DNA from: Pseudovibrio exalbescens
GTDB taxonomy: Bacteria > Pseudomonadota > Alphaproteobacteria > Rhizobiales > Stappiaceae
DNA: 64,000 bases
Assembly: GCF_028737195.1 (NCBI RefSeq)
Contig: NZ_JAQZAJ010000002.1
Location: 744,001-808,000, forward strand
Direction: 5' to 3'
Shown here: piece after piece, positions 1 through 64,000 of the stretch
Layout: each line of letters starts with the position of its first letter
Numbering within the stretch: position 1 is the first letter of the stretch
Notes under the pieces: model-generated
Told to the model about the DNA's origin: nothing
Database searches by the model: none
Seen by the model: only the letters and a program-made list of their open reading frames with translations
Program-made: the position numbers and the translations under genes

Positions 1-1936
1 AACAGGTGCCGATGAGTTGCTGCAGGAGATTTCTGATTATAACGAGGTGGATTGCGTTTCCACGCACTTGCTGCGTGATTGGCTGCTGACACTTAAGCCG
101 GAAGACGCGCCGTGGTTTAAGGGATTGCCTGAATATGGCGAGGAAGAAGAGTTACAGCGCAAGGACTGGGAAATTGAATATGAGGATTATCAAACCCGCC
201 TTGGCGTGACAGAGGATAACCCGCCGCCCACCAATGAACGGCTATCGCATCTGCTAGAGTTTCATAACCGGGAAGCTAAGCCGCAATGGTGGAGCAGCTT
301 TGAACGTCAGAACAAGTTTGAAGATGAGCTGATTGACGATACGGAGTGCCTTGGCGGCCTACAACAAATTGGTAGCCCCGAGCCTGAAAAGCGCTCCCTG
401 ATATACAGCTACCGTTTCCCATCGCAAGAATACAAGCTGAAGGTTGGCGCACAGGCGGTTGATATTGCTGTCATGGAAAATGCAGGCACCATTGTTGAGA
501 TTGATGAGGATGCTTGCATTGTTAAAATCAAACGCGGAGCCAGCAAAGAACCATTGCCAGAAAGCCTATCGATTGGCCCACCGGGACCCATTGATAGCAA
601 GATCATCCGCTCGGCCATTTACCGCTATGCCGATCATGTGCTGGAAGCGCCGGAAGGCACACATGCCGCAACCGAACTGCTGGCGCGAAATGTTCCTCGC
701 ATCCAAGGTAAGCAGCTGGGTGAAGCCGTCATCACAAGCGATGATCTGCAAGGGGATGCTCTGGAAGCCATTGCTGCGTTAGACAACAGCTATCTCTTTA
801 TCCAAGGCCCTCCGGGCGCAGGTAAGACTTACACCAGCAGCCATATCATTGTGGACCTAATCAAGCGCGGCAAGAAAATCGGTGTTACATCAAACTCGCA
901 CAAAGCCATTCATAACTTGCTTGAAAAAGTGGAAAGCGTTGCCGCTGAAAAAGATGTGCATTTCCATGGCATCAAAAAAGCCAGCGGCGGGAATGACGAG
1001 ACCATCTTTGATGGGCAGTTCATCCGCTCAGAAATCAAGACCGAGAATATGCGCCTTGGCGCTGATCTCTTTGCAGGCACCGCATGGACCTTTGCCAGCC
1101 CGCACTTTGATGGCCAACTGGATTATCTTTTCATTGATGAGGCCGGACAAGTTGCTACGGCTAATGTGGTGGCGATGGCTACGGCGACCAAGAATATCAT
1201 TCTGGTCGGTGACCAGATGCAGCTGGGGCAACCCATCCAAGGCACCCATCCGGGCGAAGCTGGATTGTCAGTGCTGGAATTCTTGCTGGGTGATCATTCC
1301 ACCATCCCGGCAGAGCGTGGTATCTTCCTTGGTCAAACCAGACGCATGCGTCCCAGCATCTGCCAATTTATTTCTGATGCCTTTTATGATGGCCGCCTGA
1401 CAGCCCATGAAAGCACTGCCGAGCGCAGCCTGAGCCTGCAAGGCGTTGATCTGCCTAATGAAGGGATTGTTATGATCCCGGCAGAGCATGAAGGCTGCTC
1501 GCAAAAGAGTGTCGAGGAAGGTGAGATCATCAAAGCCAAATATGATGCGTTGCTCGGCCAAGAATTTACCGACCGTGATGGCAGCACACGCCCGATCACC
1601 GAAGATGATATTCTGGTGGTCACGCCTTACAATGTGCAGGTGAATTATCTGCGCTCCATCCTGCCGGACAATGCCAAGGTCGGCACCGTTGATAAATTCC
1701 AAGGCCAAGAAGCGCCCATCGTGCTGATTTCCATGGTGACATCCAGCGCCGAAGATCTGCCGCGCAATATTGAGTTTCTGTACAGCAAGAACCGTTTGAA
1801 TGTTGCCGTCTCACGCGCACAATGTTTGGCAGTGGTGGTCGCCAATCCCAAGCTGCTGGAAATCCCATGCGGTACTGTAGAGCAGATGAAACTGGTCAAC
1901 ACATTCTGCTGGCTGGATGAGTATGCTCAAAGATAG
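1..1936 (+). CDS. TM0106-type RecB-like nuclease/superfamily 1 helicase fusion (5' end outside window)
   Basis: The reading frame is open to the window edge, so only the C-terminal ~640 residues are present. The first residues (DYNEVDCVSTHLLRDWL) resemble the end of the RNase H/RecB-like nuclease part of TM0106-family proteins. Then follows a Dna2/Upf1-like SF1 helicase: Walker A GPPGAGKT near 805-830, Walker B FIDEAGQ near 1132, a GDQMQLGQP motif III near 1210, the late motif VDKFQGQE near 1690 and VAVSRAQ near 1803. A protein of this type would unwind or degrade nucleic acid using ATP in the cytoplasm; the substrate cannot be deduced here. The gene ends at TAG at 1936 and is followed by scar-like noncoding DNA, so it may border an integration site. 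The helicase call is firm, the nuclease half is inferred from a few residues. Confidence 0.85.
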   Translation, partial: TGADELLQEISDYNEVDCVSTHLLRDWLLTLKPEDAPWFKGLPEYGEEEELQRKDWEIEYEDYQTRLGVTEDNPPPTNERLSHLLEFHNREAKPQWWSSFERQNKFEDELIDDTECLGGLQQIGSPEPEKRSLIYSYRFPSQEYKLKVGAQAVDIAVMENAGTIVEIDEDACIVKIKRGASKEPLPESLSIGPPGPIDSKIIRSAIYRYADHVLEAPEGTHAATELLARNVPRIQGKQLGEAVITSDDLQGDALEAIAALDNSYLFIQGPPGAGKTYTSSHIIVDLIKRGKKIGVTSNSHKAIHNLLEKVESVAAEKDVHFHGIKKASGGNDETIFDGQFIRSEIKTENMRLGADLFAGTAWTFASPHFDGQLDYLFIDEAGQVATANVVAMATATKNIILVGDQMQLGQPIQGTHPGEAGLSVLEFLLGDHSTIPAERGIFLGQTRRMRPSICQFISDAFYDGRLTAHESTAERSLSLQGVDLPNEGIVMIPAEHEGCSQKSVEEGEIIKAKYDALLGQEFTDRDGSTRPITEDDILVVTPYNVQVNYLRSILPDNAKVGTVDKFQGQEAPIVLISMVTSSAEDLPRNIEFLYSKNRLNVAVSRAQCLAVVVANPKLLEIPCGTVEQMKLVNTFCWLDEYAQR

Positions 1937-2218
1937 CGTTTCCAATGAATCCCAAACAGGGATTCGAACTCGCGGTTGGTACGGTACTTTCATCAGTATT
2001 ATTGAAGTCATGCCAAGAGCGGAAATCAAACCCGCACAAGGCGTTGCAACATAAAACTTGCTTTCTATTGTTTTCAGGGCGATTATTTGTTGCAACACAA
2101 TGGTGAGTGTAGAGGATTCGAACTCAAAGGGGTTCAATACACCGCCAGTTTCCCTTGAAATCATTGAGTTTTTTCGATCCGATCCAAATTTGGGCTACAA
2201 ATTGGGTCACAAATTGGG
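1937..2218. other. Noncoding stretch with tRNA T-arm-like direct repeats
   Basis: No gene is seen. The 12-mer GGATTCGAACTC occurs twice in direct orientation, at 1960-1971 and 2114-2125. Its reverse complement, GAGTTCGAATCC, is what a tRNA T-loop and flanking stem looks like, but neither copy can be folded into a T-arm with a matched 5-bp stem and no cloverleaf surrounds it. Around 2194-2225 the unit CAAATTGGGTCA is repeated in tandem. This could be debris from integration at a tRNA gene; it is not a functional tRNA. Confidence 0.5.
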
Positions 2219-2545
2219 TCACAGTTTGGTATTTCGAATTTGTTTGGGCGGCTTCGGGAGGTGTGGTGGCTTTCCCTCGGCAAGTCGATCCTGCAGGTAC
2301 TTCTCTGCTTCTTCCTTCGGACATTTCCAAGCTTCGAGTTCGGCTTTGAGGCGGTAGAAGATAGGGGCGTAGACATCGCCATACTCCAAGACCACCCAAG
2401 CCATTAAGGTGACCCCATTCTCTAATCTTTCGCGGGTGACGGGACCTTTAGGTGTTCCGTTTCTATTGCCCCTTATCAGCTCTTTCTCGTAGTTGGCGTT
2501 GGAGAAGTGCTTGCTCGCTTCATTTTGTTGCTGCCGCTCCCCCGA
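2219..2545 (-). pseudogene. Fossil or start-less small gene of unknown function
   Basis: On the minus strand a frame stays open for 108 codons after an upstream TAG at 2546-2548. Its translation has protein-like composition: an N-terminal stretch with ELIRGNRNGTPKGPVTRERL, then a hydrophobic/aromatic segment (MAWVVLEYGDVYAPIFYRL), then a charged helix and a Pro/Lys-rich tail. There is no ATG, GTG or TTG near the beginning; the only ATG lies in the middle (2404), without a Shine-Dalgarno sequence. I read it as the 3' part of a gene that lost its 5' end, which fits the neighbouring T-arm-like repeats. The composition is reminiscent of small proteins encoded beside site-specific integrases, but I cannot name the family. 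If translation starts at 2404 it would be a 61-residue protein. Confidence 0.4.
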
Positions 2546-2548
2546 CTA

Positions 2549-2804
2549 AAACTTGTGTGGGAGGAGCTCAGTAGTCGTTTGCCGCACGCCCTAAAGAGGT
2601 CTCTCGGTCCTGCCCTATGGCAAGCTTCCACTGTTGGGCACGGCTACGCGAGTTGCGGAGCAGTCGTGCCCAACAGTCTTTGTCTGGCGAGTGCGCTGTT
2701 GGCGCGGCCCGCGGTTTAACAGCTCAAGCCGTTGCAGCTTCAACTCTGGCGTTGCTTCATCGTTTCATGGCAAAGGTCATCGCCCAGGTGCCTGTCTGCA
2801 TCGC
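2549..2804. other. Intergenic region with a 12-bp inverted repeat
   Basis: No convincing gene. CTGTTGGGCACG at about 2630 and its exact reverse complement at about 2665 form a stem with a loop of some 22 nt. There is no T-run next to it, so it is not a classical terminator for the hydrolase gene that ends at 2805, although it lies just beyond that stop codon. Confidence 0.4.
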
Positions 2805-3866
2805 TCAGTTAATTCTCTTCTCCTGCATTGCAGCGACATCAATCACCCCGCTTCTTGGAAACCTGTCCGCCAGAACCTCTTCGCGAGCACTGGTCACAAC
2901 ATCAATAACGACTGGTGATGTTGCTGCGAGAAAGTGGTTTCGCGCATCAGGTAGCCCAGAGAGATCAAGAACCAGCAGATCGAGTGCGACAAGACGGTCG
3001 CGGTCCCGCGCTGATCCGAGCCGCTCCGGCTGCGCTGTCAGGAGCGAAGAAAAGCGCAGTGCATAATCGCTTTCGGAGGTCATCACGACGAATGGGTTCG
3101 GCAAAGGATCGATGCGTTCATGTTGGGATTCGAAGAGATCCAGATCGATATCTGGCGAGACCAAAATTACGCCCCCGATCCGGCTCAGGACCTTCTTCTT
3201 CCCGGTGATAGACAATTGCCTCAAGGTTTCCACGACAAGCTGTGTGCCCATGGAATGACCAAAGACAAAGACTTTCTGATTGTTGCGGGTCAGTTCCACC
3301 AGAAGAGCCTCAAGATGGTCGCGCGCGATCAGGATGCTGTCCTTGTCGCGCACATAGCCTAAGGGGCGTTCGATCGACGGCCATGAGAAGGTGACTTGCG
3401 GCCCTTGAAGGCCGTAATCATGGGCAATCTGCGCATGACGGTAGACGGCCGACTCCATCGAGGTGTTGAACCCGTGAACGTAGACGACCGCGCTGTCGAT
3501 AGGGCGGCCGCGGGGCCCGGCTTCGGTTCGAACGGCCTTTCCAAGGGCTGCAAGAGACGGAACCGCCCGCGCGTTGGCAACGGTGAAACTCATCGAGGGA
3601 TCAGGATTTGCCGCAGAGAACTCCACTTTACCCGGCTTATGGGTTGGCGGGATCGTGATGTCGTACTGCGCGAAAGTAAGTGCGTCACCGCGCTGCGTGG
3701 TTCCAGAAAGGTCAGAAGCAACGGTTCTGTTGGTGGCAAGGTATATGCTCTGAACGTCAGCCGCACCGATCTGGGCGCTCGGCGCAACAAAATCTTTAGG
3801 CTTGCCCGCGCAAGCGGCCAGCGTGGAGAGGGACAGGCACAGAAGAAGCGTCACACGAAGGTTCAT
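2805..3866 (-). CDS. DUF900-type alpha/beta-hydrolase lipoprotein
   Basis: The 353-residue product begins with a lipoprotein signal: hydrophobic LLLCLSLS followed by the lipobox LAAC at residues 16-19, so it is probably lipid-anchored. The body is an alpha/beta hydrolase of the DUF900 kind: oxyanion-region HGFN near residue 131, nucleophile elbow GHSMGT with Ser205, and conserved VTFSWPS near residue 160. Such proteins are uncharacterised esterase-like enzymes; the substrate is unknown. It is the last gene of the minus-strand sulfatase cluster, about 100 bp beyond the DUF4345 gene. A weak GGAAAG lies upstream of the ATG. Family assignment is good; a role in removing acyl groups from sulfated substrates would be speculation. 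Confidence 0.8.
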   Translation of the reverse strand: MNLRVTLLLCLSLSTLAACAGKPKDFVAPSAQIGAADVQSIYLATNRTVASDLSGTTQRGDALTFAQYDITIPPTHKPGKVEFSAANPDPSMSFTVANARAVPSLAALGKAVRTEAGPRGRPIDSAVVYVHGFNTSMESAVYRHAQIAHDYGLQGPQVTFSWPSIERPLGYVRDKDSILIARDHLEALLVELTRNNQKVFVFGHSMGTQLVVETLRQLSITGKKKVLSRIGGVILVSPDIDLDLFESQHERIDPLPNPFVVMTSESDYALRFSSLLTAQPERLGSARDRDRLVALDLLVLDLSGLPDARNHFLAATSPVVIDVVTSAREEVLADRFPRSGVIDVAAMQEKRIN

Positions 3867-3971
3867 TTAAATTATCTTTCCAGTGTGTTTCTTAGTAGGG
3901 GCTTGCATAAGCAAGGTGTTGTTCCGTCACTTGTTTCCCGGCGAACGTCGTTAAGCTCCGAACGCCACGGA

Positions 3972-4376
3972 TCACGCGTTTCTTGCATTCTTGCTGTTGG
4001 GTGCTCTGGTGATGAGATAAAAGCTTGTTCCCGCGAGAATGATTTCCGCGAGCAGGTAGAAGATCAGTAGTGGCTGGGGCCAGCCGTCGAGAAAAAGGCT
4101 CAACACTCTGCCTAATGCAATGCCAGTGACAAACACGAAGACACTCCACAGCGCAGGCATCCGCAGGTCGGCGCGTACGGCACCGGCCAGCCAAAAGATG
4201 ATCATGCCGAGGTACAGTCCCATGATCGCACGGAAGAGGTGCTGCATGGTTAAATCTGGGTCGCTGAGGCCGTAGAGCCAAGGCAGGCTCTTGTCCGGCA
4301 GCGCACCGTAGGAGAGCGCCACAGGCACAAGGCCGATGCCCATTGCCAGCAGGAACAGCCTCTGAGCCTTATCCAT
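3972..4376 (-). CDS. DUF4345-like small membrane protein
   Basis: A 134-residue integral membrane protein with about four hydrophobic segments: LFLLAMGIGLVPVALS, HLFRAIMGLYLGMIIFWLAG, LWSVFVFVTGIALG and LLIFYLLAEIILAGTS. The pattern, with R-A-I/M-G-L-Y early in helix 2, matches the DUF4345 family, whose function is unknown. The start was set at the ATG at 4376, which overlaps the last eight bases of the FGE gene and has GGGGA a few bases upstream; a TTG four codons earlier is possible. The overlap suggests translational coupling to the FGE. Confidence 0.7.
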   Translation of the reverse strand: MDKAQRLFLLAMGIGLVPVALSYGALPDKSLPWLYGLSDPDLTMQHLFRAIMGLYLGMIIFWLAGAVRADLRMPALWSVFVFVTGIALGRVLSLFLDGWPQPLLIFYLLAEIILAGTSFYLITRAPNSKNARNA

Positions 4377-5337
4377 CAGTGTCCCCAATGCTTTTTACGA
4401 CACGAAAGCCAATGTGCGCGGTACTGAAATCGCGCTCCAGGCTCTCGCGCGCGGCGACCCTGTATCTTTGGCAGTAGTCCTCGCTACAAAGAAACGAGCC
4501 GCCCTTGATCGTGAAACGCGGCACGGCGGGTGCGAATGGACTGTCGGTCCATTCCCAGACATTCCCAATCATGTCGTAGGCACCTGTCAGTCCCGGCTCA
4601 TAACAACCGACCGGCGCTGTCCCCGCGAAACCGTCCCGCCGGGAGTTGAGCACCGGAAAAAGGCCCGTCCAGATATTGGCACGGGCGCTGCCATCGGGCG
4701 CGCGGATGCCCGAATGCGGGTCCATCGGATCGAACAAACCCATGCTGGCCGCGTATTCCCATTCCACCTCAGTCGGAATACGCCCGCCCACCCAAGCCGC
4801 ATAAGCCTTGGCGTCATTCAGTGTGACATGCACGACAGGGTGCAGGTCGCGACCCACCAGGTCGGATCCTGCACCATCTGGCGTGCGCCACGTTGCGTCG
4901 GCGTCCAGCGACCACCAGGAAAGGAATACTTCGGGCGTATCACTTTCGCTGAACTGTGCAGAACCGCCATTGCGTTCAGCCTCGGTGACATAGCCTGTCT
5001 CAGCGACAAACGCTGCGAACTGGCTGTTCGTGACCTCGTGGGCCTGCAGGCGGAAAGGCGAAACAAGCACCTTCCGGGGCGGGCCCTCCTCGGGAAACAC
5101 AGGATCAACGCCCATGACGAATCCGCCGCCGGGGATTTCGACGAACTCACCAAGGTCGGCCTCGTTCAGGGAACACGCCAGTTCTGTTTGAGGTGATGAA
5201 ATGACATGCTGCGAAAGTCCCACGGCAGCGACCGCGACAACGGTCACTGCCAACGCACCTGCGCCGAGCGATAGAGGACGTTTATTGGGCAACTCAGCGC
5301 TCCGCGAGCAGTTCGAGGATGCGGTGAGCAGTCTCAT
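4369..5337 (-). CDS. Formylglycine-generating enzyme (FGE/SUMF1 family), membrane-anchored
   Basis: The 322-residue product has the FGE-sulfatase fold throughout: start IPGGGFVMG near residue 68, HEVTNSQFAAFV, GGRIPTEVEWEYAA, DMIGNVWEWT and the C-terminal GGSFLCSEDYCQRYR. Both cysteines that act in copper-dependent oxidation in this family are present (Cys284 and Cys289, spaced as human Cys336/Cys341), so a catalytically competent enzyme is likely rather than a degenerate PvdO/EgtB-like relative. Family role: oxidising the Cys of a C-x-P-x-R motif in sulfatases to formylglycine with O2. Residues 23-42 form one strong hydrophobic segment preceded by Asn-Lys-Arg, predicting an N-in/C-out anchor and an extracytoplasmic catalytic domain. 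The gene overlaps the preceding DJ-1 gene by 44 bp; a TTG at about 5292 would remove the overlap and keep the hydrophobic segment. Confidence 0.88.
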   Translation of the reverse strand: MRLLTASSNCSRSAELPNKRPLSLGAGALAVTVVAVAAVGLSQHVISSPQTELACSLNEADLGEFVEIPGGGFVMGVDPVFPEEGPPRKVLVSPFRLQAHEVTNSQFAAFVAETGYVTEAERNGGSAQFSESDTPEVFLSWWSLDADATWRTPDGAGSDLVGRDLHPVVHVTLNDAKAYAAWVGGRIPTEVEWEYAASMGLFDPMDPHSGIRAPDGSARANIWTGLFPVLNSRRDGFAGTAPVGCYEPGLTGAYDMIGNVWEWTDSPFAPAVPRFTIKGGSFLCSEDYCQRYRVAARESLERDFSTAHIGFRVVKSIGDTDG

Positions 5338-6118
5338 AGCCGCTGTTCTGGTTCTGGCCAGTCACCAGATTGCCGTCGACTACGGTGTGCGTCGCAAAGA
5401 AGTCGCGCCAGGCGGTTTCGGCCTCAAACACAGCGTTCATGGAACGCATTTCGCTCTCAGGGTGCAAAGGCGTGATTTCGATGCCCAGCTCCTTTATCTG
5501 TTTGTCGGTGACGCCTGTCACCCGGCGGCCTTCGATGAGGGGTGAGCCCTCTGTATTTTGAGCGTTCACCAGACCGAGCGCCCCATGGCAAACCGACCCA
5601 AGGACGGCACCTTGGGCGTTAGCCTTGGTAATGACTTGTGCAAGCTCATCGCTTTGCGCAAGGTCATAGGCCGCGCCCCAGCCACCAGCCAGGAAGATCA
5701 CGTCGTAGGCACTGGGATCGACTTCGGTGATGGGAAGAGAGTCCCGTAGCATCGCCATTGCCGCAGGATCCTTCTTGAAACGCAGGTCTTCGGGTGTTGC
5801 CAGCGGCCAACTCATCGACCACGGCTCGACCGGGATCTCCCCGCCCTTTATTGAGGCGATGTCGACATCCAGCCCGGCTTCGAGAAAGACGTAGTAGGGA
5901 ACCGTCATTTCCGATCCGAACACCCCGGTGGCTCGGCCCGTTTCGCCAAGTGTGTCATGGCTGGTCGTGACGATCAGTGCGCGATGTCCCGCCAGATCAA
6001 ACTCAGGGATTTCGTGGTGAGGGTGAAAGCCCATCGCTTTAAGCGTCGGCGGCAAGCCGAAATAGATGGCGACAGCTAACAGGGCGATGATGCCAAGGGA
6101 ATATCGAAGCCAAGACAT
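5294..6118 (-). CDS. Membrane-anchored DJ-1/PfpI family protein, copy 2
   Basis: The 274-residue product has an N-terminal membrane segment (residues 5-22) followed by a complete DJ-1/PfpI (type 1 glutamine amidotransferase-like) domain. Conserved points are the start of the domain ALIVTTSHDTLGETGR, KGGEIPVEP near residue 91, GGWGAAYDL near 145 and the nucleophile elbow GSVCHGALGL with Cys177 and His178. The usual G-G-H-G of Hsp31-like proteins is G-G-W-G here. Family members are glyoxalases, proteases or chaperones; the reaction is not predictable. A clear GGAG lies nine bases before the ATG. It is colinear, without gaps over the first 180 residues, with the product of 6755-7588, so the two are paralogues. 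Position between sulfatase and FGE suggests a role in the same envelope module. Confidence 0.82.
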   Translation of the reverse strand: MSWLRYSLGIIALLAVAIYFGLPPTLKAMGFHPHHEIPEFDLAGHRALIVTTSHDTLGETGRATGVFGSEMTVPYYVFLEAGLDVDIASIKGGEIPVEPWSMSWPLATPEDLRFKKDPAAMAMLRDSLPITEVDPSAYDVIFLAGGWGAAYDLAQSDELAQVITKANAQGAVLGSVCHGALGLVNAQNTEGSPLIEGRRVTGVTDKQIKELGIEITPLHPESEMRSMNAVFEAETAWRDFFATHTVVDGNLVTGQNQNSGYETAHRILELLAER

Positions 6119-6216
6119 TCAGATTTACTCCAAGTGAACGATCTACTAACAATTTTGGGGGACGAAGGGGCGGCCCTCTCCAATCCCACTCACACGAATG
6201 TCGCGACATTCGCGCG

Positions 6217-6723
6217 TCATTGAATGGCGTATTTCAGGGCTGCCAGCCCGGAGCCCAAACCGCCTGCGAACAGTGCCCCACCGAACGCAAGCCAACAACT
6301 ATGATTTATCACCCAGCCAACCCGTGCGCCGAGTACGATAAGGATGGCCACGCAAAACGCTTGGGACAGCATTGTCGCAGTTTGCATTGTCAGCCACTCC
6401 AGTCCTCCTGCGATGAACAGCGCCGTCGGCGCATTCGCGACGATCAGCATCGGGTGGTTGTTCGACCACGCGGATTGCACAGCCTTCAGAGTCAGCATCC
6501 GTTCGCCTGTCTCCATCGCATGAGACAGAAGTGCTGCGAAGGAGCGGACGAGTGTGACTGCAAGAACAGATCCAAACAGGACCAAGGCTGGCTCAAAAGG
6601 AGCCTCGGGCGTATCACCCAATGCCATGAGCAGGCTAAGCACCAAAATGGCACCGTAGATGAGGCCAAAGGCTCTTTTTTCTAACGGCTGCCAGCCCAAA
6701 TGGGCTGCGTGAGCGATGCGCAT
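6217..6723 (-). CDS. Small integral membrane protein of unknown function
   Basis: A 168-residue protein with about four membrane-spanning segments (FGLIYGAILVLSLLMAL, ALVLFGSVLAVTLVRSFAALL, MLIVANAPTALFIAGGLEWL and later FCVAILIVLGARVGWVI and AFGGALFAGGLGSGLAAL). I do not recognise the family. The start at 6723 was chosen because AGGAG lies eight bases upstream; the longer frame to 6813 would run into the preceding DJ-1 gene. It sits between the two DJ-1 paralogues in the co-directional sulfatase cluster and is likely co-transcribed with them. A His residue early in the protein and a lone Cys pair give no functional hint. Confidence 0.7.
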   Translation of the reverse strand: MRIAHAAHLGWQPLEKRAFGLIYGAILVLSLLMALGDTPEAPFEPALVLFGSVLAVTLVRSFAALLSHAMETGERMLTLKAVQSAWSNNHPMLIVANAPTALFIAGGLEWLTMQTATMLSQAFCVAILIVLGARVGWVINHSCWLAFGGALFAGGLGSGLAALKYAIQ

Positions 6724-6754
6724 TTCTTGGCTCCTGTGCCAGACCTGCTCGGGA

Positions 6755-7588
6755 TCAGACGTTGCGTTGCGTAGCCATCTTTTCGAGGATACGGTGCGCA
6801 GTCTCATAACCACTGTTCTGGTTTTGGCCGGTCACCAGATTGCCGTCGATCGAGGTGTGCGTGGCAAAAGGGTCACGGAATGCGTGCTGGCATTCGAAGA
6901 TCGCGCCAAGTTTACGCAGCTCTTCCTCGGGGTGCTTGGGTGTGACTGCGATGCCGAAGGTATTGATCTGACCGTTCGTTACGCCGGTGACGCGGCGGCC
7001 TTTGACCAACGGTTCGCCATCGAGACCTTTAGCGCCGCACAGACCAAGGGCGCCGTGGCAGACAGAGCCAAGGATCTTGCCTGCGGCATTGGCGCGGGTG
7101 ATGAAATCAGCCAGTTCCTCGCTTTGCATCAAGTCATAGGCCGCACCCCAGCCTCCGGCCATGAAGATTACGTCGTAGTCATTTGGATCCAGATCGGCGA
7201 CGGCTTTGGAGTTCTTGAGGTCGTGCATCGCCTTGCTGTCGGCCATGAAACGCTTGTCGTCGTGACAGGCAAGTGGCCACGTCCAGGACCAGGGCTGGAT
7301 CGGGATTTCACCGCCTTTGGGCGAGGCCATATCGACCTCCATGCCTGCATTGACGAACGCATAGTATGGCACCGTGAACTCGGATCCGAAGGCCCCGGTG
7401 GGCTTTGTGGTTGGATCCAGGCGGTTGTGGTTGGTGCAGATCACGAGCGCTCGGCGGCCCTGCATGTCAAAATCCGGGATGGTATAGTGCCTATGAATGC
7501 CCAGAAGACGCAGGAATGCGGGCAGATAGAGATACGTGAGAATGGCCAGCAGGGCCAAGACAACAAGGGCGACAACGATGAAGGTCAT
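6755..7588 (-). CDS. Membrane-anchored DJ-1/PfpI family protein, copy 1
   Basis: A 277-residue protein with an N-terminal membrane anchor (VVALVVLALLAILTYLYL) and a DJ-1/PfpI domain: domain start RRALVICTNHNRLDPT, KGGEIPIQPW at 91, GGWGAAYDL at 145, nucleophile elbow GSVCHGALGL with Cys177, then GRRVTGVTN and a C-terminal NLVTGQNQNSGYETAHRI shared almost exactly with copy 2. The start at 7588 has CGGAG seven bases upstream; the frame is open further upstream but that extension overlaps the sulfatase end and has no ribosome site. The membrane segment with a short cytoplasmic N-terminus suggests the domain faces the periplasm, though a reverse topology cannot be excluded. Function within the family is unresolved. 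Probably the product of a tandem duplication, with the 6217 gene between the copies. Confidence 0.82.
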   Translation of the reverse strand: MTFIVVALVVLALLAILTYLYLPAFLRLLGIHRHYTIPDFDMQGRRALVICTNHNRLDPTTKPTGAFGSEFTVPYYAFVNAGMEVDMASPKGGEIPIQPWSWTWPLACHDDKRFMADSKAMHDLKNSKAVADLDPNDYDVIFMAGGWGAAYDLMQSEELADFITRANAAGKILGSVCHGALGLCGAKGLDGEPLVKGRRVTGVTNGQINTFGIAVTPKHPEEELRKLGAIFECQHAFRDPFATHTSIDGNLVTGQNQNSGYETAHRILEKMATQRNV

Positions 7589-7655
7589 GCCAGTTCTCCG
7601 AATTGCGGTGTTTGAAAGTGCGCCTCTTGGGCTGGCGCACTGATTGTAAGTTGGA

Positions 7656-9431
7656 TTAGTGGGCTGAACGGCGGACAAGCATCCGGACAAGGCGGAAGAG
7701 CGCGTAAACGCTGATCAACAGCATCAACACCAGCCCGGCTAGATACGGCCAGTATTTGCTGACGGTCTTTTCCAGGAGGTTCGAGAAGAGCTGCGCCTCG
7801 GCATAGTCCTCTTGTCCCAGCTCGAACACGCCAACATCTGCCACGTAGGCTTCGTATTCGGACTTAAGCTCCGCGAAGAGTTCCGGGTTCTCGCCGGACA
7901 GGTCGGTGGTTTCACCCGGATCGACGGATAAATCGAAAAGTCGCCAGGTAAAATCGCCACGCGGCAACGCGGTGCGCACCAGCTTCCAGTTGCCGCGATA
8001 AAGCGCGGCATTCCCGCTTACCTCTCCTGCGAAGCTTTCATCGGCGCCGCGGGTTTCGGTCGTCTGACCGGAAAGCACCGGAAGGATGCTCTTGCCGTAA
8101 AGAGTGCCTGGGTCATACGCCACACCTGCAGCTTCAAGTAGGGTCGGCATCAGGTCGGACACGTGCACAGGGGCTTGCTGGATTCCGCTTGCCGCAACAC
8201 CGGCGCCCGCAATGACAAGCGGCACACGAAGTCCGCCTTCTGAGGAGTAGAACTTGTACAGGTTGAACGGTGAGGCCTCAACAGAGGCCCATTCGGGCCC
8301 GATCGCGGTCAGGCTGCCCGGAAGGCCCATGTTTTCGGGGGAGGTGTCATAGCCTTCAAGACGATGGATCCCGTTCAACAGAAGATCGAACACTGGGTTC
8401 TCAAGGGACGTCACCCCCGATTCAGCCCCGTTGTCAGACGTGATGACGACAATTGTGTTGTCCAGCTGTCCGTTGGCCTCCAGATGATCCAGCAGGCGCC
8501 CGATATGGAAATCGGCTGACTCGATCATGGCGGCATGGACCTGCATGGCGCGCGCGGCCTCTGCCTTTTCTGCTGCAGAGAGGTCATTCCAGGCGCGGTG
8601 GTCCTCATGAACCGGGGCCAAGGTCGTGGTTTCTGGCACGAGGCCGAGATCGATGACCCGTTCCAGACGTTCTTTGCGCATCACGTCCCATCCGGCGTCG
8701 AACACTCCGTCATAACGTTCGATGAACTCGAGCGGGGCCTGAATCGGGATGTGAGCGGCCTGAAGAGACAGGAAGCCGAAGAACGGTTGATCCGCATCGC
8801 CTTCGTCGATGTAGCGGATCATCTGGTCAACGAGATTGCGGGAGGAATAGAAATCCTCGGGCAGACGGACGGGTTTGCCGTCCTCGAACCAAGGGACCTC
8901 CGGGTAACCTGGCAGATAGTGGCGGTGGTCGTAATTGCTGCCGCCCGTCGAGTCCATCACGTAAGATCGGTCAAAGCCGAAATGGTTGGGCAGGTTCTTG
9001 CCCTTTGCTCCGATGCCCCATTTCCCGGTCACGTAAGTTTGGTATCCAGCTTCTGACAAGATCGTCGCAATGGTCGCCTGATCTTTGTCCCAAACCATGG
9101 AATAGCCGGGCAGCTCTCGCTGCTCGGGCGTCACCGTTTCAACCAGCGTGCCCATGCCCGTCTGGTGATTGTCTTGGCCGGTCATCAGCATGGCCCGGCT
9201 TGGCCCGCAGAACGGGGAGGAGTAATAGCGCGAAAAGAGTGTGCCCGACTGCGCCAACCTGTCGATGTTTGGGGTACGCGCATCGCTGCCATAGGCACCG
9301 AAACCGGTAAAACCGACATCGTCAAACAGAACGACTAAGATATTCGGTCGCGCATCCTGGCCAAATGCCGGGAGTGCCGTTGCGAGGCAAAGACTCAGCG
9401 CACCGAGCACGGCGCGGGTAAAGTTCGTCAT
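7656..9431 (-). CDS. Exported arylsulfatase with C-terminal membrane anchor
   Basis: A 591-residue sulfatase of the alkaline-phosphatase superfamily. Residues 1-24 are a Sec-type signal peptide ending ALPAFGQ. Catalytic features: metal ligands in NILVVLFDDVG (Asp37, Asp38), the formylglycine motif C-G-P-S-R with Cys75 and the following MLMTGQ, VTGKWG, and VITSDNGAE, which carries further metal ligands. The family hydrolyses sulfate esters after the motif cysteine has been oxidised to formylglycine. The C-terminus has one membrane segment (YLAGLVLMLLISVYALF) and a basic tail, so the enzyme is probably exported and anchored at its end. I chose the ATG at 9431 (GAGAAG upstream, clean signal peptide); an ATG at 9497 overlapping the stop of the previous gene as ATGA is also in frame. 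Partner genes: the FGE at 4369-5337 and its neighbours. Confidence 0.9.
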   Translation of the reverse strand: MTNFTRAVLGALSLCLATALPAFGQDARPNILVVLFDDVGFTGFGAYGSDARTPNIDRLAQSGTLFSRYYSSPFCGPSRAMLMTGQDNHQTGMGTLVETVTPEQRELPGYSMVWDKDQATIATILSEAGYQTYVTGKWGIGAKGKNLPNHFGFDRSYVMDSTGGSNYDHRHYLPGYPEVPWFEDGKPVRLPEDFYSSRNLVDQMIRYIDEGDADQPFFGFLSLQAAHIPIQAPLEFIERYDGVFDAGWDVMRKERLERVIDLGLVPETTTLAPVHEDHRAWNDLSAAEKAEAARAMQVHAAMIESADFHIGRLLDHLEANGQLDNTIVVITSDNGAESGVTSLENPVFDLLLNGIHRLEGYDTSPENMGLPGSLTAIGPEWASVEASPFNLYKFYSSEGGLRVPLVIAGAGVAASGIQQAPVHVSDLMPTLLEAAGVAYDPGTLYGKSILPVLSGQTTETRGADESFAGEVSGNAALYRGNWKLVRTALPRGDFTWRLFDLSVDPGETTDLSGENPELFAELKSEYEAYVADVGVFELGQEDYAEAQLFSNLLEKTVSKYWPYLAGLVLMLLISVYALFRLVRMLVRRSAH

Positions 9432-9493
9432 GTAAGCTTCTCGTTTTATTGCGTTCACAGCAAAGAGCCGCGCCCTGTTGGCGCGGGTAATGG

Positions 9494-10132
9494 TCATGGT
9501 TTGGCCAATCCTGCCTTACCAAGACGCCAGCGCAGCGTGTCGATGCGGTCCTGACCAAAGAATGGCTCGCCCTCGAACACCATGGTCGGCACGCCCCAAT
9601 GGCCGGAGGCATCCAGCGCAGCTTGGTTGGCTTCGATCTCGGTCGTTGGGTCATTCGCGGCTATTGCGGCGTCCATTTCCGCAAGATCAAGGTTGGCCTT
9701 GGCGGCTGCGCGGGCGAGCCTGTCGCCCTCGTTCCAACCCGGTGTGCCGCCCCAGATCAATGCGGAGACGTGATAGGCAAATTCCAGCCCCTTGCCACGC
9801 CGTTCGGCTTCTACGCCAAGGCCGGTCAAGCGATGGATGTAAGGTTGCTCGCTTGCGACTTCGAACGTTTCAAGATCCTGCACGACCGGATCCGGCACGG
9901 GCCGTCCAAAAGGCAGTCCGAGGAACTCGGCGCGCCGTACCATGTCTAACATGATGTAGCGCACCCGGCGCGGATCATCGGAAAACAGCGCGTCTTTCGC
10001 GCGCACTGCAATTGGCAGCACCGGGCGAAAACGCAGGTTCACATCGAAGTCGTCGCGCAGCTTCAACAGATCGGGCGTGACAAGGTAGGAATAGGGGCTT
10101 CTGAAGGACCAGAATACGTCGACAGATCTCAT
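9494..10132 (-). CDS. 2-hydroxychromene-2-carboxylate isomerase-like (DsbA/GST-kappa fold)
   Basis: The 212-residue product fits the HCCA isomerase/GST-kappa branch of the DsbA-like thioredoxin fold: N-terminal DVFWSFRSPYSYL with Ser in the position of the DsbA cysteine, and C-terminal HWGVPTMVFEGEPFFGQDR with the cis-Pro. There is no C-x-x-C, so it is not a disulfide oxidase; known relatives isomerise aromatic-ring degradation intermediates using glutathione. No signal peptide, so cytoplasmic. The stop codon overlaps an in-frame ATG of the downstream sulfatase gene (ATGA), indicating co-expression. What it does beside a sulfatase is unclear; catabolism of an aromatic sulfate is a possible link. 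Confidence 0.82.
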   Translation of the reverse strand: MRSVDVFWSFRSPYSYLVTPDLLKLRDDFDVNLRFRPVLPIAVRAKDALFSDDPRRVRYIMLDMVRRAEFLGLPFGRPVPDPVVQDLETFEVASEQPYIHRLTGLGVEAERRGKGLEFAYHVSALIWGGTPGWNEGDRLARAAAKANLDLAEMDAAIAANDPTTEIEANQAALDASGHWGVPTMVFEGEPFFGQDRIDTLRWRLGKAGLAKP

Positions 10133-10190
10133 TATCTTTATGTCTCCGAGCTTGGGGCGGCGATGCGCTGATTGATGGGGCGACTACGTC

Positions 10191-11141
10191 TCATTGGCGG
10201 CGGAGAGACACCGTGATTTCGGTGTTAGGGTTCAAATCACCATTCGGATCGGCAAAAATCCCTTCGGGAAACGAAACGGAGAGGGGCATGTCAGCTGTAT
10301 CGAGGCACAGCAGATGATTGTTGTCGCCATCTCCCAGATCGGCCAGTACAGTTGGCGTGACAGTCCGCTCTGTTCCGTCTTCGGCGCGTACGGTCACACG
10401 GTAGAGATCTCGCTCCGCATCGCCTGGCTCATCGCCATTTTCAAGCGTAACGCCCCCAGCCCAGACCACCCGCACAGCTTGTTCAATGCCCTCTGACGGG
10501 CAGTCTGTGCCATCTGTGCGCCGCTGGCCGAGACCTTGATCCGCGGCCAAAGGGTCAACGATTTCGGCCATCACGAGGCTCGGACCGGGCGCCAGTGGCG
10601 TGACGTCGACCTGTGCGCCGCGGAAATCCAACACGCCGTCGATTGAGTGAAGATGCCCGACAACCTCAACCGACACCGGCGGATCAGACACTGCGTCCCC
10701 GAATTCCCCCACCAGCAACACCGTGCGCAACTCGCCGGGGTCAGTCGCAGGGAGGAGGGTGACGCAGAGTGTTTCGCCCGTCGCACCGGACGCGGTGGTG
10801 ACCTTGAAATCTCCCGCCTGCATCGTTGTGTGGTCAATTTCACTCGAGAAGATCACCGGCATGCCATCCTTGCCGGGCGCGCCCCGGCAGATTAGCCGGG
10901 AAAGAATAGGCAAGCCGTTGTCGAGCCCGAAGAAGGCCGAGAGAAGTTCGGCGGATCGATCGCCGTTTTCGCTTGGTAAACTGGCATTTTCGGTTGTGTC
11001 GATCAGGTCAGAGCTGGTGACATCGGCCAAGGTGGGTGACACACTCATCATCACGCAGGACAACGCCGCGACCATGCGCCCAATAAATGCACGATGGATG
11101 CGGCTTCTGTTCTGGATAACAACTGGCGAAATGCGTGGCAT
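10191..11141 (-). CDS. Secreted protein of unknown function
   Basis: I do not recognise this 316-residue protein. It has a hydrophobic export-like region around residues 23-40 (MVAALSCVMMSVSPTLA), so it is probably periplasmic or secreted; the true start may be the ATG at 11141 or the internal one at 11075, neither with a strong ribosome site. The rest is rich in Asp, Gly, Thr and beta-prone stretches and contains four to five cysteines spaced through the chain (RLICRGAPG, GETLCVTLLP, GTDCPSEG, LLCLDTAD), suggesting disulfide-stabilised beta domains. It lies 58 bp upstream of the HCCA-isomerase-like gene and 91 bp downstream of the AraC-type regulator, all on the same strand, and is probably part of the sulfatase cluster. 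Confidence 0.65.
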   Translation of the reverse strand: MPRISPVVIQNRSRIHRAFIGRMVAALSCVMMSVSPTLADVTSSDLIDTTENASLPSENGDRSAELLSAFFGLDNGLPILSRLICRGAPGKDGMPVIFSSEIDHTTMQAGDFKVTTASGATGETLCVTLLPATDPGELRTVLLVGEFGDAVSDPPVSVEVVGHLHSIDGVLDFRGAQVDVTPLAPGPSLVMAEIVDPLAADQGLGQRRTDGTDCPSEGIEQAVRVVWAGGVTLENGDEPGDAERDLYRVTVRAEDGTERTVTPTVLADLGDGDNNHLLCLDTADMPLSVSFPEGIFADPNGDLNPNTEITVSLRRQ

Positions 11142-11232
11142 GAGTCCCTCGGAATATTATGCTTACGCAGAATATACTCCGAAGGGTGCGTCGTTCGACC
11201 GCAGGTCAGGATCACCTACGGCCAGAGACTAT

Positions 11233-12300
11233 TCATTTTCGGTCAGCCTTATCCAACGTTAGGGCGAGCTGATCCCGGAATGCTTTTGGGGTAAAGCCGG
11301 TCCATCGCTTGAAGCTTCGAGCGAAGTTCGAGGACGTCTCAAAGCCGAGTACACCCGCGATCGCCTTGATGGGTAACGTACTGCCGGATAGGAGGGTGCG
11401 GGCGCGCTGTTCTCGGACCTGATCCACCAGTTTGCGATAGGAGGTTCCGGACCGATCCAACTGCCTACGCAGACCGCGCTCGGAATATCCTAACTCGGCC
11501 GCAACATACGAGAGCGACACCGCCAGAGACGGCGCGCTTTCAAGAAACGCCGTTACCTGAGTGACCGGGGTCGTCTCGAACGCCATCTCCTGCGCGAATT
11601 GTTCGCAAAGGCCCAGCAGCCGCGCATGATTGATCGGATCAGCGCCGGGGAGGGGGCGGTCCAACAGGGTTTCTGGAAAGATAATCTGGTTCTCAGATGC
11701 CTCAAACACAATAGGAAAGCCGATTTCGGCTTCGATAGCTGGCCAGCGCTCAGGCGCACTGATTGTCATTTCGGCACGGGTCGCAACCTGGTCGGTACGC
11801 AGCATCGCCTTCAGCAAACCATTTATGGCTACAATGGCGCTGCTGAACCCGAAATACTCCAAGTCTTCGAAATGAAATTTGGATCTCAGGCGAACGGCTG
11901 CTTCGGGCCCTTGCAGGCCAGAGAGTGCTTTTATGATGCTGACGTCTAGTGCGGGGAAGTTCAAAAAGAAGAATCTCTTCAGAACGTCGAGCCCGTCCTC
12001 GAAACGTGCCGCATTCATGGCTGTATATGCCGGCAGTCCGATATACGTAGGTTGAAACTTTAAAGCCAGCCTGATCCCAAGATCTGGTTCCCCGGTTCGC
12101 TCAATAGCATTTAGGAGAAGCCGTCGAAGCGGCTGAAAACCACATCGAAAATGTGGATCGCTCAAATGGCTTTCATCAAGCCAAGTTCCTGTAAGCAAAT
12201 CGCTTGCGGCATAGCCTTCTTCCCGAAGTTCTCGGAAGATGAAACCCGGATAGTTCATTGGCAAAGCCGGATCATCCGGTGTGAAGGTCTTTCGCGCCAT
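11233..12300 (-). CDS. AraC-family transcriptional regulator (OruR/ArgR-like architecture)
   Basis: The 355-residue product has the two-part architecture of OruR-type regulators: an N-terminal all-helical effector domain (about 200 residues, GIRLALKFQPTYIGLPAYT) and a C-terminal AraC DNA-binding domain with two helix-turn-helix motifs, the first in VAAELGYSERGLRRQL and the second in IKAIAGVLGFETSSNFARSF, then RWTGFTPKAFR. The start at 12300 (MARKTF) is preceded by GGAG; the frame is open for 19 more codons. As the first gene of the ten-gene minus-strand run it is the obvious candidate regulator of the sulfatase module. Effector unknown. Confidence 0.88.
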   Translation of the reverse strand: MARKTFTPDDPALPMNYPGFIFRELREEGYAASDLLTGTWLDESHLSDPHFRCGFQPLRRLLLNAIERTGEPDLGIRLALKFQPTYIGLPAYTAMNAARFEDGLDVLKRFFFLNFPALDVSIIKALSGLQGPEAAVRLRSKFHFEDLEYFGFSSAIVAINGLLKAMLRTDQVATRAEMTISAPERWPAIEAEIGFPIVFEASENQIIFPETLLDRPLPGADPINHARLLGLCEQFAQEMAFETTPVTQVTAFLESAPSLAVSLSYVAAELGYSERGLRRQLDRSGTSYRKLVDQVREQRARTLLSGSTLPIKAIAGVLGFETSSNFARSFKRWTGFTPKAFRDQLALTLDKADRK

Positions 12301-13073
12301 CGATGATTGCTCCGTCCTCGTCGCGACAATGATAGCTTGCATCAGGGGCTTGGGCAACGGCCCGAAACTATCGGTTTACGGGCGTCAGTACACCCTCATC
12401 TGGTAAGATGCGGCGCGTAATCAAGCGAAACCATTGGAGTTTTGTCGTTCTCGCGTGGTGCTTGATGGCCTGCCGGGCGAAGCGTTTAAGTCATCGGTCG
12501 TCCGCATCATTCCCGGCCGGGCGACTGGGAGTTTTTGTGGTTGCCGCGGCACTTGCAGGGTTCTCCCCTGCGACAAGGGCGGGGAAAAGGACGCCCGCGA
12601 TCGTCAGTCGTCACCTCCGACTTACTATTTGACACAAGATACCGGATATGGTGACGGCAGGTTGGGTTGCCTCTTGGGAAATCAGCTCATTTTTGTCTCA
12701 GGCCTTGATAGGCACTGATTGCGTGCCAGGCCGCATGGGGCTGGCCTACTTGCTCTCGACATCTCTATGACCGCTGTTTTGCGCGGGCACGGGCGGTAGG
12801 TGAGTTCATCCGAAATATGCCTAAATGATTGTATGACTGCACTAATTAGGAGTGATTGCGCCTTGTACACTTTCAACTGCCATTAGACGAAAAAATTGAT
12901 TTAACAAATTCGAATAATTTCACTAAAATTTTAATCATCTGACACAAAGGTTTCGGAAGTTGTTTCGAAGTCGCTAAGGCGCGAACTAGGTATTTTGAAT
13001 GCTTTACCTTTGGAGCGTGTTAGTAAATATGCAAAACGCATCTTTGAAACTGGCCGTTTTAGGAGAGGGTGAG
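12301..13073. other. Intergenic region, G+C-rich then A+T-rich
   Basis: About 770 bp between the divergently transcribed AraC-type gene and the repeat-protein gene. The left part (to about 12,820) is G+C-rich with only unconvincing ORFs; the right 200 bp, especially 12,890-12,960, is strongly A+T-rich and should hold the promoter of the gene at 13074. No conserved element was recognised. The abrupt composition change marks the right edge of the sulfatase cluster. Confidence 0.5.
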
Positions 13074-14198
13074 ATGGCTCATATTATTAACAGTAGGAAT
13101 AGATCCGTAGAAACTGCTGAATTTATTTACGAAATTGATTCAGATGGGAACATTGTGGACTTCACCTCAGGCAGCTTTGGCGGGCTTCATTTCAATACAG
13201 AACTGCACAAAGTCGTTGGTGGCACCTTTAATTTCCGTGTTGATTTGCAGCCACTGCTGGCTGAACTGGTTACAGGTTCTGGCCGGACGACAACAGACCC
13301 ACTGGATCAAGTAGGTATTGAAGGTGTCGAGTTGGTCAGCCTTGATGGGGACAGCATGACGGTCTCAATTCGTGGCTGGGATGGCACTAAAGACACCGTG
13401 ATTTTCCAGGGGTCTGGTGTTGAGGCCATCATTGAGGATGTTGCTGGCAGCCGCATCGATGTAAAAGGTTGGAACTCCGAGTTTGCAGTTTTTGACTACC
13501 AGAACGAAAACTCAATGAACTTGGGCGGCACTTGGGGCGAGCTGAAAAACGTTGTTGGGCACAACATCTCTGTCGGTGGACGCGATGGCAACGAAGTTGT
13601 TGAGCTGTTTCAGGAGTTGGTCACCGGCTCCGGTCGCACGACCAAAGATGCCAGCAAGATCGCAGGCATCAATGGGGTTGAGCTTTTAAGCCTAACCGAC
13701 GATGGATACACAATCAAAATTGATGGATGGGACAACGGCATCAATGCCATGTCTGATACAATCACGTTCTCCAATCTAGACGCCGACTTCTTTGCTGAGG
13801 CTGGTTTCAAGAACCGCATTGACGTGAAGGGCTGGAACTCCGAATTTGCGATCTTCGATTATGAGTCCACCAAGTCCATGAACCTCGGCGGCACTTGGGG
13901 GGAACTGCGTGAACTGGTGGGGCACTCCATCAAGACCACGGGCCGGGATGGCGATGAAGTTGCCGAAATCCTTGATGAGCTCATCAACGGCGATGGCATC
14001 AAGGGAGTAAAGCTCCTCGGACTGGATGAAGACAGCTTCTCAATCCAGATCAACGGCTGGGGCTTTGATCAGCGCTCTGAAGACCGTGGTTGGAACAAGA
14101 TGGTCGACACAATCCTCTTCACAAACGTTGAAGACGTAATCGATGAAGTTCTTACCAGTCCGGCGCTCACTTCGGATGATGGATACAACATCGCCTGA
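13074..14198 (+). CDS. Internally repeated orphan protein (about three ~110-residue repeats)
   Basis: I do not recognise this 374-residue acidic protein. Its middle and C-terminal parts are two well-conserved repeats, each with ELVTGSGRTT, an I-x-GVELLSL segment, an I-x-GWD segment, then RIDVKGWNSEFA-(V/I)-FDY, SMNLGGTWGEL and VGH. The N-terminal ~100 residues look like a decayed third copy (FIYEIDSDGNIVDF, FGGLHF, VVGGTFNF), and the C-terminal part a shortened fourth. No signal peptide, transmembrane segment or RTX nonapeptide is visible. The ATG at 13074 is chosen because AGGAGAGGGTGAG directly precedes it; the frame also runs up to 12999. It is a single-gene unit next to A+T-rich DNA, ending 19 bp before a strong terminator. 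A secreted or surface repeat protein is one guess; there is no evidence of function. Confidence 0.75.
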   Translation: MAHIINSRNRSVETAEFIYEIDSDGNIVDFTSGSFGGLHFNTELHKVVGGTFNFRVDLQPLLAELVTGSGRTTTDPLDQVGIEGVELVSLDGDSMTVSIRGWDGTKDTVIFQGSGVEAIIEDVAGSRIDVKGWNSEFAVFDYQNENSMNLGGTWGELKNVVGHNISVGGRDGNEVVELFQELVTGSGRTTKDASKIAGINGVELLSLTDDGYTIKIDGWDNGINAMSDTITFSNLDADFFAEAGFKNRIDVKGWNSEFAIFDYESTKSMNLGGTWGELRELVGHSIKTTGRDGDEVAEILDELINGDGIKGVKLLGLDEDSFSIQINGWGFDQRSEDRGWNKMVDTILFTNVEDVIDEVLTSPALTSDDGYNIA

Positions 14199-14216
14199 TC
14201 CGTCGGCACAGTCTAA

Positions 14217-14245
14217 GATAAAGGGCGCTCGTGGCGCCCTTTATC
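14217..14245. terminator. Bidirectional terminator between repeat-protein gene and nrdF
   Basis: GATAAAGGGCGC and GCGCCCTTTATC form a near-perfect stem; the A-rich and T-rich ends allow it to serve the convergent genes on both strands. Confidence 0.8.
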
Positions 14246-14270
14246 TATTGGATCTTGTCGAAGGGATTTG

Positions 14271-15257
<987 letters not shown>

Positions 15258-15265
15258 TCAAAGCG

Positions 15266-17416
15266 TTAAAGGGTACAGGCCACGCAGCCTTCGACCTCAG
15301 TGCCTTCCAGTGCCATCTGGCGCAGGCGCACGTAATAAATTGTCTTGATGCCCTTTTTCCAAGCGTAGATCTGGGCCTTGTTGATGTCGCGTGTCGTCGC
15401 GGTGTCGGGGAAAAACAGCGTCAGTGACAGTCCCTGATCCACATGCTGGGTGGCCGCCGCATAGGTGTCGATCAGCGCTTCCGGACCGATCTCGTAGGCA
15501 TCGCGATAGTATTCCAGATTGTCGTTGTTCATGAACGGTGCTGGATAGTACACGCGGCCAATCTTGCCTTCTTTGCGGATTTCGATCTTGGACACGATCG
15601 GGTGGATCGACGAGGTGGAGTTGTTGATGTAGCTGATGGAGCCGGTTGGGGGCACCGCCTGAAGGTTGCGGTTGAATAGCCCGTCCTTCATCACGGCGTC
15701 TTTAAGCGCGGCCCATTCTTCGCGGGTCGGAATGTGAACGCCAAATTTCTCAAAAAGCGCTGCGGCACGGTCTGTTTCTGGCACCCAGTCCTTCTCGATG
15801 TATTTGTCGAAGAAAACACCGGACGCGTACTGGCTGTCTTCAAACCCCTTGAAGCTGGAACCGCGTTCCTTCGCCAACTCATTGGAAGCGCGGATGCAGT
15901 GGAACAGCACCGTGCAGAAGTAGATGTTTGTGAAGTCTATGCCTTCCGGGCTGCCATAGTGAATGTGCTCACGGGCAAGGAAGCCGTGCAGGTTCATTTG
16001 GCCAAGGCCAATGGCGTGGCTTTCATCGTTTCCGCGGCGAACGGATGGCACGGAGTCGATGGCGCTCATCTCGGAAACGGCTGTCAGCGAGCGGATTGCG
16101 GTTTCGACCGTTGCCCCCAGATTGCCGCCGTCCATGGCCTTTGCAATGTTCAAGGAACCCAGATTGCAGGAGATGTCAGTACCAAGGTGGTCGTAGGACA
16201 GATCGTCGTTGAACGTACTGGCCTCATTCACCTGCAGAATCTCAGAGCAAAGGTTGGACATGGTGATGCGGCCTGCCACAGGATTTGCAGCGTTCACCGT
16301 GTCTTCGAACATGATGTAAGGATAGCCGCTTTCGAACTGAATTTCGGCGAGCAGCTGGAAGAAGTCTCGAGCCCGCATCTTCTTCTTGCGGATCTGCGGG
16401 TTGTCCACCATCTCCCGGTACTTTTCCGTCACGGAGATTTCGGAGAATGGCACCCCATAGACTTTCTCAACGTCGTGCGGTGAGAACAGGTACATTTCCT
16501 CGTTCTGCTTGGCGAGCTGGAAGGTGATGTCCGGAATGACGACGCCTAGGGAAAGGGTCTTGATGCGGACCTTCTCATCCGCATTCTCACGCTTGGTGTC
16601 GAGGAAACTCAAAATATCCGGGTGGTGGGCGTTGAGGTACACTGCTCCGGCACCTTGACGGGCCCCCAGCTGATTGGCGTAGCTGAAGCTGTCTTCCAGA
16701 AGCTTCATCACTGGCACAACGCCGGACGACTGGTTCTCAACGCCTTTGATTGGCGCACCTGCCTCGCGCAGGTTGGTCAGCATCAAGGCCACGCCACCGC
16801 CGCGCTTGGAAAGCTGCAGGGCGGAGTTTATGGAGCGGCCAATGGATTCCATGTTGTCTTCAAGGCGAAGGAGGAAGCAAGAGATCAGTTCGCCGCGCTG
16901 CTTTTTGCCCGCGTTCAGGAACGTCGGCGTCGCTGGCTGAAACCGGCTGGAGATGATCTCGTCCATCATGCGCATGGCGAGGTCTTCATCACCGCGCGAC
17001 AGGGCCAGGGCCACCATCACCACGCGGTCCTCGTAGCGTTCCAGATAGCGTTTGCCATCGAACGTCTTCAGCGCATAGCTGGTGTAGAATTTAAATGCAC
17101 CAAGGAACGTCGGGAACCGGAACTTGCGCTCGTAAGCCGCCACAAAAATGGACTTCACGAACGCCGGATCGTACTGGTCCAGGACCTCAGCTTCGTAGTA
17201 GTTCTCGCGCACCAGATAGGAGAGTTTCTCCTCCAGAGAATGGAAGAAAACCGTGTTCTGGTTCACGTGTTCCAGGAAATACTGACGTGCCGCTTGACGA
17301 TCCGCTTCAAACTGGATCTTCCCCTCCGCATCATAGAGGTTCAGCATGGCGTTCAGCGCGTGGTAGTCCAGCCCTTGTTGGGCGACTACTGACTTATCGA
17401 GAGTTGTTGCTTCCAA
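15266..17416 (-). CDS. nrdE: Class Ib ribonucleotide reductase, large subunit
   Basis: This 716-residue catalytic subunit reduces ribonucleoside diphosphates to deoxy forms. Visible features: the short N-terminus without an ATP-cone, [18 protein letters not shown] with the first active-site Cys, the [15 protein letters not shown] loop, NLCSEI with the radical Cys region, and the C-terminal redox tail E-G-C-V-A-C-T-L that exchanges electrons with NrdH. The start codon in this frame is TTG (complement of 17414-17416); no ATG lies upstream and the next one would delete conserved residues. Its start overlaps the end of nrdI by 31 bp. Regulation: with nrdH and nrdI behind the cobalamin riboswitch. 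Confidence 0.95.
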
Positions 17417-17802
17417 AATAAATCTAGTCCCTGACGTACCCGCGCGATGTCACTGTCGGTGCCTGCAAGTTCAAACTTGTAAAGGCATGGACAGTTACAT
17501 TTGGCGGCGATAATTGTGCCTGCGTAGGCAAAAAAGGCCCCAAAATTTCGATTGCCAGAGGCGATGACGCCTCGAAGCAGAGTTCGGTTTGCCGCATCGT
17601 TGAGGAAACGGATCACCTGTTTGTGGACTGCGCCGCGCCCCTCACCATCCGCGTAGGTGGGGGTAATCAGAACAAATGGCTGAGTTGCCTTCAGCATTGG
17701 TTCGGACGCGCGCGGCGGAATGCGCTCGGCCGGCAAGCCGAGGCGCTCGACAAAGCGGTGGGTATTTCCTGATGGGCTTGAGAAGTAGACGAGCCCGCTC
17801 AC
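17386..17802 (-). CDS. nrdI: Flavodoxin-like NrdI, activator of class Ib RNR
   Basis: The 138-residue product (from GTG) is the NrdI flavodoxin that supplies oxidant for assembly of the Mn(III)2-tyrosyl radical in NrdF. It begins with [18 protein letters not shown], the FMN phosphate loop, and has [18 protein letters not shown] and [18 protein letters not shown], both typical. The frame is open far upstream but that overlaps nrdH; the GTG at 17802 (or TTG one codon earlier) lies immediately after the nrdH stop. Its 3' end overlaps nrdE. Confidence 0.93.
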
Positions 17803-17806
17803 CAAC

Positions 17807-18028
17807 TCAGGCGAGGCCGCCGATTTTGTCTGGACGGAAGCCAGCCCAGTGCTGGTCTCCTGCAACAACAACAGGAACCTGTCGGTAACCCATCGCTTCC
17901 ACTTCAGCCAGAGCATCATTGTCCTGTGTGAGGTCAATCACATCATAGGCAATACCAGCGCTATCGAGTGCGCGGGTTGTTGCGGTGCACTGCACACATG
18001 CAGGCTTGGAGTATACGGTAATGCTCAT
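17807..18028 (-). CDS. nrdH: NrdH glutaredoxin-like protein
   Basis: A 73-residue redoxin with the NrdH signature: active site C-V-Q-C (Cys11, Cys14) after VYSKPA, the VPVVV strand and the C-terminal AGFRPDKIGGL. It reduces the NrdE C-terminal disulfide using thioredoxin reductase. ATG at 18028 has GGGGA upstream; the longer ORF to 18079 lacks support. First gene of nrdHIEF. Confidence 0.94.
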   Translation of the reverse strand: MSITVYSKPACVQCTATTRALDSAGIAYDVIDLTQDNDALAEVEAMGYRQVPVVVAGDQHWAGFRPDKIGGLA

Positions 18029-18140
18029 GCTTTCGTCCCCGTAGCATTGGGGGAGGAGCAGATACGCATGGACGAGCAACGCACCCTCGCGGCTCGTGCA
18101 CGAAACGCATCCCGGACCCTCCGCCCGTGGTCGTCAGTTG

Positions 18141-18321
18141 GTGTCTTTTGGCAGGTCTCCTGACTTCACAGCTCAAGCGCCATCCGCCCGCCTTCCCGAA
18201 GTGAACTCACTACAGTGGCAAATTGGGCGAAAAGCTCGCCGCTTACAGTTGCGGGGGCAGTGCCGGAGTTGCACCGGCTTCCCTCTTAGCTTCCGATTGA
18301 ATCGCAAGACCAAAGACACTG
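18141..18321 (-). promoter_or_regulatory. Cobalamin riboswitch upstream of nrdHIEF
   Basis: Reading the minus strand, the region contains the consensus cobalamin aptamer: GGAAGC...GGGAAGCCGGTGCAA, then GCCCCCGCAACTGTAAGC, then GCCACTGT and finally the B12-box AGGAGACCTGCC. The ends pair as P1 (GTGTCTTTGG with CCAAAAGACAC). It ends about 110 nt before the nrdH ATG on the same strand. Known examples of cobalamin riboswitches before B12-independent reductases switch the gene off when B12 allows the cobalamin-dependent isozyme to work; that is the expected role. Confidence 0.92.
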
Positions 18322-18486
18322 CATATTGTGCTTGGTGCGCGCGAATGGTCAACATCCTGTATGGGTATACCCACATGCCAATTTTGTGGAATTCTAATTT
18401 GCAAGAAGAGTGGGCTATTTACACTCAGTGCAAACTGGGGGGTCGCTCCTGCGGGCACAGGCAGTAGCGCCGGGTCACCAATTTGG

Positions 18487-19731
18487 TTAGCCCTTGGTTT
18501 TGTTGGGCTGCCGCCTCAGCAGCTCACGAATCTGCGGGGCTGACGCACCCTGTGCCTGAAGCATCGCAATTGTTCTGAGCCTTGCTCCCGCATGTTTGAA
18601 AAACATTTTGAAGCTTGGACAAAAGTAGTTCAGAGCATAACCACCGTCTCTGTCAGGCATGAAACGATGCTTGGGGCATCCCCCGTTACACGCCGAGACG
18701 AAAGAGCAGATTCGGCAATCAGTGGGCAACCCGGTTTGCTTGTTCTCCCCAAATCTGACTTGTGGTGCGCTGGTCGCCAGAGCGTCCAGCGGTGTTTCAA
18801 GAATGTTGCCCAACAGGTGCGTCGGGTAGACGAAGTGATCGCAGGAATAGAGGTCGCCATTGTGTTCCATGGCCAGTGCCTGGCCGCAGGTGGGAGCAAA
18901 CGTGCAAAGCCATGAAGGCATGCCAATCATTGTGCCCATATGCACGTCAAACATCTGGACAGAAACCTCACCAATGTCGTTGGTGGCCCAGTCATCAAAG
19001 ATGGCACACAGGAAGCGGCCATAAGCCTTTGGCGAGGCGCTCCATTTTGCCAGGTTCTTGGCTGTTCTGTGGCTTGGAAGGGCAAGCGATGCCGCTTCTT
19101 CAACGGCAGGGATGAACTGCAAGTGACGAAACCCTGCATCTTTCAAGAAGCGATAAACTTCCCGTGGGCGTCGCACATTGCCTTGGTGTACCACGGTCAG
19201 TGCGTTAACCGCCACTTCATGGCGGGCAAGGCGTTCTGCCGCTTCCATGACGCGCTTGAAGCTGGGGCGTTTGGCGCGGTCAACGCGGTAGGCGTCATGG
19301 ATGGGCTCTGGTCCATCAATGCTGAGACCAATCAGGAAGCGGTGCTCGGCAAAGAATCGAGTCCAGTCATCATCCAGAAGCGTGCCATTGGTTTGAAATG
19401 CATTCTGAATAGTTACGTGGTCCGGCGCGTAGCGCATCTGCAACGCCACTACCTTTCGATAGAAAGCCAATCCTGAAAGAGCAGGCTCGCCACCTTGCCA
19501 GTTGAACCAGATCTCACGGAGACCGAGCGCAGCTTGTGATGCAATGAAGCCCGAGACATAGTGCTCCAACACCCCGTCGCTCATGGCAAAGCGCTTGCTA
19601 TCCGCATAAAGCTCGTTCTTCTCGAGGTAAAAACAGTAGCCACAGTTGAGGTTGCACTGCGGGCCATTGGGTTTTGTCATCACCTGAAATGGCCAGCGGT
19701 GCTGAGTTAAACTGTTTTGCTTTGAGTGCAT
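18487..19731 (-). CDS. Anaerobic sulfatase maturase (radical SAM, anSME-like)
   Basis: The 414-residue product carries the radical-SAM cluster motif C-N-L-N-C-G-Y-C (Cys26, Cys30, Cys33) followed by FYLEK, the anSME-typical WQGGEPAL, and a SPASM-type C-terminal region with auxiliary-cluster cysteines (LCTFAPTCG, YSCDHFVYP, CRICSFVSACNGGCPKHRF). Family role: oxygen-independent oxidation of the sulfatase motif Cys or Ser to formylglycine in the cytosol, using S-adenosylmethionine. Its ATG (19731) overlaps the stop of the PfkB kinase gene as ATGA, so the two are translationally coupled. No sulfatase lies beside it; the nearest is at 7656-9431. The SPASM protein family also contains peptide maturases, but the anSME call is favoured by WQGGEP and overall length. 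Confidence 0.87.
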   Translation of the reverse strand: MHSKQNSLTQHRWPFQVMTKPNGPQCNLNCGYCFYLEKNELYADSKRFAMSDGVLEHYVSGFIASQAALGLREIWFNWQGGEPALSGLAFYRKVVALQMRYAPDHVTIQNAFQTNGTLLDDDWTRFFAEHRFLIGLSIDGPEPIHDAYRVDRAKRPSFKRVMEAAERLARHEVAVNALTVVHQGNVRRPREVYRFLKDAGFRHLQFIPAVEEAASLALPSHRTAKNLAKWSASPKAYGRFLCAIFDDWATNDIGEVSVQMFDVHMGTMIGMPSWLCTFAPTCGQALAMEHNGDLYSCDHFVYPTHLLGNILETPLDALATSAPQVRFGENKQTGLPTDCRICSFVSACNGGCPKHRFMPDRDGGYALNYFCPSFKMFFKHAGARLRTIAMLQAQGASAPQIRELLRRQPNKTKG

Positions 19732-20678
19732 CATACAGGTGCGAGGCACACCGTCTGCGCCAGTTCCTCAACGCGCGCCACCTCCGGCAAGCGCGGTCCT
19801 ACCTCGCCGAGTGCGCCGAGTGAGAAGCCCGTTGAGATCCGTGCCATCTCCCTCAGGTCGAAGCCGCGCACATGGGCGTGCACAAGGCCAGCTACCATGG
19901 CATCCCCAGCCCCCACCGTACTGGCGACATAGGGCGCAGCAGCAATGGCATGCACTGCCCCTTCCTCACTTACAAACACGGCACCGTCGCCGCCCATTGA
20001 AATGACGGCAAGACCAATGCCTTCCTGCACCAACTCACGCCCAGCAGCAGCGACCTCAACGGATGTCTCCAACCTTCCACCGAGGATGTAACGCAGCTCC
20101 TCCACGTTGGGTTTGACGACGTAAGGTTTTGCAGACAGGGCAACCCGCAAAGGCAAACCGCTTGTGTCTACCACCGTTTTGCAGCCGGCCATTCTGGCCC
20201 ATTTGATAAAGCGCAGATAGCTGTCTTCCGGCAAGCCTTTGGGCAAGCTGCCAGCAAGCACCAACCAATCAAGCCCTTCTGCTGCAGAGACAATGAGTTG
20301 TCGTTCCACTGCTTCAAGGTCTGCTGCCGTCGCCGCCGGCCCCGGGAAGTTCAGGTCGGTAATTCGGTTGGTGTCGTGATCGACGATTTTGATGTTTGTG
20401 CGCGTTGCGCCGCTAACACGACTGAAATCGTCGACGATGCCTAACTCGCTAAAATGACGCGTGAAAAGCTTGTCGTTGTCCTCTCCCAATAGGCCGAGAA
20501 CGGTCACTTTGTGCTTGTAGTGCGCCAGAAAGGAGGCGACGTTCACGCCTTTGCCACCGGCATCCGTTCGGGAGCTGATGGCACGATTGACCGTATCAAG
20601 TGAAAAGCCGGGGGCCAGGACGGTCTGGTCAACAGCCGGGTTCAGTGTGACTGTTGCAATGCGGGGAGCTGGGCTCAT
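19731..20678 (-). CDS. PfkB-family sugar kinase (1-phosphofructokinase-like)
   Basis: The 315-residue kinase begins PRIATVTLNPAVDQT, contains DAGGKGVNVASFLA and the catalytic TVGAGDAMVAGL with the anion-hole G-A-G-D. These match the 1-phosphofructokinase/tagatose-6-phosphate kinase branch of PfkB, which phosphorylates fructose-1-phosphate or related sugars with ATP. The start at 20678 has GAGGA nine bases upstream. No fru phosphotransferase genes are nearby, so the physiological sugar is uncertain. Coupled by ATGA to the radical-SAM gene downstream, an unusual partnership. Confidence 0.85.
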   Translation of the reverse strand: MSPAPRIATVTLNPAVDQTVLAPGFSLDTVNRAISSRTDAGGKGVNVASFLAHYKHKVTVLGLLGEDNDKLFTRHFSELGIVDDFSRVSGATRTNIKIVDHDTNRITDLNFPGPAATAADLEAVERQLIVSAAEGLDWLVLAGSLPKGLPEDSYLRFIKWARMAGCKTVVDTSGLPLRVALSAKPYVVKPNVEELRYILGGRLETSVEVAAAGRELVQEGIGLAVISMGGDGAVFVSEEGAVHAIAAAPYVASTVGAGDAMVAGLVHAHVRGFDLREMARISTGFSLGALGEVGPRLPEVARVEELAQTVCLAPV

Positions 20679-20882
20679 GTTGTGCGTCCTCTGGGAGTTA
20701 CCTTTGGACATATTCTAGGCAAAACACTCGCAGTTTCACCTGCGGAGCTTTGCGGACCATAACCGAAGCATCAAAGCGGCGGTCCCCAGCCATTTTTAAC
20801 CATGGCGCGTTTTCGGGGTGCTGGCGATGCAAAATGGCAGATACACTTGTCTCAGTATCCTTAAATTAGTCAGAGTAGAAAC

Positions 20883-22085
20883 ATGAGCCGCATTCTGAAG
20901 TTGTTTTTCATCACTCTCGTTTGCGCAATTGGCTGGCCAGCTTTTTCTAACGCTAGTCAGCTACAGCTTTCCGGTGATGCGCGCTGGTTGGTATTGGCGG
21001 CGCGGGAAGACCGGCAAGACGCTATCATGGAAGCACGGGAAAGCAGCTATTTTCTGCCTAGAACCTTTGTGGTGCGCGCAAAAAACGGCTGGTATGCCAT
21101 TCTCTCAGGGCCTGTTCAGGCGCAGACTATGGAGCAAATTCGCAAAGCTGACTACGCCAACGCTGTGCCTGAAGATGCGTACCTTTCCAAAGGAAGCAAT
21201 TATCGTGAGTTGATTTGGTCCTCGCCTGAGATGGTGCGTGTGGAGCTTGATGGCAACGCCAGCGCCTCAGCCCAACTTGAAAACCTGAAGGTGGAGGTGG
21301 TTCGAAAAGATGCGGAAGGCAACCCGAGCGACGGGGAAGACTTCGTTGAAACCTTCCTCGATATCACGCTCCATGACGCAAACGGGGCGCCACTTTATGC
21401 GCTAAAAACGGATACGGATGTGTATTCGTCCTTCGGTAACTCATTGGAAATGATGAGAATATTACCAGACACGCCCTATCCTCAGGTGATTGTGCGCCGC
21501 TACACCGGCGGGGCACACTGCTGTATCGACACGTCCATTCTGACCATGGACGAGGAGAACAACTGGGTGACCGTGCGCGCCGGGACCTTTGACGCTGGCG
21601 CTGACTATCGGGTGTTTGATCTTGACGGCGATGGGACGCTTGAGCTCCTGACTGTCGATCAGAGTTTCTTCTACTTGTTCGCCCCTTATGCTGGTAGTTT
21701 TGCGCCGCTGGAGATACAGCGCCTTGAAGGTACGAAGCTCGTCAACGTAAGTGCCGATCCTGCATATCGTGGTGAATTCATAAGCGAACTCAATAGTTTG
21801 GAGGAGTATGCCAATGAGCGTGCAGACCTCTGGAATGCAAACGGCTTTTTAGCAGCCTGGGCGGCGGTGAAGACCCGCCTCGGTGACTTTATCCCCGCTC
21901 TTGCCCGTGTGACCGAAAGCCATGGTCCTTCCGATGGTTTTGGTGTTCGTGTCTGCCCAGATGGAAGCAACATTGAAAACTGCTCCTATGAACAATCCGT
22001 CGTTCTGCCATTCCCCGCAGGTCTCACCGTGCATCTGGTGCAACAAGGCTATCTTGCATCCGGCGCTGCCGAGAGCCCTCAGTAA
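20883..22085 (+). CDS. Periplasmic protein of unknown function, SPOR-like N-terminus
   Basis: The 400-residue product has a Sec signal peptide (LFFITLVCAIGWPAFSNA). Residues about 30-110 (WLVLAAREDRQDAIM, FVVRAKNGWYAILSG) look like a SPOR-type repeat, though not certain. The middle has FVETFLDITLHD and RRYTGGAHCCIDTSIL, and DLDGDGTLELLTVD, a calcium-binding FG-GAP/EF-hand-like loop. I do not recognise the family. A run of Glu/Asp and paired cysteines (HCC, and VCPDGSNIENC at the end) suggests a periplasmic fold with disulfides. It stands alone on the plus strand between the kinase and pheT with a weak ribosome site AGAGTAG, and ends 10 bp before a shared terminator. Confidence 0.65.
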   Translation: MSRILKLFFITLVCAIGWPAFSNASQLQLSGDARWLVLAAREDRQDAIMEARESSYFLPRTFVVRAKNGWYAILSGPVQAQTMEQIRKADYANAVPEDAYLSKGSNYRELIWSSPEMVRVELDGNASASAQLENLKVEVVRKDAEGNPSDGEDFVETFLDITLHDANGAPLYALKTDTDVYSSFGNSLEMMRILPDTPYPQVIVRRYTGGAHCCIDTSILTMDEENNWVTVRAGTFDAGADYRVFDLDGDGTLELLTVDQSFFYLFAPYAGSFAPLEIQRLEGTKLVNVSADPAYRGEFISELNSLEEYANERADLWNANGFLAAWAAVKTRLGDFIPALARVTESHGPSDGFGVRVCPDGSNIENCSYEQSVVLPFPAGLTVHLVQQGYLASGAAESPQ

Positions 22086-22094
22086 CGCAACAAA

Positions 22095-22126
22095 AAACGC
22101 GGCATCAAATGACGCCGCGTCCTTTT
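22095..22126. terminator. Bidirectional terminator between periplasmic gene and pheT
   Basis: AAAAAACGCGGC-ATCAAATGAC-GCCGCGTCCTTTT forms a G+C-rich stem with A-tract on one side and T-tract on the other, suiting the two convergent genes. Confidence 0.75.
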
Positions 22127-22146
22127 AGTCTTTTAAAATCAGTCTT

Positions 22147-24564
22147 TTAACTGCGAAGCGCGCCGCCGGTGGATTTCGCAACTGCCTGTACGATCTTTGC
22201 AGAGACAGCCTCGATATCCTCATCGGTGAGGGTCTTCTTGGTTGGCTGCAGCATCACGTCAATGGCGAGCGAACGCTGGCCTTCTGGAACGCCTTGGCCT
22301 TCGTAGATATCGAAGAGCGTCACATCCACGATCAGCGCCTTGTCTGCACCGCGTGCAGCTCGCAGCAGCTTCTCAACCGGCACACCCTTGTCGACCACGA
22401 AAGCATAGTCGCGGCGAACGGGCATAAGATCAGGGGCCACAAACGCGCCCTTGGACTTGGTCGGCTTCTTCTTTGGCTCTGGAGCTGCGTCCACAAAGAT
22501 CTCGAAGGCCACCAAAGGACCTTCAATATCAAGGTCTTCCAGCGTTTGCGGGTGAATTTCACCGAAATACGCCAAGGTGTTCTTTGGTCCCATCTTCAGC
22601 GCGCCGGAGCGGCCCGGATGGTAATAGGACGGTGCATCGGTGAAGACCATCAGCTTGTCTGTTGCAACACCAATGGCGCTCAGGGCTGCTTCCGCATCGG
22701 CTTTGGCATCGAACACATGAACCGCCTCGGAGTTGCCAGACCAGTGACGACCTGCGCCATCCAGAACGGCGGTGCCGCGGCGTACGCCGGAGACCATAAC
22801 CTTTTGATCTTTCTCGGAATCTCCGAGGAAAACCTGCCCAACTTCGAAGAGCGCAACATCCGGGAAACCGCGGTCCGCGTTGCGCTGTGCTGCTGCCAAA
22901 AGACCTGGCAGAAGGGAAGGGCGCATGTCGGACATGTCTGCGGAAATCGGGTTCGCCAGCTTCAGTTCCGGCTGGCCACCACCGAAAACTTCCGCGTGTG
23001 CAGCGGGGATAAAGGACCAGGTCACCGCCTCATCCAGACCGCGCGCAGCAAGGGCACGGCGGGCGTTTGAGCGGCGAATCTGACTGGTTGTCAGTACCTT
23101 CTGGGAGACAGGCTCCATGCGTGGCAGCGTAGCGGACGGCACCTTGTCGATGCCGACGATGCGCATAACTTCTTCCACCAGATCTGCTTTGCCGTGAACA
23201 TCTGGACGCCAGCTTGGCGGGGAAACCTTCACAACATCGCCAGTTCCGGAGACCCAGAAGCCGAGCATGGTCAGAACGGCCTTGATTTCTGCATGGGAAA
23301 CTTCGAGTCCGGAAAGGCGCTTCACTTCCGAATACGGGAAGTCGATCATGCGCTCTTCCTGCGGGATTTCCCCGGTCAGCTTTGGCGCGCTTGGCTCGCC
23401 GCCACAAAACTCCACAGCGAGTTTCGTTGCAAGATCAAGGCCTTCCATTGTGTAGGTTGGGTCAACGCCGCGCTCAAAGCGGTAGCGCGCATCGGTAGAT
23501 ATGCCCAGCTTGCGTCCTGTGCGTGCGATGGTCAATGGGTTCCAGAGCGCCGATTCGATGATCACGTTGGTGGTGTTCTCATCACAGCCGCTCACTTCGC
23601 CGCCCATGATGCCACCAAGAGACTCAACGCCGTTGTCGTCAGCAATCACAACAACACTTTCGTCTACCTGGTAGGTCTTGCCATCAAGGCCAACAAGTTC
23701 TTCGCCCTGTTTGCCGTAACGTACTACCAGATCGCCAGAAACCTTATCCGCATCAAACACATGGAGCGGGCGTCCCTGATCGAAAGTGATGTAGTTGGTG
23801 ATGTCCACGAGGGCATTAATCGGACGCAGGCCAATGGCAACCAGGCGCTTTTGCAGCCACTTCGGAGACGGGCCATTCTTGACGCCGCGCACAACGCGGT
23901 AACCAAACGCCGGGCAATCCTCGGTGGTTTCGCCCAGCTCAATGCGCACATTCACGTTTGCGTCGAAGTTTGCGTTGAATTGCGTTTTTTCCGTATTTTT
24001 GAGCGTGCCAAGGCCAGAAGCTGCAAGGTCGCGTGCAATGCCATGAACACCCGCGCAGTCAGGGCGGTTTGGCGTCAGACCAATCTCGATGACAGGGTCA
24101 TCCAGACCTGCATACTGAACATAGGGAACACCCACAGGTGCGTCCTCTGGCAAGTCGATGATGCCATCATGCTCGTCAGACAATTCCAGCTCGCGCTCGG
24201 AAGCCATCATGCCGAAGCTTTCCACGTCGCGAATCTTGCCAACGGACAGGGTGACATCAAGACCGGGAACATAATCGCCCGGCTTGGCGAACACGCCCTT
24301 CAGACCGGTGCGGGCGTTTGGCGCGCCGCATACCACCTGCACAGGTTCGCCCTCGCCAGTGTCTACTTTCAGAACGCGCAGACGGTCTGCATTCGGGTGC
24401 TGCACCGCTTCCAGAACATGGGCAATGCGGAAACTGCCAAGACGATCGGCCGGGTTGGTGACTTCCTCAACCTCCAGACCAATCATGGTCAACCGTTCAA
24501 GGATCTCTTCAAGGCTAGCGTCGGTCTCAAGATGGTCCTTGAGCCAGGAAAGAGTGAATTTCAT
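22147..24564 (-). CDS. pheT: Phenylalanyl-tRNA synthetase beta subunit
   Basis: The 805-residue beta chain makes the alpha2-beta2 synthetase that charges tRNA-Phe. Domains in order: N-terminal [14 protein letters not shown], the tRNA-binding EMAP-like part (residues about 40-150, [10 protein letters not shown]), B3/B4 with the editing site, B5 with [12 protein letters not shown], and the C-terminal ferredoxin-like anticodon-binding domain ([12 protein letters not shown]). Length agrees with the family. It follows pheS by 39 bp on the same strand and should be cotranscribed. Confidence 0.97.
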
Positions 24565-24603
24565 GTCTCTTCTCTTTAATAGCGTGCGATCAGGACCGCG
24601 GGG

Positions 24604-25686
24604 TTATCGGGAGAGGCCAGCCATCAGGCTTGGCATGTCGAGCGGACGGAAGCCGTAATGCTTCAGCCAGCGCACATCCGCGTCAAAGAAGGCACGCAGA
24701 TCCGCCATGCCGTACTTGAGCATGGCCAGACGGTCGATGCCCATTCCCCACGCAAAGCCCTGATAAACATCAGGATCCAGACCGCAGTTGCGCAGCACAT
24801 TCGGGTGAACCATGCCGCAGCCCAGAATTTCCATCCAGTCTTCGCCTTCGCCGATCTTCACCTCAGCGCCGGAGCGGTCGCACTTCACGTCCACTTCCAT
24901 GGACGGTTCGGTGAACGGGAAGAAACTTGGGCGGAAGCGCAGCTCCACATTCTCCACCTCGAAGAACGCCTTGAGGAACTCTTCCAATGTGCCCTTCAGG
25001 TGACCAATATGGGTGGTCTTGTCGATCACAAGGCCTTCCATCTGGTGGAACATGGGTGTGTGGGTCTGGTCGCTGTCACAGCGATAGGTCCGACCCGGAA
25101 TGATGATGCGCAGCGGTGGCTCCTGATTGCGCATGGTGCGAATCTGAACCGGAGACGTGTGGGTGCGCAGCAACAGGCGCTCGCCGTCTTCCTTCGGATT
25201 AAAGAAGAAGGTGTCATGCATCTCGCGGGCCGGGTGGCCCTCCGGGAAGTTCAGCGCAGTGAAGTTCAGCTCATCGGTTTCGATGTCCGGGCCTTCGGCA
25301 ACGGAAAAGCCCATATCGGAAAAAATCGCGGTGAGCTCTTCGGTCACCTGAGAGACCGGGTGAATGCGGCCGCTCTCCGCTGGCGCAACGCGCAGCGGCT
25401 GGGTCACATCAATGGTCTCGCTGGCAAGGCGGGCCTCAAGGGCTTCTTTTTTCAAGACTTCCTTGCGCGCGGCAATGGCATCGCCCACACGGGTCTTGAG
25501 CCCGTTCAGGGCCGGACCCATTTCCTTGCGCTCTTCGGGAGACATCTTGCCAAGAGTCTTCATCTTTTCAGAGACAGACCCCTTCTTGCCAAGGGCAGCA
25601 ACGCGCACATCTTCCAGCGCAGCCTCGGTGGTGGCCGCGTCAATGGCGGCGGAGATCTCGGCTTCGAGAGTTTGAAGGTCGGACAT
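24604..25686 (-). CDS. pheS: Phenylalanyl-tRNA synthetase alpha subunit
   Basis: The 360-residue alpha chain contains the class II catalytic core: motif 2 area [15 protein letters not shown], then [10 protein letters not shown] and the motif 3 [14 protein letters not shown], preceded by an N-terminal coiled-coil tRNA-binding region. It is the first gene of pheST. In many alphaproteobacteria it follows rplT directly; here rplT lies about 20 kb away on the opposite strand. Its promoter should be in 25687-25900, where no element was recognised. Confidence 0.97.
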
Positions 25687-26091
25687 AATCCCTCAAAGGT
25701 TTGCAGCTTCGCCCATTGCGGGCGATCATCATATGAAAATCGTGGAGTGTGTTTTAGCAGAAATGCCAGCGCTTTCCAGTGCCACACCCCCAGCTTTTGG
25801 CAGTTTTTGCCGCAAAGCGAAATAGCCGGTGTAACCCGTTGCAAAATACGGATCATGCCATGCGATCAGGGAGAGGCAAGGGAGAGGTATTAGGCGGCAT
25901 GCCTGCGGCGTGGTGGGCGCGGTCGCTGCCTCAGCCACACCGGGTCATAAATCGCCCGCATGCCGGTCCAGAATTGAGCCGGGCCTGAACATCTTTGAAG
26001 ATGATCACGTGCAGGGACATGTCATGCGCCTTGAGTGGTTGCAGATGCGCGAAACCTAGCAGAGCTTCGGGCGCTGGGGCAAGATGTTTTC
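25687..26091. other. Intergenic region upstream of pheS
   Basis: About 400 bp without a supportable gene. Only short overlapping ORFs with biased composition exist. It contains the pheS promoter region by position. No stem-loop or regulatory element was recognised. Confidence 0.5.
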
Positions 26092-27690
26092 TGGATCCCG
26101 GCTCGGAGGCCGGGATGACGGCGGGCAAAGGGGCACGTCTTTGTGGATCCCGGATGTGCGCTTCGCTTCTCCGGGATGACGCAGGGTGTGAGGGGCAGGG
26201 CTGGGGCCATCAATCTAGTGTGGGGCACGCGCGGACCTTAAACCTAGTGTGTGGTACGGCTGTACTTTTATCTCAGGCGTCATCCCGCGCTTGACGCGGG
26301 ATCCAGAGCCGCGGAAAAGCATGCCATGGGTTTCACCGCCAGTGTTGACCAAAAGCGTGACCTTGTGCGGGTCGGGGCGGCTGGTGGATCCCGGCTCGGG
26401 GGCCGGGATGACGGGCAGGGGAGTGGTCGAGGTTCTGCGGTCACACCGGGGTTGGTGCGTGGTTCTGCTAGGTGAAGTGCTCGCACCATAGCTCGCGTGC
26501 CGTGCTTCGTGCTGATAGCCTATTGTGTAGTGCTGCAGTTGAGCTGTCAGCCCCTTGCTCAGGATCCCGGATGTGCGCTTCGCTTCTCCGGGATGACGCG
26601 GGGGAGTGGTCGAGGTTCTAGCCTTAAACCTAGTGTGGGGCAGTTCTGGGCCTTCAACCTGATGTGAGGCAGGGCTGGGGCCATCAATCTAGTGTGGGGC
26701 ACGCGCGGACCTTAAACCTAGTGTGGGGCATGGTCGAGCTTTTATCTCAGGCGTCATCCGGCGCTTGACGCGGGATCCAGTGTCGCGCGGAAAAGCGTGC
26801 GAAGGAGTTCACCATCAGTCGCTGCCAGAAGCGTGAACCTGTGCAATTCGCGCCTTCCGGTTGGATCCCGGCTCGGTGGCCGGGATGACAGGAAGGGGAG
26901 TGGTCGAGGTCCTAGCCTTCAACCTAGTGTGAGGTATGGCTGTGCCTTTATCTCAGGCGTCATCCCGCGCTTGACGCGGGATCCAGAGTCGCAGGTGAAG
27001 GCGTGCGAAGGAGTTCACCATCAGTCGTTGCCGCAAGCATGACTTTGTCCGGGTCGGGGTGTCTGGTGGATCCCGGCTCGGTGGACGGGATGACGGGCAG
27101 AGGGAGTGGTCGAGGTCCTGCGGTCACAGCGGGGTTGGTGCGTGGTTCTATCAGGTGGAGTGCTCGCACCATAGCTCACTCGCCGTGTGACGTGTGCCGT
27201 GCTGATAGCCTATTGTGTAGTGCTGCAGTTGAGCTGTCAGCCCCTTGCTCTGGATCCCGGATGTGCGCTTCGCTTCTCCGGGATGACGCAGGGTGTGTGG
27301 GGCAGTGCTGGGCCTTCAACCTGATGTGAGGCAGGGCTGGGGCCATCAATCTAGTGTGGGGCACGCGCGGACCTTAAACCTAGTGTGAGGTACGGCTGTG
27401 CCTTTATCTCAGGCGTCATCCCGCGCTTGATGCGGGATCCAGAGTCGTTCGGAAGAGCGTGCCATGGGTTTCACCGCCAGTGTTGACCACAAGCGTGAAC
27501 CTGTGCAATTCGCGCCTTCCGGTTGGATCCCGGCTCGGAGGCCGGGATGACGGGCAGGGGGAGTGGTCGAGGTTCTGTGGTCACACCGGGGGTGGTGCGG
27601 GGTTCTGGTTCCGCCAGGTGGAGTGCTCGCACCATAGGTCGCGTGCTTTGTCCCGCGCTTCGCTTCTCCGGGATAACGGATGGAGGGGGC
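26092..27690. repeat. Mosaic of REP-like palindromes with shared linkers
   Basis: About 1.6 kb is built from three short palindromes and repeated linkers. Type A (CATCCCGCGCTTGACGCGGG) begins at about 26281, 26755, 26961 and 27417. Type B (GGATCCCGGCTCGG...CCGGGATGAC) begins at 26093, 26386, 26863, 27068 and 27525. Type C (GGATCCCGGATGTGCGCTTC plus CTCCGGGATGAC) begins at 26145, 26562, 27252, with a partial copy near 27651. Linkers such as the one with CTAGTGTGGGGCACGCGCGG (26214, 26689, 27349), and GTGCTCGCACCATAG (26478, 27160, 27622) are shared, showing larger duplicated blocks. The ORFs across this stretch are frame shadows of the palindromes. Confidence 0.88.
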
Positions 27691-27754
27691 GTTTCTCTGT
27701 CAACTTGGTGCGGGGCGTTGGTAAACAGCCCTCGCGGTTTGGGCGTTGCGGGAC

Positions 27755-27787
27755 AAAGAAGAAGGGCCGCCACGGTGTGACGGCCCG
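27755..27787 (-). terminator. Rho-independent terminator of the 27.8-kb orphan gene
   Basis: On the minus strand GGGCCGTCAC...GTGGCGGCCC forms a stem followed by TTCTTCTTT, 14 bases beyond the stop codon of the gene at 27801. Confidence 0.8.
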
Positions 27788-27800
27788 AATGGGTGAGGCT

Positions 27801-29435
27801 TTAGACAAAGTCTGCCAAGAAGCCTGTCGAGTAGTTGTGAAAGTCAATCTGGTCGACGTTATAGTTCCAGAATGAGCCTTCAACATCACCGAGGCCTTGG
27901 CCGCGCTGCCAGTTCAGGTTTTCGGCAACATCTGTACTATCGATACTGTGAATGACTTCTCTGACCGTGAAACGATCGAAGTTGAAGTCAGTTCCATTAA
28001 AATCGTTGTTGCGCTCCCCTCTGACGTGCCAAGTGATGAACTCGCGGTCTGTGTTACCGATCCAGCCTTGCTCGAAATACGTCATATTGTAGACGTCAAA
28101 TCCGAGGTCTTCCACAAGGCCCGGGTCGAAATGGGTCTTCCGGTCCGCTACCGCCTCAATGTGCGCGCGAAGCGCAATGGAGTTGGCAAGGTCCGTGTAT
28201 TCATCGAAGGCTTTGTTGAGGGATACCTTGAGATTGCGTGTATCGGCACCGCTGCCCTCCAGGTCCTCAATCACGCGTTTTCCGATTTCGAAAACATCTT
28301 CAATGCGCTCCAGATGCTCGATGCGTTGAATTGTGTCAGGATCGACGCCGTTATCGCCCAAGCCCTCTTTCCTCATGCGAAGCGAGGCTGCCGCTGTGCT
28401 CTCGATTGCCCCTGCAAGAGACAGGACATCGCTCGACATGAGGCTGGTGCCGATGGATGTCAAAGAGCTGACCAGTGTCAGGAAGGCCGCAGCGTTTGGG
28501 CTCCCTTCCCCAGCATCATGTTGATCGTCGGCTTGATCCCAAACCTTCGTTTGCCACTGTTCAAAGCTGTTCGTCCAGTTGTCAAAGGTCACTTTAAGGT
28601 TGTTGATCAGAGCGTCGTGGCCAGCCTTGTAATTGCTGTACTTGAACGCCTTGTCGTCGAGCGTTGAGATAAAAGCGTCTGCGTTTCCTTGCAGGGTTGC
28701 CAGTCGAACGTCTATCTGGTCAAAAAGCTCGTGGTAGCTTGAAAACTCTCTTTGAGTGATGTTCGAGCCCTGGATCCGACCCACGGCGTTGGCCGCGTTC
28801 AGATCTGATCGGTCGGCATAGGTGAAGACGTTCACCTCCAAATCGTCGAGGCCCCAAGCTGCGTCCTTGCCGTTGTTGTTGGAGCCCTTGTTGTATCGCA
28901 GCGCCATGTAGAATGGGTCATCCAGCGCCGTGTAAATGGTGTCGGGGCTGAAGAAGTCTCGGTCGAGTTTGATGCTGTAATGGTACTTCTGGTCGCGATC
29001 AGCCCAAACCTCGGAGCCGCCGCTGCCGTCGATATCAATGTTGGAATCGAGCAGTTTGCGATCCCATGAATAATTCTCTCCAGAACCTGAGCCGTCACGA
29101 TCGGTGCGCGTGTAGGAAAAAGTTCCGAGACGAAATGTCTCTTCAAAATTGGCTGGCCCGCCGAAAATCGTGATGTCGAGGCCGTTGCCATATGTTTTGC
29201 CATACTCATAAAAGTCGAAATCGACGGTAACGTAGGCGATGTTGCTCTGATCTATGCCCTTATCAATGGCATCCTTTGAATAAAACTGGTCAACGCTGCC
29301 AGTGGTGCCGGTCCAGACCCGATCACGGCTGTCAAAGCCGTCTTCAAATGTCTTCAGTCGCCCGTTGCCACCCGGTATGCTTGCAAGGCCTACGTTGATA
29401 AAGCCGCTATCAAATCCAGCATCAATTAGAGACAT
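27801..29435 (-). CDS. Large orphan protein: beta-sandwich-like N-terminus and helical core
   Basis: I do not recognise this 544-residue protein. The first ~230 residues are aromatic, Asp/Gly-rich and beta-prone (AYVTVDFDFYEYGKTYGNG, RLGTFSYTRTDRDG), like carbohydrate- or adhesin-type beta-sandwich modules in exported proteins. The middle (about 245-430) is helical (ALINNLKVTFDNWTNSFEQW, then SLTSIGTSLMSSDVLS), and the end again beta-like with NYNVDQIDFHNYSTGFL. No Sec signal, membrane segment or RTX repeats; type I-like export or intracellular location are both open. The start at 29435 has a perfect GAGGAGG six bases upstream. It is monocistronic with its own terminator, between the repeat mosaic and an A+T-rich upstream region. 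Function unknown. Confidence 0.75.
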   Translation of the reverse strand: MSLIDAGFDSGFINVGLASIPGGNGRLKTFEDGFDSRDRVWTGTTGSVDQFYSKDAIDKGIDQSNIAYVTVDFDFYEYGKTYGNGLDITIFGGPANFEETFRLGTFSYTRTDRDGSGSGENYSWDRKLLDSNIDIDGSGGSEVWADRDQKYHYSIKLDRDFFSPDTIYTALDDPFYMALRYNKGSNNNGKDAAWGLDDLEVNVFTYADRSDLNAANAVGRIQGSNITQREFSSYHELFDQIDVRLATLQGNADAFISTLDDKAFKYSNYKAGHDALINNLKVTFDNWTNSFEQWQTKVWDQADDQHDAGEGSPNAAAFLTLVSSLTSIGTSLMSSDVLSLAGAIESTAAASLRMRKEGLGDNGVDPDTIQRIEHLERIEDVFEIGKRVIEDLEGSGADTRNLKVSLNKAFDEYTDLANSIALRAHIEAVADRKTHFDPGLVEDLGFDVYNMTYFEQGWIGNTDREFITWHVRGERNNDFNGTDFNFDRFTVREVIHSIDSTDVAENLNWQRGQGLGDVEGSFWNYNVDQIDFHNYSTGFLADFV

Positions 29436-29760
29436 CCAATTCCTCCTCAAGTAATGAGTTAACGCAGGGGGTTGTTGAATAAAATTAAAATATAAATCCC
29501 CTTACGTATGGAGACATTGGATGAGTTGCATATGTAACGCTTACATTCAATAGTTGCTTGTTGGATTATGATTTAATTTATTCTTATGAATACAGTCGAT
29601 TTGATCATAGTTATTTATATTTTATGCGTACCGCATATTTGACGGGTAAGAAGTTTGGGAGGGTTTCACATCCCCCTCACAACATTGTTTCTTCGAGACG
29701 CTTCCCCATATGGTAAGGAACCAAACTCTTGAGATTTCGCCGAGTGGAGGATGAGAGGGG
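29436..29760. other. A+T-rich divergent intergenic region
   Basis: 325 bp separating the 27.8-kb orphan (minus) from msrB (plus). The segment 29480-29640 is very A+T-rich compared with all neighbours, as seen also beside the orphan genes at 13.1 and 37.3 kb. It must contain both promoters; no defined operator was recognised. Confidence 0.5.
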
Positions 29761-30207
29761 ATGACCTATAAAAAGTCACCGGAAGCACTGAACAATCTGA
29801 CGCCCGAGCAGCATTATGTAACCCAGCAGAACGGCACGGAACGGCCGTTCACGGGCCAATATAACGACCATAAGGAGCCGGGCATTTACGTGGATATCGT
29901 CTCTGGCGAACCGCTGTTTGCCTCTGCCCACAAGTTTGAAAGTGGGTGCGGCTGGCCAAGCTTTACCAAGCCAATCGAGCCCGCCCATGTTCAAGAGCTT
30001 TCCGACACCAGCCACGGGATGATCCGTACTGAAGTGCGCTCCACGCATGGGGACAGCCACTTGGGGCACGTGTTTCCAGACGGGCCGCGAGAGCATGGCG
30101 GTCTGCGCTACTGCATCAATTCGGCCGCGTTGCGGTTCATCCACCGGGATGACATGGAGGCCGAGGGCTACGGGGCCTATCTCGATCAAGTGGAGGACGT
30201 AAAATGA
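29761..30207 (+). CDS. msrB: Peptide methionine (R)-S-oxide reductase
   Basis: The 148-residue protein repairs R-methionine sulfoxide in proteins. Seen: [19 protein letters not shown], the SGCGWPSF motif with a possible recycling Cys, [10 protein letters not shown], and the catalytic [11 protein letters not shown]. The zinc-binding C-x-x-C pairs are absent, as in the zinc-less form. The ATG at 29761 follows GGAGG and GAGAGGGG. It overlaps msrA by four bases (ATGA), so the pair is coupled. Confidence 0.95.
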
Positions 30208-30710
30208 GTGAGCGTGCAGTTCTGGCAGGCGGGTGTTTCTGGGGAATGCAGGACCTGATCCGCAAGCTGCCGGGCGTTGAGAAGACCCGCGTGGGGTATA
30301 CGGGCGGCGATGTGCCAAACGCGACCTATCGCAACCACGGCACCCACGCTGAAGGAATTGAGATCGTTTATGATCCGGAGAAAATCAGCTACCGGCAATT
30401 GCTGGAATTCTTCTTCCAGATTCACGACCCGACCACGCTGAACCGGCAGGGTAATGACATCGGCATGTCCTACCGCTCTGCGATCTACTATGTGGACGAG
30501 GAGCAGAAAAAAATCGCCCTCGACACCATCGCGGATGTGAATGCATCAGGCTTGTGGCCGGGCAATGTTGTGACAGAGCTGGAGCCGGTGGGCGACTTCT
30601 GGGAAGCCGAACCGGAGCATCAGGATTATCTTGAGCGCATCCCGAACGGGTATACCTGCCACTATCCGCGCAAAGACTGGGTGCTGCCAAAGCGGAAAGC
30701 AGCCGAGTAA
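30204..30710 (+). CDS. msrA: Peptide methionine (S)-S-oxide reductase
   Basis: The 168-residue enzyme reduces S-methionine sulfoxide. It starts with the catalytic [10 protein letters not shown] (Cys11) and has [34 protein letters not shown] and a C-terminal [10 protein letters not shown] with a possible resolving Cys. The ATG overlaps the msrB stop. The two stereospecific reductases form a complete methionine sulfoxide repair unit, active in the cytoplasm. Confidence 0.96.
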
Positions 30711-30723
30711 GAGACAGGGAAAA

Positions 30724-30767
30724 GAGGCCCGATAACCGCCAAGTAAGCGGCGTGACTACCGGGCCTC
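30724..30767. terminator. Hairpin between convergent msrA and DUF1566 gene
   Basis: GAGGCCCG (30724) and CGGGCCTC (30760) pair, with an inner CCGC/GCGG stem; no long T-run, so the terminator role is moderately certain. Confidence 0.6.
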
Positions 30768-30797
30768 AAGGTATCCAGGCCTCATGGGCGGCGCAGG

Positions 30798-32255
30798 TCA
30801 GTGCCAAAGTGGGCGCTTACCTCTTGGCGCATCTGGCCGCTTATGGCCCGGGGGTGGAGGGCGTTGTCCCTCACCTGCATTCTGGGGCCGTTGCCTCTGA
30901 GCGCTCTGTGAGACCTCATAGGTTTCTGCAGGACGCCGCGTCTGTTTGAGCTGGGCAACAAGGATTGCGCCACCTGCGACGCAGCGGGCAAAGTTTTCAA
31001 TGCGAATGGCATCCCCTTGCGGGCCAAAGCCCTGAGCGTAGTCCGTGGCGTTTCCGGTGATCGGGTCGCTGCGCTGCGAACCTGCCCCATGTACATCCAG
31101 CCAGCTGCCGCGCATGTTTCCAAGGGAACGGCCAAAGGCAACATACGCCCCACCGAATTTGCGTGACGTGGTGCGGTGAATGGTGCTGGACCAATATTGA
31201 GCAAAGTCCTGCTGCCCGGCTTCATTGCGGATAGGCGTTGCGTCAAAAACGGGATTGATGGCAGCACTGCGGCTGGTATCCGGAGAGCGGGAATAGTCAA
31301 CGATTGATTGAAGCTCTTTGACGTTGGGAAGCCGCCAGTCGTTGCGACCTCCAAGGCGCAAGCTTTCGCAGTAGGCCAGTGCTTCAGTCCACCTCAAGGC
31401 TTTGGTGCTGTCTTGCTGTTGCCACGTGAGGCCGGTGGCGCGATCCAGTACCGTACCATCTTTCTGATCCCTGAAGGCGTTGCGGCCATAGGTCGTCTTA
31501 CCCCGCACCAGCAGCACATAGAATGTCTTTTCACCGTGCGGGGATGAGGTGCCATAGCCCTTGATGCGACCGTCGATGAAGTTCACACCAAAGTAGGTGG
31601 TGTCGCCGCGCATGGTGGTGGAGACATAGCGGCTGGAGGTGATGAACTGGCTGTCGATGAGGCGTTCTCCCGACTTCGTATCACCGGGCCCGAAACCGAA
31701 CACGCGGCTGTCGATGAAGGGAATTGCGGAAAGGGTGCGGGACCGGCTGGGGCCGCTCACATCCTGACCATCAAACTGAATGAGAGAGTATAGCTCTTTG
31801 ATGGTGGGCAAGCGCCAGTCTGAGTGACCGCCAATCGTTGCGGCATCAGCATAGCGTTTGGCCTCCGCAACAGTGAGCTTGTCGGAGGCGTTGATCGCGC
31901 CGTCGCCATTCAGGTCTGTTGTTTGGCTCCACATCAGTTGGGTCACGTTGTCGGTCACCGTGCCGCTGCCTTTGGCGTAGCTCGGGGCGTTGCCTTGATA
32001 CTGCGCATCTTGACCAAAGGCGGTTTTGCCCGCGCTAGGGCACGACGGCAACTCACCGTTTGTCCCGAAACACAGTGAGGCACCGGTGTCCACGATTGGG
32101 TAGGACAGCGAGCCTTGCGTGGCCTCTGCGGCTTCAACGGGAAACAGCGTTAGCGAAAGGCTGGCGGCAAGAAGGTTGTTGATGAGCCATGCGCGGGGCT
32201 TCGAGCGAGGCTTCGGTCGGCTGTAGGGTAGCAAGGGCCGAATAGGGGCGGGCAT
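30798..32255 (-). CDS. Exported protein with two DUF1566 (Lcl C-terminal) domains
   Basis: The 485-residue product has a basic N-terminus and a signal-like hydrophobic stretch ending VEAAEA near residue 44. Two DUF1566 domains follow, each with the DWRLP(T/N)(I/V)KEL motif (about residues 145-150 and 306-311) and the W-S-S-T strand. The first is preceded by a dockerin-like calcium loop DLNGDGAINASDKLTVAE. The C-terminal 40 residues are Gln/Arg/Pro-rich and disordered. DUF1566 is found in secreted or surface proteins of unknown biochemical role. GGAGG is seven bases before the ATG. It stands alone, convergent with msrBA. Confidence 0.8.
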   Translation of the reverse strand: MPAPIRPLLPYSRPKPRSKPRAWLINNLLAASLSLTLFPVEAAEATQGSLSYPIVDTGASLCFGTNGELPSCPSAGKTAFGQDAQYQGNAPSYAKGSGTVTDNVTQLMWSQTTDLNGDGAINASDKLTVAEAKRYADAATIGGHSDWRLPTIKELYSLIQFDGQDVSGPSRSRTLSAIPFIDSRVFGFGPGDTKSGERLIDSQFITSSRYVSTTMRGDTTYFGVNFIDGRIKGYGTSSPHGEKTFYVLLVRGKTTYGRNAFRDQKDGTVLDRATGLTWQQQDSTKALRWTEALAYCESLRLGGRNDWRLPNVKELQSIVDYSRSPDTSRSAAINPVFDATPIRNEAGQQDFAQYWSSTIHRTTSRKFGGAYVAFGRSLGNMRGSWLDVHGAGSQRSDPITGNATDYAQGFGPQGDAIRIENFARCVAGGAILVAQLKQTRRPAETYEVSQSAQRQRPQNAGEGQRPPPPGHKRPDAPRGKRPLWH

Positions 32256-32447
32256 AAGGGGTCCTCCTTGGGATAAAAGGAAGCGCCACCACCGTTGGTT
32301 CAGAGCAAATCAAAGGTGATGCCGCCAATTCCTGAGGCAAACCCTAAGGAAGGCGCTGGGCCGATCCTATCGAAACCTTGTAAGAAAGTGCATCAAGCAA
32401 AGCTGTGTCTGTTACAGTTTCAGAACGAGGCGGGAACAAACCCAGCA

Positions 32448-32879
32448 TTAACTGCGGATCTTGCGGTGCCCAAGCAGTTTCAAGGTTCCATTGCGAAGTG
32501 CACGCAGCACCGGGTAGGCCAGTCGTGCGCGCTGCTGCGAGCGAAACAACCAGCGGTTCAGGCGGTTGAAACCAGTAGAGCCGGTGGCCAAAAGCGCGAT
32601 GAGATGGAGCGCGTCGCTGCCCGCATACTCCCGGCCCTGATAGTGAGCGACCATGGTTTGATCAATATCGATGCCTCTGGACATGAGGTCTGCGACGATC
32701 TGCGGATGAGCGCGGGCATCAATCAGTGTGACCGTGCGCCCTTCCTCTCGTAGCTCAAGCAAAGTGGTGTAGCGCTGGCAAAACGGGCAGGCCCCGTCGT
32801 AAATCAGCGTGAGGGTGTCGGTGGCCCCGTCATGAAGCAAGCGGCTGTGCGTGTCTGGAATGCTCTTGCTGTTGCTCAT
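32448..32879 (-). CDS. DCC-family thiol-disulfide oxidoreductase-like protein (DUF393)
   Basis: The 143-residue product contains the family signature LIYDGACPFCQRY, with a C-x-x-C in a thioredoxin-like fold, and the helical C-terminal part with LNRWLFRSQQRARL typical of DUF393. Function within the family is mostly unproven; a redox role is likely. No signal peptide. The ATG at 32879 was preferred to a TTG five codons upstream. Next to it lies a PhnA-like gene on the same strand. Confidence 0.82.
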   Translation of the reverse strand: MSNSKSIPDTHSRLLHDGATDTLTLIYDGACPFCQRYTTLLELREEGRTVTLIDARAHPQIVADLMSRGIDIDQTMVAHYQGREYAGSDALHLIALLATGSTGFNRLNRWLFRSQQRARLAYPVLRALRNGTLKLLGHRKIRS

Positions 32880-33025
32880 AGAGGTTCTGCCCAACGCGCC
32901 CCAGGTGTTCTAAAATCCATACTGCGCTTGCACAGTGTTTCGCTCTCGGCTGGGTAAGCGTTGCAACGAAAACTACGTTTGTAGTCCAAATATAGCGGCG
33001 GCCGCAGGGGCCGCCAGCTCTGTTC

Positions 33026-33607
33026 TTAGTTCTTCTTCACAAACTCGGTGAGGATGACAATGCGTTGGTCGTTGACACGGCCTTCAATGTGGCTTGCGTT
33101 GTCTGGCACGAGGGCAATATTGCGCACTGCGGTGCCGCGCTTGGCTGTAAAACCTGCGCCCTTTACTTTCAGATCCTTGATGAGAGTGACGGTGTCACCA
33201 GCGCTCAAAACGGCACCATGGGTGTCCTTGTGAACGATGGCGTCTTCGTCGTCACCTGCGGGCTCAAGACCTGCTTCCGCCCAGCTCTGGGTTTCTTCAT
33301 CCAAGTAGATCATCTCAAGAAGATCCTGTGCCCAAGTCTCTGCGGACAGCTTTTTCAGCATGCGCCATGCGGTGACCTGAACCGGTGCCTCTGTGCTCCA
33401 AGCGCTTTCGTTGAGGCAACGCCAATGAGTGCCGTCCAGCTCTGCTGCACCCGTCATCTGATCACTGCAGGTTTGGCAGGCAAGAAGCGCACGGTCTGCC
33501 GTGTCGTCTGCGTCCGGTCCAACCGGAAACACGCTCAGGTTTTCGCTGGCGCCACACAATTCACACTTGTCTCCGGCGCGGGCGCGCAGGTCTGTTTCCA
33601 ATGACAT
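33026..33607 (-). CDS. PhnA/YjdM-like zinc-ribbon domain protein
   Basis: The 193-residue product has an N-terminal zinc ribbon (KCELCGASENL and ACQTCSDQM, two C-x-x-C pairs) and a C-terminal PhnA domain (HGAVLSAGDTVTLIKDLKVKGAGF, then VRNIALV). Despite the name, proteins of this family are not established phosphonatases. Cytoplasmic. A GGAAAGG lies upstream of the ATG. It lies just beyond the terminator of lepA. Confidence 0.87.
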   Translation of the reverse strand: MSLETDLRARAGDKCELCGASENLSVFPVGPDADDTADRALLACQTCSDQMTGAAELDGTHWRCLNESAWSTEAPVQVTAWRMLKKLSAETWAQDLLEMIYLDEETQSWAEAGLEPAGDDEDAIVHKDTHGAVLSAGDTVTLIKDLKVKGAGFTAKRGTAVRNIALVPDNASHIEGRVNDQRIVILTEFVKKN

Positions 33608-33645
33608 GGTCTAGGTACCTTTCCCGATCTCTCTGGGCTTGAAAC

Positions 33646-33678
33646 GAAAAGACCGGCCTCTTTGCAGGCCGGTCTCTT
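33646..33678 (-). terminator. Rho-independent terminator of lepA
   Basis: On the minus strand GACCGGCCT-GCAAAG-AGGCCGGTC forms a nine-base-pair stem followed by TTTTC, starting 35 bases beyond the lepA stop. Confidence 0.85.
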
Positions 33679-33708
33679 TAATGCTGTTAGCGGCGCAACG
33701 GCTGTTGC

Positions 33709-35514
33709 TCAGTCATCCATCTTCAGGGCCTGAATGAAGGCTTCCTGAGGGATTTCCACCTTGCCGAACTGGCGCATTTTCTTTTTACCCGCCTTCTGTT
33801 TTTCCAGAAGTTTGCGTTTACGGGTGGCGTCACCGCCATAACACTTGGCCGTCACGTCCTTACGCAGAGCCGCAATGGTTTCACGGGCGATCACCCGGCC
33901 GCCAATGGCTGCCTGAATAGGGATCTTGAACATGTGACGTGGGATCAGATCCTTCAGCTTCTCCACCATGGCACGGCCACGACGCTCTGCCTGAGAGCGG
34001 TGAACCAGAACGGAGAGCGCATCCACCGGCTCTTCGTTGACCAAAATGGACATCTTGACCAGATCACCTTCGCGATAATCGCTGATGGTGTAGTCAAAGG
34101 AAGCGTAGCCCTTGGAGATTGACTTGAGGCGGTCATAGAAGTCGAAGACCACTTCGTTGAGCGGCAGGTCGTAAACAACCATGGCGCGGCTGCCCACATA
34201 GGACAGATCAATCTGCAAACCACGACGTTCCTGACAAAGTTTCAGGATCGGGCCGAGATACTCGTCCGGCGTCATGATGTTGGCGCGGATCCAGGGCTCA
34301 CTGATGTCGCGGATCTTCACAATGTCAGGCATGTCTGCCGGGTTGTGAAGCTCAACATCCGTGCCGTCGGTCAGCGTCATCTGGTAGACCACCGAAGGCG
34401 CGGTCGCAATCAGGTCCAGATTGAACTCACGAGACAGGCGCTCCTGAATGATCTCAAGGTGCAGGAGACCGAGGAAGCCACAACGGAAACCAAAGCCAAG
34501 CGCAGCCGAGGTTTCCATTTCGAAAGAGAACGAGGCATCGTTCAGGCGCAGCTTGCCCATGGCAGCGCGCAGGTCTTCAAAGTCGTTGGCGTCCACCGGG
34601 AACAAGCCGCAGAACACCACCGGCTGGGCAGGTTTGAAACCTGGCAGAGCTTCGGTGCATCCCTTTTTGTCCGTGGTGATGGTGTCACCCACGCGCGTAT
34701 CTGCCACTTCCTTGATGGAAGCTGTGAGCACGCCGATTTCACCCGGACCGAGGCGGTCCGTTGCCACGAAGGCCGGGGTCATGACACCGACCCGATCAAC
34801 CGGGTACACGGCACCGGTGCCCATCATCTTGATGGTGTCGCCCTTTTTCAGCTCGCCATCAATGATGCGAACGAGCACCATGACGCCGAGATAGGTGTCG
34901 TACCAGCTGTCCACCAGCATGGCCTTGAGCGGTGCATCCGGATCACCCTGCGGTGCTGGAAGCTGGGTGACGATTGCTTCCAGAACATCAGGAATGCCAA
35001 GGCCCGTCTTCGCAGAAATCTCAACGGCGCTGGACGTATCGAGGCCGATGACGTCCTCAACCTGTTCCTTGATGCGCTCTGGTTCAGCGGCAGGAAGGTC
35101 TACCTTGTTCAGCACCGTGACGATCTCGTGATCGTTGTCGATTGCCTGATAAACGTTAGCGAGGGTCTGCGCTTCCACGCCCTGGGAGGCATCAACCACG
35201 AGCAGGGAGCCTTCAACCGCAGCGAGGGAGCGAGAAACTTCATAGGCAAAGTCCACGTGACCTGGTGTGTCGATCAGGTTCAACGTGTATTCAATGCCGT
35301 CATTTGCCTTGTAGATCAGGCGAACGGTCTGAGCTTTGATGGTGATGCCGCGCTCACGCTCGATATCCATGGAATCGAGCACCTGCTCCTTCATCTCACG
35401 CTGGGTGAGAGTGCCGGTGGACTGGATGAGGCGATCAGCCAAGGTAGATTTACCGTGGTCGATGTGCGCGACAATAGAGAAATTTCGAATATTGGACAGG
35501 GTTTTCGTCGTCAT
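33709..35514 (-). CDS. lepA: Elongation factor 4 (LepA) GTPase
   Basis: The 601-residue translational GTPase has the full LepA architecture: G1 [14 protein letters not shown] near residue 17, G2/G3 ERERGITIK and [12 protein letters not shown] (G4), then EF-G-like domains and the LepA-specific C-terminal domain with [16 protein letters not shown]. It is proposed to back-translocate stalled ribosomes or help assembly. The ATG (35514) overlaps the stop of a possible 61-codon upstream ORF as ATGA, and GAGCGG is the only weak ribosome site, so coupling is plausible. Confidence 0.97.
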
Positions 35515-35696
35515 GGCCGCTCAATTACCACCGCTTGGCAGGAAGGCAAAGCGGATAATAGGAGGAAGCTGCGTTTTTTTGGCAGTTTTTCAAGAGCTCT
35601 GTATACGAGTTCTTCGTCTTCGGGCAAACGAAAAAGGGCGGCAAGGATGCCACCCGTCGTCACGTCTACACAAGCCGCGATCAGAAGTCGTCGCAT
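35511..35696 (-). CDS. Possible small leader ORF coupled to lepA
   Basis: A 61-codon ORF with a good ribosome site (GGGAAGG four bases before the ATG at 35696) ends in a TGA that overlaps the lepA ATG. The translation begins [22 protein letters not shown] and continues [18 protein letters not shown], plausible but matching no family I know. Evidence for coding is the ribosome site and the ATGA overlap only; it may be a chance ORF in the lepA leader. A longer in-frame extension to 35999 overlaps the acetyltransferase gene and is not supported. Confidence 0.35.
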
Positions 35697-35893
35697 AGTG
35701 CCTTCCCAACTGTGTGATCTTCGAGATCGGGGCTGCCCGAAATGCTGCTTGCAGAGCCACCATTGCTTGCTGGGGCCTTGATCTCGAAATCTATCGAGAG
35801 CGAGCAGCATCCGCAGAGTGTGCTGAAGTTCCTCCCCTGCTTGCATGCCAATTGTGTCTCGCGGTAAGAGAAGAAAAACACGAAGGGGATGCA

Positions 35894-36427
35894 ATGAAAA
35901 TTCGCTCAGCAACATATGACGACCTGCCAGCGCTGTTGATGATCCATAACGATGCGGTTCGCAACTCGGCCGCAATCTGGCTGGTACAGGAAGATACACT
36001 GGAGGAGCGCAAGGCTTGGCTAGAGGGGCGCTGGGCCAAAGGATATCCGGTGTATGTGGCTGAAAGCGATGACGGTACTTTCCTTGGTTACGCGTCCTTC
36101 GGGCCGTACAAGGAAAAGTCTGGCTATGACCTGACGGTCGAGCATTCCGTTTATGTGATGGCGGAAGCGCAAGGAAGCGGCGCGGGGTCAGCTTTGCTCA
36201 ACGCGCTGATCGAAAAAGCAAAGGTCGATGGGTACCATGTGATGATCGCTGGCATCGACAGCGAGAACACCGGTTCGATCCGCTTTCACGAGCGTTTTGG
36301 CTTTCACACGTCGGGCGTCGTGCGAGAGGTCGGCTTCAAGTACAACCGCTGGCTCGATCTCGTGATCATGAGTCTCATTCTCGATGAGACAGCAAAGCCT
36401 CCCGTGCACAACTACGTCCAGCCCTGA
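35894..36427 (+). CDS. GNAT acetyltransferase (phosphinothricin/methionine-sulfoximine type)
   Basis: The 177-residue product has the GNAT fold with the features of the Pat/MddA family: KIRSATYDDLPALLMIHNDAV, LGYASFGPYKEKSGYDLTVEHSVYV, the acetyl-CoA loop AEAQGSGAGSALL and the IAGIDSENTGSIRFHERFGF strand-helix. Members acetylate L-phosphinothricin, methionine sulfoximine or sulfone; the natural substrate is uncertain. The ATG at 35894 is preceded by AAGGGG; the frame is open 60 codons further up but without support. Convergent with the orphan gene at 36466. Confidence 0.88.
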   Translation: MKIRSATYDDLPALLMIHNDAVRNSAAIWLVQEDTLEERKAWLEGRWAKGYPVYVAESDDGTFLGYASFGPYKEKSGYDLTVEHSVYVMAEAQGSGAGSALLNALIEKAKVDGYHVMIAGIDSENTGSIRFHERFGFHTSGVVREVGFKYNRWLDLVIMSLILDETAKPPVHNYVQP

Positions 36428-36450
36428 ACCAAGTTTGGAAAGGCACAATC

Positions 36451-36483
36451 CGAAGCCCGCGGTGCTTATTGCTCCGGGGCTTC
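36451..36483. terminator. Hairpin between convergent acetyltransferase and 36.5-kb orphan
   Basis: GAAGCCC at 36452 pairs with GGGCTTC at about 36477, with further imperfect pairs inside; it overlaps the end of the orphan coding region. Shared terminator is inferred. Confidence 0.5.
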
Positions 36484-37254
36484 TTCTGGGAGTTGCCAGG
36501 TGATGTAAAAATTCAAGTTCTTGGCGAGACTAAGATAGGTCGCCTGTTGGCCTGTGTACTTGTCAGTGCGCCTGCCGTCTGCACCGGCAACCGTAAGGTC
36601 GTTGAACAAATCATGCGCGTTAAAATAGTCGCCAACGTAGGAAATGTTGGATAGGCCGAATGCGTAACCTCCAAACCCATCGATGTATGTAATGTAGTTG
36701 GACTTCGTTTCGAGGCCGTAGTCGGCCATATCTTCGATCTTCAGAAGTCCAGCTTTCTGGGCTTCCAGCATCTCCTTAAAGAGCTCGGAGCCCGCCTCTG
36801 CTCCCTCAGTTAGCATCCGAGCCACCTCGTCTTGGACGGCTGCGCTGTTTGGGTCAGTCCAGTCTTCTGCGACGTTGAAGAAACGCTCGACCGCTATGTC
36901 AAAGTTTTTAAGGCCCTCGGCGATTTGTCCCGCGTAATGTGCGGACTTGCCAAGCTCTACACCAACAAGAATGTCGAAGATTTTGCTCACTGCTTCCTTT
37001 GACGCAGTGGAGGGGCCTGCATTTTCATGTGCGGCCCGAGCCCGAATGATCTCGTTATTGGCGGTGTTTTCGAGGACTTCATTAATCAGAGCTACGGAAG
37101 TGGCACGCTGTGTCTTGATTGGTGCGGGGTCGTAATTTCCGGCCAGGTTTGTGAACGAAAAGGAGAGGCGTGCGCCATAGGGATCCATTTTGGTGTTCCA
37201 TTCATTAGGTGCAAGTCTGTCCCTAAGCGAGGCTGCGGAAGCGCCGAAGAGCAT
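36466..37254 (-). CDS. Mostly helical orphan protein
   Basis: I do not recognise this 262-residue protein. The centre (about 55-180) is a run of amphipathic helices (SKIFDILVGVELGKSAHYAG, EVARMLTEGAEAGSELFKEM), with an N-terminal, Asp/Tyr/Pro-rich part and a C-terminal half rich in Tyr/Asn/Gly (NYITYIDGFGGYAFGLSNIS). No signal peptide, membrane segment or known motif. The ATG at 37254 lacks a visible ribosome site, which lowers confidence in the start; in-frame TGA lies a little upstream. Like the genes at 13074 and 27801 it is single and next to markedly A+T-rich DNA, suggesting acquired DNA. Confidence 0.65.
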   Translation of the reverse strand: MLFGASAASLRDRLAPNEWNTKMDPYGARLSFSFTNLAGNYDPAPIKTQRATSVALINEVLENTANNEIIRARAAHENAGPSTASKEAVSKIFDILVGVELGKSAHYAGQIAEGLKNFDIAVERFFNVAEDWTDPNSAAVQDEVARMLTEGAEAGSELFKEMLEAQKAGLLKIEDMADYGLETKSNYITYIDGFGGYAFGLSNISYVGDYFNAHDLFNDLTVAGADGRRTDKYTGQQATYLSLAKNLNFYITWQLPEEAPEQ

Positions 37255-37309
37255 AGGAAATTTATTGAGAACGTACTTTCAAGTAATCTAATAGTAAATA
37301 AAGAATATA

Positions 37310-37336
37310 AATGCAACCTCAGATTGAGGCTGCATT
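37310..37336. promoter_or_regulatory. 27-bp palindrome upstream of the 36.5-kb orphan
   Basis: AATGCAACCTCA and TGAGGCTGCATT form a hairpin with a three-base loop and one mismatch, in the A+T-rich leader 55 bp before the orphan ATG. There is no T-run on the minus strand; operator, attenuator or terminator of unknown transcript are all possible. Confidence 0.45.
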
Positions 37337-37467
37337 GATTATAAGTTATAAGTCATTATAATTTTACGAAAATAATACTGCTTTATTGCATTAAATGCCG
37401 CGCTTACTGCGTCAGGCCTGTTTTTGAGGTCGCTTCTGGTGATATGTGCGCCTAAACCTTGAGTGGG

Positions 37468-38442
37468 TTAAGGCTGTGCAAGTACCGTGCGGCAGGCAGC
37501 GGGCAGGTCTTGAAGCGTGAGTTGTGGCTTCGGTTTCACCGGTTTTGGCGGCTCGCCGGGCTGAGGCTTTTTCGGTACCCAAGGTTCGTCTGAAAGCCAC
37601 CAGGCCAGCTCTGCGCCGCACCCGTCGCCACGTGGAGGGGCGGCTTGGTTCGTGCACGCGGTGTTGCCTTCTGGGCATTTTAGCCGAACGTGGAAGTGAT
37701 AATGGTGACCCCACCAAGCACGAACGGTACGCAGCCAGCTTCTGTCTTCCGTCTCAAACTCGCACAAGGCTTTCTTGATGGCAGGGCTGACGAAAATGCG
37801 GGCCACTCGTGGGTCTTGTGCTGCACGGCGAATGAGGCGCGCATGTGCGTCTGTCCAGCGGTCTGGATGCACGGAGCGGTCCGCGCCGGGAAGCTCCATG
37901 TTCCCCTTTAGCATGGAGATTGCGCTGACGTTCTCACGCTCCCAATTGCTGTAGCGCTTGTTGGGCATTGGCCGCAGCCAGATGTCTGCATCAAGCCCAA
38001 TCTGGTGAGAGGCATGGCCGGACCTCATTGGGCCGCCGCGCGGCTGAGCAAGGTCGCCCACCAGCAGGCCGTTCCAGCCCAGATCCGGGGCGTCTTTGGC
38101 CAGATCTTTCAGGTAGGTGATAAGGTTCGGATGGCCCCAGTTGCGGTTGCGAGACAGGCGCATTACTTGCCAGGTCGGCCCATTAATGGGCATGGCTTCT
38201 GCCCCGGCAATACAACCCTTGCTGTAGCTGCCATAGCTTGCAGGCGGGAGCTGAGCCGGGGTCGCTTTGGCGCCAAAGAGCTGCTTGGCTGGCTCGGTCA
38301 GCGCAACGGAAGGCACAGCAGTGGTGTTGACTTCAAAACTCTCGGGCTTGGCCTTGGGAAATGGCATGGCATGGCCGCTGGTTGCTGCCAAAGCAACGCC
38401 CAGACCAATTGTGAAAACAGTGATAAGGCGGCGCGCGCGCAT
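37468..38442 (-). CDS. mepA: Penicillin-insensitive murein endopeptidase
   Basis: The 324-residue periplasmic enzyme cleaves the D-Ala-meso-diaminopimelate cross-links of peptidoglycan. Seen: signal peptide (VFTIGLGVALAATSGHA), the LAS-metallopeptidase zinc-ligand motifs with RSGHASHQIGLDADIW and WWGHHYHFHVRL, and the family motif GPTWQVMRLSRNRNWGHP. A Pro-rich linker (EPPKPVKPKPQ) near the C-terminus. GAGGG is upstream of the ATG. Monocistronic, next to a patatin-like gene on the same strand. Confidence 0.94.
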   Translation of the reverse strand: MRARRLITVFTIGLGVALAATSGHAMPFPKAKPESFEVNTTAVPSVALTEPAKQLFGAKATPAQLPPASYGSYSKGCIAGAEAMPINGPTWQVMRLSRNRNWGHPNLITYLKDLAKDAPDLGWNGLLVGDLAQPRGGPMRSGHASHQIGLDADIWLRPMPNKRYSNWERENVSAISMLKGNMELPGADRSVHPDRWTDAHARLIRRAAQDPRVARIFVSPAIKKALCEFETEDRSWLRTVRAWWGHHYHFHVRLKCPEGNTACTNQAAPPRGDGCGAELAWWLSDEPWVPKKPQPGEPPKPVKPKPQLTLQDLPAACRTVLAQP

Positions 38443-38524
38443 GCAGGGCCCTCGTCAATTCGTGTTGCGTCGCATGATAGTCGGTCCGCAACACGAATTG
38501 AATAAAGGCGCTATAGAAAAATGA

Positions 38525-39580
38525 TCAGAAGCCCGGTCCGTCCACGCGTTCCTCTATTAACGCCGCCAAAGTATTCAAGTCGTCGTTGTGAGTGGTGATG
38601 ATGCTATCGGCAACCGAGTTCAGCTGCGTCATGGTCTTTGGACGGGTATTGGTCGCATCTTCCAGACCAAGGGGGAGGTCCGCATTGAGTCGCAGATAGG
38701 TGAGACCCTTGATGTCCTTGAAGATGGCATTTGCCTGATGAGAGGTGGCTTGGCTCTGGCCATTAGAAAACTCGGTGAGCAAAGGCGTGCCCTTGTCGGG
38801 AGACATCCATGTGCTCGCGCCCCAGGCTGCCACTTCTTCAAACTTGCGTTTGTGTTTGGACAGACGACCTGTGCCAATGGAAAGGATGATCATGTCTTCA
38901 GGCGCCCAGCCCCGGCGGCGGCCTTCAGAATAAGCACTGAGAACCGGGTTCGTCATGAACGCCCCGGCATCAATCATGATCTGCTCCTCGCCCGTGCGCA
39001 GGTTCTCAACGCGGGCAGGCTCCAGCCAGCCGGGAGCCGAGATGGTGGCGCGGACGGCCTGCCAGAAATAATAGTCGTCATGCGTCCGGTCCGCTGTGGG
39101 CATGTTGTCGGTCATGAGCACAAGCTTGCGGGTGTTCAGGTCGTAGGCGGAAAGCATGATGCCTGTAAGGCTGCTGGCCATTGAGGTCCAGCCCAACGTG
39201 TCTTTCAGGATCTTTTCAAAGGGGCGCTCGTGCACACCCTTGTTGTACTGGCCGAAAGGGGAGAAGACGGCACGGCTGATGCGGTTGATGCGGTTGGTGT
39301 TGTAGTACTCCCGCAAATCGTCTTCAAAAAACGAGCGAAGCTCCTTGATGGTCATGGCGTGGTGGCCGCGGTACTCGCCCTCAGGCTTGGGCGCTGTAAG
39401 GCCCGCCGCAATGATGCCGCCACTGGCTGTGCCGCAGACAAGATCGAAGTACTGATGCAGCGGTTTGTCCTTGCCGTTCTGCTTCAGTCTGCTTTCCAGT
39501 GCTTCAAGAAGACGAATGGGGATGAGCCCGTGCGCTCCGCCACCATCGATAGAGAGGATCAAGCGTTTTCTTTTAGTCAT
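38525..39580 (-). CDS. Patatin-like phospholipase with shifted nucleophile motif
   Basis: The 351-residue product has the patatin fold: LILSIDGGGAHGLIPIRLLE (oxyanion loop) and FDLVCGTASGGIIAAGL at residues 45-61, followed by FMTNPV of the second catalytic motif (IDAGAFMTNP, the usual D-G-G/A being D-A-G). The usual patatin nucleophile elbow is G-T-S-T-G-G; here it reads G-T-A-S-G-G, so Ala52 is in the nucleophile position and Ser53 is one residue later. The family hydrolyses acyl lipids. No signal peptide, presumably cytoplasmic. GGGAAG precedes the ATG. It may use Ser53, or be inactive. Confidence 0.85.
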   Translation of the reverse strand: MTKRKRLILSIDGGGAHGLIPIRLLEALESRLKQNGKDKPLHQYFDLVCGTASGGIIAAGLTAPKPEGEYRGHHAMTIKELRSFFEDDLREYYNTNRINRISRAVFSPFGQYNKGVHERPFEKILKDTLGWTSMASSLTGIMLSAYDLNTRKLVLMTDNMPTADRTHDDYYFWQAVRATISAPGWLEPARVENLRTGEEQIMIDAGAFMTNPVLSAYSEGRRRGWAPEDMIILSIGTGRLSKHKRKFEEVAAWGASTWMSPDKGTPLLTEFSNGQSQATSHQANAIFKDIKGLTYLRLNADLPLGLEDATNTRPKTMTQLNSVADSIITTHNDDLNTLAALIEERVDGPGF

Positions 39581-39927
39581 ATGTCTTCCCGGGGCCAGAT
39601 GATCAAAGAGAATTGTTCAGTGCGCTATCTTATTTTCTGAATGATAAATAAGGACAACAGATGGCGGAACCCTCAGAAAAACCACTGAAAATTTCGCCTG
39701 ATTAGTAAATGGTAAGTGTCCAATACCTGTCAAATATCAGGCTAATAAAAAGCGGGAATGATGTCTGCGGCGAATGGTCCTTGCAACGCGCTGGGGTTGC
39801 GCTGGCGGCCGCCGGGGGGAGAAAGGGCAAAGGCGTTTTGCCCATGTTTTCGGCGGCGCTTACCCTGTGTAACTCGCGCTTCATAATATCAATCTAAGAT
39901 TATGCAATCTTAGATTGAGGCAAACCC
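39581..39927. other. Divergent intergenic region with hairpin before the 5'-nucleotidase
   Basis: Approximately 347 bp between the patatin-like gene (minus) and the 5'-nucleotidase gene (plus). It contains both promoters by position and the perfect inverted repeat listed separately. No other element was recognised. Confidence 0.5.
39889..39918 (+). promoter_or_regulatory. Perfect 13-bp hairpin occluding the ribosome site of the 5'-nucleotidase gene
   Basis: TCAATCTAAGATT (39889-39901) and its exact reverse complement AATCTTAGATTGA (39906-39918) flank a four-base loop. The ribosome binding site TTGAGG extends from the 3' arm, seven bases before the ATG at 39928, so it would be partly paired in the folded RNA. 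An operator of a DNA-binding protein is the alternative reading. Confidence 0.65.
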
Positions 39928-41757
39928 ATGACGATCATGAAAAAGAAAACCCTATTTGTCACGTGCTCCCTATTGGCATTCACGACTGCTGTCGGCGCTA
40001 GCGTGGCAGCTGATCTGCCCGCTGCTGGCAAGGCAATAAATGTAAGCGTGCTGCATACGAACGACCACCATTCCTATCTGGACAGCTCCACCTACACGCT
40101 TAAGCTTGATATTGATGCCGAGCGTGAAGGGGCGGAAAGCCTCCGGGTTCAACTTGGTGGGTTCTCCCGCATCGCGACGGCGATCGGTGAATATCGCGGG
40201 CCGAACAGTCTTGTGTTGAACAGCGGTGAGCTGAACGGGACGCTCTATTTCAGCCTCTTTAAGGGCGAAGCAGATTTCAAGGTTTTCAATGCGCTGGGCC
40301 TTGATGCCTATCAGTTGGGAAATCATGAGTTCGACGAAGGTGACGAGCATCTTGCATCGCTGATCGAAATGGCTGAATTCCCGATCCTGAGCAGCAATGT
40401 GCATCCTACCGAGGACAGCCCGCTCTATGGGGCCCCTATCAAGCCCTACATCATCAAGGAGATCGAGGGCGAAAAGGTTGCTGTTGTTGGGGTGCTGAAG
40501 GTCGAAAAAACACAGGCATCCTCAATGGTCAGTGATGCAGTGGAGTTCAGCGACGAAATCGAGACGGTTCGCAGTGTTGTCGGTTCTCTGGAAGCTCAGG
40601 GCATCAACAAGATCATCGTTCTCAGCCACCTGGGCTACAATTTTGATCAGACCCTTGCAGCGCGCGTCGACGGCATTGATGCAATCGTTGGCGGAGACAC
40701 ACACGAAGCGCTCGATTCCTCGGATGAACTGGCGTCGATGGGCATTGATGTTGCAGGCTTCAATCCAACCATGGTGCGGAACCCAAGTGGTGAGCCGGTC
40801 TACATCACGCAGGCTTGGGAGTATGCCAAGGGCTTGGGCCAATTGAACTTGGCTTTTGATGCAAATGGCAAAGTGACCGATGTGAAGGGCAAGCTTGAGC
40901 TTCTTGTTGGTCAACCCTACCAAGTGCAGGATCAGGACGGCCAGTATCAGCCAGCAACGGATGCACAAGTTGCCGCAATCCAAGAGGTGATCGCAGGTCT
41001 TGAGAGCATTCGTGAGATCGAGACCAGCGCTAAAGTTGACGAGATCATCAAGCCTTACCGCGAAGAGATCGAGAACTACCGCAGCCAGACCATTGGTTCT
41101 GTTGAGCAGACCATGCCATTTGAACGCTTCCCTGCAGACTTTGAAGCGGGTGAAGTGCCGACCGGAAGCTATGCGGCGCAAGTGGTGTCCGATGCCTTCC
41201 TCACCTACCTTCCGCAGGCAGACATTTCCATTCAGAATGCTGGCGGCGTGCGCGCGGAAATCAACAGCGGCGCATTCACCGTTGGCGATGCCTACACGGT
41301 TCTGCCGTTCTCCAACACGGTTGTCACGGTGGACATGACAGGGGCGGAAGTCGTCAAGGTGCTTAATGAGGCGCTGGACTACTCGCAGGGCCTTTCCGGC
41401 TCAACGGGCGCGTTCCCTTATGGCTCTCACATTCGGTATGACGTTGTGTTTGGCGCCGAACCGGGTACCGGCATTCGCAATGTGGAGGTGAAGGACAGAA
41501 ACTCAGGCGAGTGGTCGGACATCGACTTGGAGGCTGTGTACTCGGTCGCCACAAACTCGTTCACGGCAACCGGCAAGGATGGCTATCAGACCTTCGCGGA
41601 CGTGATTGCTGCCAATCCTGAGGCGCTGGTGGAGTCCGATGTTGCCTACACCATTCCGCTGATCGAGTACCTGCGAGATGAGCTGGAAGGCGGCGTCCTT
41701 CCGAAACTTGATGCGCAGAACTATTCGGTCAAGTCTTCCCGTGGCCGGGCTGGATAA
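39928..41757 (+). CDS. Exported 5'-nucleotidase/2',3'-cyclic phosphodiesterase (UshA family)
   Basis: The 609-residue product begins with a signal peptide (residues 4-28) and has the two UshA domains. N-terminal metallophosphatase: LHTNDHH (Asp46, His48), YQLGNHEFDEGD (Asn132), VLSHLGYN and IVGGDTHE. C-terminal substrate domain: ISIQNAGGVRAEINSG, VLPFSNTVVTVDMTG, FTATGKDGYQTF. Members hydrolyse extracellular nucleotides and let cells recover nucleosides and phosphate. One metal-ligand position is changed: the family's G-D-x-x-x-G reads S-G-E-L-N-G (Glu101 for Asp). It may still bind metal, since Glu is a conservative change. Expression may depend on the hairpin overlapping its ribosome site. 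Confidence 0.92.
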   Translation: MTIMKKKTLFVTCSLLAFTTAVGASVAADLPAAGKAINVSVLHTNDHHSYLDSSTYTLKLDIDAEREGAESLRVQLGGFSRIATAIGEYRGPNSLVLNSGELNGTLYFSLFKGEADFKVFNALGLDAYQLGNHEFDEGDEHLASLIEMAEFPILSSNVHPTEDSPLYGAPIKPYIIKEIEGEKVAVVGVLKVEKTQASSMVSDAVEFSDEIETVRSVVGSLEAQGINKIIVLSHLGYNFDQTLAARVDGIDAIVGGDTHEALDSSDELASMGIDVAGFNPTMVRNPSGEPVYITQAWEYAKGLGQLNLAFDANGKVTDVKGKLELLVGQPYQVQDQDGQYQPATDAQVAAIQEVIAGLESIREIETSAKVDEIIKPYREEIENYRSQTIGSVEQTMPFERFPADFEAGEVPTGSYAAQVVSDAFLTYLPQADISIQNAGGVRAEINSGAFTVGDAYTVLPFSNTVVTVDMTGAEVVKVLNEALDYSQGLSGSTGAFPYGSHIRYDVVFGAEPGTGIRNVEVKDRNSGEWSDIDLEAVYSVATNSFTATGKDGYQTFADVIAANPEALVESDVAYTIPLIEYLRDELEGGVLPKLDAQNYSVKSSRGRAG

Positions 41758-41784
41758 CAGCCGCCTGCAATCGGAAACAGAAGC

Positions 41785-41814
41785 AAAAAGCCCCGCACTC
41801 GGCGGGGCTTTTTC
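41785..41814. terminator. Bidirectional terminator between 5'-nucleotidase and esterase genes
   Basis: AAAAAGCCCCGC-ACTC-GGCGGGGCTTTTTC is a strong stem-loop with A- and T-tracts for the convergent genes. Confidence 0.9.
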
Positions 41815-41821
41815 ATGGGTG

Positions 41822-42616
41822 TCAGCTGTTGCTCTCGACCAGCTCCTCAAGAGCTTTGATGAGACGCTGCAAATCTTCCGGGCGGGACAGGCGATGGTCT
41901 CCATCCTTGATCAGCGTCAGGATGACATCGTCACTGGCCATGGCCTCGACGATACGCAGTGCGTGATCCCACGGCACGGAATCGTCGTTCTGGCCTTGCA
42001 AGATGATGGTCTTGCAGCCGGTTTCAACAGTGCCGCCAAGCAGCAGGTTCCGACGGCCATCCTCGATCAGATCACGGGTGATGATGTAGGGGCTGTCGTC
42101 ATATTCAGAAGGACGCTCAAAGCGGCCGGTCTGCATGATTTCCTGCTTGATCTCCTCCGTGAACTCCTGTTTCCACATGAGTTCCTCGGTAAAGTCTGGC
42201 GCAGGCGCGATCAACACCATGCCAGCGAGGAAGCCGGAGACCTCGGTCTTGCGCTCGATCAGGGCCTTGGCCAGCAAAAGCGCCATCCACCCGCCCATGG
42301 AAGAGCCGATAACGATGGTCGGGCCCTTGCAGTACTCCGTAAAGACCGCCAGTACCTCTTCCAGCCATTTGGAAATGGTGCCCTCAGTGAACTCTCCCTC
42401 AGATTCACCGTGGCCAGAGTAATCCATTCGTGTGCAGGTAAGGCCTTTGTCTTTGGCCCAGTCGGCTATCACCTCGGCCTTCGTGCCAAGCATGTCTGAT
42501 TTAAAGCCGGAGAGCCACAAAACACCAAGGTCGGACCGTTGATCGTGCCGCACAGCGATTTTGCGCGCCTGATCCCCTTTGCCAACACTAATGAATTGCG
42601 GTATTGCAGCGCTCAT
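41822..42616 (-). CDS. Alpha/beta-hydrolase (ABHD10-like esterase)
   Basis: The 264-residue product has LWLSGFKSDMLGTKA, the nucleophile elbow IGSSMGGWMALLLA with Ser in G-S-S-M-G-G, and DGDHRLSRPEDL with the catalytic His. The order resembles mitochondrial/bacterial ABHD10-like thioesterase/acyl-glucuronide esterases. Cytoplasmic; exact substrate unknown. GGAGG is eight bases before the ATG. Divergent from the glycosyltransferase gene. Confidence 0.88.
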   Translation of the reverse strand: MSAAIPQFISVGKGDQARKIAVRHDQRSDLGVLWLSGFKSDMLGTKAEVIADWAKDKGLTCTRMDYSGHGESEGEFTEGTISKWLEEVLAVFTEYCKGPTIVIGSSMGGWMALLLAKALIERKTEVSGFLAGMVLIAPAPDFTEELMWKQEFTEEIKQEIMQTGRFERPSEYDDSPYIITRDLIEDGRRNLLLGGTVETGCKTIILQGQNDDSVPWDHALRIVEAMASDDVILTLIKDGDHRLSRPEDLQRLIKALEELVESNS

Positions 42617-42641
42617 AATTTACTGCCTCCAAATTCCTAAT

Positions 42642-43901
42642 GTGCGGTTCTGCCGGCGAGAGAAAGCGACACCCCCTGTGCCTCACACTGCCTCGAACAC
42701 AATTGTTGCCCCGATTAATCGATTATCGAATAGCGACCATCCAACCATTTTGCAACTCGTTCCAGACTTGCGCACCGGCGGCGCGGAAAGAACAACGGTT
42801 GATGTTGCTGAAGCCATCGTAAAACGCGGTTGGCGCTCTCTTGTTTTGTCTGAAGGCGGACGCCTCCTTGATGAGCTTAAAGCAACAGGTTCTGATCACA
42901 TCGAATTTCCTGCAGGGACCAAGAACCCCTGGAAAATGTGGCGAAACTCTTATGCCATCGCCAAGATTTGCCGGGAATACAATGTTTCCCTCATTCACGG
43001 ACGCAGCAGAGCCCCGGCATGGTCCGGGTTGTGGGCTGCGCGCCGTCTCAACTTACCTTTCATTACTACATATCACGGCATCTACAAACAAGGTAACCGC
43101 TTCAAAGCCTTTTACAACTCTGTGATGACGAGAGCAGATGGGGTGATCGCTAATTCGCGGTACACCGCCGATCTGATTGCAGAGCGAGACCCTGCGGCGA
43201 AGCAGCGCATTACGGTGATCTACCGTGGGTCTGACCTTGAAGCCCTTGCGCCAGAAAACGTTTCTGAGGAACGCCGCTCAGCGCTCCGCGCTGCATGGGG
43301 GCTGACGGGCAAAGAACGGGTGGTGCTGAACCTTGCCCGGCTCACTGCCTGGAAAGGCCACGCTGTGCTCATTGATGCCTTCCGCGCTCTGGCACGGGAT
43401 AGCGCTATGCAGGATGTAGTGGTCATTCTGGCGGGCGATCATCAGGGCCGTGACGAATACAAGGAGACATTGGAGCATCACATCGCCAACGCAGGTCTGG
43501 AAGGGCGGGTTCGTCTTGTAGGCCACTGTGCTGATGTGGGTGCAGCACTGGCGATCTCGGATGTATCCGTCGTGGCATCCATCGAGCCGGAGGCCTTTGG
43601 GCGGGCGGCGGTGGAAGCGCAAGCGGCTGGCGTGCCAGTGATCGTAAGCGATATTGGCGCTGTTCCGGAGACGGTTTTGGTGCCGCCAGTTGTGTCGGAA
43701 AACGAGCGGACCGGGTGGCATTTTCCAAATAGAGATGTGTCAGCTCTTGCAAGCCGACTGGAGGAAGCCCTATGTATGCCTCAGGAAGCTCGGGTGTCCA
43801 TGGCAGAACGCGCTCGTTCTCATGTGGCCTACAAGTTCTCCAAGCAGGCAATGTGTGACGCAACGCTGGATTTTTATGAGCAACACCTCAAAACTTCCTG
43901 A
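42642..43901 (+). CDS. Family 4 glycosyltransferase
   Basis: The 419-residue product (from GTG) contains the GT4 features: N-terminal ILQLVPDLRTGGAERTTVDVA, ITTYHGIY, VIANSRYTADLIAE, the second-domain start ERVVLNLARLTAWKGHAVLI and the C-terminal VVASIEPEAFGRAAVEAQAAGVPVI with the E-x7-E nucleotide-sugar motif. It would transfer a sugar from an activated donor, likely to lipopolysaccharide or a polysaccharide; the acceptor is not evident. The GTG at 42642 is preferred because the longer ATG form (42579) overlaps the divergent esterase gene. No other polysaccharide genes lie nearby. It is followed by infC. Confidence 0.88.
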   Translation: MRFCRREKATPPVPHTASNTIVAPINRLSNSDHPTILQLVPDLRTGGAERTTVDVAEAIVKRGWRSLVLSEGGRLLDELKATGSDHIEFPAGTKNPWKMWRNSYAIAKICREYNVSLIHGRSRAPAWSGLWAARRLNLPFITTYHGIYKQGNRFKAFYNSVMTRADGVIANSRYTADLIAERDPAAKQRITVIYRGSDLEALAPENVSEERRSALRAAWGLTGKERVVLNLARLTAWKGHAVLIDAFRALARDSAMQDVVVILAGDHQGRDEYKETLEHHIANAGLEGRVRLVGHCADVGAALAISDVSVVASIEPEAFGRAAVEAQAAGVPVIVSDIGAVPETVLVPPVVSENERTGWHFPNRDVSALASRLEEALCMPQEARVSMAERARSHVAYKFSKQAMCDATLDFYEQHLKTS

Positions 43902-44094
43902 TAAACGGCAGTTCTGCCGCGATGTCAGGGCAAAAGAAATGTTGACTTATCCCGTGTTTTTCAAGATCTTCTAGTGGAGCATCCGCGATTTAAGGCAGCC
44001 GCGACGTTTATTCGGTAGACGTAGCGCTTGTTGTGAGTCATGGAGCTGCCAGCTACTTTCACAATGATCGGCATCTATAGAGGAGACTTTTACC

Positions 44095-44637
44095 ATTCGC
44101 CGTCCATTTCGCGCACCGCCCCCCACAAAGGAGGGGCCGCGTACCAACAAAGAAATTCGTGTTCGCGAAGTCCAGTTGATTGATGCCGAAGGTGAAAACC
44201 TCGGCCCCACACCAACCGAAGAAGCTCTGGCCATGGCCCAAGAGCAGGGGTTGGACCTTGTAGAGATCGCGCCGAACTCCAGCCCACCGGTCTGTAAGAT
44301 TCTGGATTACGGTCGCTACAAGTACCAAGCGCAAAAGAAAGCCGCAGAAGCGCGCAAGAAGCAGAAGGTCGTCGAGATCAAAGAGATCAAGATGCGCCCG
44401 AACATCGACACTCATGATTATGAAGTGAAGATGAAGAACATGCTGCGCTTCTTCGAGGCAGGCGACAAGGTGAAGGTCACTCTCCGTTTTCGCGGACGTG
44501 AAATGGCGCACCAGGACCTTGGCATGAAGCTGCTGATGAAAGTGAAGGATGAGACCGCCGATATCGCAAAGGTGGAGTCCCATCCAAAGCTCGAAGGCCG
44601 GCAGATGATGATGGTACTGGCACCAATCAGCCGATAA
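44095..44637 (+). CDS. infC: Translation initiation factor IF-3 with ATT start codon
   Basis: IF-3 (180 residues) binds the 30S subunit, discriminates against incorrect initiation and prevents subunit joining. Beginning at ATT (44095) the product reads [30 protein letters not shown], then [23 protein letters not shown] and the C-terminal domain with [24 protein letters not shown] lies about nine bases before the ATT. The first ATG in frame (44176) would remove 27 conserved residues. In E. coli the infC AUU start is the basis for feedback control by IF-3; the same can be expected. A weak promoter candidate TTGACT at 43942 is not certain. Confidence 0.95.
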
Positions 44638-44654
44638 GCTTTTGACCAGTTTTG

Positions 44655-44687
44655 TTACCCGGCGCACCCGCGTCGGGTAATTTTTTG
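44655..44687 (+). terminator. Rho-independent terminator after infC
   Basis: TTACCCGGCG-CACC-CGCGTCGGGTAA followed by TTTTTTG, 18 bp after the infC stop. It would separate infC from rpmI-rplT. Confidence 0.85.
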
Positions 44688-44728
44688 TAAGGGTTGCGCC
44701 TGTTTCACTGATTTGGCGCGAACAGGAC

Positions 44729-44757
44729 TTGCATTTTACGCGCGTGGAGCCTATACC
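44729..44757 (+). promoter_or_regulatory. Promoter candidate for rpmI-rplT
   Basis: TTGCAT (44729) and TATACC (44752) are separated by 17 bp, in the segment between the infC terminator and rpmI. Good match to a sigma-70-like promoter. Confidence 0.55.
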
Positions 44758-44759
44758 AC

Positions 44760-44916
44760 CGCGGTTCAAAGTCGCCCGGCTATAAACGGGCAGATTCCCA
44801 ACTCTTTAAAAGAGTGAAGCATCCCCGTTTTCCATAGGGCATGCCGTGGCGGCTTATGATGCATCCCAGATGTAATTTTTGATTGGGTCACCAATCATGA
44901 AAAGAAAGGACGCAAA
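44760..44916 (+). promoter_or_regulatory. Structured leader of rpmI-rplT
   Basis: The leader has small hairpins (GCCCGGCTATAAACGGGC near 44775; ACTCTTTAAAAGAGT near 44801) and precedes rpmI. L20-binding leaders control this operon in other bacteria; that role is inferred from position and structure only. Confidence 0.45.
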
Positions 44917-45114
44917 ATGCCCAAGTTGAAGACGAAGTCTGGAGCGAAGAAGCGCTTCAAGCTGACTGCGACTGGCAAGGTAAAGACCGCTCAGGCCGGC
45001 AAGCGCCACGGTATGATCAAGCGCACGAACAAGTTCATCCGTAACGCACGTGGCACAACCACGCTGTGTGATCAGGATGCACGTATCGTGAAGAAGTTCC
45101 TGCCTTACGGCTAA
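44917..45114 (+). CDS. rpmI: 50S ribosomal protein L35
   Basis: 65 residues, typical L35: [20 protein letters not shown], then [17 protein letters not shown]. Good AAAGGA ribosome site. Located 30 bp before rplT on the same strand. Confidence 0.98.
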
Positions 45115-45144
45115 GCCTAAGCAACTGAGAATTAGGAGTTACCT

Positions 45145-45501
45145 ATGTCGCGTGTAAAAAGAGGCGTTACCGCCCACGCTCGTCACAAGAAAGTTCTTAA
45201 GGCCGCCAAAGGTTACTACGGCCGTCGCAAGAATACGATCCGCACCGCTAAACAGGCTGTCGAAAAGGCAGCACAGTACGCTTACCGCGACCGCAAGGCT
45301 CGCAAGCGTAATTTCCGTGCTCTGTGGATCCAGCGTATCAACGCTGCAACCCGTGAACATGGCATGACCTACGGTCGTTTCATCGACGGTCTGAACAAGG
45401 CTGGCATCGAAGTTGACCGTAAAGTTCTGTCTGACCTGGCCATCAACCAGCCAGAAGCCTTCAAGGCTCTGGTTGACAAGGCTCAGGCTGCAGTTGCTTA
45501 A
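45145..45501 (+). CDS. rplT: 50S ribosomal protein L20
   Basis: 118 residues, typical L20: [31 protein letters not shown], then NREHGM-like [12 protein letters not shown]. In many relatives pheST follows here, but not in this genome segment. It is followed by a terminator. Confidence 0.98.
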
Positions 45502-45528
45502 GTAGCGCTGCTTTACGGCTGATACTTT

Positions 45529-45565
45529 TAAAAAGGGTGTTCCCGTTCGGGAGCGCCCTTTTTTG
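45529..45565 (+). terminator. Rho-independent terminator after rplT
   Basis: AAAAAGGGTGTTCCCG-TTC-GGGAGCGCCC followed by TTTTTT. Confidence 0.9.
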
Positions 45566-45748
45566 TTGCGGCTTCTCTTGGGGGCGGCAACAAGCGCAAC
45601 AATGCGAAGCGTTAAGTATTTTCAATTACTTCGCCAAATACTCTGAGGAAAAAGACCGGGTTGTAGAGATAAAGCAACTTAACCAAGAGTTATGCTTAAA
45701 GTTTATTAAGGGTTCCTGTTTGACCGTCTTCTGGACAGGAGGAAGTCT

Positions 45749-47236
45749 ATGAGAACTCTCTTTAAACGGCCTGCCGCTGATCCTGCTGAACAAGCGGTGG
45801 CGGCAGGGGAGGCCGTACAAACAGCGTCCGTGCATGAATTGGCTGCCGATGCTGAAACCGTCGCGATCGATCAGGGTGAGTTGCTGACGGATCTGGACAC
45901 ATTGGGCCTCGATATTGCCGAGGCAGCGGGCCGCGTGACCAACGTCAGCTCCACCGTGGATGAGCTCAACCAAGCCACCGAAATGCTGCTGCAATCTTCA
46001 CGCAGCGTGGAGACCAGCAACGCGGAGGTGTCTCAGGCGGTTGATGCGACCGCAGAACAAACTGATGAGGCCCGGCACTCGGTTCAGCAGTCGCGAGAAA
46101 CCATCAATGCTGCAGTGGCGAGCATCAACTCTCTGACCAGCGCGATCAACAACATCAACAAACAGCTTGAAGGCCTGCAGGCGTCCTTTGCCAATGTGAG
46201 GCAGTTCTCAAGCTCGATTGACGCCATCGCCCGGCAGACCAACCTGCTTGCCCTGAACGCCACCATTGAGGCCGCGCGTGCTGGAGAAGCAGGCAAGGGC
46301 TTTGCCGTTGTGGCCAACGAAGTCAAGGCACTGGCAACGCAGACCACCAAGGCCACCGAACAGATTGACCAGACCATCGCCCAACTGGGCATAGAGGCTG
46401 ATACGTTGGTGACGCTTGGCAATGATGCGTTGGAGACGGTTGGCGATGCAGAGCAAGCGACAGCCTCCATCAACACGGTTTTTTACCAGCTGGAAAGTTC
46501 CTTCGACAGCATTGCTCACAACACGTCAGCTATCAAGGCGGCCTGTGCTTCCAATGATGCGGACACGGAGCAGCTGTTGGAGAGTGCCCGCGATCTGGAA
46601 GGTATTGTCAGCAGCAACGCCAGCATGATGAATGAAGCCGCCTCTCAAATGGAAAGGGCGGTAGGTCAGGCCGATCACCTGCTGGGAGACATGGCCAGCA
46701 AGCTGAACAGTGATGTGACCGCGCGCATGATCAATGAGGCCAAGGTGGTGGCCGCCGAGCTGGGCGCAGCTCTGGAAGCGGAAATGGTGGGCGGACGCCT
46801 TTCTGAAAAGGATCTGTTTGACCATGACTACGCGCCCATTTCGGGCACCAACCCGCAGCAATACATGGCCAAGTTCACTAAGGTGACAGACCGCGTCTTT
46901 CCGGCGATCCTGAACCCGGTACTGCGCAAGGACAAAGCCGTTTATACCTGTGCCGCGGTGGATACGCAGGGCTACTTGCCAACCCACAATGAGGCCTTCT
47001 CCAAGCCGCAAGGGCATGATCCGGTCTGGAACGCGTCTCACTGCCGCAATCGCCGGATTTTCGACGACAAGGTGGGGCTCAAGGCAAGCAAATCCACCAA
47101 GGACTTCCTGCTGCAGACCAACCGCCGCGATATGGGCGGTGGCAACTACGTGGTGATCAAGGAAATTTCGGTGCCAATCTGGGTGAACGGCCGCCATTGG
47201 GGGGCTGTACGCCTAGCCTATCACGGCGCGCGCTGA
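45749..47236 (+). CDS. Soluble methyl-accepting chemotaxis protein with C-terminal sensor
   Basis: The 495-residue product has no membrane segment. After a short N-terminus the MCP signalling domain extends over about residues 55-330, with the hairpin tip [32 protein letters not shown]. The C-terminal ~140 residues ([65 protein letters not shown]) form a sensor-like domain of the kind found C-terminally in many alphaproteobacterial soluble receptors, possibly PAS/Cache-related. It probably feeds a CheA kinase and senses an intracellular signal. GGAGGAAG precedes the ATG. Confidence 0.87.
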
Positions 47237-47262
47237 CAGCGCACCATGATGACTTTCTCCGG

Positions 47263-47290
47263 GAAAGGGTGTCCAGTGGGCACCCTTTTC
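47263..47290. terminator. Bidirectional terminator between MCP and YtoQ genes
   Basis: AAAGGGTGTCC-AGT-GGGCACCCTTTT, suited to both convergent genes. Confidence 0.8.
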
Positions 47291-47300
47291 GCCAAGAGGC

Positions 47301-47759
47301 TTAGCGCTTCAGGTTGCCGGTGATGACATAGCGCAGGATTTCAACGACCTGAGCGGGCGTCTCGGCGGTGGCGAGCGCTGCGGCGTCGATTTCCTTCAAA
47401 GGGTGATTGAGCGCAGGGTCATGCTGCACGATCAGGGACTTGCCCAACGCGGAGGCAATGCCCGCATCAAAGGCGGCGTTCCACTGCTTGTACTTGTCGC
47501 CGAAGCGCACGACCACAATGTCTGCTTCGCTGATCAGGGTACGGGTGCGGATGGCGTTGACCTTGGCGCCCTTGTGGTCATACCAGAACTTGTTGTCCTC
47601 GTGGCCCAGAATGACAGCGCCGCAATCATCACTGGCATCGTGGTCCGTGACCGGAGCATCAAAGTGTACCGGCAGGTTCGCGGCCTTTGCGCCTTCTTCG
47701 ATCTGTTCACGCCAATCCGTGTGAATTTCACCAGACAGATAGATTTTCCAAGTCTTCAT
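47301..47759 (-). CDS. ytoQ: YtoQ family protein
   Basis: The 152-residue product begins MKTWKIYLSGEIHTDWREQI and has HEDNKFWYDHKGAKVNAIRTR, VVRFGDKYKQWNAAFDAG and HPALNHPLKEIDAAA-like segments: a nucleoside 2-deoxyribosyltransferase-like Rossmannoid fold of the YtoQ kind. Enzyme function is not known. The ATG at 47759 was selected because it starts the conserved domain; 47771 is another option. Confidence 0.85.
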   Translation of the reverse strand: MKTWKIYLSGEIHTDWREQIEEGAKAANLPVHFDAPVTDHDASDDCGAVILGHEDNKFWYDHKGAKVNAIRTRTLISEADIVVVRFGDKYKQWNAAFDAGIASALGKSLIVQHDPALNHPLKEIDAAALATAETPAQVVEILRYVITGNLKR

Positions 47760-47790
47760 AGGTCGTTCCATGGGTGAATACCCGCTTGAA

Positions 47791-48444
47791 TTATTGGTAC
47801 TGGGCTTCAATCACAAAGCCCGGTGCGATGTAACTCATTTCGGATATAACACGTTCTCGAACAAGTTCTAAATTTGCTTGCGCCTGAAGAATTTCGAGCC
47901 GGGCGAAGGTGACGTCCGAGCGCAGGTCTCTGATTTCATCGCGTTTGTCCCTGAGAACGCGGCGGCAGTTCTTGCCCTCCTTTCCGGAGGCGCAGCTGGT
48001 GCTGGCAATTTCGTAGCGCAGGTCATCAATGCGATTTTCGGCATAGGAAATGCGGCTTTCCACATCATCCAGCTTACTGTGGGCGTTGCGCAGCTCGAAA
48101 CCGAGGGAATAACCCTTCTGGAATGCGGGGGCCGTCGCGCTGGGGCAGGCATCGGAATAGGAGCGGCCCATGCGCCCCTGTTGGAAACCCGAGGGAATGG
48201 TGCAGTAGGATTTCAGGCCAATGGAACGCCCGGCCTGATAGGAGGCAAGGTCCGGCGATACACCGTATTTGCTGCAAGCCTTCTTGTGGTCTTCAATGCG
48301 GCTGGCAGGCTTGCCCGCCATGCCGTCCTGCACGCCAATGCCCTTCCAGTCGCCCGCCGTGCATTCGTCTTTGGAGAGGGACGCGCACCCTGCAAGAAGC
48401 ACAGAGAGCACAAAGGTGGCGGAAAGCACGCGAAGTGTAGACAT
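47791..48444 (-). CDS. DUF2799 lipoprotein
   Basis: The 217-residue product has a lipoprotein signal with lipobox LLAGC, then GDWKGIGVQDGMAGKPASRI, HKKACSKYGVSPDLASYQAGR typical of DUF2799, and a C-terminal long coiled coil (RISYAENRIDDLRYEIAS; RRVLRDKRDEIRDLRSDV). Function unknown, envelope location. The ATG at 48444 excludes 13 residues of an extension. Confidence 0.82.
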   Translation of the reverse strand: MSTLRVLSATFVLSVLLAGCASLSKDECTAGDWKGIGVQDGMAGKPASRIEDHKKACSKYGVSPDLASYQAGRSIGLKSYCTIPSGFQQGRMGRSYSDACPSATAPAFQKGYSLGFELRNAHSKLDDVESRISYAENRIDDLRYEIASTSCASGKEGKNCRRVLRDKRDEIRDLRSDVTFARLEILQAQANLELVRERVISEMSYIAPGFVIEAQYQ

Positions 48445-48585
48445 GGTAAAATGACCTGAGAAGAAGCGAGAGTTTTGAAACATGCGGCGGTGGGTTAGGT
48501 TGACGGCAACCTAGCGGGGAGTGGATGAACTCAACCTGAACGGGTTGGTCATGTTAGACAGGCAAGCAGTTTAAGAGGAGGAGAG

Positions 48586-48987
48586 ATGGCTTATCAAGGG
48601 GGATGCCTCTGCGGAAAAGTGCGCTACACCGCCAATACGGATCGGCAGGACCTGAGCCGATGCCATTGCAAGCAGTGCCGCCAGTGGGGTGGTGCCTTCG
48701 ATTCACTGGGGCTGAAGCACGCGAACCTCACCATCACCAGTGGTGAAGAGCTGATCAAATGGTATTTGTCCTCTGATGTCGCCCGTCGCGGGTTCTGTCA
48801 GGAGTGCGGGACCAATCTGTTTTGGCAGGCGGACCGGCATCCGGAATGGTCGCAGTTCATTGCCGTTTCAGCGGGCACGCTGGATGAACCTACCAACACC
48901 GTGCTAACCAAACACATTTTTTGCGCGCACAACGGCGACTACTACGAAATCACCGATGATCTGACGCAATTTCCAGAGGACGGATAG
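48586..48987 (+). CDS. GFA-family zinc protein (glutathione-dependent formaldehyde-activating-like)
   Basis: The 133-residue product has the GFA/CENP-V zinc-binding pattern: GGCLCGKVRY, CHCKQCRQWGGAF and GFCQECGTNLFW. In Gfa the fold binds zinc, but most family members have no proven formaldehyde role. GAGGAGGAGAG immediately precedes the ATG. Convergent with the epimerase-like gene. Confidence 0.9.
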   Translation: MAYQGGCLCGKVRYTANTDRQDLSRCHCKQCRQWGGAFDSLGLKHANLTITSGEELIKWYLSSDVARRGFCQECGTNLFWQADRHPEWSQFIAVSAGTLDEPTNTVLTKHIFCAHNGDYYEITDDLTQFPEDG

Positions 48988-49002
48988 GCACGATGAAAGT
49001 GG

Positions 49003-49866
49003 CTACTTGTAGCCATCGCGCCAAAGCGCATCCAGCGCCACCCGGTAGGTGGGGTAGGCGAACGTGTAGTTCATGTCGCGTTTGACCTTGGCATTGTCCA
49101 CGCGTTTGGTCTCGCCGTAAAAGGATCGGCCCATGGGCGACATGTTGGCCTCTTCGAAAGGAATTTCCGGCGGCGGGGCAACACCCATCAGCTCTGCTGC
49201 GTAGGTGACCACGTCCTGCGGCGGGGCCGGTTCATCATCGCTGACGTTGTAGATGCCCGCTGCAGAGGTGCTAAGGGATGCCTTCAGGACGCCCGCAATG
49301 TCCTCTGCGTGAATGCGGTTGAATACCTGCCCCGGCTTGATGACGCGCTTGGCGGTGCCGCGTTCCAGATTGACGAAGCCGTTGCGCCCTTTGCCGTAGA
49401 TGCCTGAAAGGCGCAGGATCAAAAGGCGGGTGTCGGTGTCGTGCGCAAACTGAAGCCACTGGCTTTCAGCTGCAACACGCTGACGAGAGCGCAGCGACAC
49501 AGGCTTGCACTCGGTCTCTTCAGTAACCCATGCGCCATCATGATCGCCATAGACGCCGACCGTGGAAAGGTAGGCGATCCATTGGGGCTGAGCCTTGGCT
49601 AGGTCGGCCAGAAAGGCATTCAGAACCGGGTCGCCGCCGTCATTGGGCGCAATGGAAACAAGGACATGGGTTGCCGTGCGCAAGGCTTCGCGAATGGCAT
49701 CTGTTGCGGCCTCTCCATCGAACAGAAACGGCTCAACGCCCATCTCCTTCAACTGCGCGGCCTTTTCTTCGGAGCGCGTGGTGCCGCCGATCCAGTCGAA
49801 CTGATCGCGTGCTGCCTCGACAAAGGCTTTGGAGGAAAAACCCACTCCGAAGATGAAGAGCCGCAT
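49003..49866 (-). CDS. NAD-dependent epimerase/dehydratase-like SDR
   Basis: The 287-residue product has a Rossmann start (LFIFGVGFSSKAFVEAA, a divergent glycine pattern), the catalytic-type STVGVYGDHDG and RLSGIYGKGRNGFVNL, and an extended-SDR C-terminal half. Related to YeeZ-like NAD(P)-binding proteins. Cytoplasmic; substrate unknown. Lies in a co-directional group with the two methyltransferase genes. Confidence 0.82.
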   Translation of the reverse strand: MRLFIFGVGFSSKAFVEAARDQFDWIGGTTRSEEKAAQLKEMGVEPFLFDGEAATDAIREALRTATHVLVSIAPNDGGDPVLNAFLADLAKAQPQWIAYLSTVGVYGDHDGAWVTEETECKPVSLRSRQRVAAESQWLQFAHDTDTRLLILRLSGIYGKGRNGFVNLERGTAKRVIKPGQVFNRIHAEDIAGVLKASLSTSAAGIYNVSDDEPAPPQDVVTYAAELMGVAPPPEIPFEEANMSPMGRSFYGETKRVDNAKVKRDMNYTFAYPTYRVALDALWRDGYK

Positions 49867-49890
49867 GGAAACCCCGTCTGATTTTGTGGT

Positions 49891-50730
49891 TTAGAGCTTT
49901 AGGTGCGCGCGCCGCACCTCAAACAACATAACTGCGGTTGCAATGGCGAGATTCAAGCTGTCCGCCTGACCTTCCTGAGGAATTTTAACAAGATCGGAAC
50001 ATGCATCCGCCAGTTCGTCGGAAAGGCCAGCCTGCTCGTTGCCCATCATCAGGAGCACGGGTTCCTTGTAGTCCACGTCGCGATAATCCTTGTCGCCGCG
50101 CAGGTGGGTGCCCACAACCGGCCCCGGCCAGCTCTTGCGGAAGGAGATGAACTCCTGCTCTGAACAGCGCACCAGCGGCATGTGAAACAGGGAGCCCATT
50201 GTGGCGCGCACGGCTTCAACGGCGAACGGGTCGGTGGTCTCGCCAATCAGGATGATGCCGCTTGCGCCAACTGCATCGGCGGTGCGGATGATGGTGCCGA
50301 GGTTGCCCGGATCTCGGACCCGGTCAAGGCACACCCACGTCTTGGACTGGTCTGGATCAACCGCCCGCAGGGGCAAGGTCTTCTGCTCGTAAACACCAAC
50401 AACCATCTGTGGGTTGTCGCGGCGGGTGAGGCCGGACAGGATCGCGTTGTTCACTTCCAGAATGAGAGCGCCGCGTGCCTTGGCCTTGGCCGCAGCTTCC
50501 AGCGCCATCTTGTTCTCACGGCCTTCAGGGCCAATGGCAAGGTAGCGCACACCCCAGCCCGCTTCCATGGCGTCGGTGGCCAGCTTCAACCCCTCAGCCA
50601 CAAACAGGCCGCTATCACGGCGATGTTTGCGCTGCGCGACAAGCCCTTTGATTTCTTTGACGATCGGGTTCGAATGCGAGGTGATCTGCTTGACGGAGCC
50701 CTGACGCTGAGGCTTGAAATCTGTGCTCAT
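49891..50730 (-). CDS. SpoU/TrmH-family RNA 2'-O-methyltransferase
   Basis: The 279-residue product has an N-terminal substrate-binding part (NPIVKEIKGLVAQRKHR, GLFVAEGLKL) and a SPOUT C-terminal knot: LDRVRDPGNLGTIIRTADAVGA, VLLMMGNEQAGL and IPQEGQADSLNLAIATAVMLFE. It uses SAM to methylate ribose in rRNA or tRNA. Its ATG overlaps the stop of the upstream methyltransferase gene (TAATG). Confidence 0.92.
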   Translation of the reverse strand: MSTDFKPQRQGSVKQITSHSNPIVKEIKGLVAQRKHRRDSGLFVAEGLKLATDAMEAGWGVRYLAIGPEGRENKMALEAAAKAKARGALILEVNNAILSGLTRRDNPQMVVGVYEQKTLPLRAVDPDQSKTWVCLDRVRDPGNLGTIIRTADAVGASGIILIGETTDPFAVEAVRATMGSLFHMPLVRCSEQEFISFRKSWPGPVVGTHLRGDKDYRDVDYKEPVLLMMGNEQAGLSDELADACSDLVKIPQEGQADSLNLAIATAVMLFEVRRAHLKL

Positions 50731-51752
50731 TACTTTGAAGCCCCTTCAGGATTGCACCAACGGCTGAATAGTGATGTGGAGAGGAAGCGTGGGCTGTCCT
50801 TCTCGCGGATTGCCAACTCGCCAGACTCAATGGTGCCCGGCAGTCCGTCCAGATGCTCCTGCATCAACTCGTGGGAAGCAAGGAAAGAGGCGCGAATGGC
50901 GTAAGAGGTCAGGATGAGAAAGCGGGATTCCTCGGTAAGCAACTGACGCAGACAGGCCATCATCTCGGGCATGCTGGTGAAAAAGTCCCAGACCTCGCCT
51001 TTTGTGCCGCGCCCGTATTTGGGCGGGTCAAGGATGATGCCGTCATAGGTGTTGCCGCGGCGAACCTCGCGCTGGACGAACTTGAGCGCGTCCTCGCAAA
51101 TCCAGCGAACCGGCTTGTCGCCAAGGCCCGACATCTCCTGGTTCTCACGGGCCCAGCCTATGGCCTTTTTGGAAGCATCCACATGGGTGACCTGCGCCCC
51201 TGCAGCTGCTGGCAAAAGGGAGGCCATGCCGGTGTAGCCAAAAAGATTGAGGATCTTGAGCTGACGGCTGGACTGCTTGATTTGTTCCTGAACCCAATCC
51301 CAATGCGCGGCTTGCTCCGGGAAAACGCCCACATGGCGGAAGGACATGAATCGGCCGTTGAAGGTGACCGGACCATACTTCATCTGCCAGGTCTCAGGCA
51401 GTTGTTTGTTGAAACGCCAGCGGCCCGGCCCCTCTTCTTCAACGTCGCCAGTGAAGATGGCGTCGGCGCGGTCCCATTGCGCTTGAGGAAGGCGTGGCTG
51501 GCCCATGGCCTGTGGCTCAGGACGGACAATGGTGAACCGGCCGTAGCGTTCCAGCTTGAGGCCGTTGCCCATGTCCAGAAGGGCGTAATCCTCCCAGCCA
51601 TTCATTTCCAACAGGGTGGGCAGGATAGAGTGTGGTGTTCGCCCGTCTGATCGCGGGCTTGCGGGTGTTGGACGTGTCACGCTTTTTCGCCTTTGGCAGT
51701 TCTTTGTGTGGCCGCACCTGCAGCAGGCGTTCTCCTGCGCTGGTTGCGGCAT
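50730..51752 (-). CDS. Class I SAM-dependent rRNA methyltransferase (RlmI/RlmK-like)
   Basis: The 340-residue product has a SAM-binding start LNLFGYTGMASLLPAAAGA, DASKKAIGWARENQ and DGIILDPPKYGRG (the D-P-P-x-Y/K catalytic motif), together with a C-terminal strand ILTSYAIRASFLAS. It probably methylates 23S rRNA cytosine, as RlmI/RlmL-like enzymes. The N-terminal ~38 residues (Cys-rich) have no support, so the start may be downstream. The stop overlaps the TrmH-like ATG by one base. Confidence 0.87.
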   Translation of the reverse strand: MPQPAQENACCRCGHTKNCQRRKSVTRPTPASPRSDGRTPHSILPTLLEMNGWEDYALLDMGNGLKLERYGRFTIVRPEPQAMGQPRLPQAQWDRADAIFTGDVEEEGPGRWRFNKQLPETWQMKYGPVTFNGRFMSFRHVGVFPEQAAHWDWVQEQIKQSSRQLKILNLFGYTGMASLLPAAAGAQVTHVDASKKAIGWARENQEMSGLGDKPVRWICEDALKFVQREVRRGNTYDGIILDPPKYGRGTKGEVWDFFTSMPEMMACLRQLLTEESRFLILTSYAIRASFLASHELMQEHLDGLPGTIESGELAIREKDSPRFLSTSLFSRWCNPEGASK

Positions 51753-51999
51753 CTGTTGGCCACCGGATTAAGGCGGGTCGGGCTTGGGGTCAACATTTTC
51801 TGCGGCAAAGAACGGCCAGCAGCGGAAATTGACGGTCTCATGCGGGGGGAAGGCAGGCAGGTTGCTGCAAATTTTCAGTTTTTACGCAACGGCCGCTTGC
51901 CAACTCTGTGATATCTCTGACAATCTCTTGTTTATGGGGTTTGGGCCTTGCACGCCTCAGGCGAGGCATGGACCCAACGGCGAGGAGAGGACAACAACA

Positions 52000-52680
52000 A
52001 TGGAAATGACGGGTGAACAGCACATTCCTGCCAGCCGCGAGAAGGTGTGGGAGGCGTTGAACGATCCAGAAGTTCTCAAGCAGTGCATTCCGGGCTGCGA
52101 GACGCTGGAGAAGAAATCCGAAACCGAGCTTAGCGCCGTTGTTATGGCCAAGGTCGGCCCTGTCAAAGCCAAGTTCAACGGTGAGGTAAAGCTTCAGGAT
52201 CTGGATCCGCCCAACTCCTACAAAATTGTTGGGGAAGGCAAGGGCGGTGTCGCGGGCTTTGCCAAAGGGGGCGCGCACGTAACCCTCAGCGAGGCCGAAG
52301 GCGGCACGCTGCTGTCTTACAACGTGGATGCCAAGGTGGGCGGCAAGCTGGCTCAGCTCGGCAGCCGACTTGTCGATTCGACCGCAAAGAAAATGGCAGA
52401 AGAGTTCTTCTCCAAGTTCACGGAGATCGTGGCCGGACCGGCCACCCCGACGACCGGGCCAGCTGTTCAGGACGTGGAACTGGATGCGGGCGTAATGGAA
52501 GAAGCCAAGACCATTGCCACCGAGCATGTGGTGGAGGAAGCGGTCCATGAAGTCGAGGAAGTTGTTAAGAACGTAGAAGAAAAAGTCGAAGTTGCAGCCG
52601 CGAAGAACGTTTTGGGAGGCCCCATGATGTGGGGGTTTGGCGCGCTTCTAATCCTTATTGCGCTCTATCTCATGTTCTAA
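52000..52680 (+). CDS. coxG: CoxG-type membrane-anchored protein
   Basis: The 226-residue product has the SRPBCC/CoxG domain: EQHIPASREKVWEALNDPEVLKQCIPGC and later LSYNVDAKVGGKLAQLGSRLVDSTAKKMAEEFF. The C-terminus after a helical Val/Glu-rich linker (VVEEAVHEVEEVVKNVEEKV) is a single membrane segment (MMWGFGALLILIALYLMF). In CO dehydrogenase clusters CoxG anchors the enzyme at the membrane. GAGGAGAGG lies upstream of ATG 52000; the longer ORF from 51784 is not supported. It precedes coxS by 165 bp. Confidence 0.92.
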   Translation: MEMTGEQHIPASREKVWEALNDPEVLKQCIPGCETLEKKSETELSAVVMAKVGPVKAKFNGEVKLQDLDPPNSYKIVGEGKGGVAGFAKGGAHVTLSEAEGGTLLSYNVDAKVGGKLAQLGSRLVDSTAKKMAEEFFSKFTEIVAGPATPTTGPAVQDVELDAGVMEEAKTIATEHVVEEAVHEVEEVVKNVEEKVEVAAAKNVLGGPMMWGFGALLILIALYLMF

Positions 52681-52844
52681 ACTTGCGCTGCAGAGTAATT
52701 GGGAATGTGCACGTGGCTCCTTCTGGAAATGACCTAGAGGTAATCTAAGTTATAGGTTACGGTGAAGCCCGGTTATGGGGCACTGTAACCTTTGCTTGAC
52801 GCCATGACGCGATGGCTGAAAGTTTCAGAGGGAGGAAGAAATCT

Positions 52845-53333
52845 ATGACAACTGTCTCCATGACAGTCAACGGTAAGACTGTCTCTGGTGAGGTGGAAGA
52901 CCGCACCCTACTCGTACAGTTTTTGCGGGAAAATCTTGAACTCACTGGCACGCACGTGGGCTGCGATACTTCGCAATGCGGCGTCTGTGTCATTCACATG
53001 GATGGCAAGGCCATCAAGTCATGTACCACGCTGGCCGTTCAGGCCTCTGGTTCTACTCTGACAACCATCGAGGGTCTTGCTCCCGGGGATGAACTGCACC
53101 CTGTGCAGAAGGCATTCCGCGAGCACCACGGATTGCAGTGTGGGTTCTGCACGCCTGGTATGGTGATGGCAGCCGTCGATATGATTGACCGCCTTGGGCC
53201 CAATCTGGATGAGGCAACCATTCGCCACGAGCTGGAAGGCAACATCTGTCGTTGCACCGGCTACCACAACATCGTGAAGGCGATCAAAGCTGCAGCAGAT
53301 GAAATGGCTGCCCTGCCACAAGCGGCCGAGTAA
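52845..53333 (+). CDS. coxS: CO dehydrogenase-like small [2Fe-2S] subunit
   Basis: The 162-residue iron-sulfur subunit has two [2Fe-2S] motifs: plant-type [16 protein letters not shown] and C-terminal [12 protein letters not shown] with [13 protein letters not shown]. It passes electrons from the molybdenum subunit to the FAD subunit. GAGGGAGGAAG is upstream of the ATG at 52845. Confidence 0.96.
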
Positions 53334-53428
53334 CGCACCACAAGCCCTTTCGTTTCTTGCCCTAACACAGAAAAACAGGGGAACAGGGTCAAGGAGCGCA
53401 GGCTACAGACTTTCTGGGAGGAAAGCCT

Positions 53429-55792
53429 ATGTCCAGTGAAGGAATTGGCGCACGCGTTTTACGCAAGGAAGACAAGCGGTTCATTACCGGTGCCGGCCGC
53501 TACACCGATGATATGGCACTGCCGCGCATGGGATATGCGGCCTTTGTCCGGTCACCTCATGCGCATGCCAAAGTGAAAAGCATTGATGCTTCTGCGGCGC
53601 TGGAAATGCCCGGCGTGGACGCGGTACTTGATGGCCACCAGCTGGTGGGCGATGGAATTGGCAACATCATCTGCGGATGGATGATCCACTCCAAAGACGG
53701 AACGCCCATGAAAATGGGTGCATGGCGCGCACTTGAATCCGAGGTGGTTCGCCACGTTGGGCAGGCCGTGGCCGTTGTTGTGGCCGATACGCAGCAACAA
53801 GCCCGTGACGCCGCCGAGGCGGTGATGGTGGACTACGAAGAGCTGCCAGCAGTGGTGGACAGTCTGGATGCGCTGGCGGACGGCGCGCCGCAGATCCACC
53901 CGGAGGCGGAAGGCAATCTTATCTTTGATTGGGAGATCGGAGATGAGGCAGCCACCAACGACGCCTTTGCTAAGGCCAAACACATCACCCGTCTTGAGAT
54001 CGACAACAACCGTCTGGTGCCAAACCCAATGGAGCCGCGCTCGGCTCTTGCCAGCTATGACAAGGCAGAGGAGCACTACACCCTCTACACCACATCGCAG
54101 AACCCGCATGTGGCGCGCCTTGTTCTTTCCGCGTTTTACAACGTGGCACCGGAGCACAAGCTGCGCGTGGTCGCGCCGGATGTGGGTGGCGGCTTTGGCT
54201 CCAAGATCTACATCTACCCGGAAGAGATTGTCTGCCTGTGGGCGTCAAAGCGCGTTGGGCGCCCCGTGAAGTGGACCAGCGATCGCACCGAAGCGTTTTT
54301 GACCGACGCCCATGGCCGCGATCACCACTCAACGGCGGAACTGGCTCTGGATGCAGATGACAAGATCATCGGGTTCCGTGTCAGCACGGCGGCGAACCTT
54401 GGCGCTTACATGTCGTTGTTCTCTTCTTCGGTTCCGACTTACCTCTATGCCACGCTGCTTTCCGGGCAGTACAACATCCCTGCGATCTATGCCAACGTGA
54501 AGGCGGTTTATACCAACACCACGCCCGTGGATGCCTATCGGGGCGCAGGGCGACCGGAAGCAACCTATCTGGTTGAACGTATCATCGAGACCGCGGCCCG
54601 TGAGCGCGGATTGTCGCCAGCAGAGTTCCGCCGCAAGAACTTTGTGTGCGAGTTTCCGCACCAGACGCCGGTGATCATGTGTTACGACGCTGGTGATTAC
54701 GAGGCCTCCTTGGAGCTGGCCATGAAAGCAATTGACTATGACGGCTTTCCGGCGCGCCGGGCGCAGTCTGAGGCAGAGGGCAAGCTGCGCGGCATTGGCA
54801 TGTCCTGTTACATCGAGGCCTGTGGGATCGCACCGTCAAAGGCGGTGGGCTCCCTGGGTGCGGGTGTCGGGCTTTGGGAGTCCGCTGAGGTGCGGGTAAA
54901 CCCCGTTGGAACCGTTGAGGTGCTGACCGGGTCCCACAGTCACGGTCAGGGTCACGAGACGACCTTTGCGCAGCTGATCGCCGATCGGTTTGGCCTGCCA
55001 ACGGCCAATGTGTCCATCGTACATGGCGATACCGACAAGGTGCAGTTTGGCATGGGCACCTACGGCTCCCGATCAGGGGCTGTGGGCATGTCGGCCATTG
55101 TAAAGGCACTGGACAAGGTGGAGGCCAAGGCGAAGCGCATTGCAGCGCACCTGATGGAAGCCGCAGAAGGCGACATTGTCATCGAGGATGGCGAAGTGAA
55201 GGTTGCGGGCACTGACAAGAAGCTAAGCTTTACGGAAGTGGCGCTGGCCGCGTACACCGGCCACAATCTGCCGGAGGGCATGGAACCGGGCCTCAAGGAA
55301 GGGGCATTCTACGACCCTACCAACTTCACCTTCCCGGCGGGTACACACATCTGCGAAGTGGAAGTGGATCCCGAAACCGGCCAGGTCACCGTTGTGAACT
55401 TCGTTGCGGCCGATGACTTTGGCCAGATCATCAACCCGATGATCGTGGAAGGTCAGGTGCATGGCGGACTTACACAGGGCATTGGTCAGGCATTGCTGGA
55501 AAATGCCGTCTATGACGATGAAGGGCAGCTGCTGTCGGCGTCTTACATGGACTACACCATGCCGCGTGCAGACGACGTTCCCTCGTATATCGTCGATACC
55601 ACCACAACACTATGTCCGGGCAATCCGCTGGGCATGAAGGGGTGCGGTGAGGCCGGTGCTATCGGCGCGCCGCCTGCGGTGATCAATGCAGTGACCGATG
55701 CCATTGGCGACAACAGCATGAGCATGCCAGCGTCACCCGCCAAGGTCTGGTCGGCGCTTCAGAAGGGCGGCATGAAGCAAGCTGCCGAGTGA
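53429..55792 (+). CDS. coxL: Form II CO dehydrogenase-like molybdenum subunit
   Basis: The 787-residue subunit of the xanthine-oxidase family binds the molybdopterin cytosine dinucleotide. Features: GARVLRKEDKRFITGAGRY N-terminus, VGGGFGSKIYIYPEE, and the active-site loop A-Y-R-G-A-G-R at residues 369-375, the signature of form II; true form I CO dehydrogenases have A-Y-x-C-S-F-R. Gene order S-L-M is also the form II order. The substrate (CO, or an aromatic or heterocyclic aldehyde or purine) is not settled by the sequence. Confidence 0.93.
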   Translation: MSSEGIGARVLRKEDKRFITGAGRYTDDMALPRMGYAAFVRSPHAHAKVKSIDASAALEMPGVDAVLDGHQLVGDGIGNIICGWMIHSKDGTPMKMGAWRALESEVVRHVGQAVAVVVADTQQQARDAAEAVMVDYEELPAVVDSLDALADGAPQIHPEAEGNLIFDWEIGDEAATNDAFAKAKHITRLEIDNNRLVPNPMEPRSALASYDKAEEHYTLYTTSQNPHVARLVLSAFYNVAPEHKLRVVAPDVGGGFGSKIYIYPEEIVCLWASKRVGRPVKWTSDRTEAFLTDAHGRDHHSTAELALDADDKIIGFRVSTAANLGAYMSLFSSSVPTYLYATLLSGQYNIPAIYANVKAVYTNTTPVDAYRGAGRPEATYLVERIIETAARERGLSPAEFRRKNFVCEFPHQTPVIMCYDAGDYEASLELAMKAIDYDGFPARRAQSEAEGKLRGIGMSCYIEACGIAPSKAVGSLGAGVGLWESAEVRVNPVGTVEVLTGSHSHGQGHETTFAQLIADRFGLPTANVSIVHGDTDKVQFGMGTYGSRSGAVGMSAIVKALDKVEAKAKRIAAHLMEAAEGDIVIEDGEVKVAGTDKKLSFTEVALAAYTGHNLPEGMEPGLKEGAFYDPTNFTFPAGTHICEVEVDPETGQVTVVNFVAADDFGQIINPMIVEGQVHGGLTQGIGQALLENAVYDDEGQLLSASYMDYTMPRADDVPSYIVDTTTTLCPGNPLGMKGCGEAGAIGAPPAVINAVTDAIGDNSMSMPASPAKVWSALQKGGMKQAAE

Positions 55793-55880
55793 GATGAGCA
55801 AGCTGGGGGAGCGCACCTGCGTTCTCCCGGTTCACGAGTTTGATAGATGCCACCCAGCACAGAAAAGTGGAGGGCTTTGA

Positions 55881-56681
55881 ATGTACGAAACCAACTATCA
55901 TCGCGCAGGCTCGCTCGCAGAAGCAGAGAGCGCGATCGCAGCGGCTGAGGACGGAAAGTTTCTCGCCGGTGGTCAGACCTTGATCCCAACCATGAAGCAA
56001 CGCCTTGCTGCCCCAACCGACCTTGTGGACCTGCGCCACCTTGGTGAGCTGAAGGGCATATCCAAGCAGGGTGATGGCTCCATTCGTATCGGTGCGGGAA
56101 CCTGTCACGCCGATGTGGCGGGAAGTCCGGAAGTGCAGGCGGCAGTGCCGGGGCTTGCGGCGCTCGCAGGCATGATCGGCGATCCGCATGTGCGCTACAT
56201 GGGCACCATTGGCGGCTCAATTGCCAACAATGATCCAGCTGCGGACTACCCGGCGGCCTTGATGGCGCTCGGTGCCAGCATTGAGACCAACAAGCGGACG
56301 CTTGCGGCGGAAGACTTCTTCACGGGCATGTTTGAAACTGCTCTGGAGGATGATGAAATCGTGATCGCAGTCACGTTCCCTGCTTGTGCCAAGTCGGCTT
56401 ATGCCAAGTTCCCAAACCCGGCCTCACGCTATGCCATGGCAGGTGTCTTTGTTGCCAAAGATGACGACGGCGTTCGCGTTGCCGTGACCGGCGCTGGGCA
56501 GGACGGCGTGTTCAGGGCTGGCGATATGGAGCAGGCGTTAGGAGCGAATTGGTCTGCCGATGCGATTGCCGGTATCGAGGTGCCTGCGGACAACATGCTT
56601 TCAGACATCCATGGTTCGGCTGAATACCGGGCTAATCTGGTGAAGGTGATGGCCAAACGCGCCGTTGCCTCACTCAGCTAG
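55881..56681 (+). CDS. coxM: CO dehydrogenase-like medium FAD subunit
   Basis: The 266-residue subunit has AGGQTLIPTMKQRL and TIGGSIANNDPAADYPAALMA, the FAD-binding motifs, and a C-terminal CO-dehydrogenase flavoprotein domain. It reoxidises the enzyme by passing electrons to quinone or another acceptor. Last gene of coxSLM; followed by a strong terminator. The maturation genes coxD, coxE and coxF are not nearby. Confidence 0.95.
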   Translation: MYETNYHRAGSLAEAESAIAAAEDGKFLAGGQTLIPTMKQRLAAPTDLVDLRHLGELKGISKQGDGSIRIGAGTCHADVAGSPEVQAAVPGLAALAGMIGDPHVRYMGTIGGSIANNDPAADYPAALMALGASIETNKRTLAAEDFFTGMFETALEDDEIVIAVTFPACAKSAYAKFPNPASRYAMAGVFVAKDDDGVRVAVTGAGQDGVFRAGDMEQALGANWSADAIAGIEVPADNMLSDIHGSAEYRANLVKVMAKRAVASLS

Positions 56682-56694
56682 CACCTGAAACAAC

Positions 56695-56722
56695 AAAAGG
56701 CCGCCAAACGCGGCGGCCTTTT
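56695..56722. terminator. Bidirectional terminator between coxM and MCP gene
   Basis: AAAAGGCCGCC-AAACGC-GGCGGCCTTTT is a perfect 11-bp stem with flanking A/T. Confidence 0.9.
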
Positions 56723-56744
56723 AGTGCGTTTGGAAGTGTCTGTG

Positions 56745-58769
56745 CTAGCCGACACGGGATACGGATTGCAGGAAGCCGTCGACTTCCCGGCGCAACGCAT
56801 CTGACTTTTCCGTTACTGCAGAGGCAGAGGTCAGCACGCTGTTGGACACCACCGTGGTGTTCTGTGCGGACTTGGATACCTGCGCCATGTTCTGGTTGGC
56901 GCTGGCAGACCCTTCCGCTGCCAGATGCACGTTTCGGCTGATCTGCGTTGTCGCAGCGCCTTGCTCCTGTACCGCTGCGGAGATTGCGGTGGCGTAGGAC
57001 GTGACCTCTTCCATGGTGCGGGTGATTTCCTGAATGGACTCAACTGCGTCATGGGTAGAGTTCTGGATTGCGCTGATCTGGGCGCTGATTTCCTCAGTTG
57101 CCTTGGAGGTCTGGTTCGCCAGACCTTTCACTTCCGCGGCAACAACGGCAAACCCCTTGCCCGCTTCCCCGGCGCGCGCCGCCTCAATGGTGGCGTTCAA
57201 GGCAAGCAGGTTGGTCTGCTCCGCGATTGCCTGAATAAGGCTTACCACTTCGCCGATCTTGCTTATGGACTGTGCGAGTTCATCAATGCGCTCGTTGGAA
57301 CGGGTCGCATCGACGGAAGCGCGGTCAACAACCTGAGTTGTTGTATCCACCTGCACGGCAATTTCCTCGATGGACTTGGCCAGCTGTTCGGCAGCTGCAG
57401 AGGCTTCCTGAACGTTGTTGGTTGCTTCATCGAAGGCCGCAGAGGCCTGATCTGTCTGAGTAGCCGTATCCGTTGCCATTTCCGCCATTGTTGTGGCGGT
57501 GGAACGCATGTCTTGCATGCTGTCGTTGACCGAGTTCAACAGAGACTGCGCAGTGCCGCGGAACTCTGCGATCAGCTGCTCGACCTCTTTTTGCTTGCGC
57601 GACTGTTCAGCCTGAACCTGCGCCTGTTCTTCCGTCAGACGATCGCGCTCTGCTGCGTTCTCTTCGAACACAACGATGGCGTGATTCAGATGCTTCACTT
57701 CACTGGTCGCAAACCGCGAGTCCTTGACTTCAACATCTTTGCCTGATGCCAGTGCCTCCACGGCCATGATGGCGTAGCGCAGTGGGCGAACCACGCCCCA
57801 AGACAGCCAGAAAGCGATGACGCTACCCAGAACAAGTGAGGCGATACCCGCAAAGATCGCAGATTGGGAAGTCTGCGCGCTGCGATGCTGGATCGTTTCA
57901 ATCAGATGGTCCTGCTGGGTAATGATATCGCCGCGAAGCGCCAGAACAGCCTCATGGGCAGAGCCCAGGCCTTCCTGAAAACGCTCTTCTTCTCGAATGG
58001 CACCGTTTAGTGCGCCGAAAAACTGGTTGGCGTTCTGTACAAGCTGATCACGATCGCGGGCCGCAAAACGGTGCGCTTTGCGATCATTGCGGCTCATGCC
58101 CTTCATGAGATCCTTGATCTCGTCCAGCTTGGCGCCCATCTCGCTAACGCTGGCCTGGAAGGTTTCGCGTGCCTCTTCTGTTGGAGACAGGGCGAACTTC
58201 AATGAGGCTGCCAATGTGGTATTGGAGATGGCTGTCAGTTCCTGAGCGGCTTTTGTCTGCTCTGGTCCCATGGTTGAAAGCAGGCGGCGCAGCTCGGAAG
58301 TTGTGCCAGCGACCGCAGCCGAATTCTCTGCCAGAAAGCCCTGAGCCACATCACGGGCGCGGTGCGCTGCAAGCAGTGTACGAAGCTTTTCCGGAAGTTC
58401 TGCAGCAAAGGCTTGAACCTGCTCTGCGGTTTCTGTGTTCCCGCGTGCGATCAACCACTCGGCGAGAGAATTGGTGCCATCGATGGTGTTTCGCAGAACT
58501 TCGTTGATGATGCTGTCGTCTTCACTTGCATACTCGGATGCTTCCAGCGCTGCCACGTCGCCGCCAAGCTGCCCATAAGCTTCTGCAAGATAATTGACCC
58601 GCATCACTCCGTCCTCCTGGACGGAGATGTGTTGAATATCGCCTGCAATCTTCTGCGACTGATAATAGGCAATCGCTGAAATTGCGGCGGTTAGTACAAT
58701 GATCAATACCAAACCCAGACTCACTTGAGTCTTGAGCGTATTGGACTTTTGTAAAGCGCCACGCAACAT
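56745..58769 (-). CDS. Transmembrane methyl-accepting chemotaxis protein
   Basis: A 674-residue receptor: first membrane segment ([19 protein letters not shown]), periplasmic helical sensor of about 250 residues (HBM-like), second membrane segment ([22 protein letters not shown]), HAMP and MCP signal domain with [20 protein letters not shown]. It controls the CheA kinase in response to an unknown ligand. The ATG at 58769 is chosen as N-terminal to the first membrane segment; the frame to 58823 adds 18 residues. Tandem with another receptor gene; the two share a signalling domain that is nearly identical. Confidence 0.92.
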
Positions 58770-58948
58770 AGTTAAAACCCACCCCGTTTGATAGGCGGGA
58801 TGGTCTGCCGCAATGATTAACAATCGTTAAATTATTGATGAAATTTAGATGACAATATGAGGTTAACTTACTTCACGTCCTTTGAATTATCGATTTTCAT
58901 TTAGTGATATGTTTGACGTAAAGATAAGTGAAATTATTTAATGAAATA

Positions 58949-58975
58949 AATAAAGGGCGGAGACCGCCCTTTATT
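58949..58975 (-). terminator. Rho-independent terminator of the 59.0-kb MCP gene
   Basis: AATAAAGGGCGG-AGA-CCGCCCTTTATT is a perfect 12-bp stem, positioned directly after the minus-strand stop at 58997. Confidence 0.85.
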
Positions 58976-58996
58976 CAAAGCTTGCTTATGGTTTTC

Positions 58997-61432
58997 TTAG
59001 CCTGTCTTGGCGACCGCTGAAAGGAACTGATCAACTTCGTTGCGAAGTTCTTCAGATTTCTGGATCACTTCCGAAGAAGAGCTGAGTACCTGACTGGAGG
59101 CCGCGCTCGTCTGTTGTACGGAATCCGCTACCCGTGAGATGTTTTGATTTACGTTTGCGGAGCCAGTTGCTGCTTCCTGTACGTTACGGCTGATCTCTGT
59201 GGTTGCCGCGCCCTGCTGCTCAACTGCGGTAGCAATGGCAGAGGTGTATTGAGAGACTTCATCCATCGTCTGGGTGATGCCGGAGATCGTTTCTACCGCC
59301 TCGTCCGTAGATGACTGAATTGCGCTAATTTGGGCGCTGATCTCTTCAGTTGCCTTTGAGGTTTGGTTCGCCAGTTCCTTAACTTCTGCCGCAACAACAG
59401 CGAAGCCCTTGCCGGCCTCCCCAGCGCGTGCCGCCTCAATGGTGGCGTTGAGGGCAAGCAGGTTGGTCTGTTCGGCAATCGCCTGAATGAGACCTACAAC
59501 CTCACCGATCTTGGTGGTTGCGCTGGCCAGCTCAGTAATGCGCTGGTTTGACTGGTGCGCGCCATGGGTTGCTTTACTGACCACTTCAGAAGCGGCGCTG
59601 AGCTGACGTGCAATCTCTTCAATGGAGCTGGAAAGCTCTTCAGCGGCAGAAGACACCATCTGGACGTTGGAGGCTGCCTCGTTTGAGGAGTCTCGCGCCA
59701 TTGTGGTTTCGTCTGCGGTCGCCTGAGCGGTCTCAGACATGGCATTTGCCGTCGTCACCATCTGGCTCATGCTGCTGTTAACAGAGTTCAGAAGCGACTG
59801 AGACGTGTCACGGAAGTTCGCGATGAGGCGCTCAACTTCCTGCTGCTTTTCAAGGTTCTCGGCCTGGGCCTGTTCCTGTTCGCGGCGCAAGGCAAGACGC
59901 TCGAGCGCGTTGTCACGGAACACCTGAACGGTGCGGCTCATTTCGCCGATTTCGTCTTTGCGATTGGTGCCCGTCACTTCAACGTCCAGATCGCCATCGG
60001 CAAGGCGTGCCATGATGCCGTTAAGGCGATTGGTTGGTGCGGTGATCGCGATGGAAAGGGCAATCGCGAGGATCGCGCCAATGAGAACACAGACGCCAAG
60101 AGTGGTCGCGATGGTCACCATGGCAACCTCGCTCTCCGCAGTGACCTTGGCCGCTTCAGACGCAGCAAAGGCACCGATGGCGTTCTGAACGGCGGTGCTT
60201 TCCGCGCTCAAGGTCGTGAGCTGGGCCGCCAGATTGTCTGTCGCATTGGCCATGGTGTTGAAGATGGCCTGAGCAGAAGCAATCAGTTCCACCATGACGG
60301 CTGCATCCTGATTGATGCCGTCCAGATCCGCAACGCGTGAAGAGAAGGCCTGTGCTTCCTCAAGCAGCCATGCGAACTGATCATCCACTTCCTTGGCTGT
60401 CTTTTCGCTGCCAGGGCGAATGAAATCCAGCGTCTGATTGGATGTGTTGAGTGCATGCTTGGAGAGCTTGTTCGCTGCCTCGGAGAACTGTTCGAGGTTT
60501 GCGCGACGTTGGCTGGCCTCTTCCTGAACAAGGCGTGCATCGTCGATGGAGCGATAGGCAAGGCCCGTCACGAAACGGGTCATATCATTCAGCGTCTTGA
60601 TGCTGGTGCGAATGTCGCTGCGCAGCGTGTAGATCTTGGTAAAGTCTTCCGTCCCGTCCATCTCGGTGAGCTGTGCGATGAGGTTGCTGTTCACCTCTGC
60701 CAGCTTGTCAACGGTTTCCCGATCGAGATGTTGAAGTGAGATGGACTTGAGTTTTTCGATCTGCTCGCCAGCATTTGCGGCGTTGATGCGCACGTTTGCC
60801 ATCAACTGCTCATTGGAGGAGTTGTAGGCCATCTGGAATTCGTTCTGAAGGGTCAGGCCTAGCTTTTGCAGGTCGGCAACAATACGGCCTGCCTTGTCGG
60901 CCTGTACCAGCTCGGCGTTGGCTTCGTTGGCCATGTTGTCCGCGATGCGCATGATCTGCGTCACCTGGCCCTGAACACTATCACCAGCAAACAGGAGGTC
61001 AGCCGTCGTGGTGATCATGTCGTCCAGTGCGCCCTGTTGAAGCTTGATCGAGCCACGAACTTCATCAAAGGTGGCGGAGAAATCCTGAACCAGTGTCAGA
61101 GTTTCTGCAAACTCCGCGGTGTCGCGGTCTGCAGCTTCCATCTTTGCGATGGCCGCTCCGACATCTTCGCCCAACTTGGCGATGGCGGCCGCTGCAATGT
61201 CACCCTTTTCCGGGTCGAGATCGCGAAGAAACGCTTCACGGGCGGAAGATGCCGCCTGCAGCTGCTGAGTAAGGCCGGTCGTTGCGCTTGTGATCTCAGT
61301 CTGCTTGGAAAGCTGGAAGATGGAGAAGATGCCCATGGCGCCGATGGCCAAGGACAATAACAGTACCACGAAAAAGCCGCCGCCAATCTTGACCGACAGC
61401 TTTAAATTAGTGAGGAAGCTTAAAGCGCCCAT
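58997..61432 (-). CDS. Transmembrane methyl-accepting chemotaxis protein, long helical sensor
   Basis: The 811-residue receptor has membrane segments at about 19-40 and 437-463, a ~390-residue helical extracytoplasmic part (HBM-like), HAMP at about 464-516, and the MCP signal domain ([20 protein letters not shown]) at the C-terminus. The C-terminal tail lacks a pentapeptide for CheR/CheB docking. Ligand unknown. Its promoter should lie in 61433-61649. Confidence 0.92.
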
Positions 61433-61649
61433 CTAAAATTCCCCCGAAATGAACTGGTCAGATCCTAGGGGTTATTTTCATAAGCAAACGTAAAGAGGGT
61501 GTTTAAAATTGTGTCCTGAAACCATGAAACTCCGCTGTTTTCCATGGTTTTCTGTGGGACATCAACGGCGTATCAAAACGAGAATAGTTAAAATTATCTC
61601 AGGGGAAGTGCATGTAAAACACTACCCCTGGTATTTTTTCTTTAGCCAA
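61433..61649. other. Intergenic region upstream of MCP gene and downstream of SDR gene
   Basis: 217 bp with an imperfect inverted repeat (AAACCATG at 61519; CATGGTTT at 61543). No definite promoter recognised. Confidence 0.4.
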
Positions 61650-62411
61650 CTATACGTGCTGGCCGCCGTTAATATGGATCTCCGCGCCGCTTACGTAAGT
61701 GGAAGGGGAAGAACAGAGGAAATAGATCGTTTCTGCAACTTCTGTGGTGGTTCCCAATCGGCGAAGCGGAATGTTCTCGATCAGCTTCTCTGTGCCCGGC
61801 GACAGGATGGAGGTATCAATCTCTCCCGGAGCAATCGCATTGACGCGAATCCCGTGAGGGCCAAAGTCGGCTGCCATCTCGCGGGTGAGGGCCGCGAGCG
61901 CGGCCTTGGAGGTGGCATAAGCGGTTCCTGCAAACGGATGAACACGGCTCCCAGCAATGGAAGTGACATTCACCACCGATCCGCGTGCGTTGCGCAGCTC
62001 GTCAAACAAGCCGCGTGCCAACATGATGGGGGCAAAGAAATTCACCTGAAAAACCGACCGCCACGTGTCCATGGGAGTGGTCAGGGAATCAAGGCGTTGG
62101 CCCTCTTCATCCTTGGGGCTGATTCCGGCGTTGTTAACAAGGGCATGCAACTGCGACCCATTCGCAATCAACCGGTCTTTGATTTGCAGCACAGCCTGTT
62201 CTAAGTTCTCCGGGTTACCAAGGTCGACCTCGATATGATCTTCGGGCCCGGATGGCCACGGGCACTTCACGGAGAACGGGTGCCGGGAGCACGTGATGAC
62301 GCGATATCCAGCAGACGAAAACTTCTTGACGGTTGCGTGGCCGATGCCGCGGCTGGCACCTGTCAGGACAATTGTCTTTCTTTCATCAGTGGCAACTGAA
62401 GGGGATGTCAT
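61650..62411 (-). CDS. Short-chain dehydrogenase/reductase
   Basis: The 253-residue product has all classical SDR signatures: TGASRGIGHA (cofactor), NNAG, Ser in TSIAGSR, the catalytic Y-x-x-x-K in AYATSKAALAAL and IRVNAIAPGEIDT. It would reduce or oxidise a small alcohol or ketone with NAD(P)H. Substrate unknown. Single gene divergent from bfd. Confidence 0.93.
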   Translation of the reverse strand: MTSPSVATDERKTIVLTGASRGIGHATVKKFSSAGYRVITCSRHPFSVKCPWPSGPEDHIEVDLGNPENLEQAVLQIKDRLIANGSQLHALVNNAGISPKDEEGQRLDSLTTPMDTWRSVFQVNFFAPIMLARGLFDELRNARGSVVNVTSIAGSRVHPFAGTAYATSKAALAALTREMAADFGPHGIRVNAIAPGEIDTSILSPGTEKLIENIPLRRLGTTTEVAETIYFLCSSPSTYVSGAEIHINGGQHV

Positions 62412-62525
62412 GAAGCATGTCCGTGATTGTCAGAAAAGAAACTGGAATTTTTGAGTCTAGTTTTTATATGCATCAGAATATACATAATCATTCAAGTTAA
62501 AAAGAAGAGTCTCGGCGGCCTCCCC

Positions 62526-62735
62526 ATGATCGTATGCCACTGCAATGTTATCAATGACGATGATCTCCGCCAAGCCGCAGAAGAACTGCAAGGCGGACCC
62601 AACGGCAGCTTGCCAACGCCCGGTGCACTTTTCCGAAAACTGGGGCACAGACCTAACTGTGGTGGTTGCTTTCCACGTGTAATCGACGTTGTATATGCAC
62701 TTGAAAATAAAGAGGACGTTGAGTCTGGACAGTAA
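62526..62735 (+). CDS. bfd: Bacterioferritin-associated ferredoxin
   Basis: The 69-residue product has the Bfd [2Fe-2S] pattern: MIVCHCNVINDDDL at the start and NCGGCFPRVIDVV later (C-x-C and C-x-x-C). It donates electrons to release iron from bacterioferritin. The ATG at 62526 is chosen from the conserved start; the frame is open to 62427. Stops 55 bp before bfr. Confidence 0.92.
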   Translation: MIVCHCNVINDDDLRQAAEELQGGPNGSLPTPGALFRKLGHRPNCGGCFPRVIDVVYALENKEDVESGQ

Positions 62736-62753
62736 ATTAGAACTGTTCTAAAT
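62736..62753 (+). promoter_or_regulatory. Irr-type (ICE box) operator between bfd and bfr
   Basis: ATTAGAACTGTTCTAAAT contains TTAGAA and TTCTAA in inverted repeat with a three-base spacer, matching the Irr-binding ICE box consensus (TTTAGAA-N3-TTCTAAA). It begins directly after the bfd stop and lies 38 bp upstream of bfr, so it is expected to repress bfr when iron is scarce. Confidence 0.75.
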
Positions 62754-62790
62754 AAGTGCAGGACGCGATTATCCTAAAGGAGTAAGCCGC

Positions 62791-63276
62791 ATGAAGGGCG
62801 AACCTAAAGTCATTGAGTATCTCAACAAGGCGCTGCGCCATGAGCTCACCGCCGTAAACCAATACTGGCTTCACTATCGCCTGTTGGACGACTGGGGGTT
62901 CACCAAACTCGCCAAGAAAGAGCGCGAAGAGTCCATCGAAGAGATGCAGCACGCTGACAAGATTATCGAGCGCATCATTTTCCTTGAAGGTCACCCGAAC
63001 CTTCAGAGCCTCGACGCACTGCGCATCGGCCAGTCTTTGAAAGAAGTTCTGGAATGCGATCTCGCTGGCGAGTACTCCGCACGCACCCTCTACAAAGAAG
63101 CGCGTGAAATCTGCCGCGACCATGGTGACTACGTGACCATGCAGCTCTTCCAGGATCTGATGGCTGACGAAGAAGGCCACATCGACTATCTGGAAACCCA
63201 GCTGGAGCTGGTCGAGAAGATCGGCATCGAGAAATACGGCATGCTGCAGGCGGGTTCTGCTGACGAAGCTGAGTAA
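62791..63276 (+). CDS. bfr: Bacterioferritin
   Basis: A 161-residue four-helix bundle of the ferritin family that stores iron as a 24-mer. Ferroxidase ligands Glu18, Glu51 and His54 are visible in [16 protein letters not shown] and EEMQHADK, and the haem ligand Met52 is present, so it is a haem-containing bacterioferritin. Later: [18 protein letters not shown] and [18 protein letters not shown] precedes the ATG. Confidence 0.97.
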
Positions 63277-63298
63277 GCGCGTTTTAAAAAGCCTTTCG

Positions 63299-63330
63299 AA
63301 AAGCCGGTCCTTGGGCCGGCTTTTTTATTT
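63299..63330. terminator. Bidirectional terminator between bfr and hrpB
   Basis: AAAAGCCGGTCC-TTGG-GCCGGCTTTTTT, suited to both converging genes. Confidence 0.85.
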
Positions 63331-64000
63331 GGCTGGGCGTGACTTTGCCCGGCGGGTGGCTTCTGCTTCGAGCGGGTTGTCTGGCCAATGATGCTTGGGA
63401 TAGCGCCCGCGCATATCTGCCTTCACATCCGCCCAAGACCCTTGCCAGAAACCGGGCAGGTCCCCTGTTACCTGAATGGGGCGCTGCGCAGGCGACAACA
63501 GCTCCAAAAGCAATGAGATTTTGCCGCCACACACACAGGGGTGTTCTGCAAGGCCAAACAGCTCTTGAACACGGATAGACAGCATGGGCTGCTCTGGGCG
63601 ACTGTAGTCGATTGGTACGCGGGAGCCGGTCGGTGCTTGAAAATGCGAAGGTGCAAGCTCATCAAGCTGGGTCGTCCTGTCCCACGGCACCAGCGTCGAA
63701 AGAGCATCTCCCAGGACCTTGGCCGATATCTGATCCAGCGAGGTGAGGCCAAGAGTGAAGGGGCGCAGCCAGCTGAGATCTTCTGAAAGGGCAGCATCTG
63801 AAAGATCGGGCCAGTCCGGCCCATCGGTGCGGCGCAGATAGCCAACCCGGTCCCTGAGCCGTATCTGATCCTTCGTCCAGTTCAGGCGGCCGATACCTCG
63901 GGAAGCCACAAGCTCCAACAGCGCATCCGTGACCACTTCCGGATCAGGGTGGGCGACCTTCTTTTCATCAAGCACCAGTTTGTCCAAACGCCGTTGGCGT
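63325..64000 (-). CDS. hrpB: ATP-dependent helicase HrpB, C-terminal part (5' end outside window)
   Basis: Only the C-terminal ~225 residues are seen; the frame is open to the window edge. The HrpB C-terminal domain signature is present: LSPAQRPIQVTGDLPGFWQG, SWADVKADMRGRYPKHHWPD and the final RRAKSRP. Full-length proteins of this family are DEAH/DExH-box RNA helicases of about 820 residues. The helicase core would be in the neighbouring sequence. Confidence 0.92.
   Translation of the reverse strand, partial: RQRRLDKLVLDEKKVAHPDPEVVTDALLELVASRGIGRLNWTKDQIRLRDRVGYLRRTDGPDWPDLSDAALSEDLSWLRPFTLGLTSLDQISAKVLGDALSTLVPWDRTTQLDELAPSHFQAPTGSRVPIDYSRPEQPMLSIRVQELFGLAEHPCVCGGKISLLLELLSPAQRPIQVTGDLPGFWQGSWADVKADMRGRYPKHHWPDNPLEAEATRRAKSRPAK

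Follow-up and report, generated by a model that had tools for sequence, protein, structure and literature searches.

An apparently exported formylglycine-generating enzyme beside a Sec-exported sulfatase in Pseudovibrio exalbescens

On which side of the membrane does a bacterium activate the sulfatases that it exports? Formylglycine-generating enzymes (FGEs) are copper oxidases, used for making aldehyde tags, and the family itself is already known; in bacteria they have reportedly been described as cytosolic, as in work by Carlson from 2008. The question arises from a locus of Pseudovibrio exalbescens, lying in a stretch of 64,000 nucleotides that was analysed whole (hereafter the window), where an FGE and a neighbouring sulfatase both carry N-terminal hydrophobic segments. 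The sulfatase-activating enzyme of this bacterium seems to be sent across the membrane alongside an exported sulfatase, an arrangement that animal cells have in the endoplasmic reticulum. Our literature search found no paper on an exported bacterial FGE.

The sulfatase gene (7656..9431, minus strand) encodes 591 residues, with the N-terminus MTNFTRAVLGALSLCLATALPAFGQ. It has a PF00884 domain (203.8 bits, E 4.8e-60) and a CxPxR motif, CGPSR at residues 75-79 (9195..9209, minus strand), which together place it among the S1 (formylglycine) sulfatases, with Cys75 as the predicted target. It has a signal peptide (residues 1-25; 9357..9431, minus strand), our hydrophobicity rule classes it as exported, and a C-terminal hydrophobic anchor (residues 564-582; 7686..7742, minus strand; mean KD 2.37) is found in both orthologues too. 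The FGE open reading frame (4369-5337, minus strand) has 322 codons counted from its ATG and belongs to the SUMF1-like family PF03781 (211.3 bits against a curated cut-off of 23.3; E 2.5e-62); a search of solved sequences returned FGEs and human SUMF1 as top matches. The two catalytic cysteines, C284 and C289 when numbered from the ATG, are Cys269 and Cys274 in the 307-residue form that we favor; they follow GGS with the C....C spacing (GGSFLCSEDYC; 4471..4488, minus strand), and are invariant in 45 aligned sequences and in both alignments. With such E-values, and with genes on one strand 2.4 kb apart, the association is not a chance one. The original prediction thus stands for both catalytic cysteines and for the three sulfatase features, and the FGE/sulfatase observation, as read from the DNA, is confirmed.

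That prediction also described a hydrophobic segment after Asn-Lys-Arg in the FGE, and would have failed with a start codon downstream of it. Translation probably begins at TTG 5292, giving a gene of 307 codons (4369..5292, minus strand) that retains the segment at residues 7-25 (5218..5274, minus strand; mean KD 2.13 over 19 residues). This codon lies one base past the TGA of the upstream gene and is preceded by GCGGAG, and both orthologues have a GTG at equal distance from the same GCGGA. Starting at ATG 5337 would create a 44-base overlap with the upstream gene. The automatic start picker favored GTG 5247, from which 11 hydrophobic residues at the end of the segment would be retained and the basic n-region lost, and GTG 5223 would lose most of the segment; neither is backed by the orthologues. 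Segments of this type are kept in the orthologous FGEs (loci L174 and L175; mean KD 2.21 and 1.89), so this protein departs from a cytosolic prokaryotic FGE, which would have no export signal. The segment might be cleaved off as a signal peptide instead of serving as a membrane anchor.

Between and after these two genes, all on the minus strand, lie a DJ-1/PfpI-like protein with an N-terminal hydrophobic segment (6755..7588; PF01965 56.3 bits; KD 2.87; start set by comparison with L174), a membrane protein without Pfam match (6217..6813), a second DJ-1/PfpI-like protein, also with an N-terminal hydrophobic segment (5294..6118; PF01965 58 bits; KD 2.05), and a DUF4345 membrane protein whose ATG overlaps the FGE stop (3972..4376; PF14248 82.7 bits). 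Two genomes from a different genus in the same family (L174 and L175) keep the FGE/sulfatase operon, and homologues of the two DJ-1/PfpI-like proteins and of the Pfam-less membrane protein occurred in 2 of the 136 loci scanned. Elsewhere in the P. exalbescens genome, a second FGE and its sulfatase both carry signal peptides, bringing the inventory to 2/2 FGEs and 2/2 FGE-linked sulfatases with signals. The original prediction had mentioned neither this second pair nor the radical-SAM enzyme anSME, a real rival maturase.

How widespread is this arrangement? We surveyed two samples of FGEs of at least 200 bits with the cysteine pattern, together with sulfatases having the motif and an early profile start; near-identical pairs (e.g., L182/L194, L149/L150 and L153/L154) were counted separately. 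An intact cysteine pair and an export-type N-terminus were found together in 68 of 121 FGEs of the first sample and in 27 of 64 of the second, the thresholds of the hydrophobicity rule and of the start picker having been tuned with the first sample in view. In its strict form, with annotated starts, the rule called 0/42 cytosolic and 9/11 membrane or exported E. coli proteins, classed from product names. The pair is thus not unique to this genome. The comparison with homologues speaks for the predicted topology and pairing and extends them, and removes the idea of a single unusual pair, since the class is widespread.

Exported FGEs tend to lie beside sulfatases exported by Sec, where each FGE is matched to its nearest sulfatase, not necessarily its substrate. 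Among 71 pairs within 5 kb in the first sample, the sulfatase beside an exported FGE was of Sec type in 34 of 37 cases (none in 2, Tat in 1), against 3 of 34 for FGEs without the segment (none in 25, Tat in 6), a compartment match with Fisher p 2.3e-13. Once the table had been seen, the FGE of L037 and the sulfatases of L060, L148 and L166 were relabelled by eye, and L089 and L163 dropped. With the rule unchanged, the 42 pairs of the second sample gave 12/16 (none in 3, Tat in 1) and 7/26 (none in 14, Tat in 5), respectively (Fisher p 0.0039); by eye, in our own judgement, the first of these proportions was 18/19. The exported FGE L241 is one whose nearest sulfatase is of Tat type. These seven unsignalled FGEs beside Sec sulfatases rule out a strict two-way rule, by which an FGE would be exported if and only if its sulfatase is a Sec substrate. 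By eye, three of the seven (L246, L236 and L261) look exported, and the rule missed three further Sec sulfatases beside unsignalled FGEs (L215, L207 and L208). On these predicted signals, the one-way form alone survives: an exported FGE would imply a Sec sulfatase. Tree tests cover the first sample. On the sulfatase tree, among 10 independent pairs whose two members differ as to Sec export, the FGE class changed in the same direction in 6.4, in the opposite direction in 0.0 and not at all in 3.6 (sign test median p 0.031, range 0.016-0.063); the FGE tree has just 4 changes of export label, too few for such a test, which did not reach significance there (3 independent pairs, p 0.5).

A second pair of cysteines also goes with export. 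Cys40 (5173..5175, minus strand) lies in the linker ahead of the domain and Cys230 (4603..4605, minus strand) within APVGCYEP. Exported FGEs having Cys230 also have Cys40 in 21/21 cases of the first sample and 18/19 of the second. Both are present in 21/68 and 18/27 exported FGEs, against 1/53 and 2/37 of those called cytosolic, and the latter three all show a signal by eye. The two residues perhaps form a disulfide.

The signal segment, the cysteine pair and the compartment match point to a maturase domain outside the cytoplasm. Basic residues before a hydrophobic segment favor a cytoplasmic N-terminus (the positive-inside rule), and from the basic n-region, the paired Cys40/Cys230 and the compartment match we infer that the FGE faces the periplasm, where it would be held by, or released from, its N-terminal signal segment. 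It would turn Cys75 of the sulfatase into formylglycine as the chain leaves the translocon, ahead of folding, and the sulfatase would afterwards be kept tethered through its C-terminal anchor. Formylglycine maturation outside the cytoplasm is our best reading, its location and chemistry, including the catalytic activity of the FGE, the choice of substrate and the timing of conversion, being inferred. We give a probability of roughly 0.72 to a periplasm-facing FGE that converts Cys75 of the neighboring Sec-exported sulfatase before folding, the sulfatase then being tethered.

Maturation before translocation by the cytosolic anSME (18487..19749, minus strand) is improbable but deserves consideration, and would make the exported FGE redundant, intended for other substrates or active with oxygen only. 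This radical-SAM maturase, without export signal, scores 462 bits with TIGR03942 (cut-off 349.45) and is encoded in the same window, 10 kb from the pair; such maturases are cytosolic and accept Cys. Yet it lies outside the operon and without an adjoining sulfatase, whereas the FGE is within the operon in three genomes. Furthermore, the single cytosolic sulfatase of the genome needs a cytosolic maturase, and anSME is the only one it has.

The fold of FGE is reused among several exported proteins, and this one might generate no formylglycine but resemble PvdO, EgtB or PorK/GldK, either as an FGE-fold enzyme or in a structural role. We find this quite unlikely: the NCBIfam matches to EgtB (TIGR03440; 102.4 bits), GldK (75.4) and PvdO (NF051459; 53.8) are weak and far under their cut-offs (360, 350 and 500), which rules out membership of these families, and both catalytic cysteines are there, the top solved matches are FGEs and a sulfatase lies in the same operon. 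There is very little to recommend a cytoplasmic FGE domain, with the segment N-out or the start at GTG 5223, and a sulfatase modified before export as by other bacterial FGEs: the literature places prokaryotic FGEs in the cytosol and some FGEs without the segment adjoin Sec sulfatases, but the basic residues ahead of the segment in the window and in the orthologues, the conserved start position and the Cys40/Cys230 pair all argue against it.

A broader model has perhaps an even chance of being right: bacteria would have two compartment-matched formylglycine pathways. Exported FGEs would act exclusively outside, on Sec substrates, which pass the membrane in unfolded form; unsignalled FGEs would act inside, on cytosolic sulfatases, on Tat sulfatases, which fold before they are exported, and on some of the Sec sulfatases. 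Members of the exported branch would occur in several phyla, one lineage having a stabilizing Cys40-Cys230 disulfide, and the branch would correspond, in bacteria, to the endoplasmic reticulum pathway. Should a sizeable part of bacterial FGEs act in the envelope, the activation of exported sulfatases becomes directly testable in common laboratory bacteria, as do the supply of copper and oxygen to FGE and the coupling of Sec and Tat export to modification. It would also account for genomes that keep exported FGEs plus a cytosolic anSME.

Several known systems resemble parts of this one. PvdO is an exported FGE-fold protein, as the window FGE probably is too, but a solved PvdO aligned only across residues 151-250, not reaching the catalytic cysteines. 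Like FGE, anSME makes formylglycine in sulfatases, but it is an unrelated radical-SAM enzyme, cytosolic and separately encoded in the window. The closest solved sulfatase is the Pseudomonas aeruginosa arylsulfatase 1hdh (366.9 bits across residues 49-559), relative to which the window sulfatase has an extra signal peptide and C-terminal anchor. The FGEs of Streptomyces coelicolor and Mycobacterium tuberculosis share with the window FGE the family, the catalytic C....C pair and the genomic link to sulfatases, but differ in being described as cytosolic (Holder 2015, PMC4505483). We found no N-terminal hydrophobic segment in the FGEs of the Streptomyces, Paenibacillus and Peribacillus loci L047, L048, L041, L042 and L039. 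The eukaryotic SUMF1 resides in the endoplasmic reticulum and has an N-terminal extension with cysteines for retention, in contrast to the short linker with one cysteine of the window FGE. Nevertheless, SUMF1 resembles it in sequence (human FGE match E 1.4e-56), in having a signal sequence and, as we propose here, in acting on sulfatases after their translocation.

A run of six genes on the minus strand, from 9431 to 3972 of the window, encodes in this order a sulfatase, a DJ-1/PfpI-like protein, a membrane protein, a second DJ-1/PfpI-like protein, a formylglycine-generating enzyme (FGE), and a DUF4345 protein. The original prediction, a membrane-anchored FGE that modifies an exported sulfatase after translocation, was right about the pair itself. 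The FGE matches PF03781 at 211.3 bits and has both catalytic cysteines (C269 and C274, numbered from TTG 5292) among its four (40, 230, 269, 274). The sulfatase matches PF00884 at 203.8 bits and combines a signal peptide with a CGPSR motif at Cys75 and a hydrophobic segment near the C-terminus (564-582); its nearest solved sequence is the Pseudomonas aeruginosa arylsulfatase 1hdh (366.9 bits). The two DJ-1/PfpI-like proteins inside the operon (6755-7588 and 5294-6118) each have an N-terminal hydrophobic segment. Elsewhere in the window, a 399-aa protein (12999-14198, plus strand) has repeated stretches, among them DVKGWNSEFAVFDY and MNLGGTWGEL.

A start codon downstream of the hydrophobic segment would undercut export of the FGE, but the best-supported start, TTG 5292, keeps the segment. 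The sequence context argues for this codon, short of proof: it lies one base past the stop of the upstream gene and is preceded by GCGGAG, and two orthologous loci have a GTG at equal spacing from the same GCGGA, with codons for basic residues and then a hydrophobic stretch after it. Among the other candidates, ATG 5337 implies a 44-base overlap with the upstream gene, GTG 5247 (the choice of the automatic start picker) leaves 11 hydrophobic residues and loses the basic n-region, and GTG 5223 loses most of the segment. The two orthologous loci (L174 and L175; 83% and 81%) come from a search of 87 genomes of the family, the window's own included, and both belong to another genus of that family. 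They keep all six genes in the same order and strand, and they also retain the hydrophobic segment of the FGE, the C-terminal anchor of the sulfatase, and the N-terminal segment of each DJ-1/PfpI-like protein. The DJ-1/PfpI, membrane, and DUF4345 genes do not generally accompany exported FGEs, since a homologue of any of them was found in only 2/136 loci, these same two.

Homologues with an export-type N-terminus turned out to be common. A first sample of 80 named loci, 56 further genome stretches, and the window gave 121 FGEs, each showing the cysteine pattern and scoring 200 bits or more with a profile built from an FGE alignment (A1). FGEs were called exported when, between a start codon and the domain, there was a 12-residue stretch without D, E, K, or R whose mean KD hydrophobicity was 1.9 or higher. 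This was the case for 68 of the 121, including named loci of Cyanobacteria (L038), Planctomycetota (L110), Verrucomicrobiota (L061, L072), Acidobacteriota (L085), Afipia (L044), Cupriavidus (L069), Pandoraea (L088), and Bacteroidota (e.g., L050, L053, L068), many of the last with lipoprotein-like signals. No such segment was found in the FGEs examined from Streptomyces (L047, L048), Paenibacillus (L041, L042), Peribacillus (L039), or Roseobacter (L057). With the rule kept, 64 new stretches gave a second sample of 64 FGEs, 27 of them exported, and 42 pairs. The predicted export topology is likely, and what had been seen as one pair is more general than was thought.

In the first sample, 71 FGEs had a sulfatase no more than 5 kb away. 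Among these pairs, exported FGEs adjoined 34 Sec, two signal-free, and one Tat sulfatase, and FGEs without the segment 25 signal-free, six Tat, and three Sec (3/34) (Fisher p 2.3e-13; 3.1e-11 at 3 kb and 8.2e-12 at 8 kb). Inspection by eye, with four rows relabelled and two dropped (n=69), left 38 exported/Sec pairs, 30 with neither, and one exception (L168). In the second sample the counts were Sec 12, none 3, and Tat 1 beside exported FGEs, and none 14, Tat 5, and Sec 7 (7/26) beside the others (p 0.0039); by eye, they became Sec 18 and Tat 1 (L241, its sulfatase 4 kb off) against Tat 8, none 8, and Sec 7. Relatedness was considered with two quick first-sample trees. The FGE tree has four changes of the export label, and its three independent pairs give no support for the association (p 0.5). 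On the sulfatase tree, with 12 changes in Sec export and 10 independent pairs, the FGE class shifts with Sec export in 6.4 pairs, against it in 0.0, and not at all in 3.6 (median p 0.031, range 0.016-0.063); once the rows are relabelled, 6/6 follow (p 0.031).

Exported FGEs thus almost always have a Sec sulfatase neighbour. The rule is one-way, because signal-free FGEs adjoin Sec sulfatases in a good share of cases too. This is what would be expected of an enzyme confined outside the cytoplasm, and it leaves room elsewhere for sulfatase maturation prior to export. Sulfatases with twin-arginine-like signals lie beside signal-free FGEs in L160, L196, L197, L058, L198, L206, L204, L211, L225, and L232, as expected if folding and modification precede export; among the six first-sample Tat calls, the first five of these have the RR motif and L089 looks false.

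The two remaining cysteines, C40 in the linker and C230, would naturally be read as a disulfide, which, if real, requires an oxidising compartment. The AlphaFold model (pLDDT 83.8, pTM 0.82, 45 sequences) defines residues 1-40 poorly (block means 51-62). A cysteine at the C230 site was found in 23/121 FGEs of the first sample (21 called exported, every one of which also has a linker cysteine) and 21/64 of the second (19 exported; the rule finds the linker cysteine in 18 of these, and inspection by eye in the last, L228). Of the four bearers called cytosolic, L037, L246, and L261 have a signal and a linker cysteine by eye, and L163 has a masked N-terminus. The pair marks a lineage and not the whole exported class, because 47/68 and 8/27 exported FGEs lack C230; nor does it represent many independent events, since most bearers fall within the window-containing set of the first-sample tree. 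FGEs without an export signal often have an N-terminal Cys-Cys motif (CCAP, CCTP; L009, L039, L041, L045, L057, L129, and others), in 27/53 and 5/37 of signal-free against 1/68 and 0/27 of exported FGEs in the first and second samples. Our guess is that the motif is possibly linked to cytosolic copper loading. In the first sample, His directly follows the first catalytic cysteine in 32/53 signal-free against 5/68 exported FGEs; in the latter group the position is taken by Ala (29), Ser (19), Asn (8), or other residues.

The genome has two PF03781 matches, three PF00884 matches, and one match over the cut-off to TIGR03942, the radical-SAM maturase anSME. The second FGE (on sequence C21) begins with MHVSLKTPCPGGARRPGNIVWALCLYTLLATTPALASEA and carries a signal, as does the adjoining CTAGR sulfatase, which begins with MRTRLIRLLAAGAFAASLVVSAAAQ. 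The third sulfatase (CSPAR, on C23) is signal-free and has no FGE beside it. Apart from the anSME (18487-19749, minus strand, 462 bits), no maturase lacking an export signal was found, so that, judging from N-termini, every sulfatase would have a maturase in its own compartment. Alternatively, the anSME could reach the two exported sulfatases too, before their export; it has no adjoining sulfatase gene and lies 10 kb from the FGE operon. We favor the reading that the FGE domain lies outside the cytoplasm (probability about 0.9), where it probably matures the neighbouring sulfatase.

A literature search for a periplasmic bacterial FGE returned no papers, most subscription papers, including relevant reviews, being outside its reach. 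The accessible parts of six articles on exported sulfatases, FGE counts, or maturation (PMC6388578, PMC9723792, PMC10880615, PMC8746622, PMC11500405, PMC10154612) make no mention of FGE export. FGE is placed in the ER of eukaryotes and in the cytosol of prokaryotes, and is identified as a copper enzyme (Holder et al. 2015, PMC4505483, accessible text). The FGE described here belongs to an established enzyme family, and its likely location is one that the literature, as far as accessible, leaves undescribed for bacteria.
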